A DNA stretch of 37,858 bases from Myxococcales bacterium (GTDB taxonomy: Bacteria; Myxococcota_A; Polyangia; GCA-2747355): contig JAGQIK010000359.1 of the NCBI GenBank assembly GCA_020431405.1, positions 1 to 37,858 of the forward strand, read 5' to 3'. Below the pieces are notes generated by a model. The model saw nothing but the letters and a program-made list of their open reading frames with translations. It did not search any database and was not told where the DNA came from. Position 1 is the first letter of the stretch, and the number at the start of each line of letters is the position of its first letter. Shown here in pieces: positions 1 through 37,858 of the stretch. Position numbers and translations under genes: made by a program.

Positions 1-302
1 CAACGCCTGCGCACGCACAGCGCCCCGAGGCGTCTCGCCACGGCCCGCGAAAGGCACGCCCGCAGCGCCTCCCACGTCCGCCAACCGCGCCAAACGCCCT
101 CAGGCCGCCAGCCTCCTCATCCCCTCTCAGCCCAGCCGCGCCCGAACGCGCCCCAACCGCAAGCGCAGGAGGCGTCCTCCCACGCTCGCGCCCCCCCGCG
201 CCCCGCGCTCCTGCGCGCCCCGGCGTTCAGTGCGGTAGACCGCAACACAACGCGCGCCGAGCTTGCGTGGTCGCTGTCCGACGCGGTATCCACTGCAGCA
301 TC
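1..302. other. Left-edge intergenic region, C-rich on the plus strand
   Basis: No gene is supported here. Positions 1-230 are strikingly C-rich and G-poor on the plus strand, unlike the coding DNA that follows. All reading frames give Pro/Ala/Arg-rich low-complexity translations without a recognisable motif. The frame of the downstream gene is open through the region, and a GTG at 267 could extend that gene by 12 residues, but nothing before the ATG at 303 looks like conserved protein. I found no clear promoter, terminator or RNA gene. Confidence 0.5.
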
Positions 303-2141
303 ATGTCGCTGCTCCTCGGCGCCTGGTCGCTCACCGAACGCTCCGCGCACGATGCGCTCGGGGATCGTGCGCGCGCTGCGATGGTTCGGCAGCTAGCGGC
401 GGACGGCGCGCCGGCGCGGTTCGAGCGGTCGCGCGGGCGGCTGTGGATCTGCGGTGACGCGCAAAAGTCCGCAGAGGGCGAAGGGGGGGAGGCGATTCTG
501 GTCGCCGAGGGGTTCGTCGCGCAGGGCGAGCAGCGTCTCGAGGAGATCGTGGGGCGTGCTACGGCGCAGCCGCCGGAGGGGCACTTCGTGCTGGCGGAGG
601 CGCGGCTCGGGCGCGGCGAGCTGTCGCTGGTGCGCAGCATCTCGGGCGGCGAGCGGCTCTACTACGCGCGCGTCGGCGAGGTGCTGATCTTCGGCAGCAG
701 CGTGCGGCACGTGCTCGCGCACCCGGAGCTCGGGCGCGAGCTCGACGCGGCGATATGCGACGAGGTGATCCTCAACGGTCACCCAGTGGTCGGCGCGTGC
801 TCGCCCTTCGTGGGGGTCGAAGAAGTGCCGCCGGGACACGTGGTGACCGTGCGTGGTGGCGAGCGGCCACCCGAGCGACGCTGGCTGTGGCGCGACCGGC
901 TGCGCTCGCCGCAGGGCGCCCCCGAGCAGCTGGCGCGCGAGTTCGCAGACGCGCTGCGCGCGAGCATCGCGCGCGCGGTGGGCCGTCGCCGGCCCGTCGC
1001 TGTCGCGCTGAGTGGCGGCATCGATTCGTCGGCTATCGCCGCGGCGGCGGCCGACGTAGTCGGGGCCGACCAGCTCGTCGCCCTTAGCTACGAATTCGAC
1101 GACCCGACGCACCCGCGCGAGACGCAGTACGCCGAGATGGTCTGCCGCGCGCTCGGCATCCGCGATCACCGCGTCTTCAAGATCGGCCGCGAGGAGTTTC
1201 TTGCTGCGATCCCCGAGCACGTCTGGCGCAGCGAAAACCCGGTGCACTGGCCCAAGGCCTTCATGCTGCCGGTGGCGCGTCGGATCCGCGACGAAGGCTT
1301 CGACCTGTACCTGACTGGCTTCGGCATCGGCAGCCACATGCTCTTCATGCGCGAGCTGGCGGCGCTGATGCAGCTGCCCGTGCTGCCGCGACTGCTGGCG
1401 CCGCTCTGGCGTGTGGCCGTGCTCGGCCGCGATCCACGCTTCGCCGAGCTGGCGCGTATCCACCCGGCGCTCGAGCCGCCGCACCCGCGGCTCTACGATA
1501 CGTTGCTGCGCATCTTCGAGCGCGAAGGCCTGATCGCCGACGCGCGCGCTTATTACCCGCTCGCCTGGGCGCCGCTGCTGCGCCGCCGGCGTGCGCTCGG
1601 GGCCGAGGATCCCTACGTCGCCGAGCAGGGCACGCTCGCCGAGCGCCTGCAGCGGCAGGCCTTCAAGCACCTCATCTCGTGCGTCGACGTGACGCGCTCG
1701 GAGAAGAGCTCGCGCGAGGCGGGGCTCTATCGCGTGTCCCCGGCGCACTTCGCGGCGACCCTGCCGTACGCCTACTTTCCGATCGAGCCGCTGCCACCGC
1801 TGTGGAGCGCAGCGCGCCGCCAGCGCCCCGGCAAGTACCTGCTGCAGCTCGCGTTCCGCGGCGTGCTGCCCGACGAGGTGCTGTTTCGCAAGAAGTCGTG
1901 GGCCGACGCGGTCGCTTCGCCAACCTGGCTGCGCGCCGGTCGGCGCATGATGCTGCGCGCGGTGCCGCGTTTTCCCGACATCGGCGTCGACGACTCTGCC
2001 GCCTATCGCGCCGCGCTGCTCGACTGGGAGCCGCGATCGATCCTCGCCTCCTCGCTGTCGTTTGCCTTCTGGCGGCGGCTGTTCGTCGAGCGCGCGCTCG
2101 AGCCCCGTCCGCCTACCTGGCCCGAGCTGCATTCGACTTGA
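303..2141 (+). CDS. Asparagine-synthase-like (AsnB / lasso-cyclase-like) ATP-dependent amide-forming protein, degenerate motifs
   Basis: A 612-residue protein with the two-part layout of class B asparagine synthetases. Residues 1-190 form a glutaminase-like Ntn region and residues 205-612 an ATP-pyrophosphatase region. The PP-loop SGGIDS is clear at residues 237-242, and the C-terminal segment PGKYLLQLAFRG...RKKSW is typical of the family. Two catalytic features are missing. Residue 2 is Ser, so there is no Cys2 nucleophile for glutamine hydrolysis. The usual acidic GEGADE-type motif reads TGFGIGSH near residues 338-345. Lasso-peptide cyclases also lack Cys2, so that role is possible, but no precursor or B-protein gene is visible. 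I chose ATG 303 because the family-like sequence begins there; no clear Shine-Dalgarno is seen. The fold is secure and the substrate unknown. Confidence 0.8.
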   Translation: MSLLLGAWSLTERSAHDALGDRARAAMVRQLAADGAPARFERSRGRLWICGDAQKSAEGEGGEAILVAEGFVAQGEQRLEEIVGRATAQPPEGHFVLAEARLGRGELSLVRSISGGERLYYARVGEVLIFGSSVRHVLAHPELGRELDAAICDEVILNGHPVVGACSPFVGVEEVPPGHVVTVRGGERPPERRWLWRDRLRSPQGAPEQLAREFADALRASIARAVGRRRPVAVALSGGIDSSAIAAAAADVVGADQLVALSYEFDDPTHPRETQYAEMVCRALGIRDHRVFKIGREEFLAAIPEHVWRSENPVHWPKAFMLPVARRIRDEGFDLYLTGFGIGSHMLFMRELAALMQLPVLPRLLAPLWRVAVLGRDPRFAELARIHPALEPPHPRLYDTLLRIFEREGLIADARAYYPLAWAPLLRRRRALGAEDPYVAEQGTLAERLQRQAFKHLISCVDVTRSEKSSREAGLYRVSPAHFAATLPYAYFPIEPLPPLWSAARRQRPGKYLLQLAFRGVLPDEVLFRKKSWADAVASPTWLRAGRRMMLRAVPRFPDIGVDDSAAYRAALLDWEPRSILASSLSFAFWRRLFVERALEPRPPTWPELHST

Positions 2142-2180
2142 CGCCCCGCCGCCGGCGGTGACCTCGCGTCCTGTATGCGA

Positions 2181-2186
2181 TACGTT
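2181..2186 (+). promoter_or_regulatory. Candidate -10 element for kinase 1 (leaderless-type placement)
   Basis: The hexamer TACGTT fits TANNNT and lies at -13 to -8 relative to the GTG at 2194, with no Shine-Dalgarno between. Transcription from it would begin at or within a base of the start codon. No convincing -35 is seen. The same arrangement recurs at 10334 and 14524. Confidence 0.3.
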
Positions 2187-2193
2187 TCGCGCC

Positions 2194-4134
2194 GTGGGCA
2201 GCGAAGGTCTGCAGGCGGAGTGGCGCAGGCGAGGCACCGAGTCGACCGTGCCGTCTGCGGCGCTCGACGGCACGATCGTGCCGACCACCGAGCCGCTGCT
2301 AGACGCGCACGCCGCCCTGGCGACGGTGCTCGAACGGCTGCCCGAAGTTCGCGCGCAGGGCGAGCCGCTGGTCACGCTCGCCAGCGAGATCGCGCGAGGC
2401 GGTATGGGTGTCGTCTACGTCGGCGAGCAGCGTTCGCTGGGGCGCGAGGTCGCCGTCAAGGCGGCTCGCGCGCGCGCTGACAGCGACGGCGACGGCGACG
2501 TCGGCGACGGCGGTGACGACGAGCGGTCCGACACCCTCGCGCTGCTGCGCGAGGCCTGGATCAGCGGGCACCTCGAGCACCCCAACGTCATCCCGATCTA
2601 CGCGCTCTATCGCGAGGGACGCACGCCGCTGCTCTTGATGAAGCGCGTCGAAGGCGCGTCGTGGTCTGACCGGCTGCGCGCTGGCGGCGCGCTGCAAGAC
2701 CACCTTCGCACACTAGTGCAGCTGTGCCACGCGGCGCACTTCGCCCACTCGCGCGGCATCGTGCACCTCGACCTCAAGCCCGCCAACGTGATGATCGGCG
2801 AGTTCGGCGAGATCTACCTGCTCGATTGGGGCATCGCCGCGAGCATCGTCGATTCGCACCCGCCCTTCATCGTTCGCGCGGCAACGCTGCGCTGCGTGCT
2901 CGGCACGCCAGCCTACATGGCGCCCGAGCTCGCGCTGGGAGACGGAGCCAACATCGGACCGCGCACCGACGTCTACCTGCTCGGCGCGCTGCTGCACGAG
3001 CTGCTCGTCGGCGCGCCGCCGCACGCCGCCGACACCGTGATGGCGAGCCTCGTGTCAGCCTTCGAGAGCCGCCCGCTGCGCTGGCCCGATGGCGTGCCCG
3101 AGGAGCTGGGCGCCATCGCGTCGAAGGCGATGGCGCGCGATCCGGCGCAGCGATACGGCAGCGCGGCCGCGCTGCGAGAGGCGCTCGAGAGCTACCTCGT
3201 GCACGCCGACTCGTTGGCGCTGGCGGCAGCAGCGCGCGAGCGCGCGGCGGCGGCGATGGTGCTGCTCGAGGCGGAGGACGCGCAGGAGCATGCCGCCGCC
3301 CCGGACGGTGCGAGCAGCGCTTCATCGGACGAGATCGATCGCTTGGCGGGCGAAGCAGAGTTTGGCTTTCGTCAGGCGCTCGAGGTCTGGCAGGACAACG
3401 GGCGCGCGCGCGAGGGGCTGCAGCTGCTGCTCGAGCGGCTCATCACGCGCGACCTGGCGCGTGGGCGCTGGCCCGTTGCTGCTCGACGCGCCGCGACGTT
3501 GCCCGAGCCGCGGCCCAGGCTCGCCGAGCGCATCGACGAGCTGCAGCGCGCCGACGCCAGCAAGGCGCGCGAGCTCGAGCGCAGGCGCGAGGACGTCGAC
3601 CTCGGCCGCGCCGCGCGCCAGCGCAGCACCATGGCATTCGTCGGCGCCTTTGGCTGGTTTGTGCTGCTGGTCGGATTGGCGCTGCTCGGGCGCAGTGGCG
3701 TGCTGCGCGTGAGCCACCCGCACATGCTGGGGGTGACCAGCTCTGCGGCGCTGATCTTCTCGATGCTCGTGCTGCGCGGTCGCGGTGCGCTGCTCGCCAA
3801 CGCGATCAATCGCAGCGTGGTCGCGTTGCTGGCGCTGGGGTGGGTTTTCGGGTCGCTCTACTGGGTTGGCGCGTGGATCGTCGGGGCGCCTTTCGGTGCC
3901 GCCGTCATCGGCATCGGCCCGCTCATCGCGCTGGTGGTCGCTGCCGCCGCGGCGACCGTTGATCGCCGACTGGTCCCGCACGCCATCGTCGCGGCCATCG
4001 CCGCGGCGCTGCAGCCGCTCTTCGCCGACTACGCGCTCGAGGTTCTCGGCGCCACGGGCGCGCTGGTGCTGGCGATGATCGGGCTGACCTGGCGTACGGC
4101 GCCTGCTCGTGACGGCGATGGCGCCGCCGTCTGA
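2194..4134 (+). CDS. Ser/Thr protein kinase with C-terminal polytopic membrane domain (kinase 1)
   Basis: A 646-residue eukaryotic-type kinase with the catalytic domain first. It has a Gly loop ARGGMGVVY (68-75), the VAVK lysine at 89, a probable alpha-C Glu at 120, a catalytic loop HLDLKPAN (191-198), DWG in place of DFG (211-213) and GTPAYMAPE (237-245). HLD replaces HRD, but the catalytic Asp is kept, so activity is likely. A short acidic Asp/Gly insert (about residues 96-113) sits between the beta-3 lysine and helix C. A helical linker follows, then about six hydrophobic segments from about residue 484 to the C-terminus. Domain order is reversed relative to the next two kinases. GTG 2194 is chosen because upstream sequence in frame lies inside the preceding gene. 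The next gene overlaps its end. Confidence 0.87.
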   Translation: MGSEGLQAEWRRRGTESTVPSAALDGTIVPTTEPLLDAHAALATVLERLPEVRAQGEPLVTLASEIARGGMGVVYVGEQRSLGREVAVKAARARADSDGDGDVGDGGDDERSDTLALLREAWISGHLEHPNVIPIYALYREGRTPLLLMKRVEGASWSDRLRAGGALQDHLRTLVQLCHAAHFAHSRGIVHLDLKPANVMIGEFGEIYLLDWGIAASIVDSHPPFIVRAATLRCVLGTPAYMAPELALGDGANIGPRTDVYLLGALLHELLVGAPPHAADTVMASLVSAFESRPLRWPDGVPEELGAIASKAMARDPAQRYGSAAALREALESYLVHADSLALAAAARERAAAAMVLLEAEDAQEHAAAPDGASSASSDEIDRLAGEAEFGFRQALEVWQDNGRAREGLQLLLERLITRDLARGRWPVAARRAATLPEPRPRLAERIDELQRADASKARELERRREDVDLGRAARQRSTMAFVGAFGWFVLLVGLALLGRSGVLRVSHPHMLGVTSSAALIFSMLVLRGRGALLANAINRSVVALLALGWVFGSLYWVGAWIVGAPFGAAVIGIGPLIALVVAAAAATVDRRLVPHAIVAAIAAALQPLFADYALEVLGATGALVLAMIGLTWRTAPARDGDGAAV

Positions 4135-5527
4135 CACCGGGCAGCGAGGCGCAGCGCGCGATGGCGCGAGCACCACGCCGCCTGACGTGCAGGCGCTCGG
4201 CCGGCGCTTGGGGCTCTTCGCGTTGCTGCTGGCCAGCATTCTGACGACCGCGTTCGTGCTGCTGGCGCTGAGAGACTATTGGATCTGGCGGCACGTCGAC
4301 CTGCTCGCCACCTGGCGTCTGGTCGCGCTCGGAATGATCGGCACGAGCGCGGTGTTCTGGCGACTGAGCTTGGGGCCCACACGCACGCTGCGCCAGCTGC
4401 TGGCCCTCGACGTAGCGCAGTCGCTGTTGCTCGGCCTCGCCTTCGCCGGCATCGCGATGGTCGTGCCGCGGCCACCCATCTGGCAGGCGGCGACGCTTAT
4501 CACCCTCGCGCGGGCGGCGATGGTGCCGAGCAACACGCGGCGAACGGCGCTGATCAGCACCGCGATGCTGGCGCCGCTGATCGTTGTCGGCGGCCTCAAG
4601 GACATGCGCCTCGAGAACCTATCGCAGCGCTACGCCCTGACGTTCGCGCTCGAATACGCGGTCAACGTGGCAACCGTCGTCGCGCTGGCGGCGCTGATCT
4701 CGCGCGTGCTCTTCGATCTGCGCCGCCGTCTGGGCAAGGCCCGCAAGCTAGGGCGCTACACGCTCGAGCACGAGATCGGCGCGGGCGGCATGGGCGTGGT
4801 CTACCGCGCGCGGCACGCCATGCTGCGCAGGCCGACGGCGATCAAGCTGCTGGTAGGCGAGGGCGGCGCCGACCTAGCCCGCTTCGAGCTCGAGGTGCAG
4901 CGCGCCAGCGCGCTGACGCATCCGAACAGCGCGGCGATCTACGACTACGGCCGCACGCCGGACAACATCTTCTACTACGCCATGGAGCTTCTCGACGGGC
5001 GCGACGTGCAGCGCGTGATCGACGAGCACGGCGCGCAGCCGCCGGCGCGCGCGATCCATATCCTGCGTCAGGTCTGTGGCGCGCTGGCCGAGGCGCATGA
5101 CCTGGGCCTCGTGCACGGTGACATCAAGCCGGCCAACATCATGCTCTGCCGCTGCTACGGCGGCGTGCCCGATGTCGCCAAGGTGCTCGACTACGGTCTG
5201 TCGCAGGCCGCCACCAAGGTGGGCGTCGCGGACGACCTGCGCGCTCTCGGTCGCGTGGGCGTGGCGCTGCTCGGCGATGAGGGGCCGCCCGATCTCGCCG
5301 CGCTGCTGCAGCGCTGCAGCGGCGACCAAGGCGCGGCTCTTTCCAACGCGCGCGCCCTCGAGCGGGCGCTCGCCTCGTGCGCCGATGCGGAGGGCTGGAG
5401 CCGCGCGCACGCCGAGAATTGGTGGCAGAGCGTACGCGACCAGCAGCCCGATCAGGCCTCGAGCCCCCCGAGCACGCGCCGCCCCGACGAGCTGAGCGTC
5501 GATCCCGCGCATCGGAGCACGCCGTGA
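4109..5527 (+). CDS. Membrane Ser/Thr kinase homologue lacking the activation segment (kinase 2, probable pseudokinase)
   Basis: A 472-residue protein with five or six hydrophobic segments (about 33-205) followed by a kinase fold (about 215-430). It keeps the Gly loop GAGGMGVVY, the AIK lysine at 246, HGDIKPAN with Asp338 and Asn343, and DYG at 361-363. After DYG only about 11 residues precede the helix F sequence DDLRALGRVG. In the neighbouring kinase 3 the same interval is about 34 residues and carries GTPLYMAPE. The helix G region is shortened too. The P+1 loop and APE motif are therefore gone, so it may bind ATP but probably does not phosphorylate substrates normally; I infer a regulatory role. 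The GTG start overlaps kinase 1 by 26 bp; ATG 4118 is an alternative. Confidence 0.85.
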   Translation: MTAMAPPSDTGQRGAARDGASTTPPDVQALGRRLGLFALLLASILTTAFVLLALRDYWIWRHVDLLATWRLVALGMIGTSAVFWRLSLGPTRTLRQLLALDVAQSLLLGLAFAGIAMVVPRPPIWQAATLITLARAAMVPSNTRRTALISTAMLAPLIVVGGLKDMRLENLSQRYALTFALEYAVNVATVVALAALISRVLFDLRRRLGKARKLGRYTLEHEIGAGGMGVVYRARHAMLRRPTAIKLLVGEGGADLARFELEVQRASALTHPNSAAIYDYGRTPDNIFYYAMELLDGRDVQRVIDEHGAQPPARAIHILRQVCGALAEAHDLGLVHGDIKPANIMLCRCYGGVPDVAKVLDYGLSQAATKVGVADDLRALGRVGVALLGDEGPPDLAALLQRCSGDQGAALSNARALERALASCADAEGWSRAHAENWWQSVRDQQPDQASSPPSTRRPDELSVDPAHRSTP

Positions 5528-7080
5528 CGACCGAGGCGCGCGCGCAGGACGCGCTCGAGACGGCGCTAGGCGACGTTGACCTCGACACCGAAGAGGGGCG
5601 CGCGTTCTTCGCGGGCAGGCTAGCGACCTTTGGGGCCGCGTGTGCGGCGGTATTGCTGTTGTGGGTTGGCACCGACGTCTTCGCGCACCTTTTCACCAAT
5701 CTGCACTGGGTGCGCTTCGACAAGGAGCCGCACCCGTTTTCGTGGCACACCTACTTCGTCGCACAAGGCCGCTGGCTCTACGGCGCCTGCGTTGTGGTGG
5801 GCGTCACGTTGTGGCTGCTGTATCGCGACGGCCGCCGCGCCGCTTCGCGCCGTGCCCTTCGACTCGCCGACGCGACCAGCTTCTTGCTCGTCAGCGCGCT
5901 GTTCGCGATCGCGTCCATCGGCTGGGACAGCTGGGCCGGCCTGAGCGGGCTGGTCGTCTTTTCGGTGTTTCGCGTGGCCACCGTACCGACGAGCGCGCGC
6001 CGCACGCTGCTTCTCTGCGGCGCCGCGATGGGCGTCTTGTTTCTCACCCTGGCGACGTGGACCGCGATCTACGAGCCACCGGTCAAGGGATACCTGCTGT
6101 GGGTCTTGTCGCTGCAGGTGATCATCGGCGGCGCGATGCTGACGCTGGCAACGTTGCTCTCTCGCACCGTCTTTCGCCTGCGCGAGGCGCTGCGCGATAG
6201 CGAGCGCATCGGCCAGTATCACGTCGGCGCGGAGATCGGTCGCGGCGCTATGGGGGCGGTCTACTCGGCGCACCACCGCCTGCTGCGCCGGCCGACGGCG
6301 CTCAAGCTGCTGCGGCCATCGCCCGAGCTGAGCGAGCGGGCCATCAACCGCTTCGAGCGCGAGGCGCAGCGCACGGCCGAGCTATCGCACCCCAACACGA
6401 TCGTGCTCTACGACTACGGTCGCGCGGCCGACGGCACGTTCTACTACGCCATGGAGCACCTCGACGGCGTCACGCTGGCCGAGCTCGTCGACGAGCACGG
6501 GCCGCAGCCGCCGGCGCGCGTGATCCATCTCTTGCACCAGATCTGCGGCTCGCTCTGCGAAGCGCACGCGGCAGGGCTGATCCACCGCGACATCAAGCCG
6601 GCCAACGTGATGTTGTGTCATCGCGGCGGCGTGCCCGACGTGGTCAAGGTGCTCGACTTCGGCCTCGTACGCGAGGTCGGCGGCGACGCGGGTGACGGCA
6701 TCGTTGGCACGCCGCTCTATATGGCGCCAGAGACGATCGAGGCGCCCGGCGACATCGACGCGCGCGCCGATCTCTACGCTGTCGGCGCCGTCGGCTACTT
6801 CCTGCTCACCGGCAAGCCGCTGTTCGACAGCACCGACAAGATGCAGACGCTCGAGCACCAGCTGCTCGACGCGCCACGCCGGCCGTCAGCGCGGCTCGGT
6901 CAAATGCTGCCGGCCGACATCGAGCGGCTGATCATGCGCTGCCTGAGCAAGGAGCGCGACGGGCGCCCGGCGAGCGCCGAGGCATTGGAGCAGGCGCTCG
7001 AGCGCTGCGGCGACGCGGGCGGCTGGACCGTCGACGACGGCGCCCGCTGGTGGGCACGATTTACAGCTGCTCGATCGTGA
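5524..7080 (+). CDS. Membrane Ser/Thr protein kinase (kinase 3)
   Basis: A 518-residue kinase with N-terminal membrane segments (about 33-215) and a complete C-terminal catalytic domain. Visible motifs are the Gly loop GRGAMGAVY (239-247), ALK with Lys261, HRDIKPAN (354-361), DFG (378-380) and GTPLYMAPE (395-403), plus the helix F sequence ADLYAVG. All residues needed for phosphotransfer are present. It is a close paralogue of kinase 2: they share the juxtamembrane layout, the segment DEHGxQPPAR and a C-terminal Trp-rich tail (GGW...RWW here, EGW...NWW there). Translation is probably coupled, since its GTG overlaps the upstream stop in the sequence GTGA. Its 3' end overlaps the convergent lipoprotein gene by 20 bp. 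No extracellular sensor domain is recognised; the sensing part is presumably the membrane domain itself. Confidence 0.9.
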   Translation: MTTEARAQDALETALGDVDLDTEEGRAFFAGRLATFGAACAAVLLLWVGTDVFAHLFTNLHWVRFDKEPHPFSWHTYFVAQGRWLYGACVVVGVTLWLLYRDGRRAASRRALRLADATSFLLVSALFAIASIGWDSWAGLSGLVVFSVFRVATVPTSARRTLLLCGAAMGVLFLTLATWTAIYEPPVKGYLLWVLSLQVIIGGAMLTLATLLSRTVFRLREALRDSERIGQYHVGAEIGRGAMGAVYSAHHRLLRRPTALKLLRPSPELSERAINRFEREAQRTAELSHPNTIVLYDYGRAADGTFYYAMEHLDGVTLAELVDEHGPQPPARVIHLLHQICGSLCEAHAAGLIHRDIKPANVMLCHRGGVPDVVKVLDFGLVREVGGDAGDGIVGTPLYMAPETIEAPGDIDARADLYAVGAVGYFLLTGKPLFDSTDKMQTLEHQLLDAPRRPSARLGQMLPADIERLIMRCLSKERDGRPASAEALEQALERCGDAGGWTVDDGARWWARFTAARS

Positions 7081-8083
7081 GCTTGAACGCGCCGCGCGAG
7101 CCGAAGAGGCCGACGGTGGGCGAGCGCATGTTGCCGTCTACCGCGATGATGACGATGCTGTCGCGCCGCGGCGCGAGCTCGAGGCTAGTGATGCCGCCGG
7201 TGACCTTCTTCTGGCAGCCGTCGAGGAAGTCGTCGTGCGAGCACTCGGGCGACATCGCGTAGAGCGCCGCAGCAAAGCCAGCCAGCAGCGAGACCGCGTA
7301 GCGCTGCCCGCCGCGCAGCTGCACCCTGTAGAAGACCTGCGGACCAGGCGCGCAGTGTGGGTACCAGTCGTCGAACTGATCGCGCGCGCCGGCGGTCGTG
7401 CCCCAAATGACAGTTGGCGCGCGATCGCGCAGCGCAAGCGGTTCGGCGTTGGCGCAGCGGTCGTTGCGCAGGCTCGCGAGCTGCGTCACGGTGAGCTCGT
7501 AGGCGAAGCCGGAGCCATGGGCGCCGTCGACGGCGAGCGTGTACTCGCCACTAGCTCGCGGATCGAAATACATCGAGCCCTCGCCGACCGTGCCATACCA
7601 GCCGTCGCTGCCGCATTCGGCGTTGATGTTGTTGGGGTGGCACTTGCCGCGAAAGATGTAGAAGCTGCCGGCGTTGAGGTCGATGCGATACGAGCGCTCG
7701 CTCGAGAGCGTGAGGCGGTAGTAGCGCTGGCCGCCGGCGAAACGCGAGCGCTGGGCCGTGCTCGGATTGTTGTATCCGTCGGTGAGGATGCAGTCGACGT
7801 CGTTGCCGAACTCGGGGCGAGCGTTGAAGGTCTCGCCACGGACCCGCACCACGCCGTCGGGGCCGAAGCGCAGCGGCTGAGCCATCTCGCAGCGGTCGTT
7901 GGGCGTGCCCGTGCGGCTGGCATCGATCGCGACAGGCTGCTTCGTGGCGGTCACGTTGGTGGGGGCAGGGCGGCTTTGTGGGTTTGGCGGGTCGACAGCT
8001 GGAGGCTCTGGGGCGCCGGGAACGTCGCCGCCACAGCCGGCGAAGAGCATGGCGAGGATGGTGAAGGTCGAGCAGCGGTTCAT
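7061..8083 (-). CDS. Secreted lipoprotein with two tandem PPC-like beta domains
   Basis: A 340-residue protein with a lipoprotein signal peptide: a hydrophobic stretch ends in LFAGC, placing the lipidated Cys at 17. A Pro-rich linker follows. Two related modules come next, each opening with NDRCxxAxPL (from residues 62 and 207). They have Tyr/Arg-rich beta strands resembling bacterial pre-peptidase C-terminal (PPC) domains, with several Cys that may form disulphides. No catalytic motif is visible, so it is probably a surface binding or structural protein. ATG 8083 is supported by GGAGGG about nine bases upstream and by the signal peptide starting there. It is convergent with kinase 3; whether it is a kinase target is unknown. 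Confidence 0.72.
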   Translation of the reverse strand: MNRCSTFTILAMLFAGCGGDVPGAPEPPAVDPPNPQSRPAPTNVTATKQPVAIDASRTGTPNDRCEMAQPLRFGPDGVVRVRGETFNARPEFGNDVDCILTDGYNNPSTAQRSRFAGGQRYYRLTLSSERSYRIDLNAGSFYIFRGKCHPNNINAECGSDGWYGTVGEGSMYFDPRASGEYTLAVDGAHGSGFAYELTVTQLASLRNDRCANAEPLALRDRAPTVIWGTTAGARDQFDDWYPHCAPGPQVFYRVQLRGGQRYAVSLLAGFAAALYAMSPECSHDDFLDGCQKKVTGGITSLELAPRRDSIVIIAVDGNMRSPTVGLFGSRGAFKLTIEQL

Positions 8084-8192
8084 CAGGCGTTCCCTCCGTC
8101 TTCGCGACCTGCAAAGAGCAAGGGCTGGGCCGGCTCCGCGGCTCGAGGCCTGCGCTCGCGATTTCGGTGGGATAGGCCGCAAGAGGGCCAGT

Positions 8193-8214
8193 CGAGTGCA
8201 AGAAGCTGCACTCG
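8193..8214. promoter_or_regulatory. Perfect 8-bp inverted repeat, operator or hairpin
   Basis: CGAGTGCA and TGCACTCG are perfect inverted copies separated by AGAAGC. The element sits 41 bp beyond the stop codon of the upstream minus-strand gene and about 110 bp ahead of the lipoprotein start. No T-run follows on either strand, so it is not a standard intrinsic terminator. It could be an operator for a dimeric regulator or an mRNA hairpin. Confidence 0.45.
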
Positions 8215-8255
8215 GCGCAATCTGCTGCAGACTTCGCTGGCCCGCCGTTGGGGCG

Positions 8256-10286
8256 CTAGGGAGCGGCGAGCGGAGGCGCGCCCAGCTTGGCGAGGCAGTA
8301 GTGCAGCCCGCTGGCCGCGTGGTCGCGCCAGCGACCGTCCTCGAAGCGCGAGGCGGCGAGGTAGGCGGGCAGGGCCGCGCTGCAGCCCGCTGCGAGGAAG
8401 AGGGCTTCGCCGAGGGAGAAGGACAGCTCGTGGTCGAAGCGGGGCGCCGGCTCGAGCTGCAGCGCGAGACGGTAGGTCGCGATGGCCTGATCGAGATAGC
8501 CCCGCGCCTGGGTGCGCTGGGCGTCGCGATGCGCGCGCATGGCGAGCTCGCCCACGAGTCGTGCGGCCGACGCGTGGCACGCGCGGTCCCAACCGGTGGG
8601 CTGGGCCATCAGTCTGTCCGTGGGCCCGCGCAGCGTCGTGTCGCCCCACGGGCGCTCGCGCAAGACGGCTTCGAGCGCGCCAACCTGCCACCAGCAGCGT
8701 CGCGCGTCGCGCGGCGCCGCCCGCCACAGCGCGTCGTAGACCCGCCGCGCCGCGGCGGCGCGTCCCGAGGCGAGCAGGGCGCGCGCGCGCGCTTGCGCTT
8801 GCTCGACCGAGGCGAATCGCGGTGTGGGCGAGAGCGCGGGCGGGGCGGTCGGGTCGAGCTCGAAGATCACGCGCGACCGCAAGCGCGCGCCTTGTCGCAC
8901 CGGTGGGATCACGACCTCGGAGACTGCGCGCGCCAGGCAGCGACCTAGCGCGGCGTCCACGCTGCGCACAGGACGCACCTCGTGCGCGAAGCCGCTGGCG
9001 CCCCACGCCGTGCGCAGCTCGATCTTGCCGCGCAGCCCAGGCCGGCGTCTCAGGACCGCACGGTAGCAGTCTCGGTAGGCGCCGAGGTTGTAGCGCAGCA
9101 CGCGATGCAGCATGCGCGACGGCGTAAAGGCGACATGGCGCAGGGCGCAGCCCGTGCTGATGGTGACGCGCGGCGGGCAGACGCGATGGCGACAGGCGCG
9201 CTGGCGCTCTCGCTCCGCCTGCTGCTCGTCGAAGTCGCTCACGTCGAAGGTATCGAGGTGCAGCAACGGGGCGCGCCGCGTCACTGGCGCCAGGCGTACG
9301 CAGCGCCGCGTCGGCGCGCGCTCGCGCTTCGATGCGCCCGGCGCGGCCGGCACGCGGTCTGGCCGCTGCTTGGAGGGGACGAACTTCAGCGGCACCTCGA
9401 ACGGCGTGACGAGCGCGCGAGCGGAGTCGAGCTCGAGACCCCAGAGCGCGCCTGCGACGCACTTTGCGAGCGCGCGGTGAGCGGGGGTGTTCGCGGGTGG
9501 CACCACCGAACGGATCGACACCTTGCCCCAGACTCCGACGCGGCCAGAGACGCGAAAGGTGCCGCCGACAGCGCGCGACAAATGAAAGCGTGCCCAGCGA
9601 TAGCACAGCTCGAGATGCAGCCGACGTCGCAGCAGCGCGGCCTCCAGCGGGTTCTTGCCGCGCCGATGCTCGGGGCCGAGGCGGCCGCCGACACGAGGCC
9701 CGTCGAGCAGCGGCCGCAAGCGGATCGGTTGCAGGCTGAGGCGAATCTCGCGCTGAGACGCTTCGTCCCCGCGGCAGGTCAGGGCCCCGAGCGCCGTCGA
9801 CGGGCGGGGCGTCGCGGCTTCGGCGCGCCGCAGATCGACGAGCGTGCCCAGCTGCGCGCCCTCTCGCAGCTGGCTAGCAGCGACGAATCCGCCGTGCGCC
9901 AGCGCCCCGGTGGCGAGCGCTAGACCAAGCGCCGTCAGCGTGGCGAGCCGGTCGACGCGCCCCAGTTGCCACAGCAGCGCGGCGACGCCCGTGGCCAGCG
10001 GGGCGCTCGCGGCGAGCACCACCAGCGGCAGGTCGCCCGCGAGCATCGCCCGCGTGACCGCAGCCAACACGGCGGCCAGCGCGAGCAGCGCCCACGTCCG
10101 GCCGCGCAGCAGCCCGACGGTAGCGCCGAGCAGCGCGAGCAGCGCCAGGCCGTCATGGCGCTCGCTGGCGAAGGCCAGCGCCGCCGAAGTGGTGGCGATG
10201 CCGGCGACCACCAGGAGCATCGGGATCGGCGCGTGCTGCTGAGACGGAGAGAGGAGGCGGTTTCGACCGCGTGCTGAACGGCGCAT
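8256..10286 (-). CDS. Membrane protein with two AgmX/PglI-type domains and a TPR-like tail
   Basis: A 676-residue protein. The N-terminal part holds about five hydrophobic segments (about 20-150). Two copies of a module resembling the AgmX/PglI C-terminal domain of gliding and motility proteins follow. The first begins near LELCYRWARFHLSR and the second near YRDCYRAVLRRRPG. Each has a Cys-Tyr opening, a beta strand ending in a Gly turn, and a second Cys (KCVAGAL, RCLARAV) before a final strand. The C-terminal 170 residues are helical and TPR-like. An envelope scaffold or assembly role is plausible by family, but no partner is encoded here. ATG 10286 is used; an ATG at 10220 would shorten the N-terminus by 22 residues. 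The gene is divergent from the sigma-54 activator, 60 bp away. Confidence 0.65.
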   Translation of the reverse strand: MRRSARGRNRLLSPSQQHAPIPMLLVVAGIATTSAALAFASERHDGLALLALLGATVGLLRGRTWALLALAAVLAAVTRAMLAGDLPLVVLAASAPLATGVAALLWQLGRVDRLATLTALGLALATGALAHGGFVAASQLREGAQLGTLVDLRRAEAATPRPSTALGALTCRGDEASQREIRLSLQPIRLRPLLDGPRVGGRLGPEHRRGKNPLEAALLRRRLHLELCYRWARFHLSRAVGGTFRVSGRVGVWGKVSIRSVVPPANTPAHRALAKCVAGALWGLELDSARALVTPFEVPLKFVPSKQRPDRVPAAPGASKRERAPTRRCVRLAPVTRRAPLLHLDTFDVSDFDEQQAERERQRACRHRVCPPRVTISTGCALRHVAFTPSRMLHRVLRYNLGAYRDCYRAVLRRRPGLRGKIELRTAWGASGFAHEVRPVRSVDAALGRCLARAVSEVVIPPVRQGARLRSRVIFELDPTAPPALSPTPRFASVEQAQARARALLASGRAAAARRVYDALWRAAPRDARRCWWQVGALEAVLRERPWGDTTLRGPTDRLMAQPTGWDRACHASAARLVGELAMRAHRDAQRTQARGYLDQAIATYRLALQLEPAPRFDHELSFSLGEALFLAAGCSAALPAYLAASRFEDGRWRDHAASGLHYCLAKLGAPPLAAP

Positions 10287-10333
10287 GGGGAGTCCGACAC
10301 CGACATCTGCTTCGAGTTCCGTGGCCAGCGCGG

Positions 10334-10339
10334 TAACCT
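10334..10339 (+). promoter_or_regulatory. Candidate -10 element for the sigma-54 activator gene (leaderless-type placement)
   Basis: TAACCT fits TANNNT and lies at -13 to -8 relative to the ATG at 10347. There is no Shine-Dalgarno in the 60-bp divergent gap. No good -35 is seen. Confidence 0.3.
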
Positions 10340-10346
10340 CGCGCCG

Positions 10347-12188
10347 ATGTCGAGCGACGAGACCTCACCCGTCAGCGAAAGCGAGCTCGCTGGGCTGCTG
10401 GCGCGCAAGCGCGCGCGGGCGGCGCGACGACTCTCGTTGCTGCTCTACCACCTCGATGGTGTGCGCACGGTACAGCTCGCCGAGGGGATGAGCCTCGTCA
10501 TCGGACGTGACGCGCCAGCGGACGTGACGGTGCGCGACAACAGCCTCTCGCGCCAGCACGCCACCATCGAGCTCAGCGGCGGGCAGGTCTGGGTCGAGGA
10601 TCTGGAGTCGACCAACGGTACGCGCATCGACGGCGAGCGCGTCGAGCAGCGCACGCTGCTGCCCGTCGGCGCGGAGCTGACGCTCGGCGCGGTGGTGGGG
10701 CTGCTGCACGGCGACGAGTCGGGCGACGGCGACCTCGAGCTCGTCGAGAGCCACGACCGCTTCGCGCGCGAGCTTTCGCGCGAGGTGGCGCGCGCGCGAG
10801 CGATGCACCGACCGCTCGCGGTGCTGATGATGCGCGCCTCGGATCGCAGCCACGCCGGGCGCTGGCTCGATGCGATCACCGTTCAGCTGCGCGACTTCGA
10901 TCGCGTCGCCTTCTATAGCGGCGGCATCCTCGAGGTGCTGGCGCCCGAGCTCGACGGCGAGGGGGCGCAGAAGCTCGCCGAAGCGATGCGCGCCGCGGCC
11001 GCGTCGAGCGCGGCGCTGACCTTGGGCGCGGCGACGCTGCCCGCACATGGGACGTCGGCGCTCGAGCTGCTCGACAGCGCACGGGAGGCGCTGCTGGCCG
11101 CGAGCCCGGATGCGCCGGTGCAGCTGGCAGTCAGCGCGACGAGCGCGGTCGCACAGCGATCGGCCATGGCGGGCGGCGAGGCGGCGCGCGTATCCCCCGA
11201 CTCGCCGATGGCCAGGGTCTACGCCACCATCGAGCGCGTGGCCTCGTCGAGCATCCCGGTGCTGATCCAAGGCGAGACCGGCGTCGGCAAAGAGGTGGTG
11301 GCGCGCGCGATCCACGAGCACGCTTCGAGCAAGCGCGCCGCGCACCCGCTGGTGGCGGTCAACTGCGGCGCGATCCCGTCCGAGCTGCTGGAGTCGACGC
11401 TCTTCGGCCACGAGAAGGGCACCTTCACGGGCGCCGACGCGCGCAAGAAAGGCGTCTTCGAGTCGGCCGCCGGCGGCACGGTGCTGCTCGACGAGGTCGG
11501 CGAGCTGCCGAAGGACGCCCAGGTCAAGCTGCTGCGCGTGCTCGAGTCGAAAACGATCACGCGCCTAGGCTCCACCGACGAGATCGCAGTCGACGTGCGC
11601 GTGCTCGCCGCCACCCATCGTGACCTCGAGGCGATGTGCGCTGCAGGTACGTTTCGCGAGGATCTGCTCTACCGCCTCAACGCGATGACGCTGCACGTGC
11701 CGCCGCTGCGCGAGCGCAGCGCGGAGCTCGACGACCTCATCGAGCGCTTCGTCGCAGCGGCCAATGTTGCCAACGACCGTCGCGTGGTCGGCCTCGACGA
11801 GGAGGCCGACGAGCTGCTGCGGCGCTACAGCTGGCCCGGCAACATTCGCGAGCTGAAGAACGCTATCGAGCGCGCGGTCGTGATCGCGCCGTCGGATCGC
11901 ATCGGCGTCGACGACCTACCGCAGCGGGTACGCGAGCTGGCGAGCCGCCAGACGCCAGACGTCGATGACGACGCCGCGGGCGACGCGGAGGCCGCGGCGC
12001 AGCCGCTCAACCTCAAGGCAGAGCTTTCGCGCTACGAAGGCGAGCTGATCCTGCGCGGCCTGCGCGCGGCGAGCTGGGATCGCCACGAGGCCGCGCGCCT
12101 GCTCGGGCTGCCGCTGCGCACGCTGCACCACAAGATGCGCAGCCACGGTATCAAGCGCCTCGCCTACGAGCGTGACGGCGAGGGCTAG
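10347..12188 (+). CDS. FHA / degenerate GGDEF / sigma-54 AAA+ / Fis-type transcriptional activator
   Basis: A 613-residue bacterial enhancer-binding protein. An FHA domain spans about 30-125, with GR at 53-54, SRQH at 68-71 and TNG at 89-91, the phospho-Thr binding set. Residues 135-252 follow the GGDEF fold in length and pattern, but the signature is [10 protein letters not shown], so no diguanylate cyclase activity is expected. The AAA+ domain has Walker A GETGVGKE (309-316), Walker B LLDEVGE and [10 protein letters not shown] with the likely arginine finger. The sigma-54 contact loop reads GTFTGA instead of GAFTGA (358-363). A Fis-type helix-turn-helix lies at about 565-610. It probably activates sigma-54 promoters in response to a phosphoprotein. 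The nearby kinases are plausible inputs, by inference only. Confidence 0.93.
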
Positions 12189-12194
12189 GGCGCC

Positions 12195-14465
12195 CTACTG
12201 CCAGCGGTAGGTGACCTTGGCGATGAGCGTGTGCAGCTTGGTCGAGGCGTGCTGGTCGAGGTCGTGCTGGTAGACGACGAAGAAGTCGCTGTTGCTACGA
12301 TAGATCCAGCGCAGGCGGGACTGCAGCCGGATCAGGTTGGAGACCGAGTTCCACAGCGCGGTGGTGGTCAGCCCCAGGCGCGGCGTGAAGCCGAGGATCA
12401 GGCGCGCGCCGAGCAGCTCGCTGTTGAAGCGGTTGTGCCGGTCGTTGAGAACCTTCGAGGGTAGCGCGCGCCGGAAGCGAATGCGGGTGTGCTCGCCGGC
12501 GGCGGCCAACCGCACCAGCGCCGAGGCGCGCAGGGTCAGCTCGGCACGCACTCTGAGCAGCTTGCCGCCTTCGTAGTAGTCGCTGGTCTCGACGGTGCCC
12601 GACAGGCTCAGTGGCCAGACCGATGGCGTTTCGAGCGTGTAGATGCCACGCCAGCGGGCGTAGGTGCCAGGATTGACGTATACGAGGTCCTCGCGCTCGG
12701 AATCGCCGAGCGGCGAGAGCACCGTTTCGCTGTTTCGCTCGACCTGCACGCTGGCGACAAAGCCGATGTTGGAGCGCAGCGTCACGATCCCGCCCGAGCT
12801 CCAGTCCAACAGCTCGGAGCCGTCGACGCGGGCCACCATCCGAGCATAGAGCGTGATCGTGAGGCGCTCGAGGCCCCAGCGTTGAATACGTGGCTCGGTG
12901 GTGAGCTCGGCGGTGCCGACGTGCACGCCCACGCGGTCGATGTACGCGAGGTCGGAGCGTACTCGCTCGTCCGACACTCCGTAGGACAGCGTCGGACGCA
13001 GCAGCAGACCGCGCCAGCGCACCTGAACCACCGCTCCGGGACGCGGCTTGTCTGCATCTTCCTCGACGCGGGTCGCGCCCACGGCCGCACCAGGTTCCGG
13101 CGTGCCGGCCTTGGCGCCCGTCATCGAGATGCCGGCCACCGCGTGAATCAGCAGCGGTGTGTCTTGGCTGCGCCAGGCGGCATCGACGCCGACGACAGCG
13201 TTGTGGTCCTTGGCCTCCTCGAGCGACTGCCGGTGCGTCGCGTAGACGCCGACGTTGGAGCCGCCCCCGAGCTCGTAGCGTGTGCGCGCGACGAGGTAGG
13301 ACGTCCAGGGCTGGTCCCCAGTCGGTCGCGTCGTCACTTGCAGCACGCCGACGCGCAGTGACGACAGCGGGCGCGCTACCAGCTTGAGCCCGGCGAGGAT
13401 CGGTACGGCGCTGCTCTGACTCGCCGTCGCGCGCTGCAGGCCGATGCGCCGCGTGTAGACCATCTGCACGCCGGCGAGGCTGGTGGAGAAGACCTCGAAG
13501 TCGCGCAGAAAGAAGTCACGCTTCTCCGGAAAGAAGAGGCCAAACTGGCCGAGGTTGACCGCCTGGTCGTCGAGATCGGCTTGAGCGAAGTCGGTGTTGA
13601 CCGTCAGCTGCAGCCGCCAGCGCGAGCCGCGCGCGAGCCACGCGTCGACGCCGGCGCTGCCGCGGCCGCTGCCGGCGATGCCTTCGGCGGGGTTTCCCTC
13701 GTGACCGACCAGCATCCACGGCGTGACCGCGTAGCTCAGCCGCGAGGCGCGCGCGCTGCGCTTGGCCAGGATGGCCGGCAGCGCGTCGAGGCCGACGAGG
13801 TGACCGTAGCGGCTGGCGGCGATGGGCGAAAACGGCGGCGCCAACAGCGCCCAGTCATAGCTGGCGTTGCGGCGCGGGTGGTCGCGGGTGAAGTTGAGCC
13901 CGATGCGCTTGGGCGGCGAGCCGGGGTCGATGCCGAGCGCGGAATACGGGATGCGCATCTCCACCGACCAACCCCAGCGGGTTCGCCGCGCGCGGCCCGT
14001 CCACAGCGCGTCGAACTCGATGCGGAAATCCTCTTCGTCGATGCCGCGATAGTCGAGGCGCGCGCTGGCCGGGTTGATCGCGAAGCCCAGCGTGGTGCGA
14101 TGGTCGTGCTGCGCGTCGATCTTCACGCTCAACGCGTCGTCGCTGAAGATCGCGTCGCTGTCGCGCTGCCGCGTGCGCGCGCGGATGGCGCGCCGTTTGG
14201 AATCGAAACACCAGACCGCGACGTAGAGCGCCTTGGCGTCGAACACGATGGCAAACTGCGTGCGCTCGGGCGGTCGCTGGCGCAGCACGGGCTTGCGCTC
14301 GACGAAGCCGCTATAGCGTTTGGCTTGCTTCCAGGCGGCGTCTGTCAGCCGACCGTCTACACGCGGGGCGACCTCGGCGAAGGTGGCGCGCGCCGTGGGC
14401 GGCGCGGCCGACGCGACGCTGGCGGCGCATAGAAGCAGCGCAGCCATCGCGCCAAGCTTGAGCAT
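12195..14465 (-). CDS. DUF5916-type outer-membrane protein with CBM9-like N-terminal domain
   Basis: A 756-residue exported protein. The signal peptide is about residues 1-20, with cleavage after ASA. Residues about 28-230 follow the carbohydrate-binding family 9-like pattern, starting PRVDGRLTDAAWKQA and including WGWSVEMRIPYSALG. The remainder matches DUF5916 proteins, with LGQFGLFFPEKRDFFL as a hallmark stretch. It continues with many alternating amphipathic strands and ends in WQ, as expected for an outer-membrane beta barrel. The substrate is unknown; family members often sit with peptidases or transport genes, but none is adjacent here. A GCGAGG sequence lies just upstream of the ATG. 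The gene is convergent with the sigma-54 activator, with a 6-bp gap, and divergent from the RpoC-like fusion gene. Confidence 0.85.
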   Translation of the reverse strand: MLKLGAMAALLLCAASVASAAPPTARATFAEVAPRVDGRLTDAAWKQAKRYSGFVERKPVLRQRPPERTQFAIVFDAKALYVAVWCFDSKRRAIRARTRQRDSDAIFSDDALSVKIDAQHDHRTTLGFAINPASARLDYRGIDEEDFRIEFDALWTGRARRTRWGWSVEMRIPYSALGIDPGSPPKRIGLNFTRDHPRRNASYDWALLAPPFSPIAASRYGHLVGLDALPAILAKRSARASRLSYAVTPWMLVGHEGNPAEGIAGSGRGSAGVDAWLARGSRWRLQLTVNTDFAQADLDDQAVNLGQFGLFFPEKRDFFLRDFEVFSTSLAGVQMVYTRRIGLQRATASQSSAVPILAGLKLVARPLSSLRVGVLQVTTRPTGDQPWTSYLVARTRYELGGGSNVGVYATHRQSLEEAKDHNAVVGVDAAWRSQDTPLLIHAVAGISMTGAKAGTPEPGAAVGATRVEEDADKPRPGAVVQVRWRGLLLRPTLSYGVSDERVRSDLAYIDRVGVHVGTAELTTEPRIQRWGLERLTITLYARMVARVDGSELLDWSSGGIVTLRSNIGFVASVQVERNSETVLSPLGDSEREDLVYVNPGTYARWRGIYTLETPSVWPLSLSGTVETSDYYEGGKLLRVRAELTLRASALVRLAAAGEHTRIRFRRALPSKVLNDRHNRFNSELLGARLILGFTPRLGLTTTALWNSVSNLIRLQSRLRWIYRSNSDFFVVYQHDLDQHASTKLHTLIAKVTYRWQ

Positions 14466-14523
14466 CCTCGCAACTTTGCCAAGAAAGCCGCCGGCCTGGG
14501 AAGGGGCAGTCGCGCGAGCCGTA

Positions 14524-14529
14524 GATAAT
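14524..14529 (+). promoter_or_regulatory. Candidate -10 element for the RpoC-like fusion gene (leaderless placement)
   Basis: GATAAT, five of six matches to TATAAT, occupies exactly -12 to -7 if the A of the ATG at 14536 is +1. There is no Shine-Dalgarno ahead of the ATG. No good -35 is visible. Confidence 0.35.
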
Positions 14530-14535
14530 GCGGCG

Positions 14536-16380
14536 ATGACCGATGGCTCGCTCCTAGAGGCCTACTACCTCAGCGACGACCCCGACGAGGTGCTCGCCGC
14601 GGCCGCCGCCGTGCGTGAACAGAGCCACGGCGAGGTACGCAAACCCGAGCTCGTGTACGTGCGCACGGGCAAGCCCGAGCGCGACGGGCTGCTGTGCGCC
14701 AAGATCTTCGGGCCCATCGAAGACCATCGCTGCCTCTGCGGCAAGCTCGCGGGCCGCGAGCACGCAGGCGAGCAGTGTGACCGCTGCGGTGTGCTGTGCG
14801 GCGAGCGCGCCCTGCGTGGGCAACGCTGGGCGCACATCGACGCCACGGTGCCGCTGCTGCATCCGATGCTCGCGCAGCGCATCGCCAGCCTGCTCGGTCT
14901 GTCGGAACGCTCGCTGTCGCGCGTGGCACGCGGCTCGGCGAACCTCCGTGACGATGGCACGCTGGTGCTGGCCAAGCGCTCCGAGTTTGGAGGCGTGCAC
15001 TTCGATGACCCTGACGAGGACGAGGCGCGCGACCGTCGCGGGCTCACGCGCATCCGCCAGCGGCTCGCCGCGCTCGACGCCGAGCACGCCGCGCTGATGC
15101 CGGAGCTCGTGCCGGTGCCGCCAGCGGCCTGGCGCGGCGGTCAGCGCGACGCCCAAGACACGGCCTTCATGCGCCTGGTCAACCGGCGCAACCGCTACGT
15201 GCGGCTGATCGAGCTCGACGCGCCGCCGATCATCCTCGACAATGAGCAGCGGCTGCTCTTCGATCGCTACCGCGCGCTGATGAAGGTGCTGCGCCGCGAG
15301 CTTTCGGCGCGAAAGGCACCCGCGCCGCGGGCGCGTGACGCCGACCGCGAGGCCGCGCTGCTGGCGGCGATCCGCGAGCGGCCGGCGGAGGACGAGCCGC
15401 GCGCGGTCTATGCCGACTTCTTGCTCGCGCACGGTGATCCCCGAGGCGAGTTCATCTCGATGCAGCTCGAGAACAAGCACGCAGCGCGCCTCTCGAAGGT
15501 CGAGAGCGAGCTTTTGCGGCGCCATTTCGAGCAGTGGATGGGGCCGTTGGGGCAGGCCGCCGCTCGCGACGGGCACGTCGTCTTCCGGCGCGGCTTTCCC
15601 GTCTCGATAAAGGTCGATGACAAGGCCGCCGCCGAAGTGATCGGCGAGGCAGCCTGGGCCACGCTCGAGCATGTCGAGAGCGGCTCGGCAGAGCTCTTGG
15701 CGGACCCGAGCTTGCGTGCCCTCGAGCGCATCAGCACCAACTTCCGTACGCTGCGCGCGCTGGCCAAAGACGAGGCGCGTCTCGGTGGCGTGCGCTCGGC
15801 GCTCGTGCGCATGCGCTCGACCCCGCCACCTGGTCACTCGTCAGTTGTCGAGGGCGATGTTCTGCCGGCGCTGCGCGAGCTGACGCTGCTGAGCTCCGGC
15901 TATCGCGCCGAAGAGGACTGGAGCTGGCTCGATGGCGCCAAGCTGACCAAACAGCTCGAGGCCCTGACGCTCGCCAGCAACAGCGATCACCTCGAGGAGG
16001 TGCGCCTCGACGACTGGCTCGCGTTTCTCTCGCGTCACCGCCAGCTGCGCACGCTGTGTTTGACCTTCGATCGCAAGGCGCTCTGCTTCGACATCACGCC
16101 GCCCGGCGAGGACGGCCTCGCCGAGCTCACGATCACAGCCGCGGCGAAGTTCATCGAGTACACATCCATCATCGACGAGCTGCCCGATCGCCTGGCTCGC
16201 CCGCTGTTGAGCTGCGATCCGCGGCGCTGGCGCGCGCTGCGCTTCGAGGCGCCCGACTACTATCTCAGCGACAGCCTCGTCGACGCCCTGCGGCGCGTGG
16301 GCGAGCACTTTGGCGACAAAGCGAGGCTCCCCGAGCTGCGGGAGGTCGCCGAGGCGCGGAGTGCGGAAGTCGCCGGCTAG
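14536..16380 (+). CDS. Fusion of an RNA polymerase beta' (RpoC) N-terminal fragment with a TIGR02996 / leucine-rich-like region
   Basis: A 614-residue protein. Residues 26-60 follow the RpoC N-terminus, including GEVRKPE and KPERDGLLCAKIFGP. Next is CLCG(x11)QCDRCGV, with Cys66, 68, 81 and 84 in the same spacing as the beta' zinc site. The helices after it are RpoC-like. Residues about 188-250 match the beta' clamp region, including VNRRNRYVRLI and ILDNEQRLL. Similarity stops there, before the active centre; the NADFDGD motif is absent. Residues about 268-310 match the TIGR02996 repeat-companion domain (LLAAIRERP...RAVYADFLLAHGDPRGEFI). The remaining 300 residues are Leu-rich and LRR-like. 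It cannot be a catalytic polymerase subunit. It might contact a sigma factor or act as an RNA polymerase mimic, which is inference. ATG 14536 is the first start before the conserved part. Confidence 0.85.
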   Translation: MTDGSLLEAYYLSDDPDEVLAAAAAVREQSHGEVRKPELVYVRTGKPERDGLLCAKIFGPIEDHRCLCGKLAGREHAGEQCDRCGVLCGERALRGQRWAHIDATVPLLHPMLAQRIASLLGLSERSLSRVARGSANLRDDGTLVLAKRSEFGGVHFDDPDEDEARDRRGLTRIRQRLAALDAEHAALMPELVPVPPAAWRGGQRDAQDTAFMRLVNRRNRYVRLIELDAPPIILDNEQRLLFDRYRALMKVLRRELSARKAPAPRARDADREAALLAAIRERPAEDEPRAVYADFLLAHGDPRGEFISMQLENKHAARLSKVESELLRRHFEQWMGPLGQAAARDGHVVFRRGFPVSIKVDDKAAAEVIGEAAWATLEHVESGSAELLADPSLRALERISTNFRTLRALAKDEARLGGVRSALVRMRSTPPPGHSSVVEGDVLPALRELTLLSSGYRAEEDWSWLDGAKLTKQLEALTLASNSDHLEEVRLDDWLAFLSRHRQLRTLCLTFDRKALCFDITPPGEDGLAELTITAAAKFIEYTSIIDELPDRLARPLLSCDPRRWRALRFEAPDYYLSDSLVDALRRVGEHFGDKARLPELREVAEARSAEVAG

Positions 16381-16381
16381 T

Positions 16382-17137
16382 CTAGAGCGCGTCGATGATG
16401 CCGACGAGCTTGTCGAGCGCGGCGAGCACTTCGGAGAAGAAGTCGGCGAGCTCGTCGCGGTCGATGATCTCGTCGTAGCTGGCGAAGCTGAGCAGCTTGC
16501 GCCACACGGCGAGGTCCTCGTCACCGACCAGCGCTGCGAGGGCATCGACGAGCGCACCAGGCTGCACGGGCGTGGAGGGCAGGGCGGCGTCTGCCGCGAT
16601 CAGCGCCCCCTCGAGCAGATAGAGCAGCTTGCGCGCGGCGCGGCGCAGCTCGGAGGCCAGCGGCTGCAGCCGGTCGCCCACCTCGAGGTAGGTCTGCACC
16701 AGCTCGCGATGGATCACGCGCAGGTTCTGCTCCACGCGCAGGCGCAGGCGGGCCGCGTCGACGGCGAGCTCGTCGAGGGGATCGCTGCCGCCGGCGAGCA
16801 GCTCGCGCGTGGCGATCAGCTCGAGGGTCATCACCGGAAACGCGTCGGCGCTGGCGAGCAGCGCCTCGGCTGTGTCGACGCGCAGCTGCACCTGGCGCGA
16901 CTTGGCGGCGTGTGCCAGCGGCGAGATCGCATCGAGCACCGCGCGGTCGATGCGGTCGATGAGCAGCAGCACGCGCGCGCGTGACGCTTTGGGGCCGCGG
17001 CCGAAGGTCGAGCCAAAGCGGTAGGCGGCGACGAAACGTACGCCGAGCGCGTCGCGCAGCTCGACCGCGATCTGCCGGCAATCAGCGCTGCCGTCGCCGT
17101 CTTGCGGCTGCTCGTGGGCGATCGTCACCGCAGCCAC
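16382..17137 (-). CDS. Hypothetical protein, possibly nucleotidyltransferase-fold plus helical domain
   Basis: About 251 residues. The N-terminal part reads VELRDALGVRFVAAYRFGSTFG, then a hydrophobic strand RVLLLIDRID. This recalls the GS motif and following strand of minimal nucleotidyltransferases that share a fold with HEPN-linked proteins. The usual paired Asp after GS is not clear, so catalysis is doubtful. The C-terminal half is all helical and rich in Arg, Leu and Glu. GTG 17137 or GTG 17128 could be the start; no ribosome binding site separates them. The frame stays open upstream across the divergent gene, but that part is low-complexity antisense. The stop lies 1 bp from the convergent RpoC-like gene. 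Its existence is likely; the function is weakly supported. Confidence 0.5.
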   Translation of the reverse strand: MAAVTIAHEQPQDGDGSADCRQIAVELRDALGVRFVAAYRFGSTFGRGPKASRARVLLLIDRIDRAVLDAISPLAHAAKSRQVQLRVDTAEALLASADAFPVMTLELIATRELLAGGSDPLDELAVDAARLRLRVEQNLRVIHRELVQTYLEVGDRLQPLASELRRAARKLLYLLEGALIAADAALPSTPVQPGALVDALAALVGDEDLAVWRKLLSFASYDEIIDRDELADFFSEVLAALDKLVGIIDAL

Positions 17138-17215
17138 TTTGCCAAAAAAACACGTGGCGAGGGGAAGAGATCCTCGGTATCGCTGGCGTAGGAGTCTGGC
17201 GAGGGAGGAGCGCCC

Positions 17216-17839
17216 ATGTTCTTCGAGGCTGGCGTCGCGTTGTGCGTGGGAGGTATCTATGCCGGCAGCAAGCTCGTGGAGTGGATCCGCGATCCTCGCC
17301 GCGCGCTGATCGGCCTCGAGCGCACCCGGCTTTGCGACGCGCGCGACGGCGAGCAAATCGCATGTGTTGGCGTCATACGGCGCGCGCCGTTCGTCGCGGA
17401 GCTGTTCGCTGCACCGGTGAGCGGGCGCAGCTGCGTAGGCTGGTCGATCAAGGCAGTGGCTGGCTGGCCGCTTGGCGAGGACCTCCGCACCGGCGTGTTG
17501 CAGGACTTCGTGCTCGATGACGGCAGCGGCGACGTCGCTCTCGTGCGCGGCGCAACCGATTGGACGCTGCTCGCGGCCGATCACGAGTCCGCGAACCACG
17601 ACGAGGCCAATTTCCAAGAGAAGACCTACGAGCTGCTGTGGCAGCTTGGCCTCGAGCCGACGCACAGGAACTTCTCGCGCGTGGAAGAGGCGGTCCTCGA
17701 GGAGGGGGAGCGCGCGATGATCGTGGCGACGGTATCCCGCGCGCCAGACGTCTATCGTACCGGGGCCTGGCAGCTCGAGCTCGTCGCGGCTGACGGCGGG
17801 CTTCGCGTCAGCGACGACGCACGCGTCGTTGCGGACTAG
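17216..17839 (+). CDS. GIDE/MULAN-like domain membrane protein
   Basis: A 207-residue protein with one N-terminal hydrophobic segment (about 3-23). A beta-rich domain follows the pattern of bacterial homologues of the GIDE domain known from mitochondrial E3 ligases. The pattern is RTRLCDARDGEQIACVGVIRR, then APVSGRSCVGW, then DFVLDDGSGDVALV, then an E-x-VLEEGERAMIVATV segment. No RING domain is present. ATG 17216 has a strong GGGAGGAG site upstream. The 3' end overlaps the convergent FliI-like gene by 4 bp: both stops lie in the palindrome CTAG. The function of the bacterial versions is not known to me. Confidence 0.6.
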   Translation: MFFEAGVALCVGGIYAGSKLVEWIRDPRRALIGLERTRLCDARDGEQIACVGVIRRAPFVAELFAAPVSGRSCVGWSIKAVAGWPLGEDLRTGVLQDFVLDDGSGDVALVRGATDWTLLAADHESANHDEANFQEKTYELLWQLGLEPTHRNFSRVEEAVLEEGERAMIVATVSRAPDVYRTGAWQLELVAADGGLRVSDDARVVAD

Positions 17840-19185
17840 CGCATCAACTCGACGAGCCGTGCGCGCGCCTCGTCGAGCCGCGTCTGCTCGTCGGTGCGCT
17901 GCTGCAGGTAGGCGTTGACCGCGTCGATGCGCGCCAGCGCGTCGTCGACGCGCGCGTCGCTGCCGTGCTGGTAGGCGCCGAGCAGCACCAGATCGCGCTT
18001 GTCCTCGTAGGTCGCGAGCACCTGGCGCAGCTTGGTTGCCGCGGCGCGCTGCGCTTCGTCGGTGACGGCGGGCATCACGCGCGAGAGGCTCGCTAGCACG
18101 TCCACCGCCGGGAAGTGTCCGCGCTGCGCCAGCGTGCGGCTGAGCACGATGTGTCCGTCGAGGATGCCGCGCACCTCGTCGGCGATGGGCTCGTCCATGT
18201 CGCCGCCTTCGACGAGCACGGTGTAGATCGCGGTGATCGAGCCGCGCTCGGCGGTGCCTGTTCGTTCGAGCAGCCGCGGCAACTCGGCGAAGACGCTCGG
18301 CGGGAAGCCGCGCCGCGCGGGCGGCTCGCCGGCGGCGAGGCCCACCTCGCGCAGCGCGCGCGCGTAGCGCGTCACCGAGTCGAGCAGCAGCAGCACGCGC
18401 TTGCCTTCGTCGCGGAAACGCTCGGCGATGGCGGTGGCGGTAAGCGGCGACTTGAGCCGCACCAGCGGCGGGGCGTCGCTCGTGGCGCAGACCACCACCG
18501 AGCGCGCCAGGCCCTCGCCGAGCGACTCTTCGATGAACTCGCGCACCTCGCGGCCGCGCTCGCCGACGAGACACACCACCACCGCGTCGGCGTCGGCCGA
18601 GCGTGCGATCTGGCCCAGCAGCGTCGACTTGCCCACGCCCGAGCCGGCGAAGAGGCCGATGCGCTGTCCTTCGCCAGCGGTCAGAAGCCCGTCGATGACG
18701 CGCAGGCCGAGCGGCAACGGGCGCTCGATGCGCGCGCGCCGCAGCGGATCGGGCGCGCTGCGCGAGACCGGTGTTGGCTCGAGGCCCTGCGGCAACGGTC
18801 GGCCGTCGATAGGCTCGCCGAGCCCGTCGAGCACGCGGCCGAGCAGCTGCTCGCCCACGCCGACCTCGAGCGGGCCGCCGCTGGCTTCCACCAGCGAATC
18901 GGGACCCACGCCGGCCGTCTCGCCGAGCGGCATCAGCACCACCTGCTCGCCGGAAAACCCCACCACCTCGGCGCCGAGGGCTGACAGCCCGCTGCCGCGG
19001 GCGATCTCGACGCGGTCGCCGACGCGCACGCCGGGCATGGTGGCGCGCAGCACCAGACCCGTGAGGGCTGTGACGCGCCCGCGCACGGTCACCGGGCGAG
19101 CGCGCCCGAGCCGTGACAGCGCCCGATCGAGCGGGGGGCGATCAGCCTGTTGACCGGCGAGCGGCGGCCGCTTGCTGTCGCTCAC
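17836..19185 (-). CDS. fliI: Type III secretion / flagellar export ATPase (FliI/SctN family)
   Basis: A 449-residue ATPase of the usual family length. The N-terminal barrel is followed by Walker A GSGVGKST (181-188), the catalytic-Glu segment VGERGREVREF and Walker B LLLLLDS (264-270). The highly conserved run RYARALREVGLAAGEPPARR, DEPIADEVRGILDGHIVLSR and a helical C-terminal domain complete it. It would energise unfolding and release of substrates at a type III export gate. The start is GTG, overlapping the FliH-like stop as GTGA. No rod, ring, gate or chaperone gene is in the window, so it may serve a distant flagellar-type or injectisome-like apparatus. The symbol could equally be sctN; sequence alone does not decide. 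Confidence 0.93.
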   Translation of the reverse strand: MSDSKRPPLAGQQADRPPLDRALSRLGRARPVTVRGRVTALTGLVLRATMPGVRVGDRVEIARGSGLSALGAEVVGFSGEQVVLMPLGETAGVGPDSLVEASGGPLEVGVGEQLLGRVLDGLGEPIDGRPLPQGLEPTPVSRSAPDPLRRARIERPLPLGLRVIDGLLTAGEGQRIGLFAGSGVGKSTLLGQIARSADADAVVVCLVGERGREVREFIEESLGEGLARSVVVCATSDAPPLVRLKSPLTATAIAERFRDEGKRVLLLLDSVTRYARALREVGLAAGEPPARRGFPPSVFAELPRLLERTGTAERGSITAIYTVLVEGGDMDEPIADEVRGILDGHIVLSRTLAQRGHFPAVDVLASLSRVMPAVTDEAQRAAATKLRQVLATYEDKRDLVLLGAYQHGSDARVDDALARIDAVNAYLQQRTDEQTRLDEARARLVELMR

Positions 19186-19859
19186 GGCGCGTCCTCGATC
19201 AGCGTGCGTTCGATGACGGCGAGCTGGCTTTCGAGCCGGCCGTCGATCTCGCCCGCGTCGGTCTGCACCACACAGCCACCGGCTGCGATGCTGGCGTCGG
19301 CCTCGACGAGCAGCGCCTCGCTGTCAGCTAGCGCGGCGAGCCGCGGTGCCGCGTGCTGCACCACCGCGACGTCGCTCGGGTTGACACGCACGACCACGCG
19401 TCGCGCGGCGCCGGCCTCGCGCAGGCATTGCGCCACCACGTCCGCGACGAGCTGCGGCGAGAGCCCGAGCGCGCGGCCGAGCAGCTTCTCGGCGATAGCC
19501 ACGCCGAGGGCTGTCAGCTGCTGCTCGCTCTCTTCGAGCAGCTTCGCGCGCTCGGCGCGCGCCTTGACGGCGATGGCAGCGGCCTGCTCGCGCGCCTCGT
19601 CGACGAGGCGCGACGCGAGCACCGCGCCGTCCTCCTCGGCACGCTCGCGGATCACGTCAGCTTCGACGTGGGCGTCGTCGATCATGCTCTCGGCGCGCGC
19701 GCGCCGCTGCAGATCGCGCTGCTTGAGCACGCGTGTGCGTCGTCGCGAGAGCGGCGCGACGTTCGCATCGGGGCGACCGGCGTCAGCTTCGACGTCACGG
19801 CTGACTGGCGGCGGCGGAAGCTCCGAGCCGCGGATGATGCGGCCGCGCCGCTCGCTCAT
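19182..19859 (-). CDS. fliH: FliH/SctL-like stator protein of the export ATPase
   Basis: A 225-residue protein with an Arg-rich N-terminus and a long Ala/Glu/Arg coiled coil (about 45-120). The C-terminal globular part has GVAIAEKLLGRALGLSPQLV, then RVVVRVNPSDV and EADASIAAGGCVVQTDAGEIDGRLESQL. The final stretch, with the GG turn and the DxxxDxRLxxQL ending, is the hallmark of FliH/SctL and V-ATPase E-like stators. It would tether and regulate the ATPase encoded immediately downstream. It overlaps both neighbours by 4 bp (ATGA and GTGA), implying coupled synthesis. Confidence 0.88.
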   Translation of the reverse strand: MSERRGRIIRGSELPPPPVSRDVEADAGRPDANVAPLSRRRTRVLKQRDLQRRARAESMIDDAHVEADVIRERAEEDGAVLASRLVDEAREQAAAIAVKARAERAKLLEESEQQLTALGVAIAEKLLGRALGLSPQLVADVVAQCLREAGAARRVVVRVNPSDVAVVQHAAPRLAALADSEALLVEADASIAAGGCVVQTDAGEIDGRLESQLAVIERTLIEDAP

Positions 19860-20197
19860 CTCGGGTCCTCCGCGCGGGCGCTGGCGTGCAGCAGACGCGC
19901 CAGTCGCCAGCGCGTGTGCGCGTCGAGCCCGTCGAGCCGCGCCAGCGCGGTGCTAAGCCACGGCGGACGCGTACCAGCGCGCTCGAGGCCATCGGGCAGC
20001 GGCGAGAGGACCGCCTCGGTCAGCGCGCTCGCCGCGGCTCGCCGGCGTTCGCGCGGAAGCTCGCGCAGCCTCGCGAGCGCGGTGCGCGCGCGTTCGGCGG
20101 CCTCGCCGGCGACATGCTGCAGCCGCTCTCCGGCGTCGTCGCCCGACAGCACGGCGCCGAGCATCAGACCGCGCTCGAGCGGTCCGAGGGTGCTCAT
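19856..20197 (-). CDS. Small helical protein in the fliG position
   Basis: A 113-residue, Ala/Arg/Leu-rich, all-helical protein with no signal peptide. I do not recognise it firmly. The N-terminal pattern PLERGLMLGAVLSGDDAGERL loosely resembles the opening of FliG (activation of small helices with a G-x-x-x-A turn), and it lies directly before fliH and fliI, where fliG stands in flagellar operons. At 113 residues it is far shorter than FliG and has no recognisable C-terminal motor domain. Its ATG overlaps the coaD stop and its stop overlaps the fliH start, each by 4 bp, so it is very likely translated. A chaperone or regulator of the ATPase pair is an alternative. Confidence 0.6.
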   Translation of the reverse strand: MSTLGPLERGLMLGAVLSGDDAGERLQHVAGEAAERARTALARLRELPRERRRAAASALTEAVLSPLPDGLERAGTRPPWLSTALARLDGLDAHTRWRLARLLHASARAEDPR

Positions 20198-20676
20198 CGC
20201 GCGAGCTTCGCGAGCAGCGCCTCGCGCACGGCGTCGGGCACAAACTCCGACACGTCGCCATCGAAGCGCGCCACTTCTTTGACCAGGCTCGAGCTGACGT
20301 AGAAGTTGCTCTCGTCGGTCATCAGAAAGATCGTATCCACCGAAGGCTCGAGCCGGCGGTTCATCAACGCGAGCTGAAACTCGTACTCGAAGTCGGCGAC
20401 GGCGCGCAAGCCGCGCACGATGCTGCGCGCACCGCGCCTGCGGGCGTAGTCGATGAGCAAGCCCTCGAAGACATCGACCTCGACCTTGTCGTTGTCGCCG
20501 ATCACGGTGCGCAGCAGGTCGGCGCGCTCGTCCGGCGTGAACAGCCCCTGCTTGTTGACGTTGTGTGCGATGGCGACAACCACGCGGTCGAACAGCATCG
20601 TCGCGCGCTGTAAGATGTCGAGGTGCCCGTTGGTCACGGGGTCGAACGAGCCGGGGTAGATTGCCAACGTCTGCAT
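20194..20676 (-). CDS. coaD: Phosphopantetheine adenylyltransferase
   Basis: A 160-residue enzyme of standard length that transfers AMP from ATP to 4'-phosphopantetheine, the penultimate step of coenzyme A synthesis, in the cytoplasm. The nucleotidyltransferase signature GSFDPVTNGHLDI, IVRGLRAVADFEYEFQLALMNR and the SSS-x-VKE segment near the C-terminus are all present. AGGAGAG precedes the ATG and overlaps the end of rsmD, 11 bp away. The rsmD-coaD pairing is common in bacteria; the attachment of export-ATPase genes downstream is not. Confidence 0.97.
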   Translation of the reverse strand: MQTLAIYPGSFDPVTNGHLDILQRATMLFDRVVVAIAHNVNKQGLFTPDERADLLRTVIGDNDKVEVDVFEGLLIDYARRRGARSIVRGLRAVADFEYEFQLALMNRRLEPSVDTIFLMTDESNFYVSSSLVKEVARFDGDVSEFVPDAVREALLAKLAR

Positions 20677-20687
20677 CGCGCGCTCTC

Positions 20688-21284
20688 CTAATCCTCGTCT
20701 TCGTCGCGTGGCATCGGTTCGTCGGTCAGCGCCATGGGTTCATACACCGACACGACTGTGTCGCCGTAGCGGCGCAGCACCACGCGCTGCAGCGGCGCCG
20801 CGAGCTCGGGGCTCTCGGTGCGAACGCTGTGCTCGACCACCAGCAGCCCGTCGTCCGCCACCACACCGGCGTCCGCGATGCGCGTGAGCAGCGGCAGCAG
20901 CGGCTCGTCATAGGGCGGGTCGGCGAGCACGAGGTCGAAGCGTCTGCCCGCCTCGGCGAGCCGCGCGAGGGCGCTCTCGACGCGCTGGCGCGAGACCTCG
21001 ACGCGTGCGGCGAATCCGAGCGTCTCGGCGTTCTTCGCGATCACACGCGCGCAGCCGTTGTCGCTGTCGACGAGCAGCGCGCGCTCGGCGCCGCGCGAGA
21101 TCGACTCCAGCGCCAACGCGCCGCTGCCGGCGAAGAGATCGAGCACGCGCGCGCTCGCGAGGTCGAGGCGCGAAGCGATCATCGAGAACATGCCCTCGCG
21201 CACGCGATCGGTGGTCGGCTTGGTGCGCGTGCCGCGCGGCGCCGTGAGCGGCCGTCCGCGCGCCTGTCCGCCGATGATGCGCAT
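20688..21284 (-). CDS. rsmD: 16S rRNA (guanine966-N2)-methyltransferase
   Basis: A 198-residue SAM-dependent methyltransferase. MRIIGGQARGRPL, the KPTTDRVREGMFSMI block, the SAM motif DLFAGSGALALESISRGA and the catalytic DPPYDEPL motif identify RsmD, which methylates G966 of 16S rRNA during 30S assembly. The C-terminus has a short acidic tail. It is the first gene of the minus-strand operon running through fliI. A TTGACC sequence (positions 21322 to 21317 on the minus strand) could be its -35, with only a weak -10 near 21298. Confidence 0.95.
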   Translation of the reverse strand: MRIIGGQARGRPLTAPRGTRTKPTTDRVREGMFSMIASRLDLASARVLDLFAGSGALALESISRGAERALLVDSDNGCARVIAKNAETLGFAARVEVSRQRVESALARLAEAGRRFDLVLADPPYDEPLLPLLTRIADAGVVADDGLLVVEHSVRTESPELAAPLQRVVLRRYGDTVVSVYEPMALTDEPMPRDEDED

Positions 21285-21307
21285 TGTCTGACAGCATGCG
21301 CCAGACA
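21285..21307. promoter_or_regulatory. Inverted repeat abutting the rsmD start
   Basis: TGTCTG at 21285-21290 and CAGACA at 21302-21307 are inverted copies separated by 11 bases. The repeat lies immediately upstream of the rsmD start codon. It could be an operator or a hairpin in the 5' untranslated region controlling the whole operon. Confidence 0.3.
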
Positions 21308-21360
21308 GATCGGGTCGGTCAAATGCGGCCTGGGGCCTCGAACATCCCCGGTTCGAGCTC

Positions 21361-21394
21361 GGGCCTCGGGCCTCGGGCCTCGGGCCTCGGGCCT
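21361..21394 (+). repeat. Heptanucleotide tandem array, left copy
   Basis: Four full copies and one six-base copy of GGGCCTC stand in tandem in the rsmD/pilZ-like divergent gap. The reverse-complement array is at 21891-21918. Each unit contains GGCC, so local hairpins are possible. Confidence 0.9.
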
Positions 21395-21474
21395 GTCGGG
21401 TTTTGCCTTGAATCGCGCGTCGCGCGCAGGGTAGGTTGCGAGCGTTCCGAACAACTCATGACGAGGGAAGCCGC

Positions 21475-21873
21475 GTGCGCAACCAGCTGATCGTCGACCT
21501 CGATGTCGACGCCGCCTGCGAAGAGACGTTCGTCTTCTTCTACATGGGCGATGCTGCGCCGATCGCGCAGCGCACGTTCGGAATCTTCGTTCGCAGCGCG
21601 CAGCCCGAGCCAGAGGGCACCCGCGTGCGCCTCACGCTGCGACGCGGAAGCGCGCCGCCTTTGTTCCTCACAGGGCGTGTCGTGTGGGTCAACCCTTTCC
21701 GTCCCGGTGACGTTACGAGCATCACGCCGGGCATGGGCATCGAGCTCCTCGCCGCCGACCGGCACGAGCGCCAGCGCTTGCTGCGCAGTGTCCGCAAGTT
21801 GGCCTACCTCGACCTCGCTTGGCCGCAGGCCACCACGCCAGCAGATTCGATCCTGCCGTCGACGATCAACTAG
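21475..21873 (+). CDS. PilZ-like domain protein (TIGR02266 type)
   Basis: A small protein of about 132 residues. The middle and C-terminal part follow the PilZ-like domain expanded in Myxococcus relatives: FLTGRVVWVNPFRPGD and then ITPGMGIELL. The N-terminus has no RxxxR c-di-GMP binding motif, so binding of the nucleotide is uncertain. I chose GTG 21475 because AGGGAAG lies about five bases upstream; a TTG at 21436 would add 13 residues. The gene stands alone, between inverted heptamer arrays, divergent from rsmD and convergent with the ArnT-like gene. Confidence 0.75.
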   Translation: MRNQLIVDLDVDAACEETFVFFYMGDAAPIAQRTFGIFVRSAQPEPEGTRVRLTLRRGSAPPLFLTGRVVWVNPFRPGDVTSITPGMGIELLAADRHERQRLLRSVRKLAYLDLAWPQATTPADSILPSTIN

Positions 21874-21890
21874 CGCTGTCCGCGATGCCG

Positions 21891-21918
21891 AGGCCCGAGG
21901 CCCGAGGCCCGAGGCCCG
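21891..21918 (-). repeat. Heptanucleotide tandem array, right inverted copy
   Basis: Four copies of AGGCCCG in tandem, followed by a degenerate unit AGGTCGG. It is the reverse complement of the array at 21361-21394. It fills most of the 62-bp gap between the convergent pilZ-like and ArnT-like stops, where it may act as a termination structure. Confidence 0.9.
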
Positions 21919-21935
21919 AGGTCGGAGCTTGCCCG

Positions 21936-24242
21936 CTAGCGTACGCGCAGGTTGCCGAGGATCGCGCGGTTGTGGCGGTCCTTCGGTCCCTTGAGGACCT
22001 TCAGCCGCGTCGAGCCGCGCCAGAAGCCCATATAGATCTTGTAGCGACCCGAGGGCGTCGTCAGCAGCGGGATCTCGACGTCGTGCGGATCGATGATGTA
22101 GTCGCCGGGCAGCCAGTACTGCGTCGGGTACTTGCCGCCGAGCGGGTCGTGATCGCCGTGGAAGCGATGCGCGGGCTGATCGAAGTGAATGAAGATCTTG
22201 TAGCCGGCGGGCACGCGCGACTGCACGTGGAAGTAGAGCTTGATGCGGAATTTTCCGCCGCGCGAGACGGTGCGGTCGAGGTCGAAGCCGATCAGCTTGA
22301 CGCGGTTCTCGAAGTTGATCTCGAGCTTGTGTTGCGGATTGGGGCGCTTGTTGAGCACCAGCCGGCGCAGCGGGTTGAGGTCCTTGTTGCAGCTGCCGGT
22401 GAGCTTGTTGCTGAGGATCAGATAGTGCGAGTTGCGGTCGTCGAGGACGTGGTACGGCACCTTCTGCTTGCGGGCTGCCTGATCGAGCGAGCCGAGCTGT
22501 GAGGAGGGCACCAGCACGAAGACGCGCTTGCTGCCGTTGAGCAGCTTGAACAGCTGCTGGCGGCCGCGCACCTGGTCGACCTGGCCGTTGTTGTAGTAGG
22601 CCGCGCCGCGCCCCGAGACCATGTACTGCGCCAGCCGCTCGCCCTGCGACTTGCAGCGGTGGTAGGTCATGAAGAGCGCTTTGTTGGACATGTGCAGGCT
22701 CAGCTGCGGCGTGAGCCACAGGCTGCACCAGGCGGCGAAGATCAGCGCCAGCGTCGCGCCAGCGATCCAGAAGTTGCGGTCGCGCGGGCCGGCGAGGTAG
22801 CGCACGAAGTTGCCGATGTGCGTGAAGATGCCGATGGCGCCGTTGACGATGCTGAGGCTGACCTCAGCGAGCCAGCGGAACGGCCGCCACCACTTGCTCG
22901 CCGTCTCGCTGATCACGAAGGCGCGCTGCACCGGGCGCTCCGGCGCGCCGCGCAGCGCGAAGAAGAGCATCAGCGTCATGCCGAGGCCGATCAGGCGGAT
23001 GGCGACCTTGATCTTGAGGTCCACCGGATACTTGGCGTGCTCGATGAGGTGACTGAACGCCAGCGAGCGCGGCGCCATGTAGAAGTCTTGCTGCAGCACG
23101 AGGATCAGCCCCGCCGCGGCGAGCCCCCACAGCCCGTGTCGCGCGTCGCTGCGCCAGGCTTCGTAGGCGAACAGGCCCACGGCTACGCTGAGCAGCGGCA
23201 GCGCGGGGTAGCGCACCTTGCCCAGGTAGGCGACCCACAGCGCGGCCGTGAAGTAGCCGATGGTACAGACCAGCAGCAGCACCAGCTTGGGGAACGCGTC
23301 GCGTCGCCGGCCCTCGGCGCCGCTGCGCTGCGCCCACAGGAAGGCCGTCAGCGCGATGGGGACCAGCGCGAACCAAGGGAAAAGGCCCCAGCCCACGTCG
23401 CGCATCGGCTCTTCGAAGGTCGGGGGCAGGGCCAGCTTGCGGTAGGCGGCGCCGAGCAGCAGGAACTTGCTGTGCGCCAGCGTCATCATGGCGACGACGA
23501 TCACGGCTGCCACCGCGACGAGCGCGATGGCGAGCGGCTTGTAGATCGCCGGCATGGTCTCGCCCAGCGTCTGGCCAACCTTGATGTCGTCGCCGTCGCT
23601 GGCCGCCCAGACGCCGGCTTCGTCGGACTTGTGCTCGAGCTTCCAGCACAGCGCCACGGCGAGCCCCACGCTGAGCAGCGGCAGGGCCGTGCCGAGCATC
23701 AGACCCTTGGCGAGGAAGCCGAGCGCCAGCCCGGCGGCGCCGATGCCGAGGTCGAGGCGCGAGCGCTTGCCGCTGGCGGGCCACAGATAGGCGGCCAAAC
23801 CGCCGATGGCCGCCAGCAAGCAGGTGTAATAGACCATGTCGCTCGCCAGCTGCCGCGCCTGGAATATAAAGGCCGGCGTGGTGGCGAGCACGAAGGCAGC
23901 GGTAAGGCCGCCCTTTTCGTCGAGTAAGCGTTCGCCCACGCGAAACGCCAGCAGCAGCGCCAGCAGCGCGCAGAGCGCCAGCGGGAGGCGGCCGGCGAGC
24001 TCGTTGACACCCAGCAGCTTGAATCCGGTGGCCACCAGCCACACGTAAAGCGGCGGTCGAGGCGTGTAGCGGCCGTTGACCGTGACGTCGGCGTAGGTGC
24101 CCTTGGTCGCCACCTCGCGGGCGACGTCGGCCTGGCGGATCTCGGCCGGGTCCCACAGGCCGTATTGGCCCAGCATGGGGAGCAGCAGCAGCGCGCCGAG
24201 CGCGATGACCCAGGCCCAGCGCGGGATCTTGTTGAGCGCCAT
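21936..24242 (-). CDS. ArnT/PMT-type membrane glycosyltransferase (GT39/GT83-like)
   Basis: A 768-residue polytopic protein with about 12 hydrophobic segments, then a soluble C-terminal region of about 200 residues. After the first membrane helix, GLWDPAEIRQADVAREVATKG carries the acidic pair (Asp31, Glu34) used in this superfamily to bind the lipid-linked sugar. YTPRPPLYVWL and the loop RQLASDMVYY also fit ArnT-like enzymes. It would move a sugar from a polyprenyl phosphate carrier to lipid A, protein or another envelope acceptor on the periplasmic face. The C-terminal part is beta-rich and longer than in ArnT. The divergent flavoprotein and GT2 genes could supply or charge the donor. ATG 24242 gives a sensible N-terminus. 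Confidence 0.85.
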   Translation of the reverse strand: MALNKIPRWAWVIALGALLLLPMLGQYGLWDPAEIRQADVAREVATKGTYADVTVNGRYTPRPPLYVWLVATGFKLLGVNELAGRLPLALCALLALLLAFRVGERLLDEKGGLTAAFVLATTPAFIFQARQLASDMVYYTCLLAAIGGLAAYLWPASGKRSRLDLGIGAAGLALGFLAKGLMLGTALPLLSVGLAVALCWKLEHKSDEAGVWAASDGDDIKVGQTLGETMPAIYKPLAIALVAVAAVIVVAMMTLAHSKFLLLGAAYRKLALPPTFEEPMRDVGWGLFPWFALVPIALTAFLWAQRSGAEGRRRDAFPKLVLLLVCTIGYFTAALWVAYLGKVRYPALPLLSVAVGLFAYEAWRSDARHGLWGLAAAGLILVLQQDFYMAPRSLAFSHLIEHAKYPVDLKIKVAIRLIGLGMTLMLFFALRGAPERPVQRAFVISETASKWWRPFRWLAEVSLSIVNGAIGIFTHIGNFVRYLAGPRDRNFWIAGATLALIFAAWCSLWLTPQLSLHMSNKALFMTYHRCKSQGERLAQYMVSGRGAAYYNNGQVDQVRGRQQLFKLLNGSKRVFVLVPSSQLGSLDQAARKQKVPYHVLDDRNSHYLILSNKLTGSCNKDLNPLRRLVLNKRPNPQHKLEINFENRVKLIGFDLDRTVSRGGKFRIKLYFHVQSRVPAGYKIFIHFDQPAHRFHGDHDPLGGKYPTQYWLPGDYIIDPHDVEIPLLTTPSGRYKIYMGFWRGSTRLKVLKGPKDRHNRAILGNLRVR

Positions 24243-24312
24243 CAGTGTTCTTGTTAACGGGGCGCTAAGCCCATCTATGCCCTCGCCGTTCGCGAAGGCG
24301 GGGCGGAATGTA

Positions 24313-24335
24313 GCGACACCACTTGCGACACGCAA
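24313..24335. promoter_or_regulatory. Direct and inverted repeat in the divergent promoter region
   Basis: GCGACAC occurs twice with a 12-bp period (24313-24319 and 24325-24331), and the second copy lies inside the dyad TTGCG-ACA-CGCAA (24323-24335). It sits midway between the ArnT-like and flavoprotein starts. A regulator site controlling both directions is plausible. Confidence 0.3.
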
Positions 24336-24385
24336 CGGTTTTCACGGCCTGGAATCACCCCTAGGCCTGTGTTAACTAACGGCCA

Positions 24386-25714
24386 ATGCCCGCTCAGGCT
24401 CCTTCTTCTCGCACTGTGATCATCGGAGGCGGGCTCGCCGGTATCGCGGCGGCGCTGCATGCCCAGCGCCCCCACGTGCTGGTCGAGCGCACGCGTTCAC
24501 TGGGCGGCTTGGCCCGCACCGAAGAGCGCGACGGCTTCTTCTTCGACCACACCGGCCACTGGCTGCACCTGCGCGATGCCTACATTCGCGAGCTGGTGAC
24601 GTCCAAGATGGGCAACGACCTGGTGGAGGTCGAGCGGCGCGCGCAGATCTTCTCGCACGGCGTGCTCACCCAGTATCCGTTCCAGGGCAACCTGTTCGGG
24701 CTGCCGCCGGATGTCGTGCACGAGTGCCTAGTCGGCATCGTCAACGCGCACATGGGGCGCGACGCCGCCGGCGAGCCGCGCAACTTCGAGCAGTACGTAG
24801 AGCACCACTTCGGCGTCGGCATCGCGAAGCACTTCATGGTGCCGTACAACCGCAAGCTGTGGGGCGTCGAGCCGAGCGAGATCACAAGCGCGTGGTGCAG
24901 CCGCTTCGTGCCCAAGCCCAACCTCGAGCAGGTCATCGCCGGGGCGGTGGGCGCCGGCTCGGCGCAGCTCGGCTACAACGTACGCTTCATGTACCCCAAG
25001 CACGGCGGCATCGGCGCCATGTCGCGCGCCATCAGCGCCGACATCGATCCCGACCACACGCGGCTCGGCCTGGCGGTGGACCAGATCGATCCGCGCGCGC
25101 GCACGGTGCGCGCCGGCGACGAGTCGTGGCGCTACCACGCGGTGATCTCGAGCGTGCCGCTGCCGAAGCTGGTGGAGATGATCGTCGGCGCGCCCGACGA
25201 GGTGCGCGAGGCGGCCTCGAAGCTGCGCGCCACCGCCGTGCGCTACCTCAACGTGGCCACCAACAAGCCGGCGCGTGCCGACTATCACTGGGTCTACGTT
25301 CCGGAAGAAAAGTATCCCTTCTACCGCGTGGGCGTCTTCTCCAACGCCATGCCGTCGATGGCGCCGCCCGGCTGCTCGAGCCTCTACGTCGAGCTCTCCG
25401 ACCGCTCGCCCATCGACGACCGCGAAGCGCTAAAGCGCGACGCCATCCGCGCGCTGGTCGAGATCAAGGCGATCAACAGCAGCGAGGATGTGGTCTTTGC
25501 CGATCTGCGCCGCATCGACCCGGCCTACGTGATCTTCGACGAGGCCTACGAGAGCGCGCTCGAGGTGATCCACCCCTACCTCGAGTCGCAGCGCATCTAC
25601 TCCACCGGTCGCTACGGCGCGTGGATCTACAACGCCATGGAAGACAGTCTGCTCGCCGGCAAGGCCGCCATCGAGACGGTCGAGTCGCTGCCCGCAGATG
25701 AGAACGCTGCATGA
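24386..25714 (+). CDS. FAD-dependent oxidoreductase, UDP-galactopyranose-mutase-like
   Basis: A 442-residue flavoprotein. The N-terminal FAD fold has VIIGGGLAGIAAALHAQ and then LGGLARTEERDGFFFDHTGHWLH. PYNRKLWGVEPSEITSAW is characteristic of UDP-galactopyranose mutases and related sugar flavoenzymes. The C-terminal part carries GRYGAWIYNAMEDSLLAGKAA, the second FAD contact. It may interconvert pyranose and furanose UDP-sugars or modify a lipid-linked sugar; protoporphyrinogen-oxidase-like desaturases are an alternative. The stop overlaps the GT2 start as ATGA, so the two act together. No Shine-Dalgarno is clear at the ATG. Confidence 0.82.
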   Translation: MPAQAPSSRTVIIGGGLAGIAAALHAQRPHVLVERTRSLGGLARTEERDGFFFDHTGHWLHLRDAYIRELVTSKMGNDLVEVERRAQIFSHGVLTQYPFQGNLFGLPPDVVHECLVGIVNAHMGRDAAGEPRNFEQYVEHHFGVGIAKHFMVPYNRKLWGVEPSEITSAWCSRFVPKPNLEQVIAGAVGAGSAQLGYNVRFMYPKHGGIGAMSRAISADIDPDHTRLGLAVDQIDPRARTVRAGDESWRYHAVISSVPLPKLVEMIVGAPDEVREAASKLRATAVRYLNVATNKPARADYHWVYVPEEKYPFYRVGVFSNAMPSMAPPGCSSLYVELSDRSPIDDREALKRDAIRALVEIKAINSSEDVVFADLRRIDPAYVIFDEAYESALEVIHPYLESQRIYSTGRYGAWIYNAMEDSLLAGKAAIETVESLPADENAA

Positions 25715-26487
25715 ACGCGCGCAATCCGCCCCAATCGCCCGATCCCTACCTGCATCACGACGCCGACGCCGACGGCTCGACCAAGGCGCCGCTGCTGTCG
25801 GTGGTGATCCCGGTCTACAACGAGGAAGGCATCCTCGCCTCGTCGATCATCGCGCTGCGACAGAACCTGCTCGAGCTCGGCTGGAGCTTCGAGATTCTGA
25901 TCGCCGAGAACGGCTCCAAAGATCGCACGATGGAGCTGGCGCGCGAGCTCGAGTCCAAGTACGAGCAGGTGCGCGCGTTTTCCATCGGCGAGCCCAATTA
26001 TGGTCGCGCGCTCAAAGAGGGCATCCTGCGCGCGCGCGGCACGTACATCGTGTGCGACGAGATCGACCTCGGCGACATCGATTTCTATCAGCGCGCGCTC
26101 AAGCGCCTGATGGATGGCGACGCCACGCTGGTGGTCGGCAGCAAGGCGCTGCCTAGCGCCGAGGACACGCGTCCCGCCTATCGGCGCGTGGCGACGGCCG
26201 TCTACAACGGCATGCTGCGCGTGCTGTTGCACTATCACGGCACCGACACCCACGGCATGAAGGCGCTGCGCCGCGAGTCGCTGGTCGGCACGGCCGGCCG
26301 CTGCGTGGTCGACAAGGACGTCTTCGCCAGCGAGCTCGTGATCCGCGCCGAACGCGAGCGTCATCCGGTGGTCGAGATCCCCGTGCGCGTGGTGGAGAAG
26401 CGCAAGCCCTCGATCAACCTCTTTCGGCGCGTGCCCAACGTGCTCAAGAACCTGGCCCAGCTGACCTACGTGCTGCGCCGCCGCTGA
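25711..26487 (+). CDS. Family 2 glycosyltransferase (polyprenyl-phosphate sugar synthase-like)
   Basis: A 258-residue GT-A fold enzyme. LSVVIPVYNEEG, then EILIAENGSKDRT, NYGRALKEGI and the metal-site region VCDEIDLGDIDF define the family. It ends without the membrane helices seen in GtrB-type enzymes, like short dolichyl-phosphate-mannose synthases. It probably makes a polyprenyl-phosphate hexose in the cytoplasm, the donor type used by the divergent ArnT-like enzyme. It overlaps the flavoprotein gene by 4 bp. Confidence 0.88.
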   Translation: MNARNPPQSPDPYLHHDADADGSTKAPLLSVVIPVYNEEGILASSIIALRQNLLELGWSFEILIAENGSKDRTMELARELESKYEQVRAFSIGEPNYGRALKEGILRARGTYIVCDEIDLGDIDFYQRALKRLMDGDATLVVGSKALPSAEDTRPAYRRVATAVYNGMLRVLLHYHGTDTHGMKALRRESLVGTAGRCVVDKDVFASELVIRAERERHPVVEIPVRVVEKRKPSINLFRRVPNVLKNLAQLTYVLRRR

Positions 26488-26507
26488 GCTTCAACGAGGA
26501 GAAGTTG

Positions 26508-26984
26508 ATGGTGAGCACGAGACGTGCGGCAGCGGTCGCGCTGCTGCTGGCGCTTGTTGCCGCGGGCTCGGTCGCCGAGGCGCGCCAGCACCGCGCCTCG
26601 CTAAAGCGAGCCGGTCTGGAGCTCACGCGCGCGCTGGTCGCAGGTGACGTCGCCAAGGCCAAGACGTTCATGCCGTCGCACGCCGAGCTGGCGGCGCTGA
26701 CACGCAAGGCGCCGCCGAAGCGGCGCTATCGCGAGTTGGTCGACCGCTGGGTCCGAAAGCGCGTGCGCGAGCTCGCCGAAGGCAAGAAGCAGGGTAAGCG
26801 CGTCGATGTCGGCGAGGTGCGGGTGCGCGACGTGCACATCCTCGACAGCGGCTCCAAGCTGCTGCGGCGTGTCGTCTTCGCCACCGTGCGTGTCTCTCTG
26901 CGCGTCGATGGCAAGGAACGCGGCGGCATCGAGCTCTTCTTCGTCGACGTCGGACGGCGCTGGAAGCTGTCGATCAAGAAGTAG
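26508..26984 (+). CDS. Small secreted hypothetical protein
   Basis: A 158-residue protein with a signal peptide (about 1-24, ending VAEA before RQHR) and no lipobox Cys. The mature part is basic and holds a pattern of alternating strands near the C-terminus (VFATVRVSLRVDGKERGGIELFFVDVGRRWKLSIKK), similar in shape to small cone-fold (SnoaL/DUF4878-like) secreted proteins. I do not assign a family. AGGAG seven bases before ATG 26508 supports the start. Its end overlaps the convergent CYTH-like gene by 11 bp. Confidence 0.6.
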   Translation: MVSTRRAAAVALLLALVAAGSVAEARQHRASLKRAGLELTRALVAGDVAKAKTFMPSHAELAALTRKAPPKRRYRELVDRWVRKRVRELAEGKKQGKRVDVGEVRVRDVHILDSGSKLLRRVVFATVRVSLRVDGKERGGIELFFVDVGRRWKLSIKK

Positions 26985-27696
26985 GCGCCTCGCGCAGCAG
27001 GTCGAGCGCGGCGCGTGTCTTGGGCCGCTGCTCGGGATCGAGATCGATGCCCTCCTTCTTCAGCCACGCCTCGAGCCGCTTGGAGGTCGCGTCGGCCATG
27101 GCGCCAGGCACCTTCATCGAGACCTCGAGGAAGCGCACGCCGTTTACCAGCCAGCGCTCGAGCACCACCTCGCCGCCGAGCTCCGCGACCACGCCCTTCC
27201 ACACCGCGCCGTCGATGGGCCCCAGCGGGCGCACGCGGTCAAAGTCGACAAACCCCTGCAGCTCGAGCAGGAAGCGGTGCTGGATCGCCGAGTAGAGCGC
27301 GTCGAAGTTGACGTCGTCGTCGTCGAGGGCGAGCTTGATCAGCGGCTGCGCGCGCTGGTTGGTCAGCGCGATGCTCGGGATCTCGCGCGTGCCCGCGCGA
27401 TCGATCTCGGCCTTGAAGCCGGTGATCTCGCGCCACGAGTCGGGCACCGTGTCGGGCGTGCGCGGCCGCAGCTTGACGGTCGTCGTGCCGACCATCTTGC
27501 CCGAGCGATTCTCGGTGCTGCGCAAGCGCAGGATCAGCCCGCGCTCGAGCAGCTCGAGCCCCGGCGTGTCGAGAAAGTAGATCACGCGCGCTCGGCGCTG
27601 CTCGCGCTCGAAGCCGAGGGCGCCACGCACCTTCTTGCCCTGCGCGGGGTCGATCAGCAGCTTGATCTCGAACGGGAGCTCGCCGGGAGTCGTCAT
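26974..27696 (-). CDS. CYTH-like (triphosphate tunnel metalloenzyme family) protein
   Basis: A 240-residue protein with the beta-tunnel sequence pattern of the CYTH superfamily: FEIKLLID at the N-terminus, YFLDTPGLELLERGLILRLRS, TVKLRP, and later ELQGFVDFDRVRP and LEVSMKVPG. The classical ExExK start motif is incomplete, since only the second Glu and the Lys are present. Hydrolysis of tripolyphosphate or another triphosphate is therefore uncertain. It lies 12 bp beyond the stop of the lipoprotein gene to its left on the map and may belong to that minus-strand operon. Confidence 0.7.
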   Translation of the reverse strand: MTTPGELPFEIKLLIDPAQGKKVRGALGFEREQRRARVIYFLDTPGLELLERGLILRLRSTENRSGKMVGTTTVKLRPRTPDTVPDSWREITGFKAEIDRAGTREIPSIALTNQRAQPLIKLALDDDDVNFDALYSAIQHRFLLELQGFVDFDRVRPLGPIDGAVWKGVVAELGGEVVLERWLVNGVRFLEVSMKVPGAMADATSKRLEAWLKKEGIDLDPEQRPKTRAALDLLREAPTS

Positions 27697-27708
27697 ACGA
27701 AGAGGGTA

Positions 27709-29847
27709 CTACAGCGCGCCGCCATCGATGGGCCTACCGCAGGCGCTGACCGGCTGTGCGCGGCCGTCGCGGCGGCAGCGTAGGGCGTCGCAGCCCGCGC
27801 CGTTGCAGCTGTAGTGGCCGCTGGCGCGCACGATCCAGGGGGCGCCGCTGGTGACGCCGACCGTGGCGCGCAGGCGCCCGTCGGCGCCGACGAGGGTGAC
27901 GGCGTGGTCGTCGTGGTGCAGCTGATAGAAGAGGTTGGCGCTGGGCGACCAGAAGACGGCGCCGCGGTCGGAGAAGCGCAGCTCGCGCAGCTGCTGGCCG
28001 CTGCGCGTCGAGTAGATCGCGACGGTGGGCGGCGAGTCGATGAAACGCGCGTCGCGGATCAGCGCGAGGGTCGAGCCGTCGATCCACGCGGTGCGCGCGT
28101 AGTCGTTGCGCCGATGGGCGAGCGGCAGCGCGGCGCGCGCGGGCTCGAGGCCGGGCAGGCGGCGCAGCTCGACGCCGCCGCTGCGGCCGCTGATGACGAA
28201 CGCCACTTGCGTCGCGTCGGGTGCCACCGAGAGGCCGAAGACGCCGCCGCTGCCGGGCTTGCGCTGACAGCAGCGCGTGCGGGCGCTGCGCGGCTTGTCG
28301 GGTGAGAAGACGAAGACGCCGGAGAGCGTGTCGAAGGCCACCAGCGAGAGTCCGTCGGCGCTCTTGACCCAGCGCGCGTCGGTCGGGCGCGGTGAGAAGC
28401 GGGCAGGGCGCAAGAGCCAGCGCGTGTCGGCTTTGCCGTCGATGGCGGGACGCGGGCGGTGGCGGTCGGCGACGGCGAGGCGCTGGCGCCAGCGTACGGC
28501 GCCGCTGCCGGCGTCCAGCAGCAGCAGCTCGTGGCGCCGGCGCGAGCGCTCCACGCGCAGCACGAGGCGGTTGGGTTCCCCGGCCGCGAAGCGCGGCGGG
28601 GTGCGTCGCGTCGAGCGCGCCGCAGCCGGGATCGCGCCAATGCGCTTGGGCGCGGGCTCGGCGAGGTCCCAGCGGTAGAGCGCGTCGTCGTCGGAGAGCA
28701 GCAGCGCGCGGCCGACGAGCTGCTGCGATAGATCGTCGGCGGCGAGACGCGCGTCGCCGATGCGACGGGCGAGCGTCGCCACGCGTGCGCCGCCGCCGGC
28801 GCGAAGCTCGAGCCGCGCGCCCGCCTCGACGAGCACACGATCGAAGCCGCTGGCGCGCGCGCGTTCGCTGGCGCCGCCGCTCGGTGTGCTCGCCGCGCAG
28901 CTCGCGGCGCCGCCCTGCACGGGCTGGCCGACTTTCTTTTTGACCCAGCCCCAGTGACGCGCGTCGAGCCCACCGCCCGCGAGGTGCAGCGTGTCGGCGC
29001 TGTCGAGCATCGCGCAGTCGACGCTGATCTCGATCGCCGTCGACAGCGACGAGACGTCGAGCCACTCGACGTTGTAGCGCGCGCGCGCGCCGCTCGAGCC
29101 TTTGCTCGAAAAGACCGCCAGCATGCTGCGGCCGTCGCGAGTCAGCGAAAGCGCGGTGGCGTCGCGGTGATACCAGGCCACCGGCGGCGAGTCGAAGGCG
29201 CGCGCCCCCGTCGCCCAGGCGAAGCCGCGATAGACGTAGGGTTTGCCGGCCGCGGGATTTTTGCGCAGCAGCGCGCAGGCGCCGTCGGTGGCGAGCAGCG
29301 CCGCTTGCAGCGCCGGCTTGACGCCTGCCTGAGTCCACAGCGTGCGTGCCGCCGCGGTGCCGCGCGAGAGCGCCAGCGCCAGCAGCGTGGCGCCGCGGCC
29401 GTGCGTGCCGCGCGCGCGCGCGAGCAGACACAGGCGCGTCCCCGCCGGCGAGAGCGCGGCGGCGAGGATCTCGCGGCCCGACGCGCCCACGCGCGAGAGC
29501 AGCGCGCCGCTCTTGGCCTCGTGCACGAAGGCCTCGTCCTTGGACCAGCGCAGAAGCCACGCCGCGCCCGTGCGACCGCCGCCGACGAAGACGGCGCCGA
29601 TGTCGCGCATGGGCGTGTGCTGCAGCACCACCGCGCCGAGCAGCGGAGGAAGCGGTCGCGCCGCGGTCGTCGCGCGCCGCGCGCCGCCGTCGCCGAGCGC
29701 GAGCTTTCGTCGCGCCAGCGTAGCCCCACCCGGGCCCGCAGCGGTGCCGCTGCGTGGTGACGGCTTGGGAGGGCAGGCCGCCAGCAACAGCAACAGCAAA
29801 AGCAGCAGCAGCAGCAGCGCGAGCGAACCGGACACGAGACGCGTCAC
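27709..29847 (-). CDS. Large beta-propeller-like surface lipoprotein
   Basis: A 712-residue protein starting at GTG 29847. The signal peptide has a run of 12 Leu ending in LLAAC (Cys25 lipidated). The rest looks like a repeat of beta blades with motifs such as SLTRDGRSMLAVFSS, LLLSDDDALYRWDLAEP, GSGAVRWRQRLAV and LSVAPDATQVAFVI, consistent with a YVTN/WD40-type propeller. Cys near the C-terminus (SCNGAGCDALRC) may form disulphides. A role in ligand or protein binding at the surface is likely; no catalytic motif is seen. Its start overlaps the upstream lipoprotein stop (GTGA). Confidence 0.7.
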   Translation of the reverse strand: MTRLVSGSLALLLLLLLLLLLLAACPPKPSPRSGTAAGPGGATLARRKLALGDGGARRATTAARPLPPLLGAVVLQHTPMRDIGAVFVGGGRTGAAWLLRWSKDEAFVHEAKSGALLSRVGASGREILAAALSPAGTRLCLLARARGTHGRGATLLALALSRGTAAARTLWTQAGVKPALQAALLATDGACALLRKNPAAGKPYVYRGFAWATGARAFDSPPVAWYHRDATALSLTRDGRSMLAVFSSKGSSGARARYNVEWLDVSSLSTAIEISVDCAMLDSADTLHLAGGGLDARHWGWVKKKVGQPVQGGAASCAASTPSGGASERARASGFDRVLVEAGARLELRAGGGARVATLARRIGDARLAADDLSQQLVGRALLLSDDDALYRWDLAEPAPKRIGAIPAAARSTRRTPPRFAAGEPNRLVLRVERSRRRHELLLLDAGSGAVRWRQRLAVADRHRPRPAIDGKADTRWLLRPARFSPRPTDARWVKSADGLSLVAFDTLSGVFVFSPDKPRSARTRCCQRKPGSGGVFGLSVAPDATQVAFVISGRSGGVELRRLPGLEPARAALPLAHRRNDYARTAWIDGSTLALIRDARFIDSPPTVAIYSTRSGQQLRELRFSDRGAVFWSPSANLFYQLHHDDHAVTLVGADGRLRATVGVTSGAPWIVRASGHYSCNGAGCDALRCRRDGRAQPVSACGRPIDGGAL
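29782..29817 (-). repeat. Imperfect CTG trinucleotide tract in a lipoprotein signal peptide
   Basis: On the minus strand there are five pure CTG codons, one CTT, then TTG/CTG alternating to 12 Leu codons in total. Because the unit is a codon, slippage would change the hydrophobic core length without a frameshift. Confidence 0.8.
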
Positions 29848-31160
29848 GAGATGTGCTCTCCTCCGCCGCTGCCGATGCTTCCTCCTCCGCCGCCCGACTG
29901 TGGCGGAGGTGGCTCGCCTTCGGGCGGCTCCCACTTGGACATCGTGCCCGGAACGGTGTCGGTCACCTTCGCGCTTTCGTACCACAGCCGCACCTTGCTC
30001 AGCCGCGTGAGGTAGCCCGCGAACAGCGGCAGCAGCCAGAACGAAAAGAAGATCTTCTCGAAAGGCTCGGCCACCGCCGGCCCCACCTGCGCGTATCGGG
30101 CGAAGCTCGGGTTGTAGACCACCGGCACGCGCGAGCCGCGCTGCAGCGTCTGCCACGAGTAGTGCGTCATCGCCTCGCGAAAGACCTGTCCCGTCTGCGC
30201 GATCACGACGTGGATCAGGTAGTAGGTCGAGTAGCCGCGCTTGCGCTTGACCTTCTTGACCGACTTGCCGATGACCACCGCCGTACCCTCGCCGAAGGTC
30301 AGCGCGCCGATGAGGTACGGCTTGTGAAAGACGTACTGCACGGCGACGATGGCGAGCAGCACGAGGATCGCCCAGAAGCGGTGGTGCCGCGCGCGCAGCG
30401 CGAATACATCGCTGAGCGGCCGGGTGGAGAGCAGCATGCGCCCCGCATGGGGCCGCATCACCATCTGCTGTCCGTCGCGCTCGAGCAGGCCATCGACGTA
30501 GACCTCCTCGCCGACCTGCAGCTCGGCGCGCCGCTCGCGCTCGGCGCGGCCGATGCGCTCGCCTGGCGAGAGATCGTCGACGAGCCGCACGTTATCATCG
30601 GGCTCGACGCGCACGCGCTGGCCATTCTCGAGCGCGATGATGAACGGGCGCCGCGTGGTGAGCTCGCGTTGCACCTCGCTCCAGATCGTCTTTTTGTTCT
30701 TGCCGGTGGTCGAGCGCCCGCTCTGCACGATGCGAAGCTCCACCGCCATCGCGCCGCCGCCCACCACCTCGACGAGCCGCCCGTGCAGCGTCTGATGTCC
30801 GACCTCCGCCGCCTCGCGCGCGCGTGCCTCGGCGCCGGCCATGTCGGCGCGTCGCCGCTGCAGCGCGTAGCCCATCCAGCGCGCGGCGATCAAAACGAAC
30901 CCGAGCAGCGGCAGCCCGAGGTTGACGCCCAAGACCCAGATCGCCGTCGCCGTGGGCGACATGGCGTCCACCGGGTAGAGCTTCGACCAGCGCGGCTCGT
31001 GGCCTTTGGCCTTCGCCACGGCGATCGCCGCCTTGACGTCGGGATGCTGTGCTTCTTGCTTTAGCCTTGTCTGAATGCGCGCGCGCTTGTCGTCGTCGCC
31101 ACAGCTCGACAGCGAGCTCAGCACGAGCAGGCCCACGAGCGCCGCCGTTGCGATCCTCAT
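29844..31160 (-). CDS. Lipoprotein / membrane protein with DUF3592-like segment
   Basis: A 438-residue protein. The signal peptide ends in SLSSC (Cys20). Two further clear hydrophobic segments lie at about 70-92 and 262-282. Between them a beta-rich region carries GRLVEVVGGGAMAVELRIV and GEEVYVDGLLERDGQQ. After the second segment GTAVVIGKSVKKVKRKRGYSTYYL recalls DUF3592-type membrane proteins. The tail is Gly-rich. The N-terminal CGDDD after lipidation suggests the protein is anchored at both ends, an odd combination; the hydrophobic leader could instead be a membrane anchor. The function is unknown. It is co-transcribed with the propeller lipoprotein. Confidence 0.6.
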   Translation of the reverse strand: MRIATAALVGLLVLSSLSSCGDDDKRARIQTRLKQEAQHPDVKAAIAVAKAKGHEPRWSKLYPVDAMSPTATAIWVLGVNLGLPLLGFVLIAARWMGYALQRRRADMAGAEARAREAAEVGHQTLHGRLVEVVGGGAMAVELRIVQSGRSTTGKNKKTIWSEVQRELTTRRPFIIALENGQRVRVEPDDNVRLVDDLSPGERIGRAERERRAELQVGEEVYVDGLLERDGQQMVMRPHAGRMLLSTRPLSDVFALRARHHRFWAILVLLAIVAVQYVFHKPYLIGALTFGEGTAVVIGKSVKKVKRKRGYSTYYLIHVVIAQTGQVFREAMTHYSWQTLQRGSRVPVVYNPSFARYAQVGPAVAEPFEKIFFSFWLLPLFAGYLTRLSKVRLWYESAKVTDTVPGTMSKWEPPEGEPPPPQSGGGGGSIGSGGGEHIS

Positions 31161-31188
31161 GGGCTGCAGTGTAACCCGGGTCTAGCGG

Positions 31189-33696
31189 CTAGAAGGGCGT
31201 GCCGTCCGCTTTGAGCCCCGGCGAGAAGGCGCGCTCGCCCGGATGCGGCACGAACGGCGCGCTCGGATCGCCGTCGCGCGCGCGCACCATCGCGCGATCG
31301 CGCGCGTCGCTGCGGCTGTAGCTGAGCCTGTCGACGAGCCGCCCGTCGGGCGCGGCGAGCGTCACCGTGTCGCCGTCGTTGTTGAGCTGCAGCGGCTTGG
31401 CGGCGACGAGCACCTGCGTGCCGCCCATCGCGGCGAAGCGCGCCTTGTCGCCGCCGCCGAACACGACGATCGCCTTGCCCGCGTCGAGCGTGGTGCCCGC
31501 GGGGAAGGTGAAGCGCACGCCGACCTCGTCGGCGATCGTGTAGCCGGAGAGGTCCACCGCGCTGTTGTTGGCGTTGACGATCTCGACCAGCTCGTCCTCG
31601 GCGAAGTGGCGCGTGCCGTCACCGTTGGCGTCGCCCGCCGCGCCGTTGGGCGGATCGGCGAGCACCTCGTTGATGATCACACCGTTGGGCGACAGCGCCG
31701 GCGGCGTGTACATCGCGCGGCCCACGCGCAGCGCCGGATCGCCGAGCCAGGCGTACATGTGCAGGTTGGCCAGCGCCGAGTCGTCGTCGCCGTACTGCGC
31801 GTAGAGGCGCGCGTTGGCCTGCATCAGCAGCGGGCCGATGGTGGTGGTGCCCGAGTCGAGCAGCGCGCGAAAGAGATAGCGGTTGAAGTCGTGGTTGGGC
31901 TGCGTGAACGACGGCCGCGTGGCGCCGAGATAGGCGACGGCGCCGCCGTTGGGGTTGTGCACGAAGGCTTCGGCGATGGTCGGGCGTACGCTGGTGGCCG
32001 ACAGCGCCATGTTCCAACACGCCACGCTGAGCACGATCGGCAGCTTGTCGCCGTTCTGCAGCGCGCTGGCCTGCGCGGCCGTGAAGTCGCCGCCGTTCCA
32101 GCCCTCCCAGGCGTCCTTGGTGCCGTGGCCGCGGTAGTTGACGATCGCGGCGCCCTGCTCGATGCGCGCCACCACGTCGTCGTTGCTCGCGCGCGATCCG
32201 TAGGCCGTCACGAAGCTGACCGACGGCGCGCGGTAGCGACGCTTGCGCACGTCTTCGGAGTTCTGCTGGTACTTGCCGGGCGAGTCTTCGCTATGGCTGA
32301 CCAGCAGCACGCGCTTGCGCCAGTCGGCGAGCTCGTCGCGCGTCTCGTTGTGCTTGATGATCTTCTGCACGTGGACGCTGACCTGCGCCGCCGTGCGCCC
32401 GGTGATGCGACCGACGGCGACCTCGGGCAGCGGGTCGTCGCCGCGCAGACAGCCGTACCAAGAGTCGCTCGGGCGATCGACCCAGGTGTACATCGGCAGG
32501 TCGCGCACGTTGCCCACCAGCAGCACGAACTCGATGCTCTGCTCGTCGTAGTACTTGCGGATCGTCGCCTTGATCGTCTCGGGGCGCGGCCTGAGCTCGT
32601 CGGGCAGCAGAAGCTCGCTGCTGCGCACCAGCGCCGTGGTCACGCCTTCGGCTTGCTTCTGCGCGAGCAGCGGCTGCACGGCGTCGACCAGCTCGTCCTT
32701 GGCGATCACCAGATAGCGCGTGCGCGTGGCGCTGTCGCCCGCGTCGCCGCGGCCGTCGCGGTGCTCGTAGTAGTTGACCAGCGAGCGCTCGTAGGCGCGC
32801 GCGAAGGTCTCGGCGCCGGCGCCGATGGTCTCGCGCGCGGCGAGCGGATCGCGCTCGATGCCGACGGTGACCACCACGCGCTTGGTGATCGTCAGCAGCG
32901 CGCGCGCCGGGTTGAACTGCACCGGCGCCATCGTGCCGCGGATGACGCGCACGTTGCGCCAGGTCGCCACCTGCAGCGGCTGCTGGTTGATGTCCTGGCC
33001 GGGATACCACGCGTCGCGCGCGTAGAAGTCGCGGTCGACCACGAGGGTCGCGGGCGGCTCGTCTTCGACGGTGTCGCGCTGGTAGGGCACCAGGTTGATG
33101 CCGCTGACGACCTGACGGTCGGCGGGGTCGACGTCGATGCGCTTGACCCACGCGCGCGCCGTGTCTTCGGGCACGGCGAGCATCGGGTTCCAGATCGGCA
33201 CCAGCGGCCTGCCCACCTCGGGCACGCGGCCGGCGTTTTTGACTGAAAGCTCGTGGTAGGTGACGCCGTCTTTGACGCGCGTCGTGTAGCTGACGTCGTG
33301 GATCAGAAGCTCGATCACGAGCTCGCTCGCCGACTGCGAGAGCACCTTGATGGTGAAGCCCTCGTCGGCGGCGTCGGTGCCCGGCACAGAGAACGGCGGG
33401 CGCCCGTCGTCAGCTTTGCCCGCCGCCGCGAAGGCCGACGCGGCGTCGTCGCAGCGTCCGGCGGAGAGCGACTCGATCTGCGACGCCGAGAGCGTGGCGC
33501 ACTGCCCGGCGCGCGCGCCGAACAGCAGCGAGCGCGAGGCGAAGCGCTGGCAGGTTGGCGAGTCGCTCTGCGCGCAGCTCGCCGCCATGCAGCGGTCGAG
33601 CGTCTGCAGCGCGGCGCCGCAGTCGCTCGACGGCGCCTGGCAGCCGGCCGCGAGGACCGACAGCAGCGCGAGGGCGATCCTTGTCTCCCGGCGCAC
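31189..33696 (-). CDS. Gingipain-family (C25) cysteine protease lipoprotein with lamin-tail domain
   Basis: An 835-residue precursor. The signal peptide ends LAAGC (Cys19). A Cys-rich linker with GKAD at 93-96 follows, then a beta-rich propeptide (about 110-320) and the C25 catalytic fold (about 327-660). The catalytic His is in NYRGHG (His524) and the nucleophile in SVACWN (Cys560). The C-terminal 160 residues (from GVIINEVLADPP) match lamin-tail (LTD) domains, often found on secreted bacterial enzymes. The protein is predicted to sit on the cell surface and cleave proteins, probably after Arg or Lys by family habit. The preceding C1 protease gene ends 3 bp upstream, so the two form an operon. 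Confidence 0.9.
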   Translation of the reverse strand: MRRETRIALALLSVLAAGCQAPSSDCGAALQTLDRCMAASCAQSDSPTCQRFASRSLLFGARAGQCATLSASQIESLSAGRCDDAASAFAAAGKADDGRPPFSVPGTDAADEGFTIKVLSQSASELVIELLIHDVSYTTRVKDGVTYHELSVKNAGRVPEVGRPLVPIWNPMLAVPEDTARAWVKRIDVDPADRQVVSGINLVPYQRDTVEDEPPATLVVDRDFYARDAWYPGQDINQQPLQVATWRNVRVIRGTMAPVQFNPARALLTITKRVVVTVGIERDPLAARETIGAGAETFARAYERSLVNYYEHRDGRGDAGDSATRTRYLVIAKDELVDAVQPLLAQKQAEGVTTALVRSSELLLPDELRPRPETIKATIRKYYDEQSIEFVLLVGNVRDLPMYTWVDRPSDSWYGCLRGDDPLPEVAVGRITGRTAAQVSVHVQKIIKHNETRDELADWRKRVLLVSHSEDSPGKYQQNSEDVRKRRYRAPSVSFVTAYGSRASNDDVVARIEQGAAIVNYRGHGTKDAWEGWNGGDFTAAQASALQNGDKLPIVLSVACWNMALSATSVRPTIAEAFVHNPNGGAVAYLGATRPSFTQPNHDFNRYLFRALLDSGTTTIGPLLMQANARLYAQYGDDDSALANLHMYAWLGDPALRVGRAMYTPPALSPNGVIINEVLADPPNGAAGDANGDGTRHFAEDELVEIVNANNSAVDLSGYTIADEVGVRFTFPAGTTLDAGKAIVVFGGGDKARFAAMGGTQVLVAAKPLQLNNDGDTVTLAAPDGRLVDRLSYSRSDARDRAMVRARDGDPSAPFVPHPGERAFSPGLKADGTPF

Positions 33697-33699
33697 GCG

Positions 33700-35247
33700 C
33701 TATTCCTTCCAGCTGACCTCGATGCTGTAGGTAGACGATCCGCTGGCGTAGCCGTGCGCCGCGATGTACAGCGTGCGGCCACGCGCCGACGGATGCTTGC
33801 ACTCCTCGTTGCTGCCGTTGACCCACGGGCGGCAGTCGTAGCCGCGGCCGTCGCCGGCGTCGGGATCGGGCTGCTCGTCGAAGCGCGTGTAGAGGTCGGC
33901 GTCGTTGCTGCCGGTCATCTTCACGACGATGTCGGTGGCGCCTTCGCCGAGCTGGATCTCGTGCATCGCGAGGTTGCCCTGCGAGACGCTGCCCGAGAAC
34001 GTCTGGCTCTTCTCGGTGGGCTCGGTGTTGCCATCGTCGGGCTTGGGCACGAGGTCAACCGTCGGGATGCCCGCCACGCGCGCCGAGGCGTATTCGTGCA
34101 CGTAGCGCTGCGAGATGTAGCCGTAGCCGGCGCCGATGCCGCTCTGGCGGCCGAAACCCGCCGTGCCCCAGCTGTTCTTGAACAGGTAGAAGCCCTTCTC
34201 GCTGAGCATCTTGCTGCCTTCGGGGCAGCTGCCGGTGTTGGGGTCGACCTTGGTCGCCGCGTCGTCGTCGCAGGTGGCCTTGCCGTCCTTGTCGACGGTC
34301 GCCACCTCGAGCTCGTCATCCCAGCCGATGATCAGGATGCCGTGGCCGGCGCTGCGGTCGCCGCTGCTGTCGTCCTCGTCGTCGGTGTTGGGATAGAGCA
34401 CGTAGCCCTTGTTCCAGTAGGTGCTGTTGACCTTGAGCGTCGACTTGCGGTGGTTCCACGACTGGTAGAAGAACTTGAGGCCGACCACCACGCCGAGCTC
34501 GTTTTCGTAGATGTGCTTTTTGATCGAGCGCGCCGAGAGCGAGCGCGAGGTGGGCAGCTTGTACTTGGCCTGCGCCTTCTGATCGTCGGTGGGGTGGCCG
34601 TTGGTGTAGCAGCGCGTGGGCTGCGTGCCGCTGCCGTCGCACTCCTCGTCGTTGCCGGTGTTCCACTGCGACGTCTCGTAGGGCCAGACGCTCTCGAGCA
34701 CCACGCCGTAGCGCGCCAGCGAGGTGAGGTTGTAGTAGGCGTTGGAGCCGGAGCTGTCGGGGAACGAGTTGACCTCGAACTTCACCGACCACTGCAGGTA
34801 TTGCTCGGAGAAATCGATGTCCTCGGGCACGCGCGCTTCGATGGTGGGGTCTTCGACGCGCGCCTTGAGATAGAGGTGCTCGGCGAGCGCGATGTTGGCG
34901 AAGATCGAGCACACGCCGCGGCTGCCCTGGCTCTTGACCGCGCTCTGCAGCGGCGGCGCGCCGTCCTGGTTGAGCAGGAAGTAGAACTTGCTCGGCGGTG
35001 TGTCGTCGGTGGGCGGCGGCGCCGGATTGGCGGGGAACTGACAGGCGCCGTCGGCCTGGCAGCTGCCCTCGGGCAGCACCGTGCTGAGCTTCGACAGCGG
35101 CGGATCGTTGCTGCCTTGCGCCGTGTTGTCGGCTTTGCCGCCAGCCGGGTTACGCGGCAGCAGGTGGCTGCCTGGTGAGTCGCCGCTGCAGGCGATGCTG
35201 CCGAGGGCGAAGAGGGCGGTGAGGGCGACGATGTAACGTGCTCGCAT
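33700..35247 (-). CDS. Papain-family (C1) cysteine protease lipoprotein with PPC-like C-terminus
   Basis: A 515-residue exported protease. The signal peptide ends in GSIAC (Cys20). A linker with GGKAD (36-40) and a short propeptide follow. The catalytic domain has SQGSRGVCSIFA (Gln107, Cys113), AGHGILIIGWDD (His302) and FKNSWGTAGFG (Asn358), the full papain-type set. Several insertions, one acidic and Ser-rich (about 287-299), separate these. The C-terminal 110 residues have the PPC-like pattern with DADLYTRF. ATG 35247 has AGGAG 12 bases upstream and starts the signal peptide. A longer open frame beyond it is antisense sequence. It is the first gene of the protease operon. Confidence 0.92.
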   Translation of the reverse strand: MRARYIVALTALFALGSIACSGDSPGSHLLPRNPAGGKADNTAQGSNDPPLSKLSTVLPEGSCQADGACQFPANPAPPPTDDTPPSKFYFLLNQDGAPPLQSAVKSQGSRGVCSIFANIALAEHLYLKARVEDPTIEARVPEDIDFSEQYLQWSVKFEVNSFPDSSGSNAYYNLTSLARYGVVLESVWPYETSQWNTGNDEECDGSGTQPTRCYTNGHPTDDQKAQAKYKLPTSRSLSARSIKKHIYENELGVVVGLKFFYQSWNHRKSTLKVNSTYWNKGYVLYPNTDDEDDSSGDRSAGHGILIIGWDDELEVATVDKDGKATCDDDAATKVDPNTGSCPEGSKMLSEKGFYLFKNSWGTAGFGRQSGIGAGYGYISQRYVHEYASARVAGIPTVDLVPKPDDGNTEPTEKSQTFSGSVSQGNLAMHEIQLGEGATDIVVKMTGSNDADLYTRFDEQPDPDAGDGRGYDCRPWVNGSNEECKHPSARGRTLYIAAHGYASGSSTYSIEVSWKE

Positions 35248-35514
35248 GATGGTCGCAGCTCCTAACGTGCGGCGTGCTGGCGCGCTCGTGTTGTGGGCGA
35301 CGGGCGGACGTCGCCGTGCGCGCTGTAGGTGCAAGGCACACGCCACGGCTTCAGGTGCTGCAAACGTCTGGAATCGGGCGCTAAACGAAGGTCCGCCGCG
35401 CGCGCGGCGCCGTTCAAATTCGGCCAGCGAGCGGTTGACTAGCCACCACTGCACACAGTCGTTCGCGCGAAACTTGGGCTTTGGGGCGCGGGCGGGAGAG
35501 AATGGGTCCTTGCG
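35248..35514. promoter_or_regulatory. Divergent intergenic region between the protease operon and the pseudo-receiver/PilZ gene
   Basis: A 267-bp non-coding stretch that must hold the promoters of both flanking genes. TTGACT at about 35433 could be a plus-strand -35, but no good -10 follows at normal spacing. I found no strong inverted repeat and no convincing sigma-54 site. Confidence 0.4.
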
Positions 35515-37858
35515 GTGAGCGAAGCGCCTAAAAAGAAGATCCTCCTCGTCAGCTACGAAGAGCTGTTCGTGGATCTGCTGCAACGGTTTCCACCCGCGCG
35601 CTATCCGCTGATCTTCGCTGGCTCGATGGCCGAGGCGGCCACGACGTGCGCCGATCAGAAGCCGAGCCTCTTGGTGGTGCCGGTGGAGGACTTCGGTGCG
35701 CCCGGCATCGGCGAGCTGCTCGGCGTGGCCGCCAAAGCGGGCACCAAGGTGCTGGCCGTCACCGACGACCGCGGGCCACTGCCCCACACCGTCGCCGAGC
35801 GCATCGAGCGCAGCTGCCGCGACGACCCCGACGAGATCCTCGGCGCCGCCGCGGAGATCCTGCAGGAGCGCCGCAATAGCCCGCGCGTGGCGGTGGACAT
35901 CCCCGTGCGCGTCGGCGGCAAGCCTGGCTTTCAGGCGACCGTGATCAGCGGCAGCTCGCTGTTCATCCCCACCGACGAGCCGCTAGCGCGCGGGCGGATG
36001 GTCAAGATCGACGTCGACGGCGGGGGCGACAACCGGTTCAGCTGCTGGACCAAGGTCGTGCGCGTGGGGCCGGGCGAGTCGGGGCAGGGTGGCATGGTGC
36101 TCGGTGTGCCCGAGCGCGAGTCAGCGCTGCGCGGCTATCTCGACGGTGTGGTGCGTTCGGCGATGCTGCTGGCGCGCGCCGAGCTGGGCGACAACGAAGG
36201 ACAGCTGCCGGCGGCGCTCAGCCGCAAGCTCGTGCAGCGGCTGCAGGTCGAGGTCGATGCGCTGCGCCACACCCTGCACGCGCAGGTCAGCTTCACCGAC
36301 GCGCTCAGCCAGCGGCTCGACACGCTCGCGGAGGCGGAGGCCAAAGCCGTCAAGTGGGACGCCGTGGAGCCGCTGCTGGCGCGCCGGCTGAGCGCCCAGC
36401 GCCAGATGATCAAGGCGATCCTCGAGCGCGTCGACTCGCTCGCCTCCGACGCGGGCGCCGCCGCCGAGCTGCGCTCCGCGCTCGAGCTGCACAACGAGCT
36501 TCACGCCAAGCTGGAAAACCAGGAGGCGATGATCACGCTGCTGCGCGGCCGGCTCGACGAGGTCGGCGCGGGCGCGGCGGCAGGAAGCGTCTCCCCCGCG
36601 CGGCAGGCCTCGCTCGAGCGTACGGTGGCGGCGCAGGCCGAGCTCATCAACGAGCTCGCCTATCGCGTGGAGCAAGCCAACAAGCGCTCGGCCGCGCCAG
36701 CGCTCGCCGCTGCTCAGCAGCGCATCGACGAGCAATCGGAGCAGCTGCTGGCGCTCGGTGCGCAGGTCAAGGCGCTGCAAGATCAGCTGCGGCTCGGACA
36801 CGTGCCGCCGCAGATCGACGCCATCGCCGCGCAGGCGCAGCGGCGCGCCGACGCGCTCGAGCAGCAGCGCGCGGTGCTCGACAGCGATGACCTCGAAGAG
36901 ATAGGCGACGCCGTGGCCGAGATCCTCGGCGACGAGGACCCGACGGCGCCAGGCATCGCCGTCGACCCGGTGTACGCCGAGGTCTTCGGGCGCGTGGCCG
37001 AGGACGAGGAGCACGAGGGCCCGACGCGGCCGGGCTTTGACGGCGACGAGCGCTTTGTCGGCGACGAAGAGGAAGAGGAGACCACCGGTACGGGTGGACA
37101 GCGACCGCGCTATCGCACGCTGCTCGGCACGCGCGCGCCGCAGCCGTTTCCCACGCTCGAAGGGACGGCGCAGGCGCCGCCCACCGCGCCCGATCCGCTG
37201 CCGCCTCCGCCCTCGCCCGAGCCCTCGCGGCCTCCCGGACCACCGGTGAGCGCGAGCCCCGACGAGGTGCCCGAGGCGGTGCTGCTGCCGGAGCTCGTCG
37301 CACGGATTCCATCGAGCCAGGAGCGCGCGGCGTTCGTGGCGCACATCGACGAGGCGGCGACGACGGCGGTGGAGAAGCCGGCGGATCTCCCCGCGCCACC
37401 GCCGCCGCCCAAGCGGCCGCCCGCCGAAGCGGCGGTCGCCTTCGAGCCGGCGCTCGCGTCGGACGCGGCCAGCGAGCTGTCGCCGGCCGAGAGCTTTCGC
37501 GAGACCGGCGAGCTCAACCCGCCTGCCGAAGGTGCGGGCGTGCGCACCACGATGGTGCTCGACAAGCCCATCGAGCCGTCGCGCCCGCGCCCGATGGCGC
37601 TCTACGTCGCCGTTGGCGTGGTCAGCGTCGGGGTCATCGCGGCGCTGGCCTACGCGGTCTTTGGCGGCGCGCCGGGGCCTGCAGCGACGGGCAGCGGGTC
37701 GGTAGCGCAAAAACCCGACCTCTCGATCGCCGCGCGCGTGCCGCCCTCGAGCCCACCGCCAGCGGTGGCCAAGCCGGGCGCCGTCGCCGACGCTGGCGCG
37801 GGCGGCAGCGTGACGGCGGACGTCGGCGTCGCGGAGGGCGCCGACGCGGCCGCGGCTG
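35515..37858 (+). CDS. Pseudo-receiver / PilZ / coiled-coil / transmembrane protein (truncated by window end)
   Basis: At least 781 codons without a stop, running off the right edge. Residues 7-115 have the beta-alpha pattern of a response-regulator receiver, but the acidic pair and the phosphorylatable Asp are missing: LLVSYEE and LLVVPVED stand where VDDE and xxLD would be. A PilZ domain follows (about 118-205), opening RRNSPRVAVDIPV, which keeps an RxxxR-type motif, and SGSSLFIPTDEPL. Then come a long Ala/Gln/Leu-rich coiled coil (about 230-465), an acidic and Pro-rich linker, and one hydrophobic helix (about 695-718). The order recalls pseudo-receiver/coiled-coil proteins of myxobacterial motility (FrzS, AglZ), but with PilZ and a membrane anchor added. 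GTG 35515 is the best start; its ribosome binding site is weak. Confidence 0.82.
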   Translation, partial: MSEAPKKKILLVSYEELFVDLLQRFPPARYPLIFAGSMAEAATTCADQKPSLLVVPVEDFGAPGIGELLGVAAKAGTKVLAVTDDRGPLPHTVAERIERSCRDDPDEILGAAAEILQERRNSPRVAVDIPVRVGGKPGFQATVISGSSLFIPTDEPLARGRMVKIDVDGGGDNRFSCWTKVVRVGPGESGQGGMVLGVPERESALRGYLDGVVRSAMLLARAELGDNEGQLPAALSRKLVQRLQVEVDALRHTLHAQVSFTDALSQRLDTLAEAEAKAVKWDAVEPLLARRLSAQRQMIKAILERVDSLASDAGAAAELRSALELHNELHAKLENQEAMITLLRGRLDEVGAGAAAGSVSPARQASLERTVAAQAELINELAYRVEQANKRSAAPALAAAQQRIDEQSEQLLALGAQVKALQDQLRLGHVPPQIDAIAAQAQRRADALEQQRAVLDSDDLEEIGDAVAEILGDEDPTAPGIAVDPVYAEVFGRVAEDEEHEGPTRPGFDGDERFVGDEEEEETTGTGGQRPRYRTLLGTRAPQPFPTLEGTAQAPPTAPDPLPPPPSPEPSRPPGPPVSASPDEVPEAVLLPELVARIPSSQERAAFVAHIDEAATTAVEKPADLPAPPPPPKRPPAEAAVAFEPALASDAASELSPAESFRETGELNPPAEGAGVRTTMVLDKPIEPSRPRPMALYVAVGVVSVGVIAALAYAVFGGAPGPAATGSGSVAQKPDLSIAARVPPSSPPPAVAKPGAVADAGAGGSVTADVGVAEGADAAAA

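Follow-up and report, generated by a model that had tools for sequence, protein, structure and literature searches.

Which task could a protein perform that carries the N-terminal zinc site and clamp helices of the RNA polymerase β' subunit and ends its likeness to that subunit before the active centre? The question is raised by one open reading frame in a 37,858-nt stretch of DNA, here called the window (contig JAGQIK010000359.1 of assembly GCA_020431405.1), from a Myxococcales bacterium that we take to be a soil-bacterium relative of Myxococcus. A preliminary description of the window had read this frame as a piece of RpoC fused to a TIGR02996/leucine-rich repeat (LRR)-like protein. It had suggested profile searches of both halves, structure prediction with superposition on the β' clamp and a survey of other Myxococcota.

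Results

A β' N-terminus joined to a repeat-like arm

The coordinates given beforehand, 14536-16380 on the forward strand, are right: the frame begins with ATG at 14536, ends with a stop codon at 16378-16380 and encodes 614 aa. Its codon-position G+C (0.74/0.50/0.86) is the same as that of the surrounding real genes. Profile matches to the translation and full-length homologues in two other genomes, G108 and G109, support its annotation as a CDS for a β' clamp-like domain followed by TIGR02996 and an LRR-like domain.

The N-terminus gave a significant match to the NCBIfam RpoC model TIGR02386 (1.9e-31, residues 20-130 in two stretches) and to Pfam RNA_pol_Rpb1_1 (1.9e-10, residues 1-265), the sole Pfam match of the protein. 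Solved β' chains in the PDB matched down to 9.6e-35 over residues 20-123 and 187-254, and identity to E. coli β' is about 45% over residues 20-130. The equivalent of the β' zipper (residues 31-45, E. coli 35-49; 14626-14670, +) keeps 7 of 12 RpoC-invariant residues. It is followed in the alignment to RpoC by the KPERDGLLCAKIFGP segment (residues 46-60, E. coli 50-64; 14671-14715, +), the best-kept stretch of the protein: of the 13 invariant residues across E. coli 50-65, 12 are retained. In the zinc-binding domain (residues 62-90; 14719-14805, +) C66, C68, C81 and C84 align with E. coli C70, C72, C85 and C88 at the same CxC-12-CxxC spacing, and CxxCGVLC stands in place of the RpoC CEKCGVEV. 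The clamp helices (residues 205-258; 15148-15309, +) are delimited by the alignment, a structural model and a published list of sigma contacts (PMC10216364). The RpoC-like N-terminus, the four-Cys zinc site with identical spacing and the clamp coiled coil at 188-250, all proposed in the preliminary description, are borne out.

In an AlphaFold2 model of residues 1-265, built from four sequences (pTM 0.59, mean pLDDT 64), two long helices span residues 206-226 and 231-258. VIA-align placed 222 model residues on solved β' chains (Z 15.2, 4.1 Å, 29% identity), so that the predicted head fits β' clamps. This separate model was used for the head because a full-length model from three sequences gave pLDDT 25-50 for the N-terminus. 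The fold is predicted with moderate confidence, and the homology is independent of it.

Compared with RpoC, the N-terminus, zinc site and clamp helices are homologous and have the same fold in the model; unlike RpoC, the window protein has no active centre, lid or rudder, and its TIGR02386 score of 108.8 bits is far below the curated RpoC cut-off of 963.5. As had been claimed, it leaves RpoC ahead of the catalytic core, near E. coli residue 315 (NADFDGD sits at 458), and continues into TIGR02996 at residues 272-312 (15349-15471, +; 7.2e-14, 51.3 bits against a cut-off of 29.05). For the C-terminal domain (residues 313-600; 15472-16335, +), a putative LRR fold, as proposed earlier, comes from the model (pLDDT mostly 70-90) and from Foldseek, which matched it to the Skp2 LRR (1fs2; E 3.7e-4, TM 0.42 by target); no LRR model of Pfam matched the protein. 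Overall, these comparisons confirm the predicted architecture, a β' N-terminus with zipper, four-Cys zinc site and clamp helices joined to TIGR02996 and a putative LRR-like domain.

TIGR02996 is a common domain in the host, with 42 matches in its genome. Like the window protein, TIGR02996 proteins of Myxococcota and Gemmata, many of them in the same genome, have the domain above cut-off and then an LRR-like part. The others found here start with TIGR02996 itself or with HEAT-, zinc-finger- or WGR-like parts, whereas the window protein starts with a polymerase domain. Within the host, TIGR02996 proteins such as those at L111 1624-3417 and L115 2-2443 have varied N-termini, among them HEAT-like repeats and segments that by eye resemble a PARP-type zinc finger and WGR. 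The nearest TIGR02996/LRR modules outside the family described below (L130 697-3603 and L145 7319-10276) lie in proteins of about 970 aa, with flanks that by eye are HEAT-like and WD40-like. In the mostly open-access literature we found nothing on TIGR02996.

Host genome and gene neighborhood

The host genome is an 11.2 Mb draft in which another rpoC lies on contig C372, ruling out that the window gene is a split or fragmented rpoC. The C372 gene keeps the zinc-site end and the clamp helices; its profile match starts at position 69, the N-terminus being cut by the contig start. No match to rpoB domain 6 was found in the draft, and together with the position of rpoC at a contig edge this probably reflects an assembly gap at rpoBC. 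Searches of the genome gave 65 matches to sigma region 2 and a single NusG.

The window gene is solitary: a DUF5916/CBM9 gene diverges from it on one side, the frame at 16382-17164 (-) meets it tail-to-tail on the other, and this context points to no partner. Beside it we found no sigma gene, polymerase genes or conserved operon, and across the family groups no shared neighborhood. PADLOC assigned no family to the protein, and for its direct neighbors it returned only a generic sigma54-activator ATPase; a defence island was rejected on this result, and no mobile or defence context was seen around the gene. A phage origin was likewise rejected, as scans for viral contigs were empty and phage β' falls outside the family clade. 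The frame at 16382-17164 encodes a protein of at most 260 aa with no Pfam match; close to the N-terminus, GSTFGR resembles by eye a nucleotidyltransferase motif. Farther along, at 17836-19859 (-), a FliI/type III secretion-type ATPase adjoins a FliH-like gene, with coaD-like and rsmD-like genes nearby (by eye).

A family with one head and two types of arm

We surveyed 318 genomes of the class. The fusion recurs in full length in two Polyangia MAGs, G109 and G108 (42% and 40%, both over about 600 aa), which we place in group A. Beyond these, the same head occurs more widely: about 14 further Myxococcota proteins either join a clamp-like head to a different, β-rich domain or are truncated by the end of a contig; the frames of G130 and G421 lie at such ends. 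In group B (G304, G283, G286, G282, G117), group C (G113-G117, G119) and G333, a Lujinxingiaceae MAG from outside the class, the heads sit in frames of about 560-700 aa without TIGR02996, and the β-rich C-terminal domain is homologous among them. A 621-aa match in G014 was dropped as a shadow reading frame.

A tree of the N-terminal region places groups A, B and C, G130 and G333 on one side with support of 100/98, against RpoC, the composites described below and phage β'; long branches make this clade less sure than the value suggests. All four zinc cysteines are kept in every member tested, group B included, and most members have CxxCGVLC at the last zinc cysteine. Judging by dN/dS of 0.28-0.48 in close pairs, the sister groups B and C are under purifying selection (dN/dS <0.5).

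Sigma-facing residues are kept over other clamp-helix residues in groups A and C and in G333

In a sigma32 open complex, R275, R278, R281, L282, L285, I291, E295 and M298 of the clamp helices contact sigma region 2 (PMC10216364), and R275, E295 and A302 have been named essential in the β' coiled coil (PMC8321222). The counterparts of the first seven in the window protein are R217, R220, R223, L224, L227, I233 and E237; the retention of Arg275 and Glu295 stated in the preliminary description is correct. Over the eight contact positions the window protein reads RRRLLIEL against RRRLLIEM in E. coli, which gives 7/8 kept, compared with 8/8 in G109 and 7/8 in G108. The third classical position, A302, is an arginine (residue 244).

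This retention exceeds that of the rest of the helices. The window protein keeps 6/7 RpoC-invariant sigma contacts and 11 of about 29-32 other invariant clamp-helix columns (permutation p 0.02); the same excess is found in G109 (7/7 vs 10/32, p 0.0008), G119 (6/7 vs 7/32, p 0.003), G108 (p 0.016) and G333 (p 0.007), where all permutation and Fisher values are modest and uncorrected and the sequences tested are related rather than independent. For the three contact residues that are hydrophobic, helix packing may be the reason for retention. Among the polar ones (R275, R278, R281, E295), 4/4 are kept in all of group A, 3-4/4 in group C and 4/4 in G333, compared with 2-6 of 17 other invariant polar clamp-helix residues; the excess for polar residues alone has p values of 0.02-0.035 in group A, 0.006-0.05 in group C and 0.012 in G333. 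In groups A and C and in G333, sigma contacts thus appear to be kept preferentially over other clamp-helix residues, an effect that is modest but repeated. Group B (G283, G286, G282, G117b) has lost R275, R278 and E295, keeps the zinc site and shows no contact excess, which means that the clade as a whole cannot share sigma docking as its function.

Elsewhere in the head, group A keeps 6-7/7 RpoC-invariant sigma contacts, 7/12 zipper residues, 9-12/13 over residues 50-65 and all zinc cysteines. Lost are the lid (0/12), most of the rudder (2/7) and of residues 131-240 (2-4/21); in residues 1-34, 1/8 invariant positions is kept, and everything past about residue 315 is absent.

Composites of docking faces lacking catalytic parts

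Four genomes encode stand-alone β' or β-flap/β'/α-CTD proteins without the catalytic motif. The G124 composite (L069 8325-10850, -; 841 aa) joins the β flap and β C-terminus to the N-terminal half of β'. Those of G153 (L070 about 6000-8851, +) and G575 (L129 289-3219, +; 976 aa) have the same layout, with an α-CTD in G153 (PF03118, 4.1e-11) and an end that is α-CTD-like by eye in G575. Each is one open frame running from the β flap (about 816-933, flap-tip EEKLLRxIF) through the β C-terminus from about 1230 to the β' N-terminus up to about 480-495; the β' NADFDGD and the middle of β (about 942-1223), which holds the catalytic Lys, are missing. All three keep both sigma docks, the flap-tip for sigma4 and the clamp helices for sigma2, and G124 and G153 also have a normal-length rpoC. 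The fourth genome, G122, of the same genus as G124, has a stand-alone β' head of 333 aa with no arm (L068 8386-9387, -), which groups with the G124 composite in one tree.

The composites are not the nearest relatives of the window protein. In trees they fall into more than one clade, and the form may thus have had several origins. Together with the G122 head, they lend weight to the view that these bacteria have a use for docking faces stripped of catalysis, and they are possibly the bigger finding.

Discussion

We tentatively propose, as a reading that is possible but not yet probable, that the window protein is a natural non-catalytic mimic of the RNA polymerase core. Sigma region 2 would dock on its head, and its LRR arm would serve as a partner-binding or sensing part. 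Such a mimic would bind region 2 of one or more host sigma factors as the core enzyme does, and would compete with RNA polymerase for sigma in the manner of a core-mimic anti-sigma factor. The TIGR02996/LRR arm would contact a further protein by which the mimic is controlled or targeted. The mimic might in addition hold sigma at promoters with no transcription taking place, because an isolated E. coli β' fragment, residues 1-314, suffices together with sigma to melt promoter DNA (Young, Gruber and Gross 2004, according to the accounts in PMC12000874 and PMC4057154). This free, sigma-binding fragment covers nearly the same span. It is engineered and has no arm, whereas the window protein is natural, lacks the lid, is about 45% identical over residues 20-130 and carries the TIGR02996/LRR arm.

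The sigma-decoy idea is partly supported by comparative evidence: contacts are kept over the rest of the clamp helices, the lid and the catalytic parts have gone, and both docks persist in the composites of other genomes. Against it count the loss of contacts in group B, the A302R exchange in the window protein and the lack of an adjoining sigma gene or operon. With slightly more reserve still, Myxococcota might use mimicry of the RNA polymerase core as regulation, with catalytically dead docking-face proteins (clamp heads with LRR or β-rich arms, and composites) competing with the core for sigma.

The strongest rival is an adaptor built on the zipper and zinc domain with no sigma role, in which the head would have nucleic acid or some unrelated protein as its ligand and the arm would hold a partner, much as F-box proteins combine a docking domain with an LRR or propeller. 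It draws its strength from the zinc site being universal in the family, even in group B, and the sigma contacts not. Two arm types on one head, TIGR02996/LRR in group A and β-rich in groups B, C and G333, and the abundance of TIGR02996 in the host also fit; the polar sigma contacts kept over other clamp-helix residues in A, C and G333 are left unexplained, and we consider the adaptor rather doubtful. Phage factors target this face of RNA polymerase, and the head could instead be a decoy or guard against phage or competitor proteins that attack the clamp or zinc site, with the LRR arm signaling as in the integrated decoys of plant immune receptors. The LRR type of the arm, HK022 put RNA and P7 complexes among the structural matches and dN/dS values in groups B and C that are fairly high for an RNA polymerase relative would agree with this; the blank PADLOC result, with only the generic ATPase beside the gene, the lack of a mobile or defence context and the absence of an effector domain make it unlikely.

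The NGN domains of NusG dock on the clamp helices where sigma also binds (PMC7819879), which would allow capture of NusG-type elongation factors through the same surface. The host has one NusG compared with 65 sigma region 2 matches. NusG binding also needs the β gate loop, which we take to lie in the part of β absent from the composites, and such capture is improbable. As a true β' paralogue, the protein might enter RNA polymerase as a replacement for part of β' or chaperone its assembly, but precisely the enzyme-internal parts are gone (lid, rudder, residues 1-34 and all after about 315), which makes this very improbable. That it is a decaying, functionless rpoC copy, as the long tree branches might suggest, is scarcely credible given the many genomes in which the frame is intact at about 600-700 aa, the zinc cysteines all kept, dN/dS below 0.5 in close pairs and full-length homologues at 40-42%.

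Returning to sigma docking, the nearest regulatory parallel is PhyR-NepR, where a regulator copies one half of a sigma-partner interface to compete, as proposed here. PhyR copies sigma, whereas the window protein would copy the opposite side, the core enzyme, and the two are not homologous. Described anti-sigma domains did not match (Pfam returned only RNA_pol_Rpb1_1, NCBIfam only RpoC models and TIGR02996). We found nothing on RpoC paralogues in myxobacteria or on mimics of the RNA polymerase core in the literature, mostly open-access and hence a weak negative. The earlier statement that no described system is known to have such an architecture agrees with these searches. No described family accommodates the protein, which fails as RpoC and has no anti-sigma or defence match, and we rate its kind as new. 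If sigma is bound, the protein would turn sigma mimicry around, being a natural core copy that controls sigma in bacteria with dozens of sigma factors, and a natural version of the β' 1-314 fragment offering a testable route to sigma competition in large genomes. Should sigma not be bound, this conserved clade, in which stand-alone clamp proteins carry exchangeable repeat arms, is still an undescribed use of a highly conserved protein part.

Free-standing β' N-terminal pieces also exist in large phages (the L140 contig, IME392). Unlike the window protein, these either belong to working polymerases that are split or, as in Rhizobium phage Y65, are a whole β' with NADFDGD, and they have no LRR arm; the Y65 β' groups with RpoC, outside the family clade (100/98). 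L140, a Bacteroidetes-binned contig resembling a large phage, was rejected as a family member since it encodes a split polymerase β' (7398-8624 and 9045-10601). Its N-terminal piece has CDRCGVLCG, and CxxCGVLC is for this reason not a clean marker of the family.
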